DNA of 64,000 nt from Turicibacter bilis. GTDB taxonomy: Bacteria > Bacillota_I > Bacilli_A > MOL361 > Turicibacteraceae. Numbering within the stretch: position 1 is the stretch's first letter; every line of letters begins with the position of its first letter. The position numbers and the translations under genes were made by a program. The notes under the pieces were generated by a model. The model worked only from the letters and a program-made list of their open reading frames with translations, was not told the origin of the DNA and did not search any database. Location of the stretch: NCBI RefSeq assembly GCF_024499055.1, contig NZ_CP071249.1:1577501-1641500 (forward strand), given 5' to 3'. Shown here piece after piece: positions 1 through 64,000 of this stretch.

Positions 1-359
1 GCTGCTTTAAGTCCGTATTTTTTACGTTCTTTAGCACGTGAATCACGAGTTAATAATCCGATTGGTTTTAAAGTTCCACGGTATTCAGCATCAACTTGTA
101 ATAATGCACGAGAAATCCCTAAACGGATAGCTCCAGCTTGTCCAGTTAATCCTCCACCGTTAACATTTACTAATACATCATATTGGTTAGTTGTTTCAGT
201 TAATGTTAATGGTTGCATGATATCTAAACGAGTTGCTGCAGAAGGAATATAATCTTCAAATTCGCGACCGTTGATAATTACTTTTCCAGTTCCAGGTACT
301 AAACGTACACGTGCAACTGAGCTTTTACGACGACCAGTTCCTAAGTATTGTACTGTCAT
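1..359 (-). CDS. rpsI: 30S ribosomal protein S9, C-terminal end outside the window
   Basis: Small-subunit ribosomal protein S9, whose C-terminal tail reaches the ribosomal P site. The minus-strand frame opens with [18 protein letters not shown], the standard S9 start, and runs off the left edge after about 119 residues, so roughly the last ten are missing. Its ATG at 357-359 follows a GGGAGG site and lies 21 bases after the rplM stop. The rplM-rpsI pair is the usual bacterial two-gene operon. Confidence 0.97.
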
Positions 360-380
360 ATAGTGTTACCTCCCTCTTAA

Positions 381-818
381 TTATCCACGAAGTTCGTAAA
401 CTTCAGGTTTTTGTGCTGCATGTGGATGCTCAGATCCAGCATAAACAAATAATTTTTTACCCATTGCACGTCCTAAACGTCCTTTTGGTAACATACCTTT
501 TACAGATAACTCTAACATACGCTCTGGTGTATTTTCGCGCATTTGTTTAGCTGTACGAACTGTTAATCCACCTTGGTATCCTGAGTGACGGTAGTATAAT
601 TTGTTTTCTAATTTGTTTCCAGTTAAAGTGATTTTATCAGCATTGATAATGATCACGTAATCTCCACAGTCTACGTGTGGTGTGAATGTTGGTTTATGTT
701 TTCCACGTAAAAGTGTTGCAACTTCTGTAGATAAACGTCCTAAAGTTTTATCTGCAGCGTCAACAACGAACCATTTACGATCTACTTCATGAGATTTTTG
801 CATAAATGTTGTACGCAT
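381..818 (-). CDS. rplM: 50S ribosomal protein L13
   Basis: Large-subunit ribosomal protein L13, an early assembly protein that binds 23S rRNA. The 145 residues are full length and show the family signature [16 protein letters not shown] near the N-terminus, then [24 protein letters not shown]. The ATG is preceded by GGAGG at a 7-base spacing. It is first in the rplM-rpsI operon, and a hairpin in the leader may be an L13 autoregulatory element. Confidence 0.97.
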
Positions 819-860
819 TGTCCTGCCTCCTACTTCTTTCGCTTTAGTTATTTTTCATAT

Positions 861-886
861 GAAAATTCGCTGGGGCTCAAATTTTC
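861..886 (-). promoter_or_regulatory. Hairpin in the rplM leader, possible L13 leader element
   Basis: A perfect 7-bp inverted repeat (GAAAATT with AATTTTC, 12-base loop) lies 43 bases upstream of the rplM start on the transcribed strand. Firmicute rplM genes often carry an autoregulatory L13 leader. I see only the position and the hairpin and cannot match it to a covariance model. The rest of the 819-1117 gap shows no gene. Confidence 0.3.
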
Positions 887-1117
887 TTGTGAAAATAAAG
901 AAAATGTACCGTTAGCTATTTTACCCCAAAGTATTACTTTTTTCAAGTGGTTTTAGAAATAATTATTCTTTTTTATATTATTTATTCGCGATTTTCGAGA
1001 ATAAATACAAAATAACGACTAAAACCTTTTTTCTTGAATGAATACACTAATTTACTCAATGATTATATCATCATAACTTCGAGATATGAACACTCAAATT
1101 TTGGTTGTTTATCATAT

Positions 1118-1146
1118 AAAAAGTGGATACAATTGTACCCACTTTA
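1118..1146 (-). terminator. Terminator after bofA
   Basis: AAAGTGG and CCACTTT arms around a TAC-AATT-GTA core. On the minus strand a T-rich run follows. It overlaps the bofA stop codon. Confidence 0.75.
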
Positions 1147-1356
1147 AATTAGCACTATTTTAGTTAAAACATATACAAGAATAAATCCAGGAATCCCTAA
1201 TGTTCCTGTTATAAATGACGTAATGTAATTGAGAGGAACTGATGCACTGAAATAAACTCCAATTATATTAAATAGATATAGTGCAAATACTCCTATGATG
1301 AATCGTTTGATTAACCATCCTATTACTTTCATATTACTGTTATAAAGTATACTCAC
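1144..1356 (-). CDS. bofA: BofA-like pro-sigma-K processing inhibitor
   Basis: BofA is a small mother-cell membrane protein that holds the SpoIVFB protease inactive, so pro-sigma-K is processed only late in sporulation. The C-terminal half has the family signature: VPLNYITSFITGTLGIPG followed by a hydrophobic tail. In Bacillus bofA also lies just downstream of recR. The start is uncertain. A strong GGGAGG site at 1371-1376 lies 14 bases before an in-frame GTG (1354-1356), while the first nearby ATG (1330-1332) has no good ribosome site. The N-terminus is shorter than in B. subtilis BofA (87 aa). Its presence suggests a spore former. Confidence 0.78.
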   Translation of the reverse strand: MSILYNSNMKVIGWLIKRFIIGVFALYLFNIIGVYFSASVPLNYITSFITGTLGIPGFILVYVLTKIVLI

Positions 1357-1472
1357 TTTATAACACGTCACCTCCCTTCCTATTGACAATCATATGCATT
1401 TAGAAAGAGTGATATAACTGTAATCAAATCTGGTTTAAGCCATTATCCCGCTTCTATGTGAATTTAAACATA

Positions 1473-1510
1473 AAAAAATAGTTACTGCAAAAAAACAGTA
1501 ACTATTTTTT
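1473..1510 (-). terminator. Terminator after recR
   Basis: Inverted repeat AAAATAGTTACTG / CAGTAACTATTTT with an A-rich 8-base loop and a T run on the minus strand, just past the recR stop. It separates bofA from the dnaX-ybaB-recR operon. Confidence 0.85.
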
Positions 1511-1513
1511 ATA

Positions 1514-2116
1514 TTAGAATAGCTCTCTGCGTCCTTCTAGAGCGCGAATTAATGTGACTTCATCAGCATACTCGATTGAGCGTCCCATTTCTAGTCCACG
1601 TGCGATACGAGTGACTTTCACATCTGTGTTTTTTAATAATTTTGCAATGTATTGAGATGTGGCATCTCCTTCAAGTGTGGCGCTTAATGCTAGAATTAAT
1701 TCTTTTACATTTTCGTCTTTTAGTCGTTCAATTAATGCAGGAATTCCAATGTCTTCAGGTCCCATTCCATCTAATGGCGATAGAACTCCATTTAACACGT
1801 GATATAATCCTTTAAAACCACGCATACGTTCAATAGCAATGACGTCTTTAGGGTCTTGTACAACTGCAATAACTGATCGGTCTCGATGTGAATCTGCACA
1901 AATCATACAAGGATCTGTATCGGTGATATGACCACAAATCGGGCATTTGAATAGTTGACGTTTACTATCAATTAATGCTTTAGCAAATGTAGTAGCGTCA
2001 TCTTCCTTCATTGAACTAATCACATGAAAAGCTAATCGTTCAGCTGTTTTATTTCCGATTCCCGGTAGCTTACTAAAGCTTTCGATTAATTTTGTAATGG
2101 GTTGAGGATATTGCAT
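1514..2116 (-). CDS. recR: Recombination mediator RecR
   Basis: RecR acts with RecF and RecO to load RecA on single-stranded DNA at gaps. All family parts are visible in 200 residues: an N-terminal helix-hairpin-helix ([17 protein letters not shown]), a C4 zinc finger ([16 protein letters not shown]) and a Toprim domain opening [16 protein letters not shown]. The ATG has AGGAG five bases upstream. It is third in the conserved dnaX-ybaB-recR operon. Confidence 0.97.
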
Positions 2117-2125
2117 GATTTCTCC

Positions 2126-2431
2126 TTAGAATAATCCTGGGATGTTCATCCCTTTTGTGAATTGACCCATTGTTGATTCAGTTTTTTCATCAACTTGGCG
2201 TAATGCATCGTTTAATGCTAATAAGATTACGTCTTCTAACATTTCTACATCTTCTGGATCAACAACAGATGGATTAATAGTAATTTTGTTAATTTGTTTT
2301 GTTCCTGTTGCTTCAACTGTTACCATTCCACCAGCTGCACTTCCTGTGAATACTGATTGTTCAATTTCTTGTTGTGCTTTCACCATATCACGTTGCATTT
2401 TTTGAATTTTTTTCATCATCATTGGGTTCAT
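2126..2431 (-). CDS. YbaB/EbfC family nucleoid-associated protein
   Basis: Small DNA-binding protein of the YbaB/EbfC family, found between dnaX and recR in most bacteria and thought to bind DNA as a dimer. The 101 residues begin [20 protein letters not shown], a charged helix typical of the family, and contain [22 protein letters not shown] chose the ATG at 2429-2431 because the AGGAG site is 10 bases away. An in-frame GTG nine bases further upstream is too close to it. Confidence 0.93.
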
Positions 2432-2445
2432 ACTCTTCACTACTC

Positions 2446-4242
2446 CTATTCATCGATTATGTTAACTAAATCGGCTCCAAACATTTTAACAATGTCTTCT
2501 ACAAAGCCGTTATCTTTAGTTTGACTTTCCTCATTATAATTTATCACATTTTTAATATCCTGACTATATTGTTTTAAGCGCGGTTCAACACCATTTTTCT
2601 TTTGCTCAATATAGCTTTGTCGTTGTTCTAACCAGAAAGCTTCTGGCATGACGTTAAATGGATATGGACTTCCAAAGAGATAGGCCACAATTTGTTCTGC
2701 TATTTTTCGATTATCTTCACGTAGTAATCGTTTGCAGCCAGGTTCATGTTTATAAGTTAAAATAAATCCTTCATCTGAAGCGGCGACGACGTTTCCGTCT
2801 TGTAGTAGGACGATGACTTCTTTGTAGTCCGGCATAAGGATTGGGTTGAGTTGTGCCCATTTTTGTAAGACGTGGTCGCGAGCTTCTTTTGTCGCTTTAG
2901 ATAGGATTTGTTCAATGGTTAGCATTTCTGGTGTGACGTGCTCTGGTAGAATGATTGGTTCTGGTTCTTTAGGTAGTTTGAGTTCAACGACTTCTGGTTC
3001 ATTGAAGAGGTTCATTTTAAATTGTGAATCTGATTTATTAATTGATGGCTCAGCTTTAACAGGTCCTGTGTGCTCGATTTTTTTAACTAATCGTTTTAGT
3101 AGGGTGATTTCTTGCTTGAGATCGTTAATCTCTGTTTGGTAATCCTTGTTGTTGTCTGATTGATCATTGGTATCGGATAAGCTGAGCAGCCCGACTTCTA
3201 GCATGAGTTCGGGATGATTAGAGTATCTTAATTCAGATTGAAGTTTATTTAATTTAAATAGGTAGGTTACGATATCATTTGAATTAAGATTCTCTACTAA
3301 CTCTGTAAACATAGGATTGTTCGTTAGTAAGTTAGAAACTGAGATTTGTGATTTTTGGTACACGAGTAAGTCGCGATAAACAGTGATTAATCCGTCAATA
3401 ATGCGACTTGGTTCTTTTCCGTTCTCTGTCATGTCTTTAATTAAGTCGATGACGTGTGAGAAGTTTAATTCTTCGATTGCTTTGATGATTTGTAAGAGTT
3501 GATGATTGGCAATGGTCCCGCTTAGGGCGTGCACATCATCTAATGTAATTTTATCATCTGAATAAGAGATGACTTGATCGAGTAAGCTAAGGGCGTCACG
3601 CATTCCACCTTCCGCAAGTTCTGAGACGAGTTGTACGGCTTCTTCTTCGTAGGCTAAATCTTGTTGTTTGATAATCTCAACTAGGTGTTCGTAGATTTCT
3701 TTTGTTGAGATTTGTTTGAAGTCAAAGCGTTGACAACGCGAGATGATGGTTGGTGGAATTTTGTGTGGTTCGGTTGTGGCTAAAATGAAGATGACATGTT
3801 TTGGTGGTTCTTCTAATGTTTTTAATAAAGCATTAAATGCACCTGTTGATAGCATGTGAACTTCATCGATAATATATACTTTGTATCGTCCCATCGTTGG
3901 GGCGTATTTTACTTTGTCTCGGATTTCACGGATTTCATCGACACCGTTGTTACTTGCCGCATCGATTTCAAAGACGTCGGCATTTGATCCGTTTGTGATT
4001 GTTGTACAGTTTACACATTCATTACACGGTTCGGCCGTAGGATAGTTGATACAGTTAACAGCTTTTGCAATAATTTTCGCAATTGATGTTTTACCTGTCC
4101 CACGTGGTCCACAGAATAAATATGCATGTGATAAACGCTCATGTTTTAAGGCATTTTGAACGGTTCTTACGATGTGTTTTTGTCCTACGACGTCACTGAA
4201 CTTTTGAGGACGATGAGCGCGGTATAATGCATGATAAGACAT
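2446..4242 (-). CDS. dnaX: DNA polymerase III subunits gamma and tau
   Basis: Clamp-loader ATPase of the replisome. About 598 residues start at [20 protein letters not shown], where TAGGAG precedes the ATG. The longer open frame adds 20 unlikely residues. Walker A is GPRGTGKTS, the zinc module is [16 protein letters not shown], Walker B lies in DEVHMLS and the sensor motif is SRCQRFDF. The C-terminal third is the less conserved tau part. No programmed-frameshift slip run stands out. It heads the dnaX-ybaB-recR operon. Confidence 0.96.
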
Positions 4243-4390
4243 AAGAAAACTCCTACTCTCTAGTTTAAAAATTATCTTGATTATATCATAAATTATTGAC
4301 AATGTCTGAGGCCTTGTTACAGATTTACGTTTTAAAAAAATTTTTTTATATCAGTGTAAATAAGTTTTTAGATTGTAAAAACTTAAGGCC

Positions 4391-4441
4391 TGCCATTCCT
4401 TAGCAATCATGGATTAGACTGTCTTGGACAATCGCTAAGGG
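4391..4441 (-). repeat. Single copy of the 51-bp two-stem intergenic repeat
   Basis: Read on the minus strand it has left arm CCTTAGC, inner hairpin GATTGTC-caa-GACAGTC, 12-base spacer TAATCCATGATT and right arm GCTAAGG. This is the architecture of the copies at 49.3 and 58.8 kb. It abuts the truncated MATE pseudogene. The dnaX promoter must lie between it and 4243, but I cannot place it. Confidence 0.7.
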
Positions 4442-4444
4442 TCA

Positions 4445-4838
4445 CAGTTGAGAATTTATAAAGGACTTCGTACGTTGATGTTGATTACGACGATTTATAC
4501 ACTATCTTCTTGTGGTATCATGTATGTCTTTGAGGGTGAGGCGCTTCGTATTTTTACCCAAATCCACTATGCCCACGTCATGCTTGATAGGATTATTCCA
4601 GCTTATTTATCATTGGTGTTGATGTAGTCCCTTGTTGGAACAATCGGCGGTCGGGAAAACGATGGTGATGATGATTCTTTCAGTTCTGAGTCTTTGTATC
4701 GTGTATGTTTTCTGAATTTTCACCATTTTAAGAATTTCCTCAAGTATTGAGGACGTAATCCTAGGTTATCCAATTTAGTAGACGCTCAGTCTTATTTTAA
4801 TGGGGCTGTATGCTTGGAAAGGAAATTGGTTACCAAAA
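4445..4838 (+). pseudogene. Decayed C-terminal fragment of a MATE-family efflux pump
   Basis: The plus-strand frame from 4457 reads YKGLRTLMLITTIYTLSSC, then MYVFEGEALRIFTQ and IIPAYLSLVLM, matching the last third of MATE multidrug/Na+ antiporters. It then hits a stop and a frameshift, after which GKTMVMMILSVLSLCIV and LILMGLYAWKGNWLPKE continue in another frame. No N-terminal two thirds exist upstream, where a repeat element begins at the break. It is non-functional. The family assignment is from memory of MATE C-termini. Confidence 0.65.
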
Positions 4839-4839
4839 G

Positions 4840-4870
4840 AAAACGCGTAGATGAGCTCTACGCGTTTTTT
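4840..4870. terminator. Bidirectional terminator between the MATE remnant and phoU
   Basis: Perfect 12-bp arms AAACGCGTAGA / TCTACGCGTTT around a short loop, with A and T runs on both sides. It serves phoU on the minus strand and formerly the pump gene on the plus strand. Confidence 0.85.
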
Positions 4871-4872
4871 TA

Positions 4873-5538
4873 TTAGTTTAAGTGATAGCGGCGGCCTTTT
4901 AAGGCGTATAATATTTCTTCTGCAATGTTTGTGACATGATCGCCTGCACGTTCAATGTACTTATTAATCAGAATAGCATATGCTGTCCCGAAGACTTTTC
5001 CATCTACCACTTGGATGTGTGTAATTAATGAAGCTAATAATTCATTATAAATTTCATCGACTTGCTTATCCATGTCTGCCGCTTCTTTAATTTTAGCTTT
5101 GTTTTCTTCTTGAAGACCTTCCATCACTAGTTTTAACATGTTAATCACAATTTCTAGCATGCGAACCAGTTTGTCCACATTCTTTTCATAGTGTTCAAGT
5201 GATTCATTTTGTTTGATTAAGATGATATATTCTGCAAGATTTTTGGTGTAGTCAGCAATACGTTCATATTCAGTCGCAAGACGCATCACCATTAAGATTT
5301 TGCGTAAATCACTGGCAACCGGTTGCTGACGAATGATAAAGATTGTTGATTCTTCTGTGATATCTTCTTGCAGGTCATCAATATCTTGATCTTGCTTAAT
5401 GATTTGTAAGGCAATTTCTAAGTCTAGTGTTTTTAATGCTTCCAGCGTATTTTCATACGCTCCGATCGTTAAGACTGATAGTTTTTCAATACCTTGAAGT
5501 AAGACTTCATAATCTGTTTCTAATTTTGTTTTTTTCAT
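4873..5538 (-). CDS. phoU: Phosphate signaling protein PhoU
   Basis: PhoU links Pst transporter state to the PhoR kinase and keeps the Pho regulon off when phosphate is plentiful. The 221 residues form two repeats of a three-helix domain with the acidic metal-binding signatures typical of PhoU (EYERIADYTKNLAE in the first, YIERAGDHVTNIAEEI in the second). It is last in the pstC-pstA-pstB-phoU operon, 20 bases after pstB. Confidence 0.96.
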   Translation of the reverse strand: MKKTKLETDYEVLLQGIEKLSVLTIGAYENTLEALKTLDLEIALQIIKQDQDIDDLQEDITEESTIFIIRQQPVASDLRKILMVMRLATEYERIADYTKNLAEYIILIKQNESLEHYEKNVDKLVRMLEIVINMLKLVMEGLQEENKAKIKEAADMDKQVDEIYNELLASLITHIQVVDGKVFGTAYAILINKYIERAGDHVTNIAEEILYALKGRRYHLN

Positions 5539-5558
5539 TCCATTTTCACCCCTTATTT

Positions 5559-6311
5559 TTATCCAAAGCGTCCAGTGATGTAATCTTCTGTACGTTTATC
5601 TTTTGGATTAGTAAAGATTTTATCTGTATCATCAAATTCAATTAATTCTCCCATTAAGAAGAAGGCTGTTTTATCTGAGATACGTGCCGCTTGTTGCATT
5701 GAGTGAGTAACGATAACGATTGTGTATTTTTCTTTTAACTGTTCCATCAATTCTTCAACTTTTTGAGTTGCAATTGGGTCTAAGGCTGATGTTGGCTCAT
5801 CCATAAGGATAACTTCTGGTTCCATGGCGATGGCACGGGCGATACATAAACGTTGTTGCTGCCCTCCTGATAATCCCATGGCCGATTTATTTAAGCGATC
5901 TTTAACTTCATCCCATAACGCTGCCCCACGAAGTGAATTTTCAACAATTTCATCTAGTTTTTTCTTATCTTTAACTCCTTGGCAACGTGGTCCATAAGCG
6001 ATGTTATCATAAATGCTCATTGGGAATGGATTTGGTTTTTGGAAGACCATTCCGACACGTGTACGAAGTTTCATGACGTCGATGTCTGAGTAGATGTCAT
6101 CTCCATCAAGTGTCACGTTTCCTGTGATTTTGACTGTTTCGATTAAGTCGTTCATACGATTTAAGGTCCGTAAGAATGTAGATTTCCCACATCCAGATGG
6201 CCCAATGAATGCTGTTACTTTGCGTTCTGGAATTTCGATATTGATGTGGTGTAAGGCTTGGAAGTTTCCATAAAATAAGTTTAAATCTGTAACGTTAAAT
6301 TTAGGTTGCAT
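5559..6311 (-). CDS. pstB: Phosphate ABC transporter ATPase PstB
   Basis: Cytoplasmic ATPase that powers high-affinity phosphate import through PstC-PstA. The 250 residues show Walker [11 protein letters not shown]-loop [14 protein letters not shown], signature [14 protein letters not shown], Walker [13 protein letters not shown] and switch His [11 protein letters not shown]. The [12 protein letters not shown] tail is typical of PstB. It lies 14 bases after pstA with GGAGAG before the ATG. Confidence 0.98.
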
Positions 6312-6325
6312 TCCTTTTCACTCTC

Positions 6326-7492
6326 CTAATAGTTTGCTTTGCTGAATTTTTTCGAGATTAAGCGTGAAATTAAGTTTAATGTAAAGACGATGACAAGGAT
6401 GACGATTCCGATAGCTGCTGCCATTTCAACATTCCCTGATTCTTTCACTTCAACGTAAGCACGAACCGTTAATGATGTTCCGGTTTCAAATAATGAAAGG
6501 TGCCCACTTGTTGGATTGACTGGTAATTTAGCAAATGTTCCGATTGTAAATAGTAAGGCTGCTGATTCCCCAATTGTACGTCCAATTGATAAGATAACCC
6601 CAACTAAAATACCTGGGATAGCACTTGGTAATACGACTTTTGATAAAGTTTGAATTTTGTTAGCTCCAAGTCCATATGATGCTTCACGGTAGCTCATAGG
6701 AACGGCTTTTAATGCTTCTTCAGTTGTACGCATCATTGTTGGAAGTAATAAAATCATCAGTGTGAATCCACCTGATAGAATTGACATTCCAAGTTTTAAG
6801 GTGTTGGCGAAGATTAACATCCCGAATAAACCGTATACAACTGATGGGATTCCTGATAAAACTTCGGTTGCAAAACGAATTAAGTTAACTAATTTTCCTG
6901 GTTTTGCGTATTCAACCATGTAGATGGCTGCTAAAATTCCGACTGGTGCCGAGAATAGTAAGGCAACTAAGATTAGCATTAAAGTTGAGACGATCATTGG
7001 GAAGATTCCTCCACCTGGTGAAACAACTTTAATCATTAATGTATCACTTGCATTTAAAGCGTTGATGATGTCGTCTGCATCTGTATCAGCTTTAATTTTT
7101 AAGTTTGCTCCTTCTCCATTAATTTGTTCTAGTTGGTATCCAACTTTGACTGGGAAGGCTTCATCTGCATTGTTTTTTGCAGTTTTTACTGGTGATTGAT
7201 CATCGATCCAAGCAACTTCATAACCATGTTCGTTTGGTTCAATGGCAATCCCTAAGTTTTCTGAAAATAAAGCGTCACTTGATAATGAGCTTGGCGCAGT
7301 GTAAGACTGATGACTCGTCACGTTCACATATTGAGTTTGTGATTCATAGTCATTCGTTAAGAAGTCCCATGACATTTTTGACCATCCATTTGAGAAGATA
7401 AATGCAACGATGGTGATTAAAATCCCAACTGAGAACGCTGCTGACAACCAAATGAGGCCATTTAGTAAGTTATCTTTAAGTTTACGAGACAT
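6326..7492 (-). CDS. pstA: Phosphate ABC transporter permease PstA with an inserted PDZ-like domain
   Basis: Membrane permease subunit of the Pst importer. At 388 residues it is about 90-100 longer than a usual PstA. The extra part lies between the first membrane helix (about residues 12-34) and the next (about 163-185), so outside the cell. Residues about 78-157 read like a PDZ domain: NLGIAIEP, then SPV, then VGYQLEQINGEG and a closing TLMIKVV strand. The permease core with RTIGESAALLFTIGTFA is normal. Its ATG overlaps the pstC stop (TAATG), so translation is probably coupled. Confidence 0.95.
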   Translation of the reverse strand: MSRKLKDNLLNGLIWLSAAFSVGILITIVAFIFSNGWSKMSWDFLTNDYESQTQYVNVTSHQSYTAPSSLSSDALFSENLGIAIEPNEHGYEVAWIDDQSPVKTAKNNADEAFPVKVGYQLEQINGEGANLKIKADTDADDIINALNASDTLMIKVVSPGGGIFPMIVSTLMLILVALLFSAPVGILAAIYMVEYAKPGKLVNLIRFATEVLSGIPSVVYGLFGMLIFANTLKLGMSILSGGFTLMILLLPTMMRTTEEALKAVPMSYREASYGLGANKIQTLSKVVLPSAIPGILVGVILSIGRTIGESAALLFTIGTFAKLPVNPTSGHLSLFETGTSLTVRAYVEVKESGNVEMAAAIGIVILVIVFTLNLISRLISKKFSKANY

Positions 7493-8397
7493 TAACGATC
7501 ACCTGCCTTTTTTTGAATGCGTGATAATACTAAGTTGATCACCATAATAAAGATGAATAAGATGACAGCTGTTGAGAATAACATTTGTTCATGCATTTCT
7601 GCTGCATACCCTTGCTCTAATGCGATATTTGTTGTTAATAAACGAACACGATCGAAGATTGTATGTGGAATTCCTGATTCAGGGTTCCCCGCTACTAAGA
7701 TAACCGCCATTGTTTCTCCGATTGCACGACCAACCCCTAAAATAACCCCGGTTAAAATCCCTGATTTAGCTGCTGGTAATACGACTTTAAAAATTGTTTG
7801 CATTTTTGAAGCACCTAGTGCTAACGATCCTTCTTTATAGCTTTGCGGAACTGCACGAATTGATGTTTCAACAACCGCTACGATCGTCGGTAAAATCATA
7901 ATGGTTAAAACAGCGATAACCGCTAATAATGAATCTCCTGATGGATATGGAGAAATTTGCTTAACTAATGGTGTAATGACCGCAAAACCAAATACCCCGT
8001 ATAAAACTGATGGAATAGCTGCTAATAATTCAACCGCTGGACGTACGATGTTAGCTAATGGTTTTGGTGCGACTTCAGCGATGAAAACTGATGTTAATAA
8101 CGCAATCGGTACCCCGATAACAATTGCACCAAGTGTGGCTAAAATCGAACTGATAATCATGTATCCAATTCCATAATCCCCACTTTGCGGTGTCCACTTC
8201 AACCCTGTGATAAAGTCTACAAAGTTATATGTTCCGAATTGATTATTTGGGAAGAATGGCGCAAGCCCTTTTCCAAAAATAAAGATAATAATTAACGCTA
8301 CACTAATGACCGCAAAAAGCGCTGCTAATAGAAATAGAACATGGAAGAACTTTTCTAAGAACACGCGTTTACGATTAAGGGTCATGTCTTTTTTCAC
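7492..8397 (-). CDS. pstC: Phosphate ABC transporter permease PstC
   Basis: First membrane subunit of the Pst phosphate importer. It has about six membrane helices, the EAA-type loop (SLALGASKMQTIFKVVLPAA) and the PstC motif GVGRAIGETMAVILVAGN. The preferred start is GTG at 8395-8397, with CGAGG six bases upstream. An upstream GTG overlaps that site and the ATG at 8383-8385 is 20 bases from it. It starts the pstC-A-B-phoU unit and is separated from pstS by a terminator and its own Pho-box array. Confidence 0.95.
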   Translation of the reverse strand: MKKDMTLNRKRVFLEKFFHVLFLLAALFAVISVALIIIFIFGKGLAPFFPNNQFGTYNFVDFITGLKWTPQSGDYGIGYMIISSILATLGAIVIGVPIALLTSVFIAEVAPKPLANIVRPAVELLAAIPSVLYGVFGFAVITPLVKQISPYPSGDSLLAVIAVLTIMILPTIVAVVETSIRAVPQSYKEGSLALGASKMQTIFKVVLPAAKSGILTGVILGVGRAIGETMAVILVAGNPESGIPHTIFDRVRLLTTNIALEQGYAAEMHEQMLFSTAVILFIFIMVINLVLSRIQKKAGDR

Positions 8398-8484
8398 ACT
8401 TAACACCTCGTTTTATTTAAACTAAATTAATACTCTCTATTTACAACGTAATTGTAGCACCTCAATTTTTAAAACCACGTTTTG

Positions 8485-8522
8485 TTAACAGAAAATTAAC
8501 GCTTGTTAACAATTCCTTAACA
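8485..8522 (-). promoter_or_regulatory. Pho-box array upstream of pstC
   Basis: TTAAC/TTAACA occurs at 8485, 8496, 8506 and 8517, spacing 11, 10 and 11 bases, that is, one helical face. The nearest repeat is 88 bases upstream of the pstC start. PhoB/PhoP regulators bind such direct repeats, and a similarly placed array precedes pstS. Downstream towards pstC, GTGCTACAAT (8452-8461) is a possible extended -10. Confidence 0.75.
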
Positions 8523-8525
8523 AAG

Positions 8526-8576
8526 CGGGTCCCCATCCAGTGAAACTGGCTTCCCCCTTTAATGGGGTAAGGGCCC
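8526..8576. repeat. GC-rich two-stem element, possibly a diverged copy of the 51-bp repeat
   Basis: Outer arms CCCCAT / ATGGGG enclose a hairpin CCAGT-gaa-ACTGG and a 12-base C-rich spacer (CTTCCCCCTTTA). That is the arm, hairpin, 12-nt spacer, arm plan of the repeats at 4.4, 49.3 and 58.8 kb, though little primary sequence is shared. It sits between the pstS terminator and the pstC Pho boxes. Nothing else is recognised in 8577-8760. Confidence 0.4.
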
Positions 8577-8760
8577 CCGTCATTTATCGAAGATAAATAT
8601 TTACTCCTCAAATGGGTGATAAAATGTGGATTTTTCAAGGGTTTCTATGTTCTGGTAATAGAAAATTAACAGTTAATACCTATTTACTCTATGATTCGTT
8701 AACAAATTATTAATATTTCTAAGCCTTTTGTAACGAGTCGCTGTTGGAGAATTCACCTAA

Positions 8761-8804
8761 ATTAAAAAAGAAATCACTGAGGAAGTAGTGATTTCTTTTT
8801 TAAT
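8761..8804 (-). terminator. Terminator after pstS
   Basis: Long perfect arms AAAAAAGAAATCACT / AGTGATTTCTTTTTT just after the pstS stop, with T runs. It should cut most pstS transcripts before pstC, allowing more binding protein than permease. Confidence 0.9.
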
Positions 8805-8807
8805 TCA

Positions 8808-9734
8808 TTATTTTGTTAATTCTGACCACTCAGTAATGTTTCCTGTGTAAACCTCTTTGATTTGATCTTTTGAAATATCTGTTACGTTATTTGATGGGTT
8901 AACAACTAATGCGATTCCGTCCATACATAACGTAACAGGTATAATTCCCTCTGCTAATTCTGATTCTTTGATTTCACGAGAAGCAAATCCTAATGTGTAT
9001 ACTCCTGAAATCGCATTTTTAACTCCAGCTCCTGAACCTGTTGCATCGTATGTATAAGTTACTTTAGGAAATAAAGCTGTAAATTCTTCTGCTAATGCCT
9101 TAACTGCATCTTCTGTTGATGTTGATCCACCCATCACAATGTTTCCTGATAAGTCACCGTATTTTGACATATCAAACGCTTCAGCATTTTTTGTATCAAC
9201 GATTGTTCCTTTTGATTCTAAAATTTCTAATCCATCAGTTGAAGATACGAAATCGATAAATGCACGTTCAACATCTGTAATATTTTCTTCCATATATACC
9301 ATTTCGAATGGACGTGCTACTGAGTATTTTCCTTCTAATACATTTTCAGCTGTTGCTTCTACACCTTCTACTGTTAATCCATTAATTTTCCCATGATTTT
9401 CTTCTAGTGTTACGAATGAAACATATCCGATTGCAGCATCATTTGCCGCTACATATGTTGCCACAACTCCATTTCCATCTTTAATTGTCGCATTTGCTGT
9501 TAATGGATCTTGATCTTCTCCATTAAATCCAATGATTTCTTCAAATGCTGAACGAGTCCCTGATCCCGCTTCACGGCTTACAACATCGATTGCCCCTTCT
9601 ACAGCTTGTGCTGAAGGTGTTTGTATTGTGTCCCCACTTTGGTCTATTGTGTCTGATCCGTTGTTAGTTGACCCACATGCTGCCATTGAAAAAGTTAATG
9701 CTGCAGCTGCTACTAAGCTTAATAGTTTTTTCAT
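8808..9734 (-). CDS. pstS: Phosphate-binding lipoprotein PstS with permuted domain order
   Basis: Extracellular lipoprotein that captures phosphate for PstC-PstA-PstB. The chosen start is MKKLLSLVAAAALTFSMAAC, where GGAGG is correctly spaced and the lipobox cysteine is residue 20. Two upstream ATGs are too close to the site. The halves are in unusual order. The phosphate-loop segment VVSREAGSGTR, normally mid-protein, is at residues 51-61, while GGSTST, YDATGSGAGVK, GFASREIKE and TGNITEWSEL, normally N-terminal, end the protein. The fold should still close, as in a circular permutation. Strong Pho boxes lie upstream. Confidence 0.93.
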   Translation of the reverse strand: MKKLLSLVAAAALTFSMAACGSTNNGSDTIDQSGDTIQTPSAQAVEGAIDVVSREAGSGTRSAFEEIIGFNGEDQDPLTANATIKDGNGVVATYVAANDAAIGYVSFVTLEENHGKINGLTVEGVEATAENVLEGKYSVARPFEMVYMEENITDVERAFIDFVSSTDGLEILESKGTIVDTKNAEAFDMSKYGDLSGNIVMGGSTSTEDAVKALAEEFTALFPKVTYTYDATGSGAGVKNAISGVYTLGFASREIKESELAEGIIPVTLCMDGIALVVNPSNNVTDISKDQIKEVYTGNITEWSELTK

Positions 9735-9818
9735 TCTCATCATTCCTCCATGATCTGTATCTGTTCTGTTGATGAGTTAATTGTAATACAAATTCACCCT
9801 TCAAATATTAATTTTCTG

Positions 9819-9856
9819 TTAAGAAATAGTTAAGATATGATTAATAATAGTTTATA
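9819..9856 (-). promoter_or_regulatory. Pho-box array upstream of pstS
   Basis: TTAAGA at 9819, TTAAGA at 9830, TTAATA at 9841 and TTTATA at 9851 have 11, 11 and 10 base spacing. They begin 85 bases before the pstS start, almost the same offset as at pstC, and have the same orientation relative to the gene. TAATAT (9805-9810) is a candidate -10. Confidence 0.75.
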
Positions 9857-9880
9857 ACTAGTAGACAAAAATATACAAAA

Positions 9881-9910
9881 AGAAGTAAGCTCAGCTTACT
9901 TCTTCATTTT
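9881..9910 (-). terminator. Terminator at the end of phoR
   Basis: Arms AAGAAGTAAGC / GCTTACTTCTT with a 3-base loop overlap the phoR stop. On the minus strand the following bases are only moderately T-rich, so some read-through is possible. Confidence 0.7.
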
Positions 9911-11233
9911 TTGAGGTAATGTCACGATGAATTTACTTCCTTTATTTAGTTCACTTTTAACTTTGATATTTCCACCGTGTGCCTCAATAATAGATGCAAC
10001 GATAGATAATCCAAGTCCCGTTCCGCCTGTATGACGTGATCTCGCTCTATCCACTCGATAGAATCTTTCAAAAATATGTGGAATGTCAGCAGCAGGAATC
10101 CCGATTCCTTGATCAATGACTTGAGTTTCAATATTTGAACCACGTTGCCTGATTCTAATCGTAATCGTTGTGTCTTCCCCTGAATAATGGATAGCATTCG
10201 TTAATAGGTTGAGGAAGCAATGTTGTAACTTGATATAATCCCCATCTAGACTATAATCTTCTGTGGCTTCAAGCATAATTTTTTGATTTTTTAGATTAGC
10301 AATATTGAGTGTTTGAACAATACAATCTGTCAGTAATTCATTTAGACAAACACGATCGGTATTATGCTTGATTTGATCATGTTCATAACGATTAATTAAC
10401 AATAAATCTTTAACGAGTTGTTCCATTCGGTTATTTTCATCTTGAATAATCGTTAAAAATTCATCACAGGTTTGTGGATCATTTTTTGCTCCGTTCAATA
10501 AAATTTCCGTACATCCTTTAATCGCACTTATTGGGGTTTTCAGTTCGTGTGACACATTTCCGAAGAACTCTTTTTGTAAGCTTTCATATTTTTTGATATC
10601 AGTAATATCGTGAAATAAGATAACAGCTCCATTAAAGTCCTCGCGCTCATTAAAAATGGGATGCGCCGTTGAAATATAATATTTTTGATTAATTTCTAAT
10701 TGTTTTTTTCGCGTCGTTTCACAAATCAGTGCATCTTCTAAAATTTTACGTAAGGACTCATTTTTCACCTCTTGGAAAGAAACCCTTTTAAGAGCTGACA
10801 TATTCACCCATTCTTTAAAGCGATTATTAGCATATTCAAGTTCACCATTAATGTTTAAGATAACCATTGGATCTTGAATACTATTCGTAATAATACTAAT
10901 AATCTGCATGTTGCGACGATTTCTAAATTCTTGTTTTTGAATCAATCGCATTAATTTATTATATTGAACTCCAATAACTTCTTGCTGTTCAATCACCAAT
11001 GGAGAGATATTGCTCCAATCCCGATGTTCTTGAATGTTAGCAGCGACCTCATCGTATTTTTTAAGTTGATTGAGATACGTCATCGAACGTCCGTATTGCA
11101 TGATCATTAAAATAAGTAAGATTAGTAAAAATAAAATCGTAACTTGACTATTGTTTTGACTATAAAGATTAGTGATTAATAACAAGGTGAAAACAATATA
11201 AAATGAAATAAGTTCATGACGGCTATCAATCAT
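9896..11233 (-). CDS. phoR: Phosphate-sensing histidine kinase PhoR
   Basis: Membrane histidine kinase partnered with PhoP. The 445 residues hold two membrane helices (about 9-23 and 30-47) with only a few residues between, so almost no outside sensor, as in kinases that read the Pst/PhoU state. A PAS domain follows (about 112-215, DPMVILNINGELEYANN), then HisKA with phospho-His229 (NVSHELKTPISAIKG) and an ATPase domain (DQGIGIPAADIPHIFERFYR, GGTGLGLSIV). The start overlaps the phoP end by 8 bases, and pstS is downstream. Confidence 0.93.
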   Translation of the reverse strand: MIDSRHELISFYIVFTLLLITNLYSQNNSQVTILFLLILLILMIMQYGRSMTYLNQLKKYDEVAANIQEHRDWSNISPLVIEQQEVIGVQYNKLMRLIQKQEFRNRRNMQIISIITNSIQDPMVILNINGELEYANNRFKEWVNMSALKRVSFQEVKNESLRKILEDALICETTRKKQLEINQKYYISTAHPIFNEREDFNGAVILFHDITDIKKYESLQKEFFGNVSHELKTPISAIKGCTEILLNGAKNDPQTCDEFLTIIQDENNRMEQLVKDLLLINRYEHDQIKHNTDRVCLNELLTDCIVQTLNIANLKNQKIMLEATEDYSLDGDYIKLQHCFLNLLTNAIHYSGEDTTITIRIRQRGSNIETQVIDQGIGIPAADIPHIFERFYRVDRARSRHTGGTGLGLSIVASIIEAHGGNIKVKSELNKGSKFIVTLPQKMKK

Positions 11234-11918
11234 TTGCTTCGTCCTCTAACATATATCCCACTCCACGAATGGTTTTAATTTTAATCCCATAAGGTTTCAA
11301 TTTATCACGAATTTTAAAAATGTGGACATCGACAATTCGTGTATCACCGTCGTATTCAAATCCCCATAATCGATCGAGTAAAACGTCACGAGAAAGCGCC
11401 TGACCTTTATGTTGGATTAAAAACTCTAGTAATTCATATTCTTTAAGTGTAAAATCAACTACTTGATCATCAATTAATACTTCAAATCGACTACTATCTA
11501 GCCTAATACGCTGATAGCTTAAATAAGATTTACCTTTCCCTGCAGATAAAACTTCTCTTCTTCTAATAATGGCCTTTACTTTCGAGACAACTTCACGCGA
11601 TGAGAAAGGTTTAGTCATGTAATCATCAGCCCCTACATCAAGACCAAGAACACGGTCTAATTCATCATCACGTGCTGATAAAATAACAATATAAATTGAA
11701 TTTCCACGATTACGAAGTTCTTTACAAACGGAAAAACCATCGCGCTTCGGCAACATGACATCTAGTAACATGACATCATATTCATCAGCTAATGCTTTTT
11801 GCAATCCCTCTTCCCCATCTGAGGCGAGATCGACTGAAAAACCTGATTGCATTAAATCATATTGTAAAATACGTTGAATTGAAATTTCATCTTCAACAAC
11901 TAACACTTTTTTACTCAT
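11226..11918 (-). CDS. phoP: Phosphate response regulator, PhoP/PhoB type
   Basis: OmpR-family response regulator. Its receiver domain has the acidic pair at ED10-11, phospho-acceptor Asp53 (VMLLDVMLPKRDG) and conserved Lys in DDYMTKPFSSRE. The winged-helix domain ends with KPYGIKIKTIRGVGYMLE. MSKKVLVVEDE is the start, since GGAGGTG precedes it by 8 bases. An 8-residue upstream extension is unlikely. It is the likely binder of the repeats before pstS and pstC. Confidence 0.94.
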   Translation of the reverse strand: MSKKVLVVEDEISIQRILQYDLMQSGFSVDLASDGEEGLQKALADEYDVMLLDVMLPKRDGFSVCKELRNRGNSIYIVILSARDDELDRVLGLDVGADDYMTKPFSSREVVSKVKAIIRRREVLSAGKGKSYLSYQRIRLDSSRFEVLIDDQVVDFTLKEYELLEFLIQHKGQALSRDVLLDRLWGFEYDGDTRIVDVHIFKIRDKLKPYGIKIKTIRGVGYMLEDEAND

Positions 11919-12073
11919 CGAATGACACCTCCAAAAAAACAATTGATTATGTTTATTCTATCATACTCAAGCTTGTGCTTCTGTTAAGTTTTTGTTAAAG
12001 ACCTTTTTAGTTTGAATCACTGATTCCAATTCTATTTTTCCATATTATACCGATAAATGAAGATAAAAAAAGA

Positions 12074-12187
12074 AAACTCCCCTTTGGTACCCTTACTCAC
12101 ATAAAACTAAATGCTTAAGGCTGCTACATTCCTGTCCTGACCTGGTTCACACCGTTCTATTGAATAAGGGTACCAAAAGAGAGTTTC
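12074..12187 (-). ncRNA. ffs: Signal recognition particle RNA, small bacterial type
   Basis: The minus strand carries the SRP domain-IV core: GTGTGAACCAGGTCAGGAC, then GAATGTAGCAGCCTTAAGC. Outer arms GGTACCCTTATTC and GAGTAAGGGTACC close a rod of about 110 nt, followed by a T-rich run. It lies just after tadA, a common Firmicute arrangement, but here phoP rather than dnaX is next. Ends are estimated from the outer stem. SRP RNA partners Ffh in membrane-protein targeting. Confidence 0.9.
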
Positions 12188-12208
12188 GATTGATACACAT
12201 TTAGTATA

Positions 12209-12709
<501 letters not shown>

Positions 12710-12793
12710 TTATTTGTTCTTTTTTAATTTATTCTATGATAAAATAGGGATGTTATCAAGACTAAGTAATAAAGAAAGTCTGAGGTGAGGATG

Positions 12794-13006
12794 ATGGCTA
12801 AAACTTTTATGCTAAATGTAGAAAATTTAAGTTCAAATGAGGATGTAAAAAAAATTAAAGATTACTTCGAAACAAATTTAGAGGGTGTGGAAAAGTTAGA
12901 TATTAATCTTTCTTTAAAATTAGTTTCTGTTCGTTATAATGAAGGGATTGGTTCCCCGAAATATATTCTTGATGCATTTAATCGTTTAGGTTACACAGTT
13001 CGTTAA
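12794..13006 (+). CDS. Small HMA-fold protein lacking the metal-binding CxxC
   Basis: About 70 residues. The sequence LNVENLSSNEDVKKIKDYFE, then GVEKLDINLSLKLVSVRYN and ILDAFNRLGYTV follows the beta-alpha-beta-beta-alpha-beta plan of heavy-metal-associated (HMA) domains. The loop that normally holds CxxC has no cysteine, so copper or zinc transport is unlikely. The start is ATG 12791 or 12794, both close behind TGAGGTGAGG. It diverges from tadA. Its role is unknown. Confidence 0.7.
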   Translation: MAKTFMLNVENLSSNEDVKKIKDYFETNLEGVEKLDINLSLKLVSVRYNEGIGSPKYILDAFNRLGYTVR

Positions 13007-13049
13007 GGCGAACTTCTTTTTTATATTTGAAGCTTTAATGGGGAACGCT

Positions 13050-13405
13050 ATGAAACAAAATAAATCTTTTTTATCCCCGTTGAAGGGCCAATTGACGTTC
13101 GAAAAACTTCACGATCAACACTACGATCAGAACATTATTCTTATCACCTTTAAAGGAGATTATGTATGAGAATCCATTTTTCGATAAGTTTTATAATAAT
13201 ATCGATGAATAAGTGTTTCAAACAAAAATGTTTTTCTTAACGAATTGCTATAAACAATAATTGAGTATTCAAAAAGATTATTTAAATGAAAATTAATCGA
13301 TTATTTCAGATTATCATTTATTAGGTTCCTTATCCTATTTTGATCACTCAAAGAGTGTAAGGTTATCCATCACTAGTAAACCTTTAAGTGAAAAACTTTT
13401 CTAGA
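13050..13405 (+). pseudogene. Probable gene remnant of unknown family
   Basis: A 39-codon frame (MKQNKSFLSPLKGQLTFEKL onward) breaks at 13167. Short coding-like stretches follow in other frames: ENPFFDKFYNNIDE, then DYHLLGSLSYFDHSKSVRL. Several stops and frame changes suggest a decayed gene. I cannot name the family and the call is weak. Confidence 0.3.
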
Positions 13406-13415
13406 CTTATATAAT

Positions 13416-13459
13416 AAAAAAGAGCAACGGTTACTTGTGGATAACGGCTGCTCTTTTTT
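13416..13459 (+). terminator. Terminator-like hairpin
   Basis: Arms AAAAAAGAGCA / TGCTCTTTTTT with an inner paired GTTA/TAAC. It lies after the decayed sequence and may be a leftover of that gene. The stretch to 13651 shows no gene. Confidence 0.6.
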
Positions 13460-13651
13460 ATACTTCTATTTAATATTCTAATTGGTTATATATTAAATAA
13501 CTCTCCATTAATAAAAAAATTAATTGAGACACTGATAAAATAGAGCTGGCTTCAGTCAGTGAGATTAATAGTAGTCGCTTTAATTAAAAGCCACTCCATC
13601 ACTCCTCCTATATTTTTCACATGAGACAATGCTAACATACAGAGGTTAAAG

Positions 13652-13674
13652 AAAAAGACGGATATTTATCCGCC
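13652..13674 (-). terminator. Terminator after the DtxR-type regulator
   Basis: On the minus strand GGCGGATAAATATCCGTC is followed by a TTTTTC-rich tract, just past the regulator's stop codon. Confidence 0.6.
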
Positions 13675-13684
13675 TCTTATTATG

Positions 13685-14050
13685 TTATTTTTTTAATAAC
13701 TCTTTCATTCGATTAAACGTTTCCTCACTAATAACATGTTCAATTCGACAAGCATCTTTATCAGCTAATGATTCATCAATTTGGAGTGTCTTTATTAAAA
13801 ATTCTTTAATTAAGCAATGACGTTCATAAATCGCAGTTGCTCTTTCATGACCAACTTCAGTTAAATTAATTTGTCCATTTTTCTCTATCGTAATTAGACC
13901 TGCATTTTTCAAAATTCCCATCGCACGACTAATACTTGGTTTTGAAAAATTTAACTCGTTTGCCACATCGATAGAACGAACAGATCCATTTTTTCGGCTT
14001 AAAATTAGAATGGTTTCTAAATAATTTTCACCCGACTCTTGTAATTTCAT
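13685..14050 (-). CDS. DtxR/MntR-family metal-dependent transcription regulator
   Basis: The 121 residues show the family's N-terminal winged helix (residues about 8-65: ENYLETILILSRKNGSVRSIDVA, then SRAMGILKNAGLI) and the start of the metal and dimer domain (ERHCLIKEFLIKTLQI, ACRIEHVISEETFNRM). There is no SH3-like third domain, as in MntR-type members. It is divergent from feoA-feoA-feoB, with a perfect palindrome between them. It is likely an iron-responsive repressor of that operon, though manganese cannot be excluded. Confidence 0.9.
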   Translation of the reverse strand: MKLQESGENYLETILILSRKNGSVRSIDVANELNFSKPSISRAMGILKNAGLITIEKNGQINLTEVGHERATAIYERHCLIKEFLIKTLQIDESLADKDACRIEHVISEETFNRMKELLKK

Positions 14051-14150
14051 CTACCCACCCTATTTCTTAAAATCTAAATATAGTTAATCTTAACATAGTT
14101 TGTTTCGTTTCTTCAACTTTTATACTTTTATTAAATAGCTATTGACATTA

Positions 14151-14197
14151 TTGGATATAAATGTCAAATTAGTAATATGAGTTAGCTTAAGCTAACT
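14151..14197 (+). promoter_or_regulatory. feo promoter with an overlapping palindromic operator
   Basis: TTGGAT (14151-14156), a 16-base spacer and TAATAT (14173-14178) form a plausible promoter. The perfect palindrome AGTTAGCTTAAGCTAACT (14180-14197) begins one base after the -10. Its TTAGC...GCTAA halves resemble DtxR-family boxes. Binding by the adjacent regulator under iron sufficiency would block transcription start. Confidence 0.6.
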
Positions 14198-14243
14198 TTT
14201 TTCTACTGAAGTTGGTAATTGCTAATATTAAAGGGAGGCCATA

Positions 14244-14456
14244 ATGATGCCATTAACAATGGTAGAGATAGGAGAATCAGTTATCATTAAAAAAATTAGT
14301 GGGCGTGATGATACCAAACGTTTTCTAGAGAGTCTTGGATTTATTGTTGGAAGTGAAGTGACCATTGTATCTAAGTTTGGACAGAACTTTATTATTAATG
14401 TTAAAGATACACGTGTTGCACTCGATCAAATGATGGCAAAACGTATTTTTGTATAA
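14244..14456 (+). CDS. feoA: FeoA domain protein, first copy
   Basis: Small SH3-like cytoplasmic protein that assists FeoB in ferrous iron uptake. The 70 residues (MPLTMVEIGESVIIKKISG onward, then FLESLGFIVGSEVTIVSKFG) match the FeoA fold. GGGAGG precedes two adjacent ATGs. It is first in the feoA-feoA-feoB operon, 14 bases before the second feoA, from which it is clearly diverged. Confidence 0.9.
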   Translation: MMPLTMVEIGESVIIKKISGRDDTKRFLESLGFIVGSEVTIVSKFGQNFIINVKDTRVALDQMMAKRIFV

Positions 14457-14470
14457 GGGAGAGATATCGA

Positions 14471-14695
14471 ATGAAAACATTAAAAGATGTGAAAATTGGT
14501 GAAACAGTCATCGTAAAAAAGCTAAATGGAACAGGACCGCTTAGGCGCCGGATTATGGATATGGGGATTACAAAGGGAGCTACTATTTATATCCGAAAAG
14601 TTGCCCCACTTGGGGATCCCATTGAAATAACCGTTCGTGGCTATGAATTATCGCTTCGTAGAGCAGATGCTGAAAATATTATCGTTGAGATTTAA
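14471..14695 (+). CDS. feoA: FeoA domain protein, second copy
   Basis: Second SH3-like FeoA of the operon. It is closer to the family norm: LRRRIMDMGITKGATIYIRKVAPLGDPIEITVRGYELSLR contains the typical GDP and RGYELSLR segments. The 74 residues follow a GGGAG site. Tandem feoA genes before feoB are common in Firmicutes. It probably modulates FeoB GTPase or complex assembly. Confidence 0.95.
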   Translation: MKTLKDVKIGETVIVKKLNGTGPLRRRIMDMGITKGATIYIRKVAPLGDPIEITVRGYELSLRRADAENIIVEI

Positions 14696-14745
14696 TTTTC
14701 CATTGGTAATCAACATCATTCACTATGATTAAGGGGGAGTTTACA

Positions 14746-16908
14746 ATGTCTATAACAATCGCTTTAGTTGGAAACCCAAACTGTGGGAAAACGACGATGT
14801 TTAATGCTCTAACCGGAAGTAATCAGTATGTTGGAAACTGGCCGGGAGTAACAGTAGAGAAAAAAGAAGGGTATTTAAAAGGAAACAAAGAGATTAAAAT
14901 TGTCGATTTACCAGGGATTTATTCACTTTCTCCATATACTCCGGAAGAAATTATTACTCGTGATTTTTTAATAAATGAACAACCAGATGTCATCTTAAAT
15001 ATCATTGACGCTTCTAATATTGAACGGAACCTTTATTTGACCACGCAATTAATGGAAACCACTATTCCAATGGTCATTGCACTAAACATGATGGATATCG
15101 TTACAAAGAATGGAACAAAGATTCATCTTGCCAAACTATCCAAACAATTAGGATGTCGTATCATTGAGACGACAGCTTTAAAACAAAAAGGATTAAACGA
15201 GTTAATTGAAGCCGTTGTTTCTGTTAAACAAGCACCTGCGATGCCAACTTTCAGTTCAGATATTGAACGGATGTTGCACGAAATGAAGTCTTTATTATCA
15301 GGGGCTGTTCCTGAACCACTTCTTCGCTGGTACAGTATAAAGTTATTTGAGCGTGATACCCGTGTGGTAAAACAATTATCATTACCTGAAAGTGTGAAGG
15401 TTAAATTTGAGGAGATGACAATTGCTTGTGAAGAACAGTTTGATGATGATAGCGAAAGTATTATTACGAATGAGCGTTATGAGTATATTAGTCAACTAGT
15501 GTCACAGTATGTCAAAAAATCAATGCAAGGTAATTTAACGACTTCAGATAAGATTGACCAATTATTGACTAATCGTTGGCTAGCTCTTCCGATTTTCGCC
15601 TTAATTATGTGGGGAATTTATTATATTTCTATCACATCTATTGGTACCTTTGCGACGGACTGGATTAATGATTCGTTCTTTGGTGAATTCATTCAAGGAA
15701 ATGTCGCAGCTTTCTTAGAAAGTATTCAGACAGCTGATTGGCTAATTGGTCTGATTGTGGATGGAATTATCGGTGGAGTTGGTGCGGTTTTAGGATTTGT
15801 TCCACAAATTATGATTTTATTTTTACTGATTTCAATATTAGAAGATTGTGGATATATGGCACGCGTGGCTTTCATTATGGATCGCGTGTTTAGAAAATTT
15901 GGATTATCGGGAAAATCTTTTATTCCAATGCTCATCGGTTCTGGATGTAGTGTGCCAGCAGTTATGGCAAGCCGTACCATTGAAAATGAAAAGGATCGAC
16001 GTATGACGATTATGTTAACACCTTTTATTCCCTGTGGAGCAAAATTACCAGTCTTTGCTTTAATGGCAGGTGCATTTTTCCCAACTCAATCTTGGGTAGC
16101 TCCTTCGATGTACTTCTTAGGAATTGGGATGGTTATTCTTTCAGGAATTATTTTAAAACAAACGCCGTTATTTGCTGGTGATCCTGCCCCATTTATTATG
16201 GAACTTCCACAATATCATGTTCCGAGTTTTAAAAGTGTCTTAATTCATATGTGGGATCGTGCTAAAGCGTTTATTTATAAAGCAGGAACGATTATTTTCG
16301 TTGCCTCAGGTGTCGTTTGGTTCTTGCAATCATTTAATTGGTCACTTGAAATGGTTGAAGCGAATGAGAGTATTTTAGCTTCAATCGGTCGTGTCATTGC
16401 CCCTATTTTCACTCCTTTAGGATTTGGAAATTGGCAGGCAGCTGTGGCGACTGTAACTGGATTCTTAGCGAAAGAAAATGTCGTTGCAACGTTTGGGGTA
16501 TTATTTGGTTTAGGTGAGGAAATGACAGAGGAATCAGTCGAGCTACTTGGAAATATGTCAGCTTTATTCATCCCCTTAAGTGCTTATTCCTTCATGGCCT
16601 TTACGTTACTGGCTGCTCCGTGTTTCGCTGCTATTGGTGCGATTAAACGTGAGATGATGTCTTGGAAATGGACATGGATTGCTATTGGATACCAAACAGG
16701 TTTAGCTTATGTTGTGGCTCTTGTGATTTATCAAGGTGGTACTTTTATTCAAACCCATAACATTTCTACAGCTACTATTATCATTACTCTAATCGTTATC
16801 ATTGCTTTACTATTAGCAATCCGCAAAATCTTACGTAATCAAAAATCAAATGGATGTAGCTGTGGATGTTCAGGATGTACAAAGGCGAAGACTTGCCATA
16901 AATCATAA
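14746..16908 (+). CDS. feoB: Ferrous iron transporter FeoB
   Basis: Membrane Fe2+ transporter with an N-terminal GTPase. About 720 residues. G1 GNPNCGKTT, G3 DLPGIYS and G4 NMMD are visible in the first 140. A helical domain follows, then two Gate domains with conserved Cys (GSGCSVPAVMASR, FIPCGAKLPVF) within about eight or more membrane helices. The start is ATG 14746, behind GGGGGAG. An upstream ATG adds seven unsupported residues. A cysteine cluster CSCGCSGC near the C-terminus resembles FeoC-like or CCG tails that may bind metal. Confidence 0.97.
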   Translation: MSITIALVGNPNCGKTTMFNALTGSNQYVGNWPGVTVEKKEGYLKGNKEIKIVDLPGIYSLSPYTPEEIITRDFLINEQPDVILNIIDASNIERNLYLTTQLMETTIPMVIALNMMDIVTKNGTKIHLAKLSKQLGCRIIETTALKQKGLNELIEAVVSVKQAPAMPTFSSDIERMLHEMKSLLSGAVPEPLLRWYSIKLFERDTRVVKQLSLPESVKVKFEEMTIACEEQFDDDSESIITNERYEYISQLVSQYVKKSMQGNLTTSDKIDQLLTNRWLALPIFALIMWGIYYISITSIGTFATDWINDSFFGEFIQGNVAAFLESIQTADWLIGLIVDGIIGGVGAVLGFVPQIMILFLLISILEDCGYMARVAFIMDRVFRKFGLSGKSFIPMLIGSGCSVPAVMASRTIENEKDRRMTIMLTPFIPCGAKLPVFALMAGAFFPTQSWVAPSMYFLGIGMVILSGIILKQTPLFAGDPAPFIMELPQYHVPSFKSVLIHMWDRAKAFIYKAGTIIFVASGVVWFLQSFNWSLEMVEANESILASIGRVIAPIFTPLGFGNWQAAVATVTGFLAKENVVATFGVLFGLGEEMTEESVELLGNMSALFIPLSAYSFMAFTLLAAPCFAAIGAIKREMMSWKWTWIAIGYQTGLAYVVALVIYQGGTFIQTHNISTATIIITLIVIIALLLAIRKILRNQKSNGCSCGCSGCTKAKTCHKS

Positions 16909-16910
16909 AT

Positions 16911-16946
16911 AAAAAAAGGAGCTAAAATCATTTAGCTCCTTTTTTG
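16911..16946 (+). terminator. Terminator after feoB
   Basis: AAAAAAGGAGCTAAA / TTTAGCTCCTTTTTT hairpin with a short loop, directly after the feoB stop. Confidence 0.9.
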
Positions 16947-17030
16947 TACCCTACTATTATAACGATAATATTTTCTTACAAAGAATAAAAAAAAATCACA
17001 CATGACGTGTGAATTATTATCTTGTTATGG

Positions 17031-17120
17031 CGGAGGAAGAGGGATTCGAACCCCCGCGACGCTTTCACGCCCTGTCGGTTTTCAAGACCGATCCCTTCAG
17101 CCGGACTTGGGTATTCCTCC
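17031..17120 (-). tRNA. tRNA-Ser (anticodon UGA)
   Basis: On the minus strand the acceptor GGAGGAA pairs with TTCCTCC. The anticodon arm CGGTCTTGAAAACCG presents TGA, a long class II variable arm follows, and the T arm has GGTTCGAATCC. The roughly 90-nt length fits serine tRNA. CCA is not encoded. Confidence 0.95.
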
Positions 17121-17182
17121 GTATCAACAATATAGATTATACCGAAATATAATTATATTGTCAATCATTTATCTTAATTTTT

Positions 17183-17785
17183 TTATTTTTTTAAACCTAA
17201 ACAATCTGGACGATCTTTTATCTCATGACAGTGACGGCAACGTGGTTCATATGCTTCTTTAGCTCCGACTTGAATAATTGGATCAAAATATGAAGCAGGT
17301 TGTCCATTAATTAATCGTTGTGAACGTGTCGCAGATGCTCCACAAACACTACAAATAGAGGTTAACTTAGTCACGAACTCTGCTTTTGTTAATAAAGCTG
17401 GCATTGTTCCAAATGGTTCACCACGGAAATCTTTATCAAGGCCTGCAACAATCACACGAATTCCCTTATCTGCTAAGTGTTCAACCACTTCAACGATAGT
17501 TTCTTCGAAAAATTGCACTTCATCAATTGCAACAGCATATGTATCGTCTTTAATGTAATCTAAAATCTCAATTGGGTGTTCAATCGCGATTGACGGCATT
17601 TTTAATCCACTATGTGATACGACTTCGTCGTCACTATAGCGATTATCAATAGCTGGTTTGAATAAGCAATATGAACGGCGCGCAAAGTCTAAACGCTTTA
17701 AACGACGGATTAGCTCCTCAGTCTTTCCTGCATACATACTACCACAAATTGCTTCTACCCAACCTTCTTGTCGAACATCATACAT
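17183..17785 (-). CDS. tdk: Thymidine kinase
   Basis: Type II thymidine kinase of nucleoside salvage, ATP plus thymidine to dTMP. The 200 residues contain P-loop [14 protein letters not shown], Walker B region AIDEVQFF, and a lasso domain with four zinc-binding Cys/His positions (CSVCG near residue 145, CRHCH near 185). The start has AAAGGTGG upstream. It lies alone between tRNA-Ser and ldcA. Confidence 0.97.
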
Positions 17786-17923
17786 ACTATGAAACCACCT
17801 TTCATCCTATCCTACATTTCTCTATGTTTTCTATCAAAATTTGAACATCTTGATAATTATAACAGATACTTCTTTTAAGATTCAAGCCAACCTTTTAATT
17901 TCCAAATTATTTCCCGCGTATAC

Positions 17924-17961
17924 AAAAAGCGATAAAATCAGTTAGGATTTTATCGCTTTTT
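17924..17961 (-). terminator. Terminator after ldcA
   Basis: Perfect 16-base arms AAAAAGCGATAAAATC / GATTTTATCGCTTTTT with a 6-base loop, just past the ldcA stop. Confidence 0.92.
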
Positions 17962-17962
17962 C

Positions 17963-18862
17963 TTATTGGCAAGTACATCCTTGTTGGATAGATAAACTAT
18001 TTGTTTGAGGATTTAAAGTAACATAAGCACCTAGTGGAAGGGTAATTAGTGGGTTACAATGTCCACTTGGAATATTGTAGGCAATCGGTTTATGACAAGA
18101 TGTTAGTGTGCGTTTAAGTAACTTGTCTGTTTCTTTTTTATCATAAACATTGAAGTCACCTAAAATAATTCCCGCTGCATCGTTTAGCTTTCCACTATAT
18201 TTGAGTTGCATGAGTAATCGGTCAACCGCATAAACAGGTTCATTAACTTCTTCGATAAATAAAATTTTTCCTCGTGTATCAATTTCATAAGGGGTTCCGA
18301 GCGTCGAACAAATAATCGTCAAATTTCCCCCAACTAAAATTCCGGAAGCGGGACAAACGGTTTGATTATAATACGGAACATCAATCATATCAAAAGTTGT
18401 CTCTCCCATAATAGTTTCTAAAAAATGATTAGTCGTTGTTTCATTTTTAAGGAGAAGATCTTTTAGCATGGGGCCATGATAGGTGATCAGATGATGGTAT
18501 TGATTGAAGAAAAGGTGCAAGTAAGTAATATCACTATAACCGATAAATGGTTTCGGATAGTTTTCAAATTTGAAGTTTTTAAAGTATGGAATAATCCGAT
18601 TACAACCGTATCCGCCCCTCATACAAAGGATAGCATCGACTTCATCATCTGCAAACATCATCATAATATCTTCTGCTCGTTGGCGATCCGATAATCCTGC
18701 TAAGTAACCTTTTCGTTCAAAGCAACTAGGAGTGATGATTACATCAAAACCCATTTCTTTTAAAACTTCCTCTCCTTTAAAGACGGTTTCTGCTTCTAAT
18801 GGTCCTGCCGGTGCCACGATTGCTATTTTCCCTCCCATTTTTAATGGTTTTGGTTCAATCAC
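17963..18862 (-). CDS. LD-carboxypeptidase, peptidase family S66
   Basis: Cytoplasmic serine peptidase that removes the terminal D-Ala from muropeptide tetrapeptides during wall recycling; some relatives process microcin C-like compounds. About 299 residues. The nucleophile Ser lies in FIGYSDITYLHLFF, after MRGGYGCNRII; FIEEVNEPVYAVDRLLMQL carries the catalytic Glu region, and the catalytic His is near the end (PSGHCNPLITLPLG). I chose GTG at 18860-18862, behind GGGGGAAG and past the upstream stop. The M20 gene 14 bases upstream is probably cotranscribed. Confidence 0.88.
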   Translation of the reverse strand: MIEPKPLKMGGKIAIVAPAGPLEAETVFKGEEVLKEMGFDVIITPSCFERKGYLAGLSDRQRAEDIMMMFADDEVDAILCMRGGYGCNRIIPYFKNFKFENYPKPFIGYSDITYLHLFFNQYHHLITYHGPMLKDLLLKNETTTNHFLETIMGETTFDMIDVPYYNQTVCPASGILVGGNLTIICSTLGTPYEIDTRGKILFIEEVNEPVYAVDRLLMQLKYSGKLNDAAGIILGDFNVYDKKETDKLLKRTLTSCHKPIAYNIPSGHCNPLITLPLGAYVTLNPQTNSLSIQQGCTCQ

Positions 18863-18876
18863 GCTCTCTTCCCCCT

Positions 18877-20058
18877 TTATTGTTCTAGCAAATGAAGTGC
18901 TGATAACACTTGTAAACAAACCCCGATTTTAATGGCTTCTTCATCCACATCGAATGTATTCTCATGCAAAGCTGCTTGAATTCCTTTATGAGGATTTGAT
19001 GTTCCTAAATTATAAAAGCATGATGGAACAGCCTCCGCAAAATACGCAAAATCTTCAACCCCAAGACTTGGATGCTCCATAATAATTACATTATCTTCTC
19101 CAAGTAGCTTCCTTGCGACATGAGCAACAGCATCTGTAATGGCGTGAGCATTAATAAGTGGTGCATAGCCTTCTTCAATACGAACATCTGCACTTCCTCC
19201 AAAAGCTTTTGCAGTGTTTTCTGCAACTTCAATGATCCGTTTTTTCATAAAAACACGTGTCGTTTGATCAAGGGTGCGTAATGTTCCTTTAATTGTGACT
19301 TGATCACAAACAATATTCCCAGCCGTTCCTCCCTCAATAATCCCCAAACTAAGAACAGCTGTTTCAAATGGAGATAAGTTACGACTAATCAGACTTTGCA
19401 ATGCCGTAATGACATGTGCCGAAATTAAAATTGCATCGATTCCATCTTGTGGATAGGCTCCATGTGCTTGTTTTCCATTAATGCTTATGATAATGGTGTC
19501 ACTTGCCGCATGACACTTTCCATAATGAAATCCTACCTCACCCACATTTAAAGTTGGACGAACATGAAGTCCTAATACATGATTGACTTTCGGGTGTTCC
19601 AGACATCCTGCTTCAATCATTGGTTTAGCTCCACCTACTGTTTCTTCAGCTGGTTGAAAAAAAAGTTTAACATTCCCTTTAAACTCTTCTTTTAGCTGTT
19701 GAAGGATATAAGAAGCCCCTAATAAAATTGTTGTATGAACATCATGTCCACAAGCATGCATTTTTCCTGGTATTAATGAGGCATATAGTGCCCCTGTTTT
19801 CTCTTCAATGGGAAGAGCATCCATATCTGCTCGTAACCCAATTGTTTTCTCTCCCGGATTTCCCTCAATTAAGCCAACGATGGCTGTTTCTCCAATAAGT
19901 TGGGTTACTTTTATATTCCACTGTTGTAAATAGTCTAAAACTAACGCCGATGTTCGGTATTCCTCTAGACCTAGTTCAGGATGTTGATGTAAGTCGCGAC
20001 GAATAGCAATGAGTTGTGGATAAATGGTATCGACCATTTCCTTAACTTTTTGATACAT
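18877..20058 (-). CDS. M20D family amidohydrolase
   Basis: Metal-dependent amidohydrolase of the hippurate / IAA-amino acid / N-acetyl-diaminopimelate deacetylase group. The 393 residues show metal-binding HACGHDVHTT, the acidic patch QPAEETVGGAKPMIEAG and closing GVEDFAYFAEAVP. The substrate cannot be told from sequence. Neighbouring ldcA suggests acylated amino acids or cell-wall peptides. GGAGG precedes the ATG. Confidence 0.9.
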   Translation of the reverse strand: MYQKVKEMVDTIYPQLIAIRRDLHQHPELGLEEYRTSALVLDYLQQWNIKVTQLIGETAIVGLIEGNPGEKTIGLRADMDALPIEEKTGALYASLIPGKMHACGHDVHTTILLGASYILQQLKEEFKGNVKLFFQPAEETVGGAKPMIEAGCLEHPKVNHVLGLHVRPTLNVGEVGFHYGKCHAASDTIIISINGKQAHGAYPQDGIDAILISAHVITALQSLISRNLSPFETAVLSLGIIEGGTAGNIVCDQVTIKGTLRTLDQTTRVFMKKRIIEVAENTAKAFGGSADVRIEEGYAPLINAHAITDAVAHVARKLLGEDNVIIMEHPSLGVEDFAYFAEAVPSCFYNLGTSNPHKGIQAALHENTFDVDEEAIKIGVCLQVLSALHLLEQ

Positions 20059-20157
20059 CTCTAATCCTCCTATATACTATAAGATAATTCATTATATGAA
20101 ATCACCTTGTTAAAAAATGTATAGTCAACTCATTATTTTTAAGTGTGGTTAAAAACA

Positions 20158-20198
20158 AAAAAAAGTAGAAAATCTTCAATTAAGATCTTCTACTTTTT
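20158..20198 (-). terminator. Terminator after the GGDEF-EAL gene
   Basis: AAAAAGTAGAA / TTCTACTTTTT outer arms with an inner ATCTT/AAGAT pair, immediately past the stop codon. Confidence 0.88.
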
Positions 20199-20200
20199 GT

Positions 20201-22576
20201 TTATTTAATTAATAATAAAGCATCTTCTTTTGAAATAGGTTTTGAGAAATAATACCCTTGGATATTATCAATATCCATCTGTTTCAGTATTTCTAATTCC
20301 TCTTCATTTTCAACACCTTCTGAAATGACGGGTAATTGTAACGAATGTGCAATATCGATAATCAGTCGGACAAGGCTTTTAAATTCATCTTGCTTCCCCA
20401 TCCCTTTAATAAAACTACGATCAATTTTCACCTTTGATAAAGGCAAATTAATTAAATAGTTCAATGATGAGTAGCCTGTTCCAAAATCATCAAGTGAAAT
20501 AGTGATTCCTAAATCTTTTAGTTCACGTATTTTTTTAATATTCTCATTAATATTTTGCATTAAAACAGTCTCTGTAATTTCAATTCCAATATAGTTCGGA
20601 TTAACATTTGCTTGTTTAATCAGTGATTTAAAATTATCCACAAAGTTATCATTCATAATTTGTAACGCAGAAATATTAATTGAGACAACGATTGGATTTT
20701 CTCTATTTTGATTAATTTCGTTAGCAAATTCAAAAGCTTGAAGACAAACATATGCACTAACTTCCTCAATTAATCTTAATTCTTCAATCAAACGAATAAT
20801 CTCAATGACAGGAATATGTTTATATCTTGGATGATTCCATCTGAATAATGCTTCAAAACCGACTAATTCTTTATCAACTGTATATTGGGGTTGGTAAAAT
20901 AGATTGATTTCCTTATTTTGAATCGAGTGTCTTAAATCATATTCCATTTGTAAATTAAATAATCGCTCACGTTCAAGGTCATCTGTATAAATAACATACT
21001 GATTTTTTCCTTTTTCTTTTGCTTTATAAACCGCTAAATCCCCTTTTAACAAAATCGTTTCAACATCTCCTGACGAGCATTCATTTCGAACCACCCCAAT
21101 ACTCACTGAAACAATGTTAGCATACTCGCCTCTACTAAATTCTGTTCGCATCTTATTTAATAAAAGATCTAGCTTTTGAGTTAATATCTCATCGCTAATT
21201 TGTTCCCAAATAACAACAAATTCATCTCCACCTACACGGGCTACAAAAGCATCGTCACAAATATTAGCGAGTTTTTCTGCAATATGAACTAAAGCTTTAT
21301 CTCCCACATGATGACCAAAACTATCATTTAACTTTTTAAAGTTATCTAAATCGATAAACAAGACAGTCAATGGAATATTTTTATTGGCTAGATCATTTTC
21401 AAGATAATGATATAAACTACGACGATTTTTTAAGCTTGTTAAAAAGTCAGTATAAGCTAATGTTTTAATATGTTCTTGAGTTTGAATGATATCTGTAATA
21501 TCTTTCATTACCCCAACAATTCCAATCATTTGTTCCTGAATATCAAAGACAGGAGCTTTATAAATTTCTAATGTACGTTCATTTCCCTCAATCATTATTT
21601 TTCGAATAAATACTTTGCTCTCAAGGGTATCCATTATTAAATGATCTTCTTCTATACATCCTTCACTTAATGCATGTTCATAACAAGTTCGTCCGATAAT
21701 TTCATCGCGTGTTAATTGACATAAATTTAGAAAGTTCGTATTCACATCAATATAAATTCCATTCATATCTTTTAAGAAAACAGCAAATGGAATATTTTCT
21801 AAAATGATTGAGAGTTTAGTATCTTTATTTCTAAGTTCTGTAATATCTCGAGCAATCCCAATCGTACCAATAACATCTCCCATTTCATCCATAACTGGGG
21901 CTTTATAAATATTAAATTGACGATATCCTTTTTTACCAGGAATAATTTCATCAAACATAATTTGTCGACGTTCGTTCATCACAATTAAATCAAATTCACG
22001 ACAACGATCTCCGATTTGCCCATCCCAAACGAATTGATCGTCTCGACCATGAATAGTTTCATCATCTTTTCCCGAATGTTCTCTAAATTCACGATTCACG
22101 GTAATATAGTGACTTTCTTTATCTTTGAACCACGCCATATACGGAGTATTATTTAATAACGCATCAAATTGTAACTCTTTATTTTTTGACATTTTAAATG
22201 CGTCAATTAAATTTAAGTTATTTTGAATTCTTAACTTTAACATTTCTTTTGTATAAGGTTTCACAATATAATCAGAAATTCCTGCCTCAATACAGTCATT
22301 TAACTTTTGCATGAATTCTTGATTAATGCACATTAAAATCGGAATATTCTGATTCATTTGATGTCTAATTTGACGAATCATTTCGATCGAATCATCTAAC
22401 TCACTATTATCTATAATGATAAAATCATATTCCTTTACGTCATGATTTCGAATATTCTGATAGGTTTTACAATTTAAACTAATTTGTTCTTGATGTTCAA
22501 TAAACAAATCATCTAACATTCTCTCTATTTCATTGGTTTTACTTAAAATTAAAAACCTAATTTTTTTATACTCCAT
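20201..22576 (-). CDS. Receiver-PAS-PAS-GGDEF-EAL cyclic-di-GMP enzyme
   Basis: The 791 residues hold a CheY-like receiver (about 1-125; Asp in YDFIIIDN, Lys in YIVKPYTKEM), two PAS domains (about 140-250 and 255-370, YMAWFKDKESHYITVN and FAVFLKDMNGIYIDVN), a GGDEF domain with intact VGGDEF, and an EAL domain with GFEALFRW, EITETVLM, DDFGTGYSS and ISEGVE. Both catalytic cores look intact, with no RxxD inhibition site before GGDEF. It could make or degrade c-di-GMP. No sensor kinase is adjacent. Confidence 0.93.
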   Translation of the reverse strand: MEYKKIRFLILSKTNEIERMLDDLFIEHQEQISLNCKTYQNIRNHDVKEYDFIIIDNSELDDSIEMIRQIRHQMNQNIPILMCINQEFMQKLNDCIEAGISDYIVKPYTKEMLKLRIQNNLNLIDAFKMSKNKELQFDALLNNTPYMAWFKDKESHYITVNREFREHSGKDDETIHGRDDQFVWDGQIGDRCREFDLIVMNERRQIMFDEIIPGKKGYRQFNIYKAPVMDEMGDVIGTIGIARDITELRNKDTKLSIILENIPFAVFLKDMNGIYIDVNTNFLNLCQLTRDEIIGRTCYEHALSEGCIEEDHLIMDTLESKVFIRKIMIEGNERTLEIYKAPVFDIQEQMIGIVGVMKDITDIIQTQEHIKTLAYTDFLTSLKNRRSLYHYLENDLANKNIPLTVLFIDLDNFKKLNDSFGHHVGDKALVHIAEKLANICDDAFVARVGGDEFVVIWEQISDEILTQKLDLLLNKMRTEFSRGEYANIVSVSIGVVRNECSSGDVETILLKGDLAVYKAKEKGKNQYVIYTDDLERERLFNLQMEYDLRHSIQNKEINLFYQPQYTVDKELVGFEALFRWNHPRYKHIPVIEIIRLIEELRLIEEVSAYVCLQAFEFANEINQNRENPIVVSINISALQIMNDNFVDNFKSLIKQANVNPNYIGIEITETVLMQNINENIKKIRELKDLGITISLDDFGTGYSSLNYLINLPLSKVKIDRSFIKGMGKQDEFKSLVRLIIDIAHSLQLPVISEGVENEEELEILKQMDIDNIQGYYFSKPISKEDALLLIK

Positions 22577-22663
22577 ACCTCTTCCTCTTCTTTATTAATC
22601 TTAGTATCTATTATAAACAAAATCAGAGTTAAAGAGAATGTTTCATAAAAAAACCATAAAAAA

Positions 22664-22685
22664 AGACAGAACTTTTATTCTGTCT
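22664..22685 (-). terminator. Terminator after the MerR-TipAS gene
   Basis: AGACAGAA / TTCTGTCT hairpin. On the minus strand a T-rich tract follows. Confidence 0.75.
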
Positions 22686-22694
22686 GATTTGCGA

Positions 22695-23456
22695 TTATTT
22701 CGAAGTATAGTATAAAATTGCATCGCATAAAAATTGAGTTGCACCCGTTTCAACTGCATCATCATAATATGCGGTAAAACGTTCATCAGATACATACATT
22801 TGAGCTAGTCCAGCATGAGCTTCCCGACTATAACTTGGCCATGTATAGCCTAGCCATTGATGATGTAATTTTGCGACTTCTTGTGCTAATTCACCTTGAG
22901 GATTATTTGTCTTCATAGCTATTGCTAATTTTTCTAAAATTTGTTGTCCTAATTCATTCATCTGATTAAATTCTTCTTCGCTTAAATTGGCGAATTGTTT
23001 GTTAGAACGGTTAATTTTTTCATCTCCATATTTTTCACGAATTTCTTTTCCGTATTTTTGTTCATTTTCCTTAATCAATTGTTGTTTTAATCCTTGGAAT
23101 TTTTCTTTGTTTGTCATTGGTTTCTCTCCTTTTTTCATGGCAATCGTTGATTGAACATTGTGAATAAGTAAATCAATTTGTGCACGTTTTTCAAGGAGTT
23201 TTTGATAATGATCATTTAAAGCATCTAGCTCATCATACGATGGATTTAAAAGAAGCTGTTTAATTTCATCGATTCCAACCTCGAGCGCTCGATAAAAGAG
23301 AATTTGTTGCAGACGATCGACTTCTTTTTGACTATAAATACGATAGCCTGATGAATTAATCCGAGCTGGTTTTAAGATTCCAACTTCATCATAATAACGC
23401 AAAGTTCTTGTGCTAACGCCAGCCAAATGAGCTAACTTTTGAATCGTATATTCCAT
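22695..23456 (-). CDS. MerR-family regulator with TipAS antibiotic-recognition domain
   Basis: About 253 residues: a MerR winged helix (residues 1-70, YTIQKLAHLAGVSTRTLRYY), a coiled linker, and a TipAS domain (EEFNQMNELGQQILEKLA, then HHQWLGYTWPSYSREAHAGLA). TipAL-type proteins bind thiopeptide-like or other drugs and activate efflux or binding genes. I chose the ATG at 23454-23456, seven bases past GGAGG. It stands alone, with its own gene the only visible target. Confidence 0.9.
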   Translation of the reverse strand: MEYTIQKLAHLAGVSTRTLRYYDEVGILKPARINSSGYRIYSQKEVDRLQQILFYRALEVGIDEIKQLLLNPSYDELDALNDHYQKLLEKRAQIDLLIHNVQSTIAMKKGEKPMTNKEKFQGLKQQLIKENEQKYGKEIREKYGDEKINRSNKQFANLSEEEFNQMNELGQQILEKLAIAMKTNNPQGELAQEVAKLHHQWLGYTWPSYSREAHAGLAQMYVSDERFTAYYDDAVETGATQFLCDAILYYTSK

Positions 23457-23529
23457 GGTCATCCCTCCTTGTAGATTTATCATAATCGTTAACGTAACGT
23501 AAAGGTCAATAAATGATTTTAAATTTCAC

Positions 23530-23565
23530 AAAAAAACTGTCTTTATTAAAAAGACAGCTCTTTCC
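23530..23565 (-). terminator. Terminator of the ubiD-to-LpdD operon
   Basis: CTGTCTTT / AAGACAG hairpin followed by a T7 run on the minus strand, just past the last gene. Confidence 0.8.
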
Positions 23566-23567
23566 TA

Positions 23568-23933
23568 TTATGCTAAAACACTTAATAGTTCATTGATAAT
23601 ATCATCTAATAATTCACTTAATTGGAAAATTTCCTCTTTCTTAATGTCTTGAATATGAATACCACAACTAACGACAATGACTTTGTTTAACTGTTTGGCT
23701 AATTGACGAGCCACTCTTAATGCAAACTCATCTTCTTTGTGCCCAGGTACCGTCATTAATGAGACCGATGATGTCTGAGTAAGTGGATCATGAGGTAAAG
23801 TGATAGGAATTCCTAAAGCAACAGCTCCAATATGTGGTTCATCTCCGCCAAAGATACATATATTCAAATCATTGCCTATTTCTTGAATCTTAACACTGAT
23901 TTTATGCTGATGAAATAACTTTGATAACTGCAT
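23568..23933 (-). CDS. Small LpdD-like protein (possible prenylated-flavin chaperone)
   Basis: About 121 residues, starting MQLSKLFHQHKISVKI behind AAGGAG. The core reads FGGDEPHIGAVALG, then TVPGHKEDEFALRVARQLAKQ and VVSCGIHIQDIKKEEIF. From memory this resembles LpdD, the third gene of gallate decarboxylase loci, named as a chaperone for prenylated FMN. Being seventh in an operon with ubiX and ubiD fits maturation of the UbiD cofactor. The LpdD match is recalled, not computed. Function in this operon is inference. Confidence 0.65.
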   Translation of the reverse strand: MQLSKLFHQHKISVKIQEIGNDLNICIFGGDEPHIGAVALGIPITLPHDPLTQTSSVSLMTVPGHKEDEFALRVARQLAKQLNKVIVVSCGIHIQDIKKEEIFQLSELLDDIINELLSVLA

Positions 23934-23960
23934 CAATTTCAATCTCCTTTTTCTAAGCAT

Positions 23961-24704
23961 TTATTGTTTTTTCCATTTACAAAATCGATTCTCTAATAAA
24001 TCAATAATAATAAATAAAGAAACTCCTATAAGACTAAGTATCAGAATACCTGAATACATATCAATGTAATTAATTCGTGACCAAGCATCTTGAATAAAAT
24101 AGCCCATTCCCTGCTTTGTCCCATAAGCCTCCACAAAAAATAAAACAGATAGGGCGGTTCCAAGTGTGACGCGAATGCTCGTTAAGAGTTCTGTTAAAAT
24201 CGCGGGAAAGGTCACATGATAAAACAATTGTAATGAGCTGGCTCCTAAGCTAATAAGTGAGTGATAGTTTTCTTTTGAAACATTAATGACCGCATCACGA
24301 ACTGAGACAATCATTTGAAAAACGGTAATTAAAACAATAATCATAATTTTCGAGTTATCCCCAAGTCCATAAATGGTCATAACGACTGGTAACAAAGCTG
24401 TTTTAGGAACAGGATAAACAAAATAGACAAGTGGGTTGAATAGTTTATTCATACTCGGAAAATATCCCATTAACAACCCAATGATCGTTCCAATCAGAAA
24501 AGAAATGAACATTCCTAGAAATAAACGATATAAACTCGCAATAATATGAACCTCAAATCTATTTTGTAACAAAGTAGGTAAATGTACGTAAATTTTATCG
24601 GGTGTCGGTAACACGCGAGAATTCATGATCAACGCTAATAGATACCAAATAAAATTGAACAAAATAAACCCTTTAGCTAAATTCCACATTTTTTTAAAAA
24701 TCAT
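23961..24704 (-). CDS. ABC transporter permease, NitT/TauT (SsuC-like) type
   Basis: Membrane permease of about 247 residues and six predicted helices. The EAA loop is SLISLGASSLQLFYHVTFPAI and helices such as LLMGYFPSMNKLFNPLVYF fit the nitrate/sulfonate/taurine/aromatic importer family. The ATG overlaps the ATPase stop as ATGA, implying coupling; a longer GTG start lacks a site. It should pair with the next two genes upstream in a single importer. Confidence 0.92.
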   Translation of the reverse strand: MIFKKMWNLAKGFILFNFIWYLLALIMNSRVLPTPDKIYVHLPTLLQNRFEVHIIASLYRLFLGMFISFLIGTIIGLLMGYFPSMNKLFNPLVYFVYPVPKTALLPVVMTIYGLGDNSKIMIIVLITVFQMIVSVRDAVINVSKENYHSLISLGASSLQLFYHVTFPAILTELLTSIRVTLGTALSVLFFVEAYGTKQGMGYFIQDAWSRINYIDMYSGILILSLIGVSLFIIIDLLENRFCKWKKQ

Positions 24705-25462
24705 GACTCTTCTATCCACCCTTTCTTAATCAGTTGCTTTAAATGAGCATATAGGTGTGGATAATCTGAATGATTACGATAGTCCGTTAAATGAAATAGC
24801 GGATTATCTATGATTTTAACAATCTGACCCGGGTTATTAGATAAAACCATAATTTTTTTTCCCATATATAACGCCTCATCAATGCTATGAGTAACGAAGA
24901 ACGTATTAATTTTAGATTCGCTCCAAACATCTAAAAAGAGTTGTTGTGCTTCTTCTTTAATGATTGCATCTAATGCTGAAAAAGCTTCATCCATCAAAAG
25001 AAGATCAGGCTCCATTAAATAACTCCTAACAATCGCAACACGTTGTTTTTGTCCACCACTCAATTCATGAGGATATCTCTTTTTTAAATGATCAATATTA
25101 AGACGTCTCATCATCTGATCCATTTTTTCTAGTGTAGAAGAAGTGATTTTCTCTTTTTTTATCTTAAATGAAAGTAGACAGTTCTCTTGTACTGTTTTCC
25201 ACGGTAAAAGTCCAAAGTTTTGTGGAATTAAGCCGATTTTATGCGAATGAGGGTTAAGTACCTCCTGATTTAGGAGGACTTCACCCTCATGAGTCGTTAT
25301 AATCCCAGATAAAACTTTAAGTAAGGTTGACTTTCCACAACCTGATGGACCAATAATCGCACAAATTTCATCACGATTCATGGTGAAATCAAGCTGATTT
25401 AGAACTTGAGTCGTTCCCTCTTTACCTTGATAGAAAACAGATAAATTTTTTATCTGTATCAT
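24701..25462 (-). CDS. ABC transporter ATPase, NitT/TauT type
   Basis: ATP-hydrolysing subunit of 253 residues: Walker [11 protein letters not shown]-loop LIPQNFGLLPWKTV, signature ELSGGQKQRVAIVRSY, Walker B LLLMDEAFSALD and switch THSIDEAL. The LLPW Q-loop is typical of SsuB/TauB-like ATPases. It lies 20 bases after the binding protein and overlaps the permease by 4. Confidence 0.95.
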   Translation of the reverse strand: MIQIKNLSVFYQGKEGTTQVLNQLDFTMNRDEICAIIGPSGCGKSTLLKVLSGIITTHEGEVLLNQEVLNPHSHKIGLIPQNFGLLPWKTVQENCLLSFKIKKEKITSSTLEKMDQMMRRLNIDHLKKRYPHELSGGQKQRVAIVRSYLMEPDLLLMDEAFSALDAIIKEEAQQLFLDVWSESKINTFFVTHSIDEALYMGKKIMVLSNNPGQIVKIIDNPLFHLTDYRNHSDYPHLYAHLKQLIKKGWIEES

Positions 25463-25482
25463 ACAGGTTCTCCTTCATCTAG

Positions 25483-26445
25483 TTATTTTGTCGCAACGTT
25501 ATTTAAGACATCTTTTGCTGTAATATCTTTTGTTAATAACCCTTTTGCTGTTGCCCAATCAAATACTTTCTGAACCTTTTCTACATCTGGTAAGTAGTTA
25601 TGTTTGAATTTTGGCAAAATGATGTTTCCACGAGTTTCTTCAGAATAACCAACTGTTTTAATGACAGCATCTTCATACTCGCTAATGTCTGTTGAATTAA
25701 TATAATCTACAGCTTTATTATAAGCATTATAGAATCCTTGAATAGCTTGTGGATATTGTTCAATGACACTGTTTAAAAATGCAGTTACTGAAATCATGAT
25801 ATCTGTATTGTGAATTGTTTCAATTTCAACTGCACCATCGGCAATCGCTGTTTCATTAAATGGTGCTGGTAAGATAGCGGCATCAATTTGATTATTTCTT
25901 AATGCTTCTAAACGTGCTGGCATGGCAGGAATCGCGACTTTTTCAAAATCTTCTGCTGCAATTCCATTTAATGTAGTAATATCATCTGCTAAATATTCAA
26001 TCATTGTGTTTTCAGAGATTCCGATTTTTTTACCTTTTAAATCTTCTAATGAGTGAATGTTTGATTGCTCTGTCGCTACTAATGTCCAGTATCCATTTGT
26101 TGCACCCGTAATTTGCATATCCATATCTGAGTTTTGATAAATTGCAATCGCTGTTTCATCTGCTAATACACCATCTAATTGCCCTGCCTGTAATGCCGCA
26201 TCGCGGTCTTTAGCTGCGTTAAATAACTCTAAATTAACCTTAATTCCTTCTTCTTCAAAATAGCCATTTTCTTGTGCAATAACGAATGGAATCGTATCGA
26301 TAGACCCCATAGCCCCAAAATTCAAAGTTACCGCTTCTCCTTCTTGTGAAGTTGATGCTCCTTCTGACTTATCTGATTGACATGCCGTTAATGTTAAACC
26401 AGCAGCCACAGCTAATGTTGTAACCAATAAATTTTTAATCTTCAT
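25483..26445 (-). CDS. NMT1/THI5-like substrate-binding lipoprotein
   Basis: Extracellular binding protein of the adjacent importer. The start MKIKNLLVTTLAVAAG has GGGAGG upstream; lipobox LTAC puts the lipid Cys at residue 22. The mature part opens VTLNFGAMGSIDTIPFVIAQ, then NGYFEEEGIKVNLELF, the usual NMT1-like start, and has DLKGKKIGISENTM. Relatives carry sulfonates, thiamine precursors, riboflavin or aromatics. The ligand is unknown. The frame begins inside the last codons of ubiX. Confidence 0.9.
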   Translation of the reverse strand: MKIKNLLVTTLAVAAGLTLTACQSDKSEGASTSQEGEAVTLNFGAMGSIDTIPFVIAQENGYFEEEGIKVNLELFNAAKDRDAALQAGQLDGVLADETAIAIYQNSDMDMQITGATNGYWTLVATEQSNIHSLEDLKGKKIGISENTMIEYLADDITTLNGIAAEDFEKVAIPAMPARLEALRNNQIDAAILPAPFNETAIADGAVEIETIHNTDIMISVTAFLNSVIEQYPQAIQGFYNAYNKAVDYINSTDISEYEDAVIKTVGYSEETRGNIILPKFKHNYLPDVEKVQKVFDWATAKGLLTKDITAKDVLNNVATK

Positions 26446-27025
26446 ATTTTGTATCCTCCCATTTCTTAAATAATTCATGTTTGATTTTTAAATAACTTAA
26501 AATTTTTCCGACAACGAAGTTAATGAGATCATCCATCGTTTGTGGATGATGATAAAAACCAGGCATTGCGGGAATAATTGTTGCACCTACCTTTGATAGA
26601 CGGCACATATTTTCTAAATGAATCGTATTTAGGGGTGTTTCTCTCGGAACAATAATTAATGGACGTGATTCTTTTAAGGCAACATCTGCTGCACGACATA
26701 ATAAGTTAGATGATAACCCATGACTAATTTCAGCCATTGTTCCCATCGAACAAGGTAAAATAATCACCGCATCAAAACCATATGATCCACTAGCCACACC
26801 AGCAAATAAGTTATTATTATCTTCTAATTTCAGATTAGAGTACTGTTGTTGCATTTCAGTAATCCAGTCTTCTAAATTTAAAGAAAGTTCATAGTTAAAG
26901 ACTTTTTTTCCTGTATCTGTAGCAATGACATGAACTAAAATTCCTTGCTCTACTAATACCTCTATCATACGCTTCGCGTAAATACTTCCACTTGCTCCTG
27001 TAATTCCAACAACAATTTTTTTCAT
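26435..27025 (-). CDS. ubiX: Flavin prenyltransferase UbiX
   Basis: UbiX joins a dimethylallyl group to FMN, making the prenylated FMN cofactor of UbiD decarboxylases. The 196 residues start MKKIVVGITGASGSIYAKRM, the family's FMN-binding motif, and contain PCSMGTMAEISHGLSSNLLCRAAD with the serine/aromatic FMN loop, and RPLIIVPRETPLNTIHLENM. It lies 10 bases after ubiA and shares 11 bases with the binding-protein gene. Confidence 0.96.
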   Translation of the reverse strand: MKKIVVGITGASGSIYAKRMIEVLVEQGILVHVIATDTGKKVFNYELSLNLEDWITEMQQQYSNLKLEDNNNLFAGVASGSYGFDAVIILPCSMGTMAEISHGLSSNLLCRAADVALKESRPLIIVPRETPLNTIHLENMCRLSKVGATIIPAMPGFYHHPQTMDDLINFVVGKILSYLKIKHELFKKWEDTKYED

Positions 27026-27035
27026 GATGTCTCTC

Positions 27036-27908
27036 CTAAATTAAACAATCTAATACACCCGTGATTAAAAAGACAATACTAATCACCTGATTAATACTAT
27101 AAGAAGCTACTTTTACATTTTTTAAATTATCTGGTGCTACTAATTTATGTTGGATGATAAATAAAACAATATTAATCGTTAATCCAGCAAAATAAATGAT
27201 TCCTAGATCCGGTGATAAAAGACCAATCACAATTAAGAAAGCAACAGCTAAGATATGAAAGGCGGATGAAATATGTAAGGCATTTTTGACTCCAAATCGT
27301 GCTGGAATCGAATGAATGCCATTTTTAACATCAAAATCGTAATCTTGTGCACCATAAATAATATCAAATCCCGCTACCCATAGCGTATTAGCTGCCCCCA
27401 TTAAAAGAGGAATCCATGAAATAGTTCCAGTTACAGCTAACCATGCCCCAACAGGTGCTGCTGCAGAAGTTACACCTAAGACTAAATGACATAGCCAAGT
27501 AAATCGCTTCGTGTATGAATAAATCGTCATTAAAAAGAGCGCAATTGGGGATAAAATTAGACAAATCGTATTTAACTGCGCTGCTGCGAACACCATGATG
27601 GCAAAGCAAATCACAACAAAAATGATGACTTCCTTTTTATTCATTAATCCTTGTGGAATCTGGCGGGTTGCTGTACGAGGATTTTTCGCATCAATTTCAG
27701 CATCAATGACACGATTTAAGGCATTTGCCCCCGTACGAGCTGACAGAAAGGCAATTAAAACCCAAAAGATTATTTTAAAACTCAAATGACCTTGCCCAGC
27801 TAATAACATGGAAATAAGAGCAAAGGATAATGAAAAAATCGTATGTGAGAACATGACTAAAATTCCATAGTCATTAACTTTTTTATAAATCTTTTTAGTT
27901 AATTCCAT
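27036..27908 (-). CDS. UbiA-family polyprenyltransferase, MqnP-like
   Basis: Membrane enzyme joining a polyprenyl chain to an aromatic acid. About 290 residues and eight helices. The first Asp-rich motif is ALNRVIDAEIDAKNPRT, close to MqnP and UbiA; the second is DIIYGAQDYDFDVKNGI. I chose ATG at 27906-27908 (AAGGAG 11 bases away); it overlaps the ubiD end by 14 bases. With the UbiD below it points to a menaquinone-type ring rather than ubiquinone, which Firmicutes lack. Confidence 0.88.
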   Translation of the reverse strand: MELTKKIYKKVNDYGILVMFSHTIFSLSFALISMLLAGQGHLSFKIIFWVLIAFLSARTGANALNRVIDAEIDAKNPRTATRQIPQGLMNKKEVIIFVVICFAIMVFAAAQLNTICLILSPIALFLMTIYSYTKRFTWLCHLVLGVTSAAAPVGAWLAVTGTISWIPLLMGAANTLWVAGFDIIYGAQDYDFDVKNGIHSIPARFGVKNALHISSAFHILAVAFLIVIGLLSPDLGIIYFAGLTINIVLFIIQHKLVAPDNLKNVKVASYSINQVISIVFLITGVLDCLI

Positions 27909-29715
27909 ACTCGCTCCATCTCCTTGTGACTTTTTCTTTAATTTCATCAGACATAACAATATCATTTGGCCATTGACGAGGATGCTGATCTAAGGTTGTC
28001 TTTTTGGTTGCATCAATTCCAACTCGATGACCAAAGTTTTGATCTGACACTTCAACAATTTCTAAATCTCGTTTAGCATCGATATTATTAAAGACCTTCC
28101 ATGCCACTTTAGAGGTATCTTTTGCATCGACATCTTCATCTACGACAATTAAGAATTTGTTAAACGCCATTTCTTCTTGATTCCATAGTTCATGCATTAA
28201 GTTTTGGACATCTCCTGACTGTTGTTTTTTCATAGAAACAATTAGGCATCCTTGAAGGACTCCCTGTAAAGGATAATCAAAACTTTGAATTTGAGGATGA
28301 GTTTCAAGATAAGAAGTGAAATCTTTCTGCTCAGCTATCTTCCACTCCACCATCTTGCCTTCTACTTCAAATTTTCGTGTAGCATCAACACCTAATCGAT
28401 AACCATAATGATCGGTCGCTGATGAGTGGTCTAATGCATCTAATGGGCCTTGTGAGAAGACTAAATCTTCTTTAAGATCTAAAGTTTTAAAGATGTGATT
28501 TGCGACCATTTTCGTATCATGAGGGTTAATGTCTTCATCCACAACAATGATCATTTTAGCATACATCATCTGTCCCATCCCCCATAGAGAATTCATTACT
28601 TTCTTTCCATGACCAGGGAATCGCTTTTTAATAGAGACGATGACGCAGTTATGAAAGACACCTTCAAAGGGTAGAGAGTAATCCACAATCTCAGGATAAA
28701 TCATTTTTAAAAGCGGTAAAAATGCTCGCTCAGTTGCTTTACTCATATAACAATCTTCCATCGGTGGTCGTCCAACAATTGTTGCTGGATAAATCGCATC
28801 TTTTTTGTGTGTGATACACGTGACATGAAAGGCTGGATACATGTCAGCTAATGAATAATAGCCCGTGTGATCACCAAATGGCCCTTCTAATCGTAACGCT
28901 TCATTGACATCAACATATCCTTCAAGAATAAATTCTGCATCGGCTGGAACATAGATATCACTCGTAATCGATTTAACCATTTTGACTGGACGTTTTCGTA
29001 AATAACCTGCAAACATCATTTCATCAATCATTTTAGGTAATGGAGCAATTGCCGAGAAGATAATAGCTGGATCACAACCAATCGCAACTGAAACTGGCAT
29101 TTTTCCACCTAACTGGCGATATTTATCATAAATTTCGCGACCATCTTTATGCCAATGCCAATGCATACCTGTCGTATTTTTGTCAAAAATCTGCATCCTG
29201 TACATTCCTGTATTTTGAACTCCAGTGTCTGGATCCTTCGTCATGACTAATGGTAAGGTAAAGAATCGCCCTCCATCTTCAGGCCAACATTTTAAAACCG
29301 GTAAGGTTGAGAGATCTGGATGATGTTCAATGACTTCTTGGCAAGCCCCTTTCATCGGTAATTTCCAAGGAAAAACAGCTAAAAGTCTCATCAAATTTGG
29401 AATTGACCGAATCAGACTCGGAATCTTTATATAATTTTGCATATTAATTAAGTTGGCAATATCTCGCTCTAAATCATCTAGCTCATTTACACCAAGTGCC
29501 CAACTCATTCGATCATCACTTCCCATCGAATTAATTAAGACAGGATAGTTTGATCCTTTTACATTTTCAAATAACAATGCGGGTCCGTACTGTTTTGAAA
29601 TTCGATCTGTAATTTCTGTAATTTCTAATTCTGCATCGACCTCTGCTGTAACCTTGACTAATTCTCCTCTTTTTTCTAAGAGGTTCATAAACGATCGAAT
29701 ATCTTTAAATGCCAT
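27895..29715 (-). CDS. UbiD-family decarboxylase, menaquinone (MqnL-like) type
   Basis: Prenylated-FMN decarboxylase acting on an aromatic or prenylated aromatic acid. The start MAFKDIRSFMNLLEKRGELV follows GAGGAGG; a 31-residue upstream extension is discarded. About 606 residues. The family core includes NTGMYRMQIFD, TGMHWHWHKDGREIY, EGPFGDHTGYYS and VGRPPMEDC. Segments GVFHNCVIVSIKKRFPGH and GPLDALDHSSATDHYGYRLG match the futalosine-pathway enzyme. The C-terminal domain then occurs a second time (residues about 500-590). It is first gene of a seven-gene operon. Confidence 0.9.
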   Translation of the reverse strand: MAFKDIRSFMNLLEKRGELVKVTAEVDAELEITEITDRISKQYGPALLFENVKGSNYPVLINSMGSDDRMSWALGVNELDDLERDIANLINMQNYIKIPSLIRSIPNLMRLLAVFPWKLPMKGACQEVIEHHPDLSTLPVLKCWPEDGGRFFTLPLVMTKDPDTGVQNTGMYRMQIFDKNTTGMHWHWHKDGREIYDKYRQLGGKMPVSVAIGCDPAIIFSAIAPLPKMIDEMMFAGYLRKRPVKMVKSITSDIYVPADAEFILEGYVDVNEALRLEGPFGDHTGYYSLADMYPAFHVTCITHKKDAIYPATIVGRPPMEDCYMSKATERAFLPLLKMIYPEIVDYSLPFEGVFHNCVIVSIKKRFPGHGKKVMNSLWGMGQMMYAKMIIVVDEDINPHDTKMVANHIFKTLDLKEDLVFSQGPLDALDHSSATDHYGYRLGVDATRKFEVEGKMVEWKIAEQKDFTSYLETHPQIQSFDYPLQGVLQGCLIVSMKKQQSGDVQNLMHELWNQEEMAFNKFLIVVDEDVDAKDTSKVAWKVFNNIDAKRDLEIVEVSDQNFGHRVGIDATKKTTLDQHPRQWPNDIVMSDEIKEKVTRRWSEYGIN

Positions 29716-29892
29716 TATTTCCTCCTCAAACTTTTTATTAATTCTCCTCTTGAAACTTTTATTTTTTCTCTCCTTTTCAAAAGAAAAAATATAGTTCAAA
29801 TAGTTCATTTTTCACCACAAACTCTATTATAAAATCTCTTGTATCAAAATTTCTACATTTTATTACAGATTATAATAAGCAGTTTTTAAATA

Positions 29893-29946
29893 ATGGAATT
29901 TTTTATGTAATATTCCAGATAGATTCTAATAGAATCATAACTGACG
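29893..29946 (-). promoter_or_regulatory. Two inverted repeats upstream of the ubiD operon
   Basis: TGGAAT...ATTCCA (about 29894-29916) and the perfect GATTCTA-A-TAGAATC (29932-29946) lie about 180-230 bases before ubiD. Nearer the gene TATAAT on the minus strand has no good -35. These could be operators or leader hairpins. Nothing else is recognised in 29716-30098. Confidence 0.3.
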
Positions 29947-30098
29947 AATTATTTTGTCGAACTTTGTATAACGTAATTTGAATTGAAAACGAAACCAAAT
30001 TCGAACATCCCCCTATCAAAGATAATTATTTTTCTTCATCATAAACATCTATCATTGACTACTATAAAGAACATTAGATGAATTTAATTTATTTTTAT

Positions 30099-30239
30099 CT
30101 ATATACATGGCGAAAAGCTTTTAACATGATTTGAAAGAACTCTTATCATAGAGATTGCTTTGATATAAGTTCCTTTCAGAATCTTTTTACTATAGCTAGT
30201 ATATAAGAAAAACCATCAATTAGATTTCGCCATATATAG
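30099..30239. repeat. 141-bp palindromic element of unknown kind
   Basis: Terminal arms CTATATACATGGCGAAAA and TTTCGCCATATATAG pair almost perfectly. Inside, GAAAGAACTCTTATCA and TGATATAAGTTCCTTTC form a second long stem, and ACTA-GCTA-TAGT a third small one. No coding frame. It could be a MITE-type mobile element or a structured RNA. No target-site duplication is clear. Confidence 0.45.
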
Positions 30240-30242
30240 AAT

Positions 30243-30279
30243 ATAAAAAAGAAGAAATTGACTTAACACAATTTCTTCC
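30243..30279 (-). terminator. Terminator after the 109-residue gene
   Basis: GAAGAAATTG / CAATTTCTTC arms; the minus strand continues with TTTTTTATA. Confidence 0.75.
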
Positions 30280-30328
30280 TACTATTTATAGTTAGTCTAC
30301 CAATCAGCTTTATGTTGAGATGATTCCC

Positions 30329-30658
30329 TTACTCACTCTGAGTCATTAATTCAATTCGAATTAATAATTCACTCAAATGATCTTCGGTAACATTATAAAA
30401 ACACCCTTCTTCATCTCGATAAAACCATGGTGAATTTAAATCATCTACATAGGCAATTCTATCGTATAGATGGTTCCAATGCATCAATTCTCCCTTTGAT
30501 TCACGTAAAATCAAATCTTGAAGACGTTGTTGTGACCATAAATATTCAGAAACAACTCGCTCTATTTTCTTTGATCCATCGATTACTCCATGAATAGCAT
30601 CTTCCAACTTATTCTCTTTAATTAGCCTCTGGATATCTCTCATCATATTTAACACCAT
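30329..30658 (-). CDS. Hypothetical protein of 109 residues
   Basis: I do not recognise this gene. It has a good ribosome site (AAGGAAG, seven bases from the ATG) and its own terminator. The protein is helical and charged at the N-terminus (IQRLIKENKLEDAIHGVIDG), followed by aromatic-rich LMHWNHLYDRIAYVDD and SPWFYRDEEGCFYNV. No signal peptide or membrane helix. It lies between rpmE and the 141-bp palindromic element. Confidence 0.6.
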   Translation of the reverse strand: MVLNMMRDIQRLIKENKLEDAIHGVIDGSKKIERVVSEYLWSQQRLQDLILRESKGELMHWNHLYDRIAYVDDLNSPWFYRDEEGCFYNVTEDHLSELLIRIELMTQSE

Positions 30659-30980
30659 TTACTTCCTTTCCATTATTATTGTTCAGCTTTTCATTCTATT
30701 GTTCTCTCATCATCTATGAAGTAAGTAAAAGTCAAAATCAGCAATACATAAGATAGTCCTAGTTTGAACATTTTTCAACTAAATATTCCCTAATACAGGA
30801 TATTTTAATTCTTTTTTCCAATCATTGATTTAAACAAATAGAGCTTTTGGCCTATGCCAAAGCTCTTTCTCTCTCTGTTTTTAAATCAGTTTATGTTAAT
30901 TATTAAAATCTCCTCAGGTTGTTAAATTAAAATAAATAAAAAAAAAACACCACACAAATGGTGGTGTTTCAAAATCAAAA
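30659..30980. terminator. Gap with two hairpins, terminators near rpmE
   Basis: AAACACCAC / GTGGTGTTT (30944-30968) is followed on the minus strand by a long T run and ends rpmE. AGAGCTTTTGGC / GCCAAAGCTCT (30840-30866) is a second hairpin 70 bases on, with weaker T runs. Rest shows no gene; the promoter of the 109-residue gene must lie near 30700. Confidence 0.7.
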
Positions 30981-31190
30981 CTATTTAGTGTTGATTCCGT
31001 ATTTTTTGTTGAAGCGTTCGATACGTCCATCAGCTTGAGCGAATTTTTGACGTCCTGTGTAGAATGGATGACAGTTTGAGCAAGTGTCAACACGAATTTC
31101 TTTCTTAACAGATCCGCTTTCGAATTCGTTTCCACAAGTTGTACATACTACGTTAATACGGTTGTATTCTGGATGGATTCCTTGTTTCAT
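30981..31190 (-). CDS. rpmE: 50S ribosomal protein L31, zinc-binding type
   Basis: Peripheral large-subunit protein. The 69 residues start [20 protein letters not shown] and contain [14 protein letters not shown], so the zinc-binding cysteines of the C+ form are present, as opposed to the zinc-free paralogue made under zinc starvation. AAGGAG precedes the ATG. A palindrome lies just upstream. Confidence 0.97.
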
Positions 31191-31210
31191 TCTAGTTCAC
31201 TCCTTCGGCC

Positions 31211-31230
31211 CTGATTAATTGATTAATCAG
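31211..31230 (-). promoter_or_regulatory. Palindrome in the rpmE leader
   Basis: CTGATTAAT-TG-ATTAATCAG, 9-bp perfect arms, lies 20 bases upstream of the rpmE start. It may be a leader hairpin sensed by L31 or an operator; the sequence does not decide. Confidence 0.35.
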
Positions 31231-31386
31231 AGAAAGTCTATATAACAATAGAATTATACTAAATTTATAGTACTGGTGCAATAAAAATTTTCATGAATCG
31301 ATCAATTAAAATTTGACAATTGCTATGAAATTAGTTAATTGCAAATAAAGTACTCTATCTTAGCATTCCATTTTTATTTTGTTTTA

Positions 31387-32646
31387 TTATTCTGTTACAG
31401 TTTCACGCCAAACTTTAGCACCGATATTGTTTAATTTTTGTTCAATATTTGAATATCCACGATCAATATGGTATGTATTTCCGATTTCGGTTACACCCTC
31501 AGCAATTAACCCCGCAATCACTAATGAAGCTCCCGCACGTAAGTCTGTTGCTTTTACGCGAGCAGCATGTAATTTTGTTGGTCCTTGAACAATCGCAGAG
31601 TTTCCTTGAACTTTAATATTTGCTCCCATTTTATTTAATTCGAAACAATTTTTGAAACGATCAGAATAGATTGTATCTGTTACCATTCCAACCCCAGTTG
31701 CTTGTGTTAATAAAGTCACTAATGGTTGTTGTAAATCTGTTGCAAGTCCTGGATAAGTACTTGTTTTAAAATCAACGGCTTTCATTTCTTTGCCGCCACG
31801 TACAATGACATGATCTGCATGAACATCAATATCCACACCCATTTCGCGTAATTTTGCAATTAACGCCTCTAAGTGATGAGGAATAATGTTATCAATTTTA
31901 ACTTCTTCTCCAGCGACAGCTGCTAAAGTAATATATGTTCCAGCTTCAATACGGTCAGGAATAATTGCATGACGTGTGCCATGAAGTGATGAAACTCCCT
32001 GAATACGAATTTCACCTGTTCCTGCTCCTTTAATTTTAGCTCCCATACTATTTAAAAGATTAGCTAAATCGATAATTTCTGGTTCTTTCGCAGCATTTTC
32101 GATTATCGTTGTTCCTTCTGCTTTAACGGCAGCTAACATAATGTTAATCGTAGCCCCTACTGAAGCAAAATCTAAATAAATCTTAGCTCCTGTTAATTTC
32201 TCGGCTTTTAAGCGAATCGCTCCCGATTCTTGTGTAATAGTTGCTCCTAAAGCTTCAAATCCTTTTAAGTGTAAGTCAATTGGACGTGGACCTAAGTAGC
32301 AACCCCCAGGCATTCCAATCACTGCTTCTTTAAATTTTCCAAGTAAAGCCCCCATAAAATAATATGAAGCTCGTAATTTATTTACTGCACCCTCTACTAA
32401 TGGTGTATTGATTAAATTTGTAGGATCTATAATTAACTCGTCATTATCTATCTTATATGTACCATTTAATTGTTCAATCATCATCCCTAGATGCTCAACA
32501 TCCACAATCTGTGGAACACCTTCTAAAATAACTGAAGAATCCGCTAAAATGGCCGCAGGAATTAAAGCAACTGTACTATTTTTAGCACTATCAATTCGGA
32601 CCGTTCCGTTTAATGGACGTCCTCCTTCTATTTTAATCACTTCCAT
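31387..32646 (-). CDS. murA: UDP-N-acetylglucosamine 1-carboxyvinyltransferase
   Basis: First committed step of peptidoglycan synthesis: transfers enolpyruvate from PEP to UDP-GlcNAc. The 419 residues show [16 protein letters not shown] at the N-terminus and the catalytic-Cys loop [15 protein letters not shown], the Cys that fosfomycin alkylates. The end [15 protein letters not shown] is typical. Low-GC Gram-positives often have two murA genes; I cannot tell which this is. It stands alone near rpmE, as in Bacillus. Confidence 0.96.
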
Positions 32647-33085
32647 CGACGCTCTTCCTTTCTGTTTTTACACGAATACCTATTGTATTATATCAAACTT
32701 TAGCCCAAGTTGTTAAAGATATTTTCACCTTTTATAGCGCTTAAGACATAATTTTCAAAAAATTTCTTAATTATCTATTATCTCAAGTAGATTCGACACG
32801 AAATCGCTTTTGATTTTTGTTAATTTAAATAATATTTTATCAAAATGAACCGAACGAAAAAAGAAGAAGAAAAGACCTCTGTAATCTAGGATGATTACTT
32901 AGATTCTTTTATGGTAAAGTAAATTTCAAAAATGCAATCTTTTCTTTAGCAAGAATACGCTTCTCACTTCATATTTTTCAACATTAATTATCTTTTCCTA
33001 TCGACTTATCATTATCCTCTCTGCTTTTTCTTTTCATCTATTGTCACATCCTGTAAAATACTAGGTGATAGGAGGGATTTCATCT
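32647..33085. other. Gap between murA and the fumarase operon
   Basis: The divergent intergenic stretch has no supported gene. It must hold promoters for murA and the fumarase operon. AT-rich tracts abound, but I see no convincing paired -35/-10 or structured leader. Confidence 0.4.
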
Positions 33086-33925
33086 ATGAGAAAACTTGAA
33101 GTATCAAGCATTATTCCAAAGATTGAATCAATGTGTATTGAAGCAAACTATAATGCAAGCTCATCACTTATGACGACATTAAGACAAGCTCAAGAAAACG
33201 AAAGTTCTACTCTTGGGCAAACCATCTTAAGTCAAATTATTAAAAATGATGAAATTGCAACAAATTCACAAGTACCGATGTGCCAAGATACAGGAATTGT
33301 TGTCGTATTTGTTGAGATTGGTTCAAGTATTCAATTGATTGGAAACCTTGAAGAGGCCATTCATGAAGGTATCCGACGTGGATATCAAAACGGTTATTTA
33401 AGAAAATCAGTCGTTGCACATCCTCTAGACCGTATCAATACGAAGGATAATACGCCAGCCATCATTCACTACCAATGGGTAGAAGGCGATGAATTAAAAA
33501 TTACGATTGCCCCTAAAGGTGCTGGAAGTGAAAATGTCAGTGCGGTTGGAATGTTAAAACCATCAGATGGCTATGAAGGGGTTAAACAATTTGTCCTAGA
33601 TACGATTTTAAAAGCTGGAGGAAACCCTTGTCCACCGATTATTGTCGGAGTCGGGGTTGGTGGGAATTTTGAAAAATGTGCCCTACTCTCTAAGCAAGCA
33701 TTAATGCGTCCATTAGAAGATACATCATCAGATGAAATTTGCGCACGTCTTGAAAAAGAATTATTAACTGAAATTAATGAGTTAAATATCGGTCCAATGG
33801 GGTTCGGTGGAAGCACAACTGCATTAGCCGTCAAAGTTAATGCTTATCCATGCCATATTGCATCTTTACCCGTGGCAGTCAACATTCAATGCCACGCCTC
33901 AAGACATGTCACAGAAATTTTTTAA
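33086..33925 (+). CDS. Fumarate hydratase class I, alpha subunit
   Basis: Iron-sulfur subunit of a two-part fumarase interconverting fumarate and malate. About 279 residues; cluster cysteines are likely in [25 protein letters not shown] and [22 protein letters not shown] and [15 protein letters not shown] are family blocks. I chose ATG 33086 behind GGAGGG; a 7-residue longer start covers that site. The beta subunit follows after 16 bases. Confidence 0.95.
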
Positions 33926-33941
33926 TTAAAGGATGAGGACA

Positions 33942-34469
33942 ATGAAAATTAACTTACCGTTAACAAAAGAAGTCACTAAAAACTTAAAAGCTGGGGATAT
34001 TGTTGAATTATCTGGGATCATTTATACAGCACGTGATGCAGCTCATAAACGATTAATTGAACGTTTAGATGCAAATGAACCATTACCATTTGATTTAAAA
34101 GATAGTATCATTTACTATGTCGGTCCAACACCTGAAAAACCAGGTGCCGTCATTGGATCGGCAGGTCCGACGACAAGTTATCGAATGGATGCTTACGCAC
34201 CGACCCTTTTAGATTTAGGATTAAAAGGAATGATCGGTAAAGGTCCACGTAATCATGAGGTAATTGATGCGATGAAACGTAATGATGCTGTTTATTTTGC
34301 AGCTGTTGGTGGTGCGGCGGCGCTTCTTGCTTTACATATTAAAGAAGCTGAAGTGATTGCTTTTGATGATTTAGGAACAGAGGCGATTCGCCGCTTAGTG
34401 GTGGAAGATTTCCCTGTTATTGTGGCGACAGATTGTCATGGTAATAGTCTTTATTCAACTCAAAACTAA
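33942..34469 (+). CDS. Fumarate hydratase class I, beta subunit
   Basis: C-terminal partner of the two-part fumarase. The 175 residues start MKINLPLTKEVTKNLKAGDI and contain YTARDAAHKR, YYVGPTPEKPG, IGSAGPTTSYRMD and GKGPRNHEVIDAM. Alternative ATG three codons earlier. Together with the malic enzyme 27 bases on it gives fumarate to malate to pyruvate. Confidence 0.95.
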   Translation: MKINLPLTKEVTKNLKAGDIVELSGIIYTARDAAHKRLIERLDANEPLPFDLKDSIIYYVGPTPEKPGAVIGSAGPTTSYRMDAYAPTLLDLGLKGMIGKGPRNHEVIDAMKRNDAVYFAAVGGAAALLALHIKEAEVIAFDDLGTEAIRRLVVEDFPVIVATDCHGNSLYSTQN

Positions 34470-34496
34470 TCGAAAAAACTATTTGGAGGATTTATT

Positions 34497-35678
34497 ATGA
34501 ATGTTTTTGAACAATCGTTAGCATTACATGCACAGGCTCGCGGAAAAATCGAGATTAATTCAAAGGTTAAGGTTGAGTCGAAGGAAGATTTAAGTCTAGC
34601 TTATTCACCTGGTGTTGCTGAGCCTTGTCGTGTGATTTCAGCAAATGAAGACGAAGTATATACTTACACAAGTAAAGGAAATATGGTTGCCGTCATTACG
34701 GATGGTTCAGCTGTTTTAGGACTTGGAAATATTGGTCCGAAAGCCGCTTTACCTGTTATGGAAGGAAAGTCTATTTTATTAAAACAGTTTGCTGGGGTAG
34801 ACTCTTTTCCTCTTTGTCTTGATACACAAGATCCTGAACTGATTATTCAAACTTGTAAATTGTTAGCTCCATCTTTAGGAGGAATTAATTTAGAGGATAT
34901 TTCGGCACCTCGTTGTGTCGAGATTGAGCGTCGTCTAATCGAAGAAATGGATATTCCGGTTTTCCACGATGACCAACACGGTACAGCTATCGTTGTGAGT
35001 GCAGCTTTAATTAATGCTTGCCAGTTAACCGATCGTAAATTAGAAGATTTAAAAGTAGTTGTGAGTGGAACCGGAGCAGCGGGAAGTTCCATTATTAAAA
35101 TGTTAAATCAATTAGGGGTTGGGGATATTATCGGTTACAACATTGATGGAATTGTACATCGTGATAAAATTGATCGCTATGACTTCTTAACAAAAGAGTT
35201 AGTTGAAATTACAAATAAAGAAAACTTCATCGGTGATGATACATTAGCCTCTGCGTTAGTCGGTGCTGATGTATTTATCGGAGTCTCAGTTGCCAACATT
35301 GTGACACCTGAAATGGTTCGTTCCATGAATAAAGATCCTTTCATCTTTGCGATGGCGAACCCAAATCCTGAAATTATGCCAGAAGATGCATTAGCAGGTG
35401 GCGCTTTAGTCGTCGGAACAGGTCGTTCAGACTTCCCTAATCAAATTAATAATGTTTTAGCTTTCCCTGGTATTTTCCGTGGAGCTTTAGATGCGCGTGC
35501 CACAAAAATCAATGAAGAAATGAAATTAGCAGCCGCAATGGCTATTGCCTCATGTGTCCCAGAAGAAGAGTTACGCGCTGACTTCATCATTCCTTCGCCA
35601 TTTGATCCAAAAGTCGCTGAACGCGTAGCAGATGCTGTTAAAAAAGTAGCAAAAGAAACTGGCGTAGCTCGTATATAA
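34497..35678 (+). CDS. NAD(P)-dependent malic enzyme
   Basis: Oxidative decarboxylation of malate to pyruvate. The 393 residues match the short bacterial form: SLAYSPGVAEPCRVI, then VLGLGNIGPKAALPVMEGK, metal site FHDDQHGTAIV and Rossmann VVSGTGAAGSSIIKML. Cofactor choice cannot be read. GGAGG precedes the ATG. It closes a fumarase-malic enzyme operon that could supply reducing power and pyruvate from C4 acids. Confidence 0.96.
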   Translation: MNVFEQSLALHAQARGKIEINSKVKVESKEDLSLAYSPGVAEPCRVISANEDEVYTYTSKGNMVAVITDGSAVLGLGNIGPKAALPVMEGKSILLKQFAGVDSFPLCLDTQDPELIIQTCKLLAPSLGGINLEDISAPRCVEIERRLIEEMDIPVFHDDQHGTAIVVSAALINACQLTDRKLEDLKVVVSGTGAAGSSIIKMLNQLGVGDIIGYNIDGIVHRDKIDRYDFLTKELVEITNKENFIGDDTLASALVGADVFIGVSVANIVTPEMVRSMNKDPFIFAMANPNPEIMPEDALAGGALVVGTGRSDFPNQINNVLAFPGIFRGALDARATKINEEMKLAAAMAIASCVPEEELRADFIIPSPFDPKVAERVADAVKKVAKETGVARI

Positions 35679-35697
35679 ACAATATAATCTATATCGC

Positions 35698-35972
35698 TTT
35701 GGAGAAATTGAATATCGCTTCGATTTGTTGTTTCTTATGAACCAGGAGGCCTAAGTGATAAGTTGCATATCGTTGTTGATACGCAGACTGGGATTAACTA
35801 CATAAAGATTTGTTATGATCATGTCTCTGGCCTAACTCCTTTATTATATAAATCAGTCATACTATCAACGTATTTTAAGAACTTAGCTTGACTTAAAATC
35901 TCTAGATTATGTATTGGTTTGTATATAGATGCCGAAGGACAAGTTGTTGTGAAACCCATTGCTAAAAAATAA
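35698..35972 (+). pseudogene. Decayed DUF6440-like gene with an internal insertion
   Basis: One plus frame reads GGLSDKLHIVVDTQTGINYI, then CYDHVSGLTPLL, and about 90 bases later IDAEGQVVVKPIAKK. Small DUF6440 proteins have TGVNYL...SGGLTPLLDxxGxxVV in one run, so about 30 codons with a stop seem inserted between TPL and DAEG. A frameshift also separates the N-terminus. The family is recalled, not searched. Confidence 0.5.
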
Positions 35973-35977
35973 TATAT

Positions 35978-36010
35978 TAAAACAGCATGATTGATTATGC
36001 TGTTTTTTTT
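35978..36010 (+). terminator. Terminator after the DUF6440 remnant
   Basis: AAACAGCAT / ATGCTGTTT with an 8-base loop and a T8 run. Confidence 0.8.
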
Positions 36011-36059
36011 ACTGAGAAGGAATTAAACGTGATGCAAAAATTTAGAGGATTTATTACTA

Positions 36060-36721
36060 TGTTGAAAACAATATTAACCGTTAGATGATGTATTAAAAAA
36101 AGTTATCCACAGCTATCCTATAATCAGATTTTTTGACGTTTAAATGTAAAACTAAATTTAGCTTCATATACTGAGATTAAAATGTCTAATTTAGAGCAAT
36201 TTCCTCTGATTGTGAATAACTATTACGAGCTTCTTTCTTCTTCTGTACCTAAAAATTTAATTTACTTCCTACAATCACCCTATCGTACCTGTTAGGAAGT
36301 CGGGCATACCTTCTTATCACTCATATCTGATGCTAAAAAAGAAAAACTAAATCTTTCTATCCTATCGGTTTATGGAACTTATGACTGTTAAAAAAATCTT
36401 TATGATGAATATTGTTGAGAAGATGATTAACAAATAGCTGATACATACAGTCCACACCCAATTCATAGTGAGCATCAACCACAATGTGCATTTATCATGA
36501 ATAAAGAAATGGAACCAACGAAAATCATTTGGTTAGGTGAATATGCCCATGAGTATAGATTCATTATTCGCTATCCACAACCACTAACTCATTTAACTAG
36601 GTATCAATATGAACCGTGGCATATCACCTATGTTGAGAAACCAGTAGAAGACCTGATAAAACAAAATCAAATTCAAATGTTAAAAAAATATAAAGTGAAT
36701 TTTATGGATTATCGCTTATAA
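36060..36721 (+). pseudogene. Decayed D-alanyl-D-alanine carboxypeptidase (VanY, M15B)
   Basis: The last 75 codons remain open from 36497. The frame upstream reads YSPHPIHSEHQPQCAFIM, then LGEYAHEYRFIIRYPQPLTH and YEPWHITYVEKPVEDLI, matching the zinc site and C-terminus of VanY-type peptidases. Further upstream VNNYYELLSSSVPKNLIYF fits the usual start, but stops interrupt it at several points. The Asp zinc ligand after HSEHQ is also lost (CAFIM for the usual LAxDV). It is non-functional. Confidence 0.7.
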
Positions 36722-36747
36722 AAAAACTCGTCTAAAGACGAGTTTTT
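36719..36747. terminator. Terminator between the VanY remnant and yfcE
   Basis: AAAACTCGTC / GACGAGTTTT with a 4-base loop, runs on both sides. It serves both converging genes. Confidence 0.88.
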
Positions 36748-37294
36748 ATTTTAGTGCGATTTCTTTGTAGACTTTTCCATCAAATGTTTTAACTTTAAAC
36801 TGATCGTGATTTAAAATCCCATATGAATTTGGATGATTTTCTTTTGGTAAGGTTGTCGATCCTGGATTTAAGATGTACACACCATCTTGTTGTTTTAAAA
36901 TTGGCACGTGGATATGACCAAAAATGAAGATATCACCTTCAATCAATGAGCTCGGAATTTGTTGATCATTATAAAGGTGTCCATGTGAGGCCATTAATTT
37001 ACGATTTTTTAATGGAATGATGTTATAATCTGCTGTAATGGGGAATTCTAACACCATTTCATCAACCTCACTATCACAATTTCCACGAATCGCAATAATT
37101 TGGTGTTTGATACTGTTTAATAATTTAATAACTACTTGTGGATTATAGTCTTGTGGTAGCGGGTTTCTTGGTCCATGATACAATAAGTCACCAAGTAACA
37201 CTAAGTAATCCGCTTGCTCTTCTTCAAAACGTTCTAATACTTTTTTTGCCCAATAAGCTGATCCATGAATATCCGATGCGAACATTAATTTCAT
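36746..37294 (-). CDS. YfcE-type metallophosphodiesterase
   Basis: Calcineurin-like phosphoesterase of about 182 residues. Metal motifs: FASDIHGS, LLGDLLYHGPRN, RGNCDSEVD, SHGHLY and GHIHVPI. The family acts on simple phosphodiesters in vitro; the natural substrate is open. I chose ATG 37294, eight bases after GGGAG; the earlier GTG overlaps the site. Lone gene between the VanY remnant and glnA. Confidence 0.93.
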   Translation of the reverse strand: MKLMFASDIHGSAYWAKKVLERFEEEQADYLVLLGDLLYHGPRNPLPQDYNPQVVIKLLNSIKHQIIAIRGNCDSEVDEMVLEFPITADYNIIPLKNRKLMASHGHLYNDQQIPSSLIEGDIFIFGHIHVPILKQQDGVYILNPGSTTLPKENHPNSYGILNHDQFKVKTFDGKVYKEIALK

Positions 37295-37393
37295 CTGCTT
37301 CACTCCCTCTTTTTTTCTATACTTATTATAACAAGAACCTTATCTCTTTTATGTAAAAATTAAAAAATTGTGATTTGTTTTTGATTAATAAAC

Positions 37394-37481
37394 TAAAAAA
37401 GACGACTGGATCAATTACAATTTGTAATTCAACCAATCGTCTTTTAGAACTTTTCTGCTTCCCCTCAGAAAAGTTCTTTAT
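37394..37481 (-). terminator. Double hairpin after glnA
   Basis: Reading minus, AGAACTTTTCTG / CAGAAAAGTTCT comes first, then AAAAGACGAYTGG with an inner ATTACAAATTGTAAT and a T-run end. The second is a standard terminator for glnA. Confidence 0.75.
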
Positions 37482-37534
37482 TTATTTAATACTCCCGAAA
37501 TAAATATGATTTTCTATCTAAAAAGGTTCATCAA

Positions 37535-38872
37535 TTATAACAAGCTCATGTAACGTTTTAATTCCCATTCATGAACAGCTAAACGATACTCATCGTATTC
37601 AGCATGTTTCGCTTCAACGAATTTTTCAAAAATATGAGCACCTAAAGCATCTTTAATAACTTCATCTTGCTCTAATAATTTTACAGCTTCTGATAATGAT
37701 CCTGGTAAAGCTGTAATTGAATGTGCATCTAATTCTTCTTGAGTCATTTCAAAGATATTTTCTTCAACTGACGCTGGAGGTGTTAATTTGTTTTTGATTC
37801 CATCTAATCCAGATGCTAAGATTGCAGCTAATGCTAAATATGGGTTAGCTGATGGGTCAACTGAACGTACTTCTAAACGAGTTCCCATTCCACGAGAAGC
37901 AGGTACACGTACTAGTGGCGAACGGTTAGATGGTGACCATGCCACGTAAACTGGAGCTTCATAACCTGGAGTTAAACGTTTATATGAGTTAACTGTTGGG
38001 TTAGATACGGCTGTGAAGTTACGAACGTGTTTTAAGATACCAGCCATAAAATGATATGCTGTTTCACTTAATTGTAAATCTCCTTCTTTATCAAAGAATG
38101 CATTTGATCCATCTTCATTGAATAATGAAACGTTACAGTGCATTCCTGAACCGTTGATTCCAGCGATTGGTTTTGGCATGAATGTTGCATATAATCCGTG
38201 TTTACGAGCAATTGATTTAACAACTAATTTAAATGTTTGAATTTTGTCACATGCTGCTAATACATCATCATATTTGAAGTCGATTTCATGTTGCCCTGGA
38301 GCAACTTCGTGATGAGATGCCTCAATTTCAAATCCTAATTTTTCAAGTTCGATTACGATATCACGACGGCAATTTTCTGCTAAATCTAATGGTGCGTAAT
38401 CGAAGTATCCACCGTGGTCATTTAATTCACCGGTTGGTAATCCATTCTCATCTAATTTGAATAAGAAGAACTCAGCTTCTGGCCCTAAATTGAAACGAGC
38501 AAATCCTAATTCTTTCATTTCACCTAATACACGGCGTAAGTTAGAACGTGGGTCTCCTGCAAATGGAGTTCCATCAACATTATGAACATCACAGATTAAA
38601 CGAGCAATTTTAGCTTCTCCTGGCGTCCAAGGGAAGATTAACCATGTGCTTAAATCAGGATATAAGTACATATCACTTTCTTGAATACGAGTAAATCCTT
38701 CAATTGACGATCCATCGAACATCATTTGATTGCTTAATGCTTTTTCTAATTGAGATAAAGGAATCTCAACATTTTTTACTACCCCAAATAAATCTGTAAA
38801 CATTAAACGAATAAAGTTTACTCCTTCTTCATGTGCAATACGTAAGATTTCTTCTTTTGTTAAAGTTGCCAT
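37535..38872 (-). CDS. glnA: Glutamine synthetase, type I
   Basis: Makes glutamine from glutamate, ammonia and ATP. The 445 residues are the short GSI-alpha length. Motifs: [52 protein letters not shown] (metals), and [12 protein letters not shown]. No adenylylation-site tyrosine context is visible, as expected for Firmicutes. GGAGGAG precedes the ATG. An ANTAR regulator upstream and a terminator hairpin between suggest control by antitermination. Confidence 0.97.
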
Positions 38873-39000
38873 TTAGAACTCCTCCTCATAATCCATTAAT
38901 AATCATTGATTTTCCCAATTATAGATACTGCCCTATTCTAGATAATGATACACTCAGTGATTGAGTCTGTTAATCTTATCGACATTGATCAAAATTAACA

Positions 39001-39053
39001 AAAAAGGGTTCACTAAACAAGTGTTAAACAAAACACATTGTTTAATGAACCCC
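39001..39053 (-). promoter_or_regulatory. Terminator between the ANTAR gene and glnA with a nested hexaloop hairpin
   Basis: On the minus strand GGGTTCA...TGAACCC arms end in TTTTTT, an intrinsic terminator. Within the 5' half lies a perfect 8-bp hairpin TTAAACAA / TTGTTTAA with a 6-nt loop UGUGUU. ANTAR proteins bind hexaloop hairpins that exclude a terminator; the loop has the G at position 4 but U not A at position 1. It may also simply end the ANTAR gene. Confidence 0.5.
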
Positions 39054-39138
39054 ATTGTTCATCATCTATTAGTTTAAATATTGTTTCTTAAAGACGCCTT
39101 TGTCTATGTTTCCATTATATGAGATTTCTCTAATAAAA

Positions 39139-39705
39139 TCAACTGTTTTTTTTATAACTTTTTAAAATTCTCTCAGCAAGTTCTAACTTACTAATTCGTA
39201 GTTCCATACTACGTTTTTGAATATAGCGATGTGCCTCATCCTCTGTCATATTCTGATTTTGTTGTAACGCACGCTTAGCTAACCGTATAGTTTTCTCAGT
39301 TTTTTGAGCTTGTTCTAATTCGTTAACTTTTGATTCTAATTGTCTGACTGTTTGACCGTATTTCGTCAAGACACGTAGCATCGTTGATAAAACAATGGAT
39401 TGAACCGGCTTTTCACAAAATTCAAAATACGGATCTTGTCTATAATAAAACTTTTGATAAGACTTTCCTAATAATAAAACTGCTTGACGTTCATGAATCA
39501 ATGTTTCTACAAGTGATACAATACTCATTCCTGGCAAATCTTCATCCACAATAACTACTTCGGGTGCTAATGCTTTTGACCGGCGAATTAAATCATATCC
39601 ATCCGTCGTTATCCCTACGACTTCATAACCAGAACTCGTTACTTGGGACCTAATTGTTGACACTAATCTCTCTGATTGTGATGCAATAATAATACGCTCT
39701 CCCAT
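39139..39705 (-). CDS. ANTAR-domain response regulator (likely antiterminator)
   Basis: About 188 residues: a receiver domain with Asp54 (VVIVDEDLPG) and a conserved Lys (CEKPVQSIVL), a coiled linker (TVRQLESKVNELEQAQ) and a C-terminal ANTAR RNA-binding helix bundle (IRLAKRALQQNQNMTEDEAHRYIQKRSME). ANTAR proteins of Firmicutes regulate nitrogen or ethanolamine genes by binding paired hairpins in leaders. Upstream position to glnA suggests nitrogen control. No partner kinase is in view. Confidence 0.92.
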   Translation of the reverse strand: MGERIIIASQSERLVSTIRSQVTSSGYEVVGITTDGYDLIRRSKALAPEVVIVDEDLPGMSIVSLVETLIHERQAVLLLGKSYQKFYYRQDPYFEFCEKPVQSIVLSTMLRVLTKYGQTVRQLESKVNELEQAQKTEKTIRLAKRALQQNQNMTEDEAHRYIQKRSMELRISKLELAERILKSYKKNS

Positions 39706-40036
39706 GAATCCACCCTTTTCTAGTTAGAAAAACAATTCATTTTTCTCACTGTAAATTTATTATGTACTTGTCATTGTGACAAATACCTTACGTCATAACT
39801 AATAAATCTACTTATAATTATCATGCCCTCTATTTCATTCTTTGTCAATATTCACCCATCCTAAAATTGGAAAAACAAACAGAGACATAAATACATCTTA
39901 TCAATTTTTTATAGTATTTTATAAATATTATCATTTGTTAATAACTTAGTTAAAAATAGATTCCTTCTTAATTAGATATTATTGTATATCATTTACATTT
40001 ATAAAAAAGGAATCGAACATATCGATTCCTAATTAA
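39706..40036. terminator. Gap between ANTAR gene and pyrE, with the pyrE terminator
   Basis: GGAATCGA / TCGATTCC (40003-40031) followed on the minus strand by TTTTTT ends pyrE. The rest is AT-rich, presumably the ANTAR gene promoter, and shows nothing else that I recognise. Confidence 0.7.
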
Positions 40037-40669
40037 CTATTTTGTTAACCAACTTTCATCACTTGGATCTTTACGCCATGCCGATAATTTTTCAATTGAT
40101 TCTTCAGAGATTTCTCCAATTTCTGCTGCAACTTCAACTAACGTTTGATAGTTACATAATGAAACATTTTTGCATGATGCTGCTTCTAAGTTCTTTAATC
40201 CTGTTTCTAATTCATATGAGAAGATAGAAACGATCCCTAATACATCGCACCCTAATTCACGTAAAACTTCAACAGCTTCAATTGAAGATTTTCCTGTTGA
40301 AATTAAATCTTCAACAACAACTACTTTCATTCTTTCTTTAACTAATCCTTCAACTTGGTTCCCACGGCCATGTTTTTTAGCTGATGAACGTACGTATCCC
40401 ATTGGTAAGTCTAATTTATCTGCCATAATTGCAGCGTGAGGAATACCAGCTGTCGCTGTCCCCATTAACATTTCACACTCAGGATAATGTTCTTTTACAA
40501 TTTCACATAATCCTGCTTCGATGTCACGACGAACTTCTGGATAAGATAATGTTAAACGGTTGTCACAATAGATTGGTGACTTAATTCCTGATGTCCAAGT
40601 GAATGGATTTTCTGGACGTAGTAATACGGCGTGAATATTTAGTAAATGTTTAGCAATTGTACGTTTCAT
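40037..40669 (-). CDS. pyrE: Orotate phosphoribosyltransferase
   Basis: Converts orotate and PRPP to OMP. About 210 residues; start [19 protein letters not shown] with GAGGAG upstream. Motifs: [34 protein letters not shown] and PRPP loop [14 protein letters not shown]. Last gene of the pyr cluster, 39 bases after pyrF and sharing its attenuated promoter. Confidence 0.97.
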
Positions 40670-40708
40670 AAATAAATCTCTCCTCATAGTTATAATATTT
40701 TATGAATC

Positions 40709-41416
40709 TTATAATCCAAGAAATTGTTTATTAATTAACTGATATGTTTCAACTGGGTTTTGTGCACGTGTAATTGAGCGTCCGACTACGATGTAATCTG
40801 ATCCTAATTCTCGTGCTTTTTCTGGTGTGACGACACGTTTTTGATCATCTACACTGTCACTAGCCTGACGGATTCCTGGTGTACATGTTACAAAATCTAA
40901 TCCTAATTTTTCATGAATTTCTTTTGTTTCTAACGCAGAGCAGACGATTCCATCTAGACCAGCCTCTTTTGTAAACTGGGCATATTTTAATACTGTGTTT
41001 GGTAACGTTTCATTGATTAAAATTTGCTCTTGCATCATTTCTTCACTTGTTGACGTTAATTGAGTCACCGCAATACATAATGGTCGGTTTTCACCTTCTG
41101 GGGTTCCTTCAATTAATCCTTCTACAGCAGCCTTCATCATTGGAATTGTTCCAGCTGCATGAACATTTACCATATCTACACCTAAGCGTGCTAAGTTTTT
41201 CATCGCACTCTTCACTGTGTTTGGAATGTCATGTAATTTTAAATCTAAGAAAATTTTATGGTTTTTCTCTTTTAAATACTTGATGATTTGAGGACCTTCT
41301 GCATAAAACAGTTCCATCCCAACTTTAACGTATAATGATTCTTCAAACTGATCAATGAATGCTTTTGTCTCTTCAAAATTTTTAAAATCTAATGCAATGA
41401 TAACTGCTTTATTCAC
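40709..41416 (-). CDS. pyrF: Orotidine-5'-phosphate decarboxylase
   Basis: Makes UMP from OMP. About 235 residues; the active-site pattern is [16 protein letters not shown], with TCTPGIRQ and [11 protein letters not shown] chose GTG 41414-41416, nine bases after GGGAGG, because an ATG nine bases upstream touches that site. Its leader carries a PyrR attenuator. Confidence 0.96.
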
Positions 41417-41555
41417 GTAGAACATCCTCCCTTTTAGTTGCTTTAATTCTAGTAACCCAATCTAATCTTTATAAAATTCAGAATAGTGCTAATCCCTATT
41501 TACCACTCAATTCAGCTTTTTATACACTCTAGCTTCAAGCTCCAGTCTTTTATAC

Positions 41556-41716
41556 AAAAAAATCCTCTTTCAGCCTATGAGTATGCTAAAAGAGGATACA
41601 CGAATTCCATAAAAATAATTGGGAATATATTAAAATATAAACGTGTTCTTCTCAGCCTCACGGGACCGAATTAAAGCTTTCTCAGTAATTATAGAAGATA
41701 CCCTATTTTTTGTCAA
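41556..41716 (-). promoter_or_regulatory. pyrF promoter and PyrR-type attenuator
   Basis: Promoter TTGACA (41711-41716), 17 bases, TATAAT (41688-41693). Then the PyrR-binding loop GGTCCCGTGAGGCTGAGAAG (about 41648-41667, minus reading), an antiterminator, and terminator arms TATCCTCTTTT / AAAGAGGAT with a T run ending near 41556. UMP-bound PyrR should favour termination. Near-identical to the uraA leader. Confidence 0.92.
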
Positions 41717-41793
41717 CTATTGAAGTAGTTTCTATCAAATTTTTATCCCTTTTTGAAAAAAAGTGTAGTCGATTACTAAACCTCTTTTATCAT

Positions 41794-43475
<1,682 letters not shown>

Positions 43476-43547
43476 AGATGGAACCCCCTATAATCTAGAT
43501 TCTATTTAAATTAAACTTCTAACTATACTTTATTTAATTGCTTATTG

Positions 43548-43577
43548 AAACCGACATCTAAAAAGATGTCGGTTTTA
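43548..43577 (-). terminator. Terminator between carB and pyrK
   Basis: AAACCGACATCT / AGATGTCGGTTT hairpin with a 4-base loop just after the carB stop. The following T run is short (TTT), so leaky read-through into pyrK is possible. Confidence 0.65.
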
Positions 43578-43588
43578 TAAACATTGGA

Positions 43589-46500
43589 TTAGATAGCTGC
43601 GTCAATTGCAAAGCTCATTGATTCTAATACTTTATAAACCGCGCGCGCTGTATCTAATGATGTTAAACATGGAATGTTATTTTCTACCGCTTCACGACGA
43701 ATTAAGAACCCATCTGTGATGCGATCTTTTTTACTTACTGAGAATGTATTGATAACGAATTGAACTTGTTGTCCACGGATTACGTCTAAAACTGTTTTAC
43801 CTTCTTCACCGATTTTTGCGATTGGAACAGCGTAAATTCCGTTTTCATGTAATAACCTACAAGTTCCTTCTGTTGAAATTAATTCATATCCGATTTCAGT
43901 GAATTGACGTGCTAGTTCTACTGCTTCTTCTTTATCTTTATTTCCAATGGTGAATAAGATGCGTCCATGTGTTGGCATCTTCATACCTGCTGCAACTAAC
44001 GCTTTGTATAATGCCTTTTCTAACGTACGATCCTTACCGATTGCTTCCCCTGTCGACTTCATTTCTGGGCCTAAAGAAATGTCTACTTTACGTAATTTTG
44101 AGAACGAGAAGACTGGTGCTTTAACATAAACACCTTCAGAATGTGGATGATATCCTGTTTCATATCCTTGCTCAACTAACGATTGCCCTAAGATTGCCTT
44201 TGTTGCAATATTAGCCATTGGGACGTTTGTGATTTTACTTAAGAATGGTACGGTACGAGATGAACGTGGGTTAACCTCTAATACGTAAACTTCTTCTTCT
44301 TTCGTCACAACGAACTGGATATTTAATAATCCGATGATTTTTAAACCACGAGCAATACGTGTTGTATAATCGATTAATTTATCCATAACTTCTTTTGATA
44401 ACGTTTGTGGTGGATAAACTGCCATTGAATCCCCTGAGTGAACTCCGGCGCGTTCAATGTGTTCCATAATTCCTGGAATATAAACATTTTCTCCATCAGA
44501 AATAGCATCGACTTCAACCTCTTTACCTGTTAAGTAACGGTCGATTAAGATTGGATTTTCCCCATTTTCTTTTAATGCCTCTTTCATATAGCGTTCGATT
44601 TCAGCATCATTATCGATGATTTCCATCGCACGCCCACCTAATACATATGAAGGACGTAATAAGACTGGGTAACCGATACGGTTAGCAATTTCTTTTGCCC
44701 CTTCAACTGATTGGCAAGTTGCTCCTAATGGTTGAGGAACTTCTAAATCTTTTAATAATTTTTCGAATTGATCACGGTCTTCTGCACGGTCAATATTTTC
44801 TAAAGATGTTCCTAAAATTTTAATTCCACGTTCTTGTAACTTAGATGCTAAGTTAATTGCTGTCTGTCCACCGAACTGAACGATCACTCCTTCTGGTTGC
44901 TCTAAGTCAATCACATGCATAACATCTTCGATTGTTAATGGTTCAAAATATAATTTATCTGAAATTGAGAAATCTGTTGAAACTGTCTCAGGATTATTAT
45001 TAATGATAATTGCTTCATATCCTGCTTGTTGAATTGCCATTACACAGTGTACTGTTGCGTAATCAAACTCAACCCCTTGTCCGATACGGATAGGTCCTGA
45101 GCCTAATACAACAACGCTTGGTTTATCTGTACGTTTTGATTCATTGAATGTTTCGTATGTTCCATAGTAGTAAGGTGTTTTTGATTCAAATTCTGCACTA
45201 CATGTATCTACCATTTTATAAACTGGCATTAATGATTTTTCTTTTCGGAAGTTGTAAACATCTAATTCAGTAGAATTCCAGTATTTTGCGATTGTAATAT
45301 CAGCAAACCCTAAACGCTTAGCTTGTCCTAAAATGTCTAGGTTCCAAGGATTTTCTTTTACAACTGATTCGAAATCGATGATTCCTTTTAATTTCGTTAA
45401 GAAGAATAAATCAATTTTTGTGACGTTGTGGATTTCTTCGATTGTTGTTCCACGGCGGATTAACTCACTGATCACGAATAAACGCTCATCATCTGCAAAC
45501 TTCGTACGTTTCCATAAGATTTCATCTGATTCTTCTTTTAATGATTCTAACTCAACATGATAAACCTTTGTTTCTAATGAACGAACAGCTTTTAATAATG
45601 ACTCTTCAAAGTTACGCCCAATTGCCATAACCTCTCCTGTTGCCTTCATCTGAGTTCCTAAACGACGATTAGCTGAATTGAATTTATCAAATGGCCAACG
45701 TGGGATTTTAGCAACAACATAATCTAATGCTGGCTCGAAGCAAGCATAAGAAACACCTGTCACTGGGTTGATGATTTCATCTAATGTTAAACCTACAGCG
45801 ATTTTTGCTGCGATTTTTGCGATTGGATATCCTGTTGCTTTAGACGCTAAGGCTGATGAACGAGAAACACGAGGGTTGACTTCGATAACATAGTAGTTAA
45901 AGCTATTTGGATCTAAAGCTAACTGTACGTTACATCCACCTTCGATTCCTAAAGCACGGATAATTGTTAATGAAACATCACGTAACATATGGTATTCACG
46001 ATCAGCTAATGTTTGAGATGGAGCGACGACGATAGAATCTCCTGTATGAATTCCAACTGGATCAAAGTTTTCCATGTTACATACGACAATCGCATTATCA
46101 TTTGCATCACGCATCACTTCGTACTCAATTTCTTTATATCCCGCAATTGATTTTTCAATTAAACATTGTGTAACTGGTGATAAATTTAATCCATTTTCAA
46201 CAGTTGTACGTAAACCTTCTTCATCTTCTACGATTCCTCCTCCGGTTCCACCTAATGTAAAGGCCGGGCGAACGATAATTGGATATCCGATTTCATTTGC
46301 GAAGTCTACTGCTTCTTCAACGGTATTAACAATTACCGATTCTGGAATTGGTTGGTTTAATTCAAACATTAATTCACGGAACATGTCTCGGTCTTCTGCT
46401 TTTTTAATGGCTGCTAAATCTGTTCCTAAAATTTCAACACCACATTCTCTTAAAATTCCATCCTCTGCTAATTCAACGACTAAGTTTAATCCAGTTTGTC

Positions 46501-46774
46501 CTCCAAGTGATGGTAAAACGGCATCTGGGCGTTCCTTTCGGATAATTTTGCTTAAAAATTCTTTCGTTAAAGGTTCCATGTAAACTTTATCAGCAACTTC
46601 TGTATCTGTCATAATTGTCGCTGGGTTTGAGTTAACGAGAATGACTTCATATCCTTCTTCTTTTAAAGATTGGCAGGCTTGTGTTCCTGCATAGTCGAAC
46701 TCTGCTGCTTGCCCGATGATGATTGGTCCTGAACCAATAACTAAAATTCGGTTAATATCTGTACGTTTTGGCAT
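43589..46774 (-). CDS. carB: Carbamoyl-phosphate synthase, large subunit
   Basis: Makes carbamoyl phosphate from bicarbonate, ammonia from CarA, and two ATP. The 1061 residues contain both synthase halves with repeated starts ([21 protein letters not shown] and [20 protein letters not shown]) and ATP-grasp motifs such as [10 protein letters not shown] and [10 protein letters not shown], plus a C-terminal allosteric MGS-like domain ([17 protein letters not shown]) from about residue 930. Length is normal. Confidence 0.98.
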
Positions 46775-46812
46775 CCTTGCTTCCTCCTAATTTCTCTATT
46801 TCATCATAAAAA

Positions 46813-47880
46813 TTATTTTAAATTAGTAATAAAACGATCGAATAAATAACTTGCATCGTCTGGTCCTGGTGATGCTTCAGGGTGGTATTGAACAGTAAAT
46901 GCTTTATATTCTTTATGTTTTAATCCTTCAACTGTGTTGTCATTTAAAGCAACATGAGTGATTTCTAGTGGTGTATTTTCAACTGATTGACGACATACTT
47001 CATATCCATGATTTTGAGAAGTAATGTGAACTTTGTTTGTTTCTAAATCTTTAACTGGATGGTTACATCCACGGTGTCCAAATTTCATTTTCTTCGTGTC
47101 TGCACCATTTGCTAACGCGAATAATTGATGCCCTAAGCAGATTCCCATTAATGGATATTTTTCCTGAACTTCACGAATCATTGGTAAAGCTTCAACGACA
47201 TCTTTTGGATCCCCAGGTCCGTTACTTAAAACAACTCCATCTGGATTTAAGTGATCGATTTGAGAAGCTGTCGTATTAAATGGGACAACGATGACTTCAC
47301 ATCCACGTGCTGTTAAGTCACGGATGATTCCTTTTTTCACACCAAAATCAACTAAAACAATACGATGTCCCTTTCCTGGTGCTGAGTAAACCATTTTTGT
47401 TGATACCTGTTCAACATGACGATCTAATACTGGTGTTGCTTTTAACTCTGCTAAAATTTCTTCATTACTTTTATTGATGTCTGCAATCATTCCACGGATA
47501 GCTCCATGCTCACGAATTTTAATTGTTAAAGCACGAGTATCCACATTACATAAACCTGGTACACCTTTTGCTTCTAATAATTCGCTTAATGTTTTTGCTG
47601 AACGCCAGTTTGATGGCACTTCACAATACTCTTTAACGATTAAGGCTGATGCTGATGGTGAGAATGATTCAAAGTCATGATCATTAATTCCATAGTTACC
47701 GATTAAAGGATACGTCATCGTAACCATTTGCCCAAAGTATGATGGGTCCGATAAAATTTCTTGATATCCTGTCATCCCTGTATTGAATACGACTTCCCCG
47801 ATCATCGGTTCAAGGCATCCAAATGCTGTTCCTAAAAATACTGTTCCATCTTCTAATACAAGCTTACGATTATACATCAT
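46813..47880 (-). CDS. carA: Carbamoyl-phosphate synthase, small subunit
   Basis: Glutaminase partner of CarB. The 355 residues show the N-terminal CPSase domain (LEDGTVFLGTAFG, GYQEILSDPSY) and a class I amidotransferase with nucleophile Cys in MGICLGHQLFALANG and His/Glu in VQYHPEASPGP. Two adjacent ATGs follow GGAGGG; either could start. Twelve bases after pyrC and 38 before carB. Confidence 0.97.
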   Translation of the reverse strand: MMYNRKLVLEDGTVFLGTAFGCLEPMIGEVVFNTGMTGYQEILSDPSYFGQMVTMTYPLIGNYGINDHDFESFSPSASALIVKEYCEVPSNWRSAKTLSELLEAKGVPGLCNVDTRALTIKIREHGAIRGMIADINKSNEEILAELKATPVLDRHVEQVSTKMVYSAPGKGHRIVLVDFGVKKGIIRDLTARGCEVIVVPFNTTASQIDHLNPDGVVLSNGPGDPKDVVEALPMIREVQEKYPLMGICLGHQLFALANGADTKKMKFGHRGCNHPVKDLETNKVHITSQNHGYEVCRQSVENTPLEITHVALNDNTVEGLKHKEYKAFTVQYHPEASPGPDDASYLFDRFITNLK

Positions 47881-47892
47881 TTAACCCTCCTA

Positions 47893-49173
47893 TTAATTCA
47901 CCTGTTCGTCTTTGTAGGTCACTTTGCCACCTACTAATGTCATCACTGGCCATCCCGCTACACGGTAACCATTAAATGGCGTATTCTTTCCTTTTGATAA
48001 AAATTGAGTTGAATCAATTTCCATCTCTTTATCTAAATCGATGATGGTAATGTCTGCTACTGCTCCAACTTCTAATTTTCCGTATGGTAAATTGAAGATA
48101 GTTGCAGGCTTTGTACTCATACAATCAATTAATTGTTTTAATGTCATCTTCCCTGTTTTAACGAATGTCGTATACATTAATGGAAAAGCTGTTTCTAATC
48201 CCACAATCCCAAATGGTGCTGTTTCAATTCCCCATGCTTTTTCATCTTCATGATGTGGAGCATGATCTGTTGCAATAACATCAATTGTTCCATCTAATAA
48301 ACCTTGCACACATGCTATGCGATCAGCATCAGCACGTAGTGGCGGATTCATCTTGAAGTTTGGATCATCGTTAACGATGTCTGTATCACAAAGAATTAAA
48401 TGATGCGGTGACACCTCAGCAGTCACATTAATTCCTTGGGCTTTTGCAAATCGAACTAATTCAACACTTTCCTTCGTACTAATGTGGCAGATATGGTAAT
48501 GAACCCCCGTCGCCTGAGCTAACATAATATCACGAGCTATTTGCGCTGATTCGCTAACTGATAAAATTCCGCGATGTCCATTTGCTTTTGCGTATTCTCC
48601 ATCATGTAAATATCCACCGAATAACAAACTATCATCTTCACAGTGTGCAACAATTGGTTTATTCACAGCCTTGGCACGTTGCATCGCTTGATACATTACA
48701 CCCGCTTCTTGAATTCCACGTCCATCATCTGAAAACCCTAAGATACTTGTTTCTGATAAAGCCTCAACATCAACAATCTCTTGTCCTCTCTCACCAAGGG
48801 TGATAGCTGCATACGGGAAAACACGTACTTGTGCCGATTGTTGTAATAACCCTTCGATATAGGTCACACTTTCCATTGAATCTGGGACTGGAATCGTGTT
48901 TGCCATCGCTGCAATCGTTGTATATCCACCACGTGCGGCAGCTTTCGTTCCTGTTTCAATTGTTTCTTTTCGCTCATACCCTGGTTCTCTTAAGTGAACA
49001 TGAACATCGATTAATCCTGGCGAGACTAATTTTCCTGCTAAATCATAAACTTGTGCCTCAGTATTTTCAATACATTCAGTCATTTTAATAATGATTCCAT
49101 CTTTGACTAAAAGGTCAACAGCTACTAATTCATTACTCTCATTGATTTGTCGCCCATTTTTTAAAAGAATCAT
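47893..49173 (-). CDS. pyrC: Dihydroorotase, class I
   Basis: Zinc amidohydrolase converting carbamoyl-aspartate to dihydroorotate. The 426 residues have DVHVHLREPGYERKETIETG (metal His pair), GFSDDGRG, HICHISTKESVELVR and DVIATDHAPH. Class I enzymes resemble allantoinases and form Zn sites with carboxylated Lys or Asp. Separated from pyrB by a repeat array. Confidence 0.97.
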   Translation of the reverse strand: MILLKNGRQINESNELVAVDLLVKDGIIIKMTECIENTEAQVYDLAGKLVSPGLIDVHVHLREPGYERKETIETGTKAAARGGYTTIAAMANTIPVPDSMESVTYIEGLLQQSAQVRVFPYAAITLGERGQEIVDVEALSETSILGFSDDGRGIQEAGVMYQAMQRAKAVNKPIVAHCEDDSLLFGGYLHDGEYAKANGHRGILSVSESAQIARDIMLAQATGVHYHICHISTKESVELVRFAKAQGINVTAEVSPHHLILCDTDIVNDDPNFKMNPPLRADADRIACVQGLLDGTIDVIATDHAPHHEDEKAWGIETAPFGIVGLETAFPLMYTTFVKTGKMTLKQLIDCMSTKPATIFNLPYGKLEVGAVADITIIDLDKEMEIDSTQFLSKGKNTPFNGYRVAGWPVMTLVGGKVTYKDEQVN

Positions 49174-49275
49174 GACACTTCACTCCCTACTCCATAAGTT
49201 TCTAATAGTATTTAGCCCTACTACTTGAATTGAACTATTATAACTTTTACTCTTATATCATCTAGTTTCAATTTA

Positions 49276-49440
49276 CCCTACCAGCGGAGGATAGCTACGG
49301 TCTTAATCTACGTAGCCCAGGGATCTCATTCCCTAGCAGTTGAGGATTAGATTGTCTTCAACAATCGCCAGGGATCCCATTCCCTACCAGCGGAGGATAG
49401 CTACGGTCTTAATCTACGATTAATCCACGTAGCCCAGGGA
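49276..49440 (-). repeat. Three tandem copies of the 51-bp two-stem repeat after pyrB
   Basis: Read minus, units start at about 49439, 49388 and 49337. The middle unit is CCCTGGC, GATTGT-tgaag-ACAATC, TAATCCTCAACT, GCTAGGG. The other two replace the inner hairpin by GCTACG...CGTAGC and the right arm by GGTAGGG. The first has an internal loop extension of about 10 bases carrying the pyrB stop codon. They occupy most of the pyrB-pyrC intergenic region. Confidence 0.85.
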
Positions 49441-50307
49441 TCCCACCAACACTGCCATTCGAATAAATACCCCATTACTCATTTGTTTGAAGATTCGACT
49501 ACGTTTACATTCAACGACATCGTCTGCAATTTCTACTCCGCGGTTAAATGGGGCTGGATGCATAATGATAGCTCCTTCTTTCATGCGTTTTTCACGTTCA
49601 ACCGTTAAGCCATACTGCTCATGGTATTCTTCTTTTGTTAACTGCATTCCACCGTGATGACGCTCATGTTGAACACGAAGTAACATGATAATATCCATTT
49701 CTTCTAGCACATCATCTAAGTTCTCCCATGCGTATCCTTCTTCTTGGAATTGTTCAGGAGCTACTAAGTGAACCTCCATTCCTAATCGGTTCATCACTTC
49801 GATATTTGTGTGAGCTACACGAGAGTGCGCGATGTCACCAACGATTGCAATTTTTAATCCTTCAAATTTACCGTACTCTTGATAAATCGTTAATAAATCT
49901 AATAATGATTGGGTTGGATGATTTCCACTTCCATCTCCTCCGTTGAAGATTGGAATGTTTAAATTAGGAATTAATTCTTCGAAGTAATTATTTTGTGGAT
50001 GGCGAATTACCACTCCATCAACTCCGATTGCTTCAAACGTTTTGACAGTATCGTATAACGTCTCACCTTTTTGAACACTTGACGTTTCAGCTGTGAAATC
50101 CATTGTTTTTAATCCTAATTTTTGTTCTGCCATCATAAATGAGTATTGCGTTCGTGTACTCGGTTCAAAAAAGAGATTAGCTACCACTTTTCCTTCAAGT
50201 TGTGGAATTGTTTCACCAGATGCATAACGATTAGCACGTTCTAAAATTTCCATAATTTCTTCTACTGTAAAATCTGACAATCGTGTTAAATGTTTAATAG
50301 CACTCAT
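49420..50307 (-). CDS. pyrB: Aspartate carbamoyltransferase, catalytic chain
   Basis: First committed step of pyrimidine synthesis, carbamoyl phosphate plus aspartate. The 295 residues contain carbamoyl-phosphate binding FFEPSTRTQYSF, GDGSGNHPTQSLLDLL, and HPAPFNRGVEI. No regulatory chain gene follows, as expected for Firmicutes. The last codons (GSLGYVD and stop) lie inside a 51-bp repeat. A terminator precedes it, so it probably has its own promoter: TTGTTA, 17 bases, TTTAAT is a weak candidate. Confidence 0.97.
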   Translation of the reverse strand: MSAIKHLTRLSDFTVEEIMEILERANRYASGETIPQLEGKVVANLFFEPSTRTQYSFMMAEQKLGLKTMDFTAETSSVQKGETLYDTVKTFEAIGVDGVVIRHPQNNYFEELIPNLNIPIFNGGDGSGNHPTQSLLDLLTIYQEYGKFEGLKIAIVGDIAHSRVAHTNIEVMNRLGMEVHLVAPEQFQEEGYAWENLDDVLEEMDIIMLLRVQHERHHGGMQLTKEEYHEQYGLTVEREKRMKEGAIIMHPAPFNRGVEIADDVVECKRSRIFKQMSNGVFIRMAVLVGSLGYVD

Positions 50308-50381
50308 AATTTCACCCTTTTTTATATAAAATTAAACAATATTCTTCCTTTTTTAACAATATTTTCTATAAAAATATTTAT

Positions 50382-50412
50382 AAAAAAATCAGCAAAGAAG
50401 CTGACTTTTTTA
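50382..50412 (-). terminator. Terminator between uraA and pyrB
   Basis: AAAAAGTCAGC / GCTGATTTTTTT on the minus strand just after the uraA stop. Confidence 0.85.
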
Positions 50413-50419
50413 TAAAGGA

Positions 50420-51784
50420 CTAAATAGCCGTTGTTTGTTCCTTAGTCATTACTGTTTCTGAAGTTGTTGATTCTTCTCCAACTACTTCTAATTCAAATTC
50501 AGTTTTGTTAGATCTTTGTCCATAAGAGGCTTCTTTATCTGGTAAGATTAAGTGTAAGATCACACCAATAATTGCGGCTAATGCCATTCCTGATAAAGTA
50601 ATTTGACCGATGTTGATCGTTAAGCCTCCAATTCCTACGATTAAGATAACTGCTCCAATAATTAAGTTGCGTTGACGTCCGAAATCGATTTGGTTATTGA
50701 TTAAGACGCGTGCCCCTGATGAAGCGATAACTCCGAATAGAAGAATACTTACTCCCCCCATTACGGCACTAGGAATTGTTTGAACTAATGCGGTAAACTT
50801 ACCAATAAATCCTAAAGCAAAGGCTGTCACAGCTGCTCCACCGATGACCCATACAGAAGCAACTTTTGTTAATCCAATGACTCCTGTATTTTCACCATAC
50901 GTTGTATTAGCAGGTCCACCAATAAATCCAGCGAAGAATGTTGCTACTCCATCACCGATTAATGTACGATGTAACCCAGGATTTTTTGTTAAATCACGCC
51001 CGACGATTGATCCCAAAACTAAATGATCTCCAATATGTTCTGTAATTGTTACAATGGCTACTGGCACCATGATTGCTGCTACTTCTAAGTTAAAGACTGG
51101 TTTTGAGTGTAAGAACGCAAAATTAGGCATAGCGAAGAGGCTTGCTTCATTAACTGCGCTAAAGTCGACTAATTGGAAAGCGACAGCTGAAATATATCCC
51201 ACAACAATTCCGCTAAAGATTGGAAGTAGTTGTAATAACCCTTTTGTATAAGTTGAGACAATAATTGCTGTTAATAATGTAATTAAGGCAACCACTATAT
51301 GTTCTGATGCCATGTTAACAGCTGTTCCTGCCAAACTTAACCCAATGACCATAATTGTTGGTCCGATAACAACCGGCGGTAAAATTTTATTTAACCAATC
51401 TGTTCCGATAAACTTAATGATCAAAGCAATCACTAAATAAACTAGCCCAACCATCATTAATCCACCCATTACGGCTCCGTAATTTGGATGACTCGCAATT
51501 GAACCATCTGCATTCAAAGTTGCTCCAAGAGCTAATGCTGAAGTAATTGGGGCGATATAAGCAAATGATGATCCTAAATAAACAGGTGATTTCCCTTTTG
51601 TAACAAATAAATAAAATAACGTTCCAATTCCTGATGATACTAATGCTAAACTAACTGGTAGTCCTGTTAACATCGGAACAAGTACTGTTGATCCAAACAT
51701 GGCTAACACGTGTTGAATGCTTAACGCAATCCAATGTGCTACTTTCGGTTTTTCATGCACATCTAAAATTAATTTCTTTTCCAT
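50420..51784 (-). CDS. uraA: Uracil permease
   Basis: Proton-linked nucleobase transporter of the NCS2 family (pyrP in Bacillus). The 454 residues hold about 14 membrane helices. Family signs: IQHVLAMFGSTVLVP near the start, VYLGSSFAYIAPI, ITEHIGDHLVLGSI (the Glu/His substrate helix) and GGPANTTYGENTGVIGLTKVAS. A PyrR attenuator precedes it. It heads the pyr cluster in the place of Bacillus pyrP. Confidence 0.95.
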   Translation of the reverse strand: MEKKLILDVHEKPKVAHWIALSIQHVLAMFGSTVLVPMLTGLPVSLALVSSGIGTLFYLFVTKGKSPVYLGSSFAYIAPITSALALGATLNADGSIASHPNYGAVMGGLMMVGLVYLVIALIIKFIGTDWLNKILPPVVIGPTIMVIGLSLAGTAVNMASEHIVVALITLLTAIIVSTYTKGLLQLLPIFSGIVVGYISAVAFQLVDFSAVNEASLFAMPNFAFLHSKPVFNLEVAAIMVPVAIVTITEHIGDHLVLGSIVGRDLTKNPGLHRTLIGDGVATFFAGFIGGPANTTYGENTGVIGLTKVASVWVIGGAAVTAFALGFIGKFTALVQTIPSAVMGGVSILLFGVIASSGARVLINNQIDFGRQRNLIIGAVILIVGIGGLTINIGQITLSGMALAAIIGVILHLILPDKEASYGQRSNKTEFELEVVGEESTTSETVMTKEQTTAI

Positions 51785-52074
51785 TATAATTCCTCCTTAG
51801 ATGACTTATCCTATCGGATATCCTTACTTAGAAAGAACACGAAGTTGGTAATAAGTTAGTTTAGACTAGTTAAGTTCGTTCCTATAAAAATTCGTAAAAT
51901 TCTGCAAGATTGCTTACCTAGTATTAGTCATATTAGAAACAAGATATCATTCCAATCTAGCTTCGAGCAGCAGATTTTCTACCAAGTCACCTCATGTCAT
52001 TAAACTCAAAATTCGAGTTTAGACTACGAACTACGACCTGTATGAAATTTCAATTGCCACTTTCAGCTTTTTAA

Positions 52075-52239
52075 ATAAAAAATCCTCTTTCAGCTAACTT
52101 AGGTAGGCCAAAAGAGGATACACGAATTCCATTAAAGGAAGATATAGTTCTATTATCTTTTAAACGTGTTCTTCTCAGCCTCACGGGACCGAATTAAAGC
52201 TTTCTCAGTAATTATAGGAGAAACAGGAAAAAAAGTCAA
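52075..52239 (-). promoter_or_regulatory. uraA promoter and PyrR-type attenuator
   Basis: Promoter TTGACT (52234-52239), 17 bases, TATAAT (52211-52216). The leader carries the PyrR loop GGTCCCGTGAGGCT (52177-52190), the antitermination segment and terminator arms TATCCTCTTTT / GAAAGAGGAT followed by TTTTTT. About 50 bases around the PyrR loop are the same as in the pyrF leader. Confidence 0.92.
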
Positions 52240-52282
52240 CCTTTAATCAATTTTAATCACAATATTCGACTCTATTTTTTAT

Positions 52283-52924
52283 TTAGGCTTGTCCCTTCCA
52301 TTCATTCAAAAATTCCTCGACGAACGTCACCATGAATTCATGGCGCTGATTAGCGATTTTTTTCGCTGTTTCTGTATTCATTAAATCTTTTAATTTAAAT
52401 AATTTTTCATAAAAATGATTAATAACTGTTCCTTTATGTTGGCGATAAGCCGTCTCATCTTCAAACTCCATTGGTAGGATATTTTCATCATACATTTTAG
52501 TTCCTCTTGATCCACCATACATAAATGTTCGACCAACTCCAATTGCTCCAATGGCATCTAATCGGTCCGCATCTTGAACAATTTTGGCTTCAAGTGTGTG
52601 AACAGGTTCACCTGTTCCCCCCTTATAAGAAATATTTTCAATAATGTAGAAAATTTCTTTAAGCTCTACTTGGCTACATCCAAGTGTTTGCAAAAAGATT
52701 AATAATTTAGCCTGTTGCTCTCTTGAATCTTCAAATAACTTGGAGTCAATGACATCATGAACTAACGCTGAAATTAAAACGACACGTTCATTTCCACCCT
52801 CTGATTTTAAAATAGCTTTAGCATTTTTATAAACACGAATCGCATGATCTAAACTATGACCACTCGTATCTTTGCCTAGCTCCTCTTCTAAAAATTCAAC
52901 AATACGTGGATAGACTTGTTCCAT
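52283..52924 (-). CDS. HD-domain phosphohydrolase, YedJ/YpgQ-like
   Basis: About 213 residues. The metal-binding residues are SGHSLDHAIRVYKNA (His...Asp-His), then LISALVHDVIDSK and IVQDADRLDAIGAIGV with RTFMYGGSRG. The family hydrolyses nucleotide-like phosphates; the substrate here is unknown. I chose the ATG at 52922-52924, eight bases past AAAGGA; an ATG 18 bases upstream lacks a site. Confidence 0.9.
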   Translation of the reverse strand: MEQVYPRIVEFLEEELGKDTSGHSLDHAIRVYKNAKAILKSEGGNERVVLISALVHDVIDSKLFEDSREQQAKLLIFLQTLGCSQVELKEIFYIIENISYKGGTGEPVHTLEAKIVQDADRLDAIGAIGVGRTFMYGGSRGTKMYDENILPMEFEDETAYRQHKGTVINHFYEKLFKLKDLMNTETAKKIANQRHEFMVTFVEEFLNEWKGQA

Positions 52925-53006
52925 TTTATTCAGTCCTTTCATAGATGCTTGATTAAACTTATTATATCACCCTCACTTTAAAACGTCTTTTAAATTCATC
53001 AAACAA

Positions 53007-53030
53007 AAAAAGGAAGTCACTAAAGACTTC
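53007..53030 (-). terminator. Terminator after the ROK kinase gene
   Basis: GGAAGTC / GACTTCC hairpin with a 6-base loop; the minus strand continues with TTTTTTTG. Confidence 0.85.
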
Positions 53031-53032
53031 CC

Positions 53033-53929
53033 TTAAGCTGTATATGTTAAATAATGATAAAGCGCACCTATTAAATTCGAATCATTTCTAAACGTACATG
53101 GAACTACTTGGACACCAGGTTTATAGTTCCCAAAATTATCTGAGAAACTATCCACATTTTTTCTAATATATTCTAGCAATAATGGTTGAGCACTAATTCC
53201 CCCACCAATGGCCACACGCTGTGGATCAATTACACATTGAAGGTTAACAATTTGTGCTGCGATTTGTTTTGTAAATTCATCTAAAATTGCTAAAACTTCT
53301 TCATCTCCTTCATTTGCTTTTTCAAAGATGAAATAACCATCCACCTCATCTGGATTTAACTGTTTTACTTCAGCCACTTTACTTGATAATTGTCTTGCTC
53401 CACCGCTAAATCCCCACGTATATTCACCATCATCTAATTTTTGATTATTTAAACGCATTGAGCTAAACTCTCCTGCAAATGATGACGAACCTTTATGAAC
53501 CTTACGGTTAATGACAACCCCTCCGCCAATACCTGTTCCAAGAACAATGACAATCGCATCATTCACATCTTGCAAGCTACCTCTCCACACTTCTGCTAAA
53601 GCTGCACATTTCCCATCATTTTCAATTGTGACCTTAACAGGACAGCGCTCTTGAATTAATTTGACAATTTCCACGTCTGTATTATATCTTAAAAATCCTC
53701 CACTATAAGCATAACCACGTTCAACATCTAAAACCCCTGGCATACTAATGGCTATTCCTTCAACTTCATCTTGATACTGATCATACAAAGAGCCAATAAC
53801 TTCAATTAAACTTTCAACTTTATCAAGTGGTGTTTTAACACTACCTTTTTCTAAAATGGTAGCTTCTTCATCCATTTTTGCATATTTAATTGCACTTCCA
53901 CCGATATCTAAAACTAAATACTTTTTCAC
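53033..53929 (-). CDS. ROK-family sugar kinase
   Basis: Cytoplasmic sugar kinase of 298 residues. ATP motif LDIGGSAIKYAKM, sugar-site ENDGKCAALAEVWRG, VIVLGTGIGGGVVINRK and AIGGGISAQPLLLEYI are ROK features. The usual CxCGxxGC zinc motif is absent, as in beta-glucoside or ManNAc kinases of Gram-positives. The substrate is unknown. Stands alone between HD hydrolase and pepP. Confidence 0.9.
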   Translation of the reverse strand: MKKYLVLDIGGSAIKYAKMDEEATILEKGSVKTPLDKVESLIEVIGSLYDQYQDEVEGIAISMPGVLDVERGYAYSGGFLRYNTDVEIVKLIQERCPVKVTIENDGKCAALAEVWRGSLQDVNDAIVIVLGTGIGGGVVINRKVHKGSSSFAGEFSSMRLNNQKLDDGEYTWGFSGGARQLSSKVAEVKQLNPDEVDGYFIFEKANEGDEEVLAILDEFTKQIAAQIVNLQCVIDPQRVAIGGGISAQPLLLEYIRKNVDSFSDNFGNYKPGVQVVPCTFRNDSNLIGALYHYLTYTA

Positions 53930-54073
53930 GTAAAATCCCCCTCACTTAAAAATGAATTCGTTTACAGGGTTATCATATCACATTAAGTCAGCAAAATTTC
54001 AAGCATTTTGTTAGTTTTATCTAATATTTAGTAATTCATTCGCACTCTCTCTATATTATAAGGATAAGGTTTA

Positions 54074-55864
54074 TCATCTGCTTAATTGAATAGCCTCACG
54101 TTTTAACCATTCTAAAGCTTTTCCTGTTAAATGAGGAGATAAGGTTTCGACTACTTTTTGATGATACTGATTAAACCAAGCTAATTCTTCATCATTTAAC
54201 ATCTCAACAATGATTGCTTTTGTATCAATTGGGAAATACGAGATCGTTTCAAACTCATAAAACTCTCCATATTCAGTTGCACATTTTTCAACAACGAGTA
54301 ATGTATTTTCAATGCGAATTCCATGGCGACCCGCTTCATAAACCCCTGGCTCATTTGTTGTCATCATTCCTGGTTGCAGAGGAACAGTTTGTGTTAATCT
54401 AAATCCTTGTGGCCCTTCATGAACACCACCAAAGTAAGAAACACCGTGTCCTGTTCCACAACGATAATCTAAACCATGCGACCAAAGTGGCTGGCGTGCT
54501 AAAATATCTAAATTTCCTCCTGAGCATCCTTTTTGGAAGACTGCTTTACTCAAATTAATATGGCCTTTTAACACTAGGGTATAATGAATTTTCTCTTCTT
54601 CTGTTAATTCACCTAAGACAAATGTACGTGTAATATCTGTTGTTCCATCTAAATATTGACCTCCAGAATCAATGAGTAAAAACCCTTTTTTCTCAATCAG
54701 TGAGCACTTTTCTTTTGTCGGATTATAATGCATCATCGCCGCATTTGCACCATAAGCAACAATGGCCCCGAAACTTGATCCATAGTTTAACGGCTGATGT
54801 CGACGATAAACTTCTAAAATTTCACGCACATCGTATTCTGTCACTAATTCCCCAGCATCTAATTTTTCATAAATCTCTTGCATGGCACCGACTAAGGCAC
54901 AACTATCTTTGACTTGGGCATTGTGGGTATTTTTAATTTCGGTTTCATTTTTGACCGCTTTTAAGTTGTTTACAAGATCAAATCCCGCTACAACTTCAGC
55001 CCCTTCATGATTAACTAGCACATGATATAAATAATAATTCACCGTCTCAAGTGGACATAAAATGCGCCCAGACACAACAGATGAGGCCAATATCTCATCG
55101 ATTTCATCGTACTCCTTCAAGGTCACTCCATTAGTTGTTAAGTAGTTAGTCACCTCATCTGATAAGCGATGCGAATCAACAAATAAATAAGCTGACTCTT
55201 CTAATACAAGTGCATACGATACCACTAACGGATTAAATAAAATATCATCCCCACGAACATTAAATAACCAAGCGATACTTCCTAATGACGTTAACACATA
55301 TCCGTTTAAGTTTGATTTTTTCATCTCTTGACGAACCATGTTTAACTTATCAGCACAGCTGTATCCCGTATATTTGGTCTCATGAATAAAAACATCTGTA
55401 CTTGGAATCGCTGGACGATCCGTCCAAATTGAATCTAATAAGTCATGTTCTCCACAGACTTTGATTTTTTTTGGCTCAAATGTTTTTAACATTTCTAAAA
55501 CATTTGAAGCGGCTAATACTTTTCCATCAAACCCCACACAACTTCCTTCCTGTAATGTATTAGCTAAATACTCAGTAATTGTCGGGACACCTGATTGTCC
55601 CATTTTAAATAATTGAACTTCACTACCAGCAAGCTCTGACTCTGCCTGAATAAAGTAACGACCATCTGTCCAAAGTCCACTTTCTGTCTCAGTAACAACT
55701 AGTGTCCCTGCTGAACCTGTAAATCCTGATAAGTAGGCGCGTCCTTGCCAATGTGTTGCGACATATTCACTTAAGTGCGCATCTGCACTCGGAATAATGT
55801 ATGCTTGTACCCCAATTCGTTTCATTTCTGTTCTTAATGCTTTAATCTTTTCATTGACGTTCAT
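54074..55864 (-). CDS. Xaa-Pro aminopeptidase (M24B), eukaryote-like long form
   Basis: Cleaves N-terminal residues before proline. At 596 residues it is the three-domain form: two creatinase-like N-terminal domains (to about 310) and a catalytic M24 domain. Metal ligands are in LIDSGGQYLDGTTDITRTF, GTGHGVSYFGGVHEGP, TTNEPGVYEAGRHGIRIEN. The start MNVNEKIKALRTEMKR is sound. Monocistronic. Confidence 0.95.
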   Translation of the reverse strand: MNVNEKIKALRTEMKRIGVQAYIIPSADAHLSEYVATHWQGRAYLSGFTGSAGTLVVTETESGLWTDGRYFIQAESELAGSEVQLFKMGQSGVPTITEYLANTLQEGSCVGFDGKVLAASNVLEMLKTFEPKKIKVCGEHDLLDSIWTDRPAIPSTDVFIHETKYTGYSCADKLNMVRQEMKKSNLNGYVLTSLGSIAWLFNVRGDDILFNPLVVSYALVLEESAYLFVDSHRLSDEVTNYLTTNGVTLKEYDEIDEILASSVVSGRILCPLETVNYYLYHVLVNHEGAEVVAGFDLVNNLKAVKNETEIKNTHNAQVKDSCALVGAMQEIYEKLDAGELVTEYDVREILEVYRRHQPLNYGSSFGAIVAYGANAAMMHYNPTKEKCSLIEKKGFLLIDSGGQYLDGTTDITRTFVLGELTEEEKIHYTLVLKGHINLSKAVFQKGCSGGNLDILARQPLWSHGLDYRCGTGHGVSYFGGVHEGPQGFRLTQTVPLQPGMMTTNEPGVYEAGRHGIRIENTLLVVEKCATEYGEFYEFETISYFPIDTKAIIVEMLNDEELAWFNQYHQKVVETLSPHLTGKALEWLKREAIQLSR

Positions 55865-55936
55865 AGTTTTCTCACTCCTTATTCACGTTAAGAAGATTGT
55901 AGCACGTTTCCTATCAACAGTCATTTATTGGAAAAA

Positions 55937-55960
55937 GAAAAAACGACTAAATCGTCGTTT
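55937..55960 (-). terminator. Terminator after the first unknown-family gene
   Basis: AAACGAC / GTCGTTT hairpin with TTTTTTC following on the minus strand. Directly past the stop codon. Confidence 0.75.
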
Positions 55961-55962
55961 CC

Positions 55963-57375
55963 TCAAAGACAATTATTAATCACGAGTAATAATGACCGAT
56001 AATTCGGGATAATTTCATCTTCACCTAAAACGGTAACAAAGTGTGAGAGGACGGGTTTACACTGTGCTAAAACATCCTTTTCAAGTTGTTCTGGCAACAC
56101 ATTTAGACAAATATCTTTCACAGCATCTCCTGTCCATTCACTTGGAATTTGATCTCGAATCGTATACATCGCTAAGACAAATGTTTGAGTAATTAACTTA
56201 TATTGTTCCTTCGCTTGTTCACTCAAATCATCAAGTGCTTGTTGGATTTGAAGCGTATCTGTAATTTGGTCTGCAAACATAATTAACTTATCAATATCTG
56301 ACTGTTCACTCTCAATGACTTTAACTGTGTTAGAACTTGCATTCTGTAATTCTTCAAAAATATATTCGGCAAATTCATGAGCTCGCGCTGTATGATAATC
56401 GATAGAAAGTTTTACATCAATTTGTTTACAAACATCTTCAAGTAGTGCATAAGTATCTTCATCCTCTGCAATAATTTCACACGGTCTAATTTTAAGTTCA
56501 AGAAATTGCTTTGCTAGTTCTGTAACAATATCTGTCAAGTAAAGCGCAGCTGTTTCCTGAACATCCAGATAAAAAAGTTGTCCTTCTTCAGAATCAACAA
56601 GTGCAGTAACAAGCATAAAAAATGGTTGGCCAGAACCGACCTCAACGACAGGATTAGGCAAATAAAACTGAATTGCTTCTAATGTAATTAGTAATTTGGG
56701 TAATTTCTTCACTCGATAAGCTAACAAATCGTTTTGAAAAATAGTTTTCTTAGGCGTAGGTGCTTTCTTATACAATGTAGCATCGACAAACGTACCGTCC
56801 CATCCTTTTTCTTCTGTATAATATCTTAAATAATATTTACTATCATAAATCTCTGGCACTTTTAAATCTTTCGTCAACTCTAATCTTGCGACAATCATTG
56901 CTTGCTCTAATGCTTTCGTTAAAAATCGACATTGCCATCCATCCGTTAGATACCATGAATAAATTCCTGGATGATGATAACGAAATCTTGGACATTCATT
57001 TTTCCCTTTAAACTGATAGCCTAAAAACATCGCCTGCTCATCATCATGCTCTGTCAAAGCTTCTGGGTTTTCAAAGCTCACGGTTAAACAATTTTTCTTA
57101 ACCTCTGCTTTCATGAAAATATGATCCATATACGCTAAACTCGCCTTATCATATAAATAGCGATACGATTGATAACCGGCCTCTCCTAAATAGACTGATA
57201 ATGAAAAATGCTCTCCCATCATTCCCATAATGCTACAAAATCCATCTATATCTCTCTCATCATCGTGAATGATAAATACTTGAGAGGCATACATCCATTT
57301 CCATGGTTGTAATTTTCGAAAAGCAATTGCTGCTTCATACAATTTGTGCAGCTCAACATTTGTCGCAATCCCCAT
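55963..57375 (-). CDS. Unknown-function protein, first of two paralogues
   Basis: The 470 residues have no signal peptide or membrane helix. It is a clear paralogue of the gene at 60022. Shared marks are LYEAAxxFxxLQPWxWM near the start, GGWQCRFLTKALEQ (TDGWQCRFLTKALEQ here) mid-N-half and ENxLAYRVKKLP around residue 220. I recall DUF7309/DUF6930 families of similar layout, but cannot confirm. It diverges from yidC. Function unknown. Confidence 0.85.
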   Translation of the reverse strand: MGIATNVELHKLYEAAIAFRKLQPWKWMYASQVFIIHDDERDIDGFCSIMGMMGEHFSLSVYLGEAGYQSYRYLYDKASLAYMDHIFMKAEVKKNCLTVSFENPEALTEHDDEQAMFLGYQFKGKNECPRFRYHHPGIYSWYLTDGWQCRFLTKALEQAMIVARLELTKDLKVPEIYDSKYYLRYYTEEKGWDGTFVDATLYKKAPTPKKTIFQNDLLAYRVKKLPKLLITLEAIQFYLPNPVVEVGSGQPFFMLVTALVDSEEGQLFYLDVQETAALYLTDIVTELAKQFLELKIRPCEIIAEDEDTYALLEDVCKQIDVKLSIDYHTARAHEFAEYIFEELQNASSNTVKVIESEQSDIDKLIMFADQITDTLQIQQALDDLSEQAKEQYKLITQTFVLAMYTIRDQIPSEWTGDAVKDICLNVLPEQLEKDVLAQCKPVLSHFVTVLGEDEIIPNYRSLLLVINNCL

Positions 57376-57496
57376 TACACATCACCCTCTCTATGCCCAT
57401 CTTAAATCCCTCTACTTAAATAATATGTCGTTACATCAAGAATCATGTTAAATTAAAACATTTTCACATTTAGGGGGAATTTTAACACGATTTTTA

Positions 57497-57525
57497 TTGA
57501 ATTAGACCTTGTTTTAACTTATAAT
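57497..57525 (+). promoter_or_regulatory. Promoter for the first yidC
   Basis: TTGAAT (57497-57502), 17 bases, TATAAT (57520-57525). The transcript would have a leader of about 100 bases. No obvious riboswitch. Confidence 0.7.
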
Positions 57526-57634
57526 ACGGGTATTGTAGGTATTTTATAGCATTATTTAGTTTATAGTATTGTTGATTATATTCTCATTATTTAACAATAT
57601 ACAAAATACACATTAGGGGAAAGAAGGAATTTAG

Positions 57635-58426
57635 TTGAAAAAGAAGTTAAGTTTAGTACTATGTTTTGTATTAGCAATTGGACTATTATCGGGATGTGCA
57701 ATTTCACCAGAGCCAATTACTGCAGAGACAGCGTCTGGATTATGGGATAAAGTTTTCGTTTTACCATTAGCTTCATTTATTACATTACTTTATAAATTAT
57801 TAGCTAATAACTTAGGTTTCGCGATTATCTCAGCAACAGCAATCGTTCGTTTAGTATTAATGCCATTATATTCAAAATCAAATAAATCAATGGCAGTTAT
57901 GCAAGAAATCCAACCAGAAATGCAACGTATTCAAAAGAAATACGAGAACAAAAAGGATCAAGCGTCTCAAGTTAAAATGCAACAAGAGATGATGGAACTT
58001 TACAAAAAATATAACTATAACCCTATGATGGGATGCGTGCTACCATTCTTACAAATGCCAATCTTCTTAGCATTCTACCAGGCTATTTCTCGCCATCCAT
58101 TAATTAAAGATGCTGGTGCAGCTGAGTTCTTTGGAATCAATTTAGGAGCAACAGGTACAATACCAAACTACGTTTTAGCATTCATCGTGGCTGGATTAAC
58201 AATTTATTCTCAACGTTTAATGAATAAAAACATGGCTGCTAACATGAATTCTCAACAAAATCAAACAAGCAATATGATGATGAAGGTTATGACTTATTAC
58301 TTCCCGTTTGCAATGTTCTCAATCACGATTGGGACACCATTCGCATTCGGTTTATACTTCTTAACTGGACAAATTATGACAATCGTTCAATCGTTAATCT
58401 TCAAACGTCCAGGAGCGAAAAAATAA
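57635..58426 (+). CDS. yidC: Membrane protein insertase YidC, copy 1
   Basis: YidC/Oxa1 insertase of 263 residues, lipoprotein type: signal LCFVLAIGLLSGC with a lipobox. The five-helix core is visible: LYKLLANNLGFAIISATAIVRLVLMPLYSK (split over helix and hydrophilic-groove Arg in VRL), the coiled cytoplasmic hairpin QEIQPEMQRIQKKYEN, then MPIFLAFYQAI. Start is TTG 57635 behind AGAAGG. The paralogue at 59116 is closely similar. Two YidC proteins (SpoIIIJ/YqjG) are normal for spore formers, but usually not adjacent. Confidence 0.96.
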   Translation: MKKKLSLVLCFVLAIGLLSGCAISPEPITAETASGLWDKVFVLPLASFITLLYKLLANNLGFAIISATAIVRLVLMPLYSKSNKSMAVMQEIQPEMQRIQKKYENKKDQASQVKMQQEMMELYKKYNYNPMMGCVLPFLQMPIFLAFYQAISRHPLIKDAGAAEFFGINLGATGTIPNYVLAFIVAGLTIYSQRLMNKNMAANMNSQQNQTSNMMMKVMTYYFPFAMFSITIGTPFAFGLYFLTGQIMTIVQSLIFKRPGAKK

Positions 58427-58435
58427 TAATGAATT

Positions 58436-58472
58436 TTAAAGCTTATTCTATTTGGAATAAGCTTTTTTTATA
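58436..58472 (+). terminator. Terminator after yidC copy 1
   Basis: AAAGCTTATTC / GAATAAGCTTT plus T7. The same hairpin sequence follows copy 2. Confidence 0.92.
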
Positions 58473-58784
58473 GCTAATCATCTCCACCCAACACCGATGT
58501 GACGAACTGGCTCTAGCAATGTCCTTAATTACTGTTTTATATGATATGTCTTTCATCTTCTTAAAATATAGCTACCAGTTGTATAACAAAAAAATTATAA
58601 AAGTATTGTATGTTCGGCATATTTAGACACATCCTAAAAAACTCTAATGTTATATTATCTATGACACAATGATTCAGAAGATGAAAAATCAATTAACTCT
58701 ATAGACAAATAGAAATGTTTTTCATCTTTCTAAGTCAGTCTTAGTAATTAACCGTGTTCGATATTAAGGCATCCTATCGTCCAA

Positions 58785-58937
58785 GGGTCACCTAGTGATT
58801 TCTGAAAGAAATCTATTCCTCAACTGCTAGGGCTTGGGTCACCTAGCGATTTCTGAAAGAAATCTATTCCTCAACTGCTAGGGCTTGGGTCACCTAGCGA
58901 TTTCTGAAAGAAATCTATTCCTCCATTACTAGGGCTT
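58785..58937 (-). repeat. Three tandem copies of the 51-bp two-stem repeat between the yidC genes
   Basis: Exact 51-base period from 58785, 58836 and 58887. Minus reading: CCCTAGC arm AGTTGAGGAATA spacer, hairpin GATTTC-TTTCA-GAAATC and arm GCTAGGTGACCC (unit order depends on strand chosen; arms and spacer match the 49 kb copies in reverse). The first two units differ at one base (TGAT/CGAT); the third has changes near its end. The remaining parts of 58473-59115 show no gene. Confidence 0.92.
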
Positions 58938-59115
58938 TAGTTTTTACACTGTGAAAAACTTATCTGAACTTATATATTTAATTTAGACAAAATCACATGT
59001 GGCGATATCCATTTATTGATCTTATTTTTTCAATTACAGTGATTTTATTCATAATAAATGAAAAATAAATTTCCTTTATGACAGTATTTCACCTTAAGAG
59101 AAAGAAGGCATTCAA

Positions 59116-59910
59116 TTGAAAAAGAATTTTAGCTTATTATTATTTTTAGTTTTAACCATTGGATTATTATCGGGATGCAGTATTTCAACCGAGCCTATTA
59201 CAGCCGCAACAGCAACAGGACTTTGGGATAAATTATTCGTATTACCACTAGCTAACTTTATTACCTTTTTATATAACATCCTTAATAATAATCTAGGTCT
59301 TTCGATTATCTTAGCAACAGCGATTGTTCGTTTAGTTTTAATTCCATTATATTTAAAGTCAAATCAATCAACCATGGTGATGCAAGAAATTCAGCCAGAG
59401 ATGGAGAAAATGAAAAAGAAATACGAACATAAACAAGATCAGGCTTCCCAAGTTAAAATGCAACAAGAGATGATGGAACTTTATAAAAAATATAATTTTA
59501 ATCCTATGATGGGATGCCTATTACCGCTATTACAAATGCCAATTTTCTTAGCATTCTATCAAGCCATTTCTCGCCATCCATTAATTAAAAATGCAAGTGC
59601 TAATGAGTTCTTTGGAATTAATTTAGGAGCAACAGGAACGCCGGCAAACTGGATTTTAGCTCTAATCGTTGCAGGTTTATCCATCTACTCTCAACGTTTA
59701 ATGAACAACAATATGGCAGATACTATGAAAAATTCTCAACAAAATCAAGCGAATAATACAATGATGAAAGTTATGACTTATTACCTTCCATTTGCGATGT
59801 TCTCGATTACAATTGGAACACCATTTGCATTTGGTCTATACTTCTTAACAGGAGCCATCATGCAAATCATTCAATTTCTTATTATCAAAAAGCCACAACG
59901 AAAAAAATAA
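59116..59910 (+). CDS. yidC: Membrane protein insertase YidC, copy 2
   Basis: Paralogue of the copy at 57635: 264 residues, lipobox LLSGC, hydrophilic-groove segment AIVRLVLIPLY and coiled hairpin QEIQPEMEKMKKKYEH. Much of the helical core is identical (VKMQQEMMELYKKYN, FYQAISRHPLIK, TYYxPFAMFSITIGTPFAFG). TTG start behind AAGAAGG is conserved. A recent tandem duplication is the simple reading. Differences cluster in helix ends and the N-terminus. Confidence 0.96.
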   Translation: MKKNFSLLLFLVLTIGLLSGCSISTEPITAATATGLWDKLFVLPLANFITFLYNILNNNLGLSIILATAIVRLVLIPLYLKSNQSTMVMQEIQPEMEKMKKKYEHKQDQASQVKMQQEMMELYKKYNFNPMMGCLLPLLQMPIFLAFYQAISRHPLIKNASANEFFGINLGATGTPANWILALIVAGLSIYSQRLMNNNMADTMKNSQQNQANNTMMKVMTYYLPFAMFSITIGTPFAFGLYFLTGAIMQIIQFLIIKKPQRKK

Positions 59911-59920
59911 CAATAAACAT

Positions 59921-59953
59921 TAAAGCTTATTTTATTTGAAATAAGCTTTTTTA
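59921..59953 (+). terminator. Terminator after yidC copy 2
   Basis: AAAGCTTATTT / AAATAAGCTTT plus T run; a diverged version of the copy-1 terminator. Confidence 0.9.
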
Positions 59954-59992
59954 TATTCTTTAACCACTTAGGTAATCTTTAATGAAGCACAA

Positions 59993-60020
59993 AAAGCTAT
60001 CATCTATTTGATAGCTTTTC
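59993..60020 (-). terminator. Terminator after the second unknown-family gene
   Basis: AAAAGCTATCA / TTGATAGCTTTT hairpin just past the stop of the gene at 60022. Confidence 0.85.
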
Positions 60021-60021
60021 A

Positions 60022-61383
60022 TTAAGAATAACTTTCAGTGACACATTTTTGTAAGTGAATATAATTCGGAATGAGTTCTGCTTCTCCAACGACATCTAAA
60101 TAATGAGTGAGAATATCTGGGACAATCTTTAACTCTTCTTCTGTTAATAAGCCAGGTAAGACCTCTTTACACGCACGTTCCACATTCTGTACACTCCAAT
60201 GATCTGGCAATTCTTGAAAATGGCCTAACATAACAACATGAAATAACTCAACTATATTCGTAAACTGCTGTTTTACCCCTTCTGGTAGATGGCGACTTAA
60301 AGCATCACACTCTAAAATATTTTGACAGATTTCCCTACTTGTTAATAAAACTAAATCGATATTTTCTTCAATATCTACTTCCATTGAGGCATCAAATTGC
60401 TCTTCAATCTTCATTAAATCACAAACAAAATCTGTGGCTGCCTCTAGCTCTGGAACTTTCATAAGTGGAATTTTTGTTTTATCTGAAAAATCTTTAAACT
60501 GTCTTAAAACCGCCTCACAATCCGTGACTAAGCATTGGGGTTTAAACTCTAAATCTTTTATTAATGTATTGGCGAATCGAGATAAAATTGTTTCTTGACT
60601 TTCTAAGCTAGGGCTTGACATTTCTGCAAATACTAATTGTTTCGTTTCCTTTTCTAAAATAGCCGTAATCATCGGATAGTATGCTCTTGAATCCCCCTTC
60701 TCTTCAATAGGACGAGGCATTAAAAATCGCGCGATTTCAAAAACCATATTCGTACTTGGAAGTTTAGAAATACGATAAGCTGCTAATTCATTTTCATAAC
60801 GTACCCCTGTCTCTTTCATTTGCTCTAAGAAGACAGATAATGAAATTTTTAACGTTTTCCAATTCCCTTCAAAATCTTGTAACCTCATTAAGACCTGATC
60901 ATCTTCTAACGTAAATGAAGGCGTTTCTTTAACCAGCTCTGCTAATTCACCCACTTGTTTTAATGCCTGTGTTAAAAAGCGGCACTGCCAACCACCTGTC
61001 AGTGAGATTGGGACAAAACCAGCTAAACAATCTCGAAATTGTGCTACAACCTCTCGGTTACGTAACTCTGAAACTCGATTAAACCCCACTGATAAACAAG
61101 TCTCTCGAGATAGAAGACTATCAAGTGTTTTATCTTCAATCGTCAATTGGTTAAAGTCAAGCATTTCGATATAATGACGAAGCCCATCAATGCCAAGATA
61201 GACTTTTAATCCTCTTTCATCTGATTTATTTCCAATAATGCAGCAAAATCCCATAATATGTGTTTCAGGATCTTCTACCACTAATAACTGGTATTCACTG
61301 ATCCATTCCCAAGGCTGCAATCTTTCAAATTCATCGGCCGCTTCATATAATGATTTCAATTCTAATTTAGTCGCCTTCACCAT
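60022..61383 (-). CDS. Unknown-function protein, second of two paralogues
   Basis: The 453 residues are a paralogue of the gene at 55963: LYEAADEFERLQPWEWI, SLTGGWQCRFLTQALKQ and ENELAYRISKLP-like (ENELAAYRISKLP). No membrane helix. Converges with yidC copy 2 and diverges from the flavodiiron gene. Moderate identity suggests an older duplication than that of yidC. Function unknown. Confidence 0.85.
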   Translation of the reverse strand: MVKATKLELKSLYEAADEFERLQPWEWISEYQLLVVEDPETHIMGFCCIIGNKSDERGLKVYLGIDGLRHYIEMLDFNQLTIEDKTLDSLLSRETCLSVGFNRVSELRNREVVAQFRDCLAGFVPISLTGGWQCRFLTQALKQVGELAELVKETPSFTLEDDQVLMRLQDFEGNWKTLKISLSVFLEQMKETGVRYENELAAYRISKLPSTNMVFEIARFLMPRPIEEKGDSRAYYPMITAILEKETKQLVFAEMSSPSLESQETILSRFANTLIKDLEFKPQCLVTDCEAVLRQFKDFSDKTKIPLMKVPELEAATDFVCDLMKIEEQFDASMEVDIEENIDLVLLTSREICQNILECDALSRHLPEGVKQQFTNIVELFHVVMLGHFQELPDHWSVQNVERACKEVLPGLLTEEELKIVPDILTHYLDVVGEAELIPNYIHLQKCVTESYS

Positions 61384-61683
61384 TATCTCTCCCTTAATAT
61401 TATTTTCTATATTATGGTATTTTTTATTTGTTTTTACACATACTAGAAAAATTATTAATGTAAAAATGTAATCAAAGGATAGGCTTAAAATAAAAATGCA
61501 TCTTTCTTGCGTTATATTTGCTTGTGATTTATTTTATATTTAGAAATAAATTAAAATTCTCACAATATCATAATTGTAAAATCAAGTTATCCTGATAATA
61601 CTATTTCTTAGGTGAATTAAACGATCCATTAAATATCTATTGCGAGCTAATCTATTTCTTAACTTGACTATTGGAGGGACCAT
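61384..61683. other. Gap before the flavodiiron gene
   Basis: AT-rich divergent intergenic stretch. GGAGGG at 61670-61675 is the ribosome site of the flavodiiron gene. I see no clear promoter or operator. Confidence 0.4.
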
Positions 61684-64000
61684 ATGATTCAATCTGTATT
61701 ATTAAAAAATGACGTATATTGGTTAGGTGTCTTAGACCCAAATCTAGATGTCTTTGATATCATCATGGAAACAAAATACGGGACAACTTATAACTCTTAT
61801 TTAGTAAATACGACTGAAGGAGCTATTTTAGTTGAAACAGTAAAAGAAAAATTCTTTGATTCATACTTACAAAAAATCGAAGAAGCAATCGGTGATTTAA
61901 GTCAGATTAAGTATATTATTACCAACCACACTGAGCCTGATCATGCAGGTTCAATTGGACGCTTAGTTAAATTAATTCCTGGTTTAACAGTCATTGGTTC
62001 TAAAACAGCCATCACTTATTTAAAAGATATTTTAAATATCAGCTTTAACTATTTAACAGCTGACAGCTTAAAAACATTCACACTTGGAGAGAAAACATTC
62101 GATTTTATCCCAGCTCCATTCTTACACTGGCCAGACTCAATGTACACTTACCTCAGTTCAGATAACGTGTTATTCACATGTGATTCCTTCGGATCCCACT
62201 ATAGTCCAAAACACGGAATTAAGTTATCGGAAGTGCCTGCAAGTGAAGAGGAAGCTTTCCAAGATGCTCTACTTTACTACTACACAGCCATCTTCTCACC
62301 ATTTAAGCCATACGTAATTAAAGCCATCAACAAAATTAATGATTTAAAATTAGATATGGTTTGTACCGGACATGGCCCAGTCTTAGATACACGTATCGAT
62401 GAAATCATCGAAACCTATCGTAACTGGTCAACCCCTGCTAAAAAAGAAGGACCTAAAAAAGTGGTCATGCCTTACGTATCAGCTTACGGATATACAGGTG
62501 AATTAGCTGAAGCTATTACAAAGGGAATTCATGAAGTCGATCCAACAATTCAAGTCATTCCTTACAACTTAGATATTTTAAATTATCCACAGAAGAAAGA
62601 TGAAATCTTAGCACACTTTGAAGATGCAGATGGAATCTTACTCGGAACATGTACCATTAACGGAGATGCTCTTCCAATTATTTGGGATTTATCAATCCAC
62701 TTAAACCCAATCGTTCATGGTGGAAAAATTGTGTCTGCCTTTGGCTCATACGGATGGAGCGGAGAAGGTGTGGATAACATCATGGACCGTTTACACCAAC
62801 TTCGCATGAAAGTCATCGATGGATTCAAAATCAAATTCCGTGCATCTGAAAGTGAAACACAAGCAGCTATCGATTTCGGTAAATTATTTGCTAACAGCTT
62901 ATTAACAGGAAAAGTCCCAGCTCGTAAAAAAGAGACAAGCGCTGCTCTAACTGCAGAAGAATTAAATCCAAGTGGTAAAGTTGTATTATGGCGTTGTATC
63001 ATCTGTGGAGAAGTTTATCCAGGTGTTCTACCACCAGAAGTTTGTCCTGCGTGTGGAGTAGGTTCTGATTTATTCGAAATTTATGAAGAAGAAGTAATCA
63101 ACTTCAAATCAACAGCGGATGAAAAATTCGTCATTATTGGTGGCGGAGTTGCTGCTGTGACAGCTGCAAATGCGATCCGTGTTCGTAACGAAGTTGCATC
63201 AATCACAATGATTAGTGCAGAATCAAGCTATCCATATTACCGTCCTGCTTTATCAGATTTAATCGTGAAAGATGTTCCAGCTGAGGAGTTTAACTTAAAC
63301 CCTGAAAATTGGTATACCGAGAATCATATCAACGTTCAATTAAATACGAAAGTAACAGCATTAAATGTAGATGAAAAAGTATTAACACTTGAAGATGGAA
63401 GTACAGTGGCTTACGATAAATTAATCTTAGCAACGGGAACTTCAAACTTCATCCCACCAATCCCTGGTACAGAAGCAGAAGGTATCTTCTCAATTAAATA
63501 TAAAACTGATGCATTAGCATTACGTAATTATGCAAAAGGTAAACAAAATGCCGTTATCATCGGTGGTGGCGTCTTAGGATTAGAGGCTGCTGATGCATTA
63601 CAAGAATTAGGATTAAATATCACGGTATTAGAAGTTGCTGATCGTTTAATGCCTCGTCAATTAGATGAATCTACTTCATCATTCATTTCAAACATTTTAG
63701 CCGAACGTAAAATTGATGTTCGTACAGGTGTTCAAGTTCAAGAAATCATCAATTCAAATGGTCAAGTTAGTGGCGTAAAATTAGCTGATGAAACAATCAA
63801 TGCTGATGTGGTTGTGATCAGTGCCGGTGTTCGTGCAAATACACAATTAGCAACGATGGCTAACATTGAAACTAATCATGGGATTGTGGTTAATAATCAA
63901 ATGCAAACATCAGTGGCTGATATCTATGCTTGTGGGGATGTTGCTGAATTTGAAGGGATTTCAACAAACTTATGGGCACCTGCTATCGATCAAGGTAAGG
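61684..64000 (+). CDS. Flavodiiron protein fused to rubredoxin and NADH:rubredoxin oxidoreductase (class F), cut at the window end
   Basis: Single-chain NADH:oxygen (or nitric oxide) reductase of anaerobes. The frame is open from ATG 61684 to the end, at least 772 residues. Diiron beta-lactamase domain: NHTEPDHAGS (H82, E84, D86, H87), then LHWPDSM, CDSFGSH and CTGHGP. Flavodoxin from about residue 260 (VSAYGYTGELAEA). Rubredoxin CxxC pairs at C438/C441 and C454/C457. FAD/NAD oxidoreductase from about residue 480 (FVIIGGGVAAVTAAN; VIIGGGVLGLEAAD). It should protect the cell from O2. C-terminus outside the window. Confidence 0.94.
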   Translation, partial: MIQSVLLKNDVYWLGVLDPNLDVFDIIMETKYGTTYNSYLVNTTEGAILVETVKEKFFDSYLQKIEEAIGDLSQIKYIITNHTEPDHAGSIGRLVKLIPGLTVIGSKTAITYLKDILNISFNYLTADSLKTFTLGEKTFDFIPAPFLHWPDSMYTYLSSDNVLFTCDSFGSHYSPKHGIKLSEVPASEEEAFQDALLYYYTAIFSPFKPYVIKAINKINDLKLDMVCTGHGPVLDTRIDEIIETYRNWSTPAKKEGPKKVVMPYVSAYGYTGELAEAITKGIHEVDPTIQVIPYNLDILNYPQKKDEILAHFEDADGILLGTCTINGDALPIIWDLSIHLNPIVHGGKIVSAFGSYGWSGEGVDNIMDRLHQLRMKVIDGFKIKFRASESETQAAIDFGKLFANSLLTGKVPARKKETSAALTAEELNPSGKVVLWRCIICGEVYPGVLPPEVCPACGVGSDLFEIYEEEVINFKSTADEKFVIIGGGVAAVTAANAIRVRNEVASITMISAESSYPYYRPALSDLIVKDVPAEEFNLNPENWYTENHINVQLNTKVTALNVDEKVLTLEDGSTVAYDKLILATGTSNFIPPIPGTEAEGIFSIKYKTDALALRNYAKGKQNAVIIGGGVLGLEAADALQELGLNITVLEVADRLMPRQLDESTSSFISNILAERKIDVRTGVQVQEIINSNGQVSGVKLADETINADVVVISAGVRANTQLATMANIETNHGIVVNNQMQTSVADIYACGDVAEFEGISTNLWAPAIDQGK

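Follow-up and report, generated by a model that had tools for sequence, protein, structure and literature searches.

The window, by which we mean the whole 64,000-nucleotide stretch of Turicibacter bilis DNA that was analysed, carries two tandem genes for YidC-type membrane insertases (PF02096; 57635-58426 and 59116-59910), and between them sits an array of three short repeat units with paired arms. The units lie at 58887-58934 (unit 1, stem GATTTCT/AGAAATC), 58836-58883 (unit 2) and 58785-58832 (unit 3), on the minus strand relative to the remaining units of the window; here as at the other loci, each was placed from the sequence and a covariance model. The array is enclosed in a BOX-like composite element on the same strand (58700-58976), which runs from a TATATA... 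left end at 58976 to a ...TCTATA right end at 58700. These ends match elements elsewhere in the genome that hold no unit at all (L237 against L226-L229), and the left box (TATATAAGTTCAGATAAGTTTTT, 58954-58976, minus strand) was recognised by pattern search with one mismatch.

Three further units lie on the plus strand between pyrC and pyrB: one at 49276-49327 with the stem GCTACG/CGTAGC and no flanking box, one at 49331-49378 with the stem GATTGT/ACAATC, and a last one at 49382-49444 that again has the stem GCTACG/CGTAGC, with an extra nested stem (TTAATC/GATTAA). A single unit, also on the plus strand, occupies 4398-4445 within a composite whose left box is degenerate (4347-4369, plus strand, matched with up to 4 mismatches). 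At 13391-13413 on the minus strand, a left-box pattern match marks a decayed composite in which no unit is recognisable. The preliminary description had listed seven units at 4.4 kb (one), 49.3 kb (three) and 58.8 kb (three); all are in place, and the covariance model finds exactly seven in the window. Its unit length of 51 bp holds for the 58.8 kb array and some others, but the outer units at 49.3 kb measure 52 and 63 nt without the spacer. Likewise, the inner stems do pair, except that the 4.4 kb stem (GACTGT/ACAATC) carries one mismatch.

At gathering score, Rfam 15 yields only SRP RNA and tRNA-Ser in the window, and the units match no family. Two leader-like repeats, 91-92% identical, lie upstream of pyrimidine genes at 41581-41701 and 52103-52224 (TCTCAGCCTCACGGGACCGAA); they gave no Rfam match at gathering score either, and are perhaps PyrR attenuators.

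Copy number and distribution of the units

Trained on 21 units and run on the window and then on the whole 2,786,784-base single-contig genome, the covariance model returned at least 143 credible copies, and these 143 matched units are spread over 85 arrays or single sites. About 20 more units with long hairpins lie outside its matches, in the stretches fetched around them, so the true copy number is above 143. The units range from 42 to 66 bp. In orientation A they read CCCTANYARNGGAGGATA, a variable hairpin and NYAGGTGACCC, followed by a 3-nt spacer (AAG, ATT or ATA); the scaffold is constant across units and the inner hairpin is the varying part. They occur in two settings, either as tandem arrays in a TATATA-ended element (boxed) or as lone, unflanked units within IS transposase genes. 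Loci L121, L120 and L112 hold a further subfamily, with the arms CCCCAGCA...TGCTGTGGGCCCC and a stem with a tandem G-A mismatch.

All four sampled congeners have unit matches, at least 11 each, and one of the three other family members, in a sister genus, has a weak presence of four. There were no matches in 52 further relatives, nor, under stricter filters, in about 290 genomes from other families of the phylum. We also searched the exact junction pattern against 84,980 named genomes, a set that may omit the nearest records of the window genome, and recovered Turicibacter sp. UBA7094 and one Bdellovibrionia MAG; the latter match is probably due to chance. Viral contigs, phages and plasmids gave no unit match, and we rejected a phage or plasmid origin on that ground. 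A literature search found no paper on such repeats in Turicibacter.

The loci of the window are variable within the genus. The pyrC-pyrB array is missing from the orthologous gap in congeners G001 and G002, which spans 120 and 115 bp against 269 bp here, and the model finds no units in the stretches fetched for the pyrC-pyrB loci of G003 and G004. G001 carries different units in a boxed element downstream of yidC; no boxed unit element was found there in G002, G003 or G004.

Paired arms and the folded strand

The claim that the two arms of a unit change together is borne out in three length classes. Scored at fixed positions within each class, without alignment and uncorrected for kinship among copies, arm pairing was 0.835, 0.935 and 0.889 in the 46-, 48- and 42-nt units, compared with 0.684, 0.756 and 0.817 after whole 3' arms had been redealt; none of 2000 such shuffles equalled the observed value in any of these classes. 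The 47-nt class, which is small and mixes hairpin registers, showed no excess of pairing over shuffles. At position 6 of the outer stem, 44 distinct units have G-C and 36 have C-G, giving Watson-Crick pairs with the partner position in 80 of 89; across 10,000 shuffles of this position, the mean was 43 and the maximum 59. Further copies are present genome-wide, and paired substitutions are found among them.

The preliminary description took paired change as a sign of selection or replication as a folded RNA or DNA. The folded units and the paired change stand, but another cause is possible: correction of palindromes by template switching produces paired change without selection. Because this correction yields an identical pattern, paired change is no proof of selection. 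The strong covariation of the arms would also be expected if the units were host-selected RNA or DNA structures (mRNA stabilisers, terminators or regulators, for example) with compensatory changes, and the array within the pyr operon would fit such a role. So would the lean of boxed arrays to the leading strand (33/47, p = 0.008, with origin and terminus located from the GC skew of sampled stretches, and with boxed and lone units sorted by fuzzy matching that left a few IS-borne units among the boxed), although this lean perhaps stems from gene orientation. Against host selection, presence is polymorphic at orthologous loci, the distribution is restricted to the family, the many transposase genes that received insertions have no gene function in common, and palindrome correction explains the paired change as well. 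We therefore regard selection by the host as unlikely, and host function is probably not required to account for the data.

Two observations point to strand B (GGGTCACC...) as the strand that folds. Loops of 3 nt are present in 37 of the 65 distinct hairpins, mostly as C(GNA)G on one strand, a class of triloop that forms unusually stable DNA mini-hairpins; on strand B, C-GAA-G is the most frequent combination of closing pair and loop, T-GAA-A and C-GTA-G come next, and C-GCA-G and C-GGA-G are found as well. In the outer stem, A.C on strand A (equivalent to G.T on strand B) was counted 46 times, against 2 for the reverse. In contrast, mismatches in the inner stem show no strand asymmetry (12 versus 14), which counts against folding of strand B. 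When three example units were folded by DNA energies on both strands, the drawn fold was the minimum in some cases, not all. Single-stranded DNA is favoured as the folding molecule, but not proved.

Composite elements and insertions in IS genes

Boxed arrays have the layout TATATAAGTCCAGATAAGTTTTT...AAAACTTTTA(A)G - units - CTGGACTATAG... TTTCTGTTTCTATATA and are bounded by imperfect terminal inverted repeats (TATATAAGTCCAG / TATATAGAAACAG). Left boxes are found at 61 sites in the genome by pattern search, whereas the reversed control pattern gave 0. The composite holds 0 to 9 units at one fixed position of the TATATA-ended element: among the best 30 left-box loci are complete elements of 127-129 bp without any unit (L224, L226-L229, L236), and comparison with these places the entry of units at TTTTA(A)G^CTGGAC. 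As DNA, the zero-unit element has a fold much more stable than that of shuffled versions (z = -5.6). Its TATATA ends would mask a TA target duplication, and no autonomous IS with the same ends is present among the best 30 left-box loci. A second subfamily with a different right half also includes several unit-free copies (L212, L214-L217, L223). Some array ends are bordered by ACGGCA (ACGGCATAAC) instead of the usual right flank, which indicates another entry point for units in this second subfamily.

Within arrays, the identity of neighbouring units is bimodal, with 26 of 58 pairs at 90% or more and 26 of 58 below 80% (random-pair median 0.71); arrays therefore mix tandem duplicates with unrelated units. 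In one long G003 array (L245, 1-914), the 54-bp units leave long reading frames open; large pneumococcal BOX elements are described as doing likewise.

Lone, unboxed units interrupt tnpB and tnpC of IS66 type, orfA and orfB of IS3 type and a transposase of ISL3-like look, as typed from their translated sequences. Both this genome and its congeners have unit-free copies of these ISs, and comparison with them reveals precise insertions of 44-51 bp, most of them with CAT on the left of the joint and AT again on the right. The empty site GCGTCATCGAAACG corresponds to GCGTCAT-TCCC...GACCCAT-CGAAACG when occupied, GTTACCATAATAAG to GTTACCAT-TTCCC...GACCCAT-AATAAG, and TTCCATTTCC to TTCCAT-TCCC...GACCCAT-TTCC. 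Against a model in which CAT is targeted, the 987674 insertion and the one in G003 use a different point of the unit junction, close to GACCC, for their joints. When a unit is deleted together with 3 nt, a long transposase reading frame reappears, and this holds for 49- or 50-nt inserts too. These empty sites, together with the copy number, confirm the mobile, genome-wide family of folded units that had been proposed. The lone units show no bias between leading and lagging strands (21 of 38, under approximate sorting), so lagging-strand targeting was rejected; the result argues against single-strand targeting of the IS200/IS605 kind, which predicts a bias.

Two visibly diverged IS3 copies carry an identical 42-nt unit at an identical site and are otherwise intact. 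In G003, one identical unit sits at one place in six copies of an IS, and six copies are empty. The occupied copies do not form one group: one differs by 2 substitutions from two empty copies and by at least 26 from other occupied ones. Variable sites flanking the unit show exchanged tracts, which makes gene conversion the simplest account of its spread there, and a better explanation than repeated insertion.

In locus L114 (G000:C1:1247612-1247653), the left flank of one IS, like that at 442295, meets the right flank of an IS3 orfA, like that at 502092, with a unit at the join; units probably serve as crossover points between different ISs. Several IS3 orfA copies (among L190, L169, L178, L192 and L177) have a second kind of insertion near the unit site, shorter still at 20 bp (about CGGCGTACCCCTTGCGGGTA) and hairpin-shaped.

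Units in transposase genes could in principle be spliced from the transcript or skipped in translation like introns, so that the ISs stay active. The frames on either side of the unit are undamaged, several species have unit-bearing ISs in multiple copies, and the IS copies of G001 and G004 hold the unit in frame close to the C-terminal end of the transposase. However, units lie in either orientation relative to the gene, many intact copies could supply transposase in trans, and gene conversion accounts for the spread; we know of no splicing mechanism for 45-nt elements. Intron-like removal or translational bypass was rejected on the conversion tracts and the two orientations, and is extremely improbable.

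Mobilisation and comparison with known repeats

The preliminary description suggested movement by a REP-associated tyrosine transposase (RAYT). The units are indeed palindromic, dispersed and arranged in tandem, and Y1_Tnp genes occur here and in the majority of genomes with units, and are absent from both unit-free family members. A search with PF01797, however, found a few Y1 transposases in this genome; those that we read are of IS200 type with unrelated hairpin ends of their own and carry no units there, and no RAYT gene flanked by units was seen. Moreover, the complete, unit-bearing genome of G004 has no Y1_Tnp gene. A conserved REP tag (GTAG or CGTC) beside the palindrome is likewise missing, since GTAG is confined to CCTACC-type units and the CCTAGC type has CTAG. 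With the Y1 genes being plain IS200 copies and absent from G004, and lone units lacking replication-strand bias, a RAYT is not supported as the mover, and we consider it very unlikely that these are REP-type elements moved by one.

The PD-(D/E)XK transposase family (PF12784) was set aside as a partner: this genome has only four such genes, none beside arrays. Among the Y1_Tnp and PF12784 genes examined, no mobilising enzyme for the unit was found. In Turicibacter sp. UBA7094 (L211, 4264-5460), units with long nested hairpins interrupt a PD-(D/E)XK-like gene, which is what had brought up that family as a candidate.

Since both settings and clean empty IS sites are seen, we read the unit as a tiny non-autonomous mobile element that probably moves by insertion, multiplies in tandem and is carried along by MITEs and ISs. 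Single units would travel, or be copied, in the form of single-stranded DNA hairpins (strand B), with the enzyme acting in trans, and would be joined where the target, mostly CAT, agrees over a few bases with the unit junction GACCC-ATT-CCC. Tandem duplication, along with insertion of more units at the boundaries of existing ones, may then lengthen arrays, and passive spread would follow from carriage by ISs and from exchange between their copies by gene conversion. All of this might also happen without a dedicated transposase, through tandem slippage, microhomology-mediated repair and gene conversion, as the several bases common to junction and target at most sites, the conversion tracts in the G003 ISs and the identical neighbours within arrays would allow. 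The repeated use of CAT with clean ends at many unrelated sites, and the single fixed entry position in the MITE, make such purely passive spread unlikely.

Several known repeats resemble these mobile units in part. Like Rickettsia palindromic elements, they are short palindromes inside protein genes, sometimes in frame, but they are found mainly in transposase genes, and insertion usually disrupts the frame. The mosaic intergenic arrays of small repeats formed by neisserial NIME (RS/dRS3) and Correia elements (PMC3049150) are alike by description, as small-repeat mosaics between genes, whereas in Turicibacter the inner hairpin varies on a constant scaffold. With REPs and REPINs and their RAYT (TnpA-REP), the units have in common short palindromes, high copy number, tandem and single arrangement and probably single-stranded DNA substrates. 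They differ in having no identified RAYT, an unconserved GTAG tag and an asymmetrical 12-nt bulge, and in sitting inside IS genes.

The closest anatomy in this comparison is that of BOX repeats, which have been strain-typing markers for decades and whose inner module is about 45 bp; we know of no account of how these inner modules originate and multiply. In S. pneumoniae and S. suis, boxA and boxC flank boxB modules; S. suis also has A1C1 forms without boxB, and its boxB is common to two sets of end modules (PMC3049150). The Turicibacter composite also exists without the inner unit, as A1C1 does, and resembles BOX in having a pair of end modules that bear terminal inverted repeats, inner modules whose number varies, more than 100 dispersed copies and restriction to a clade; the likeness is one of anatomy. 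Croucher et al. 2011 counted 125 BOX elements and only 17 lone modules of any type, and judged BOX dormant (PMC3049150). In contrast, Turicibacter, whose class is Erysipelotrichia, has a wide variety of inner hairpins and many lone inner units in IS genes, with demonstrable empty sites.

We therefore file the Turicibacter repeats, by anatomy, as a BOX-like system in which the mobile inner module stands out, and the unit is, on this likeness, probably the 'boxB' counterpart in a BOX-type composite system of the genus. More tentatively, the units may form an independent class of mobile DNA hairpins, separate from the carrier MITE and moved as single-stranded DNA by a putative Y1-independent enzyme. 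If so, BOX-type repeats would result when a hairpin of this kind settles at one fixed position of a MITE. The anatomy of BOX recurs here in an unrelated gut genus, and the variety of hairpins on a constant scaffold amounts to a natural library for enzyme recognition. The natural occurrence of unit-free elements, solitary units and unoccupied sites makes it possible to test which steps are transposition and which are tandem duplication, and which enzyme cuts the unit.
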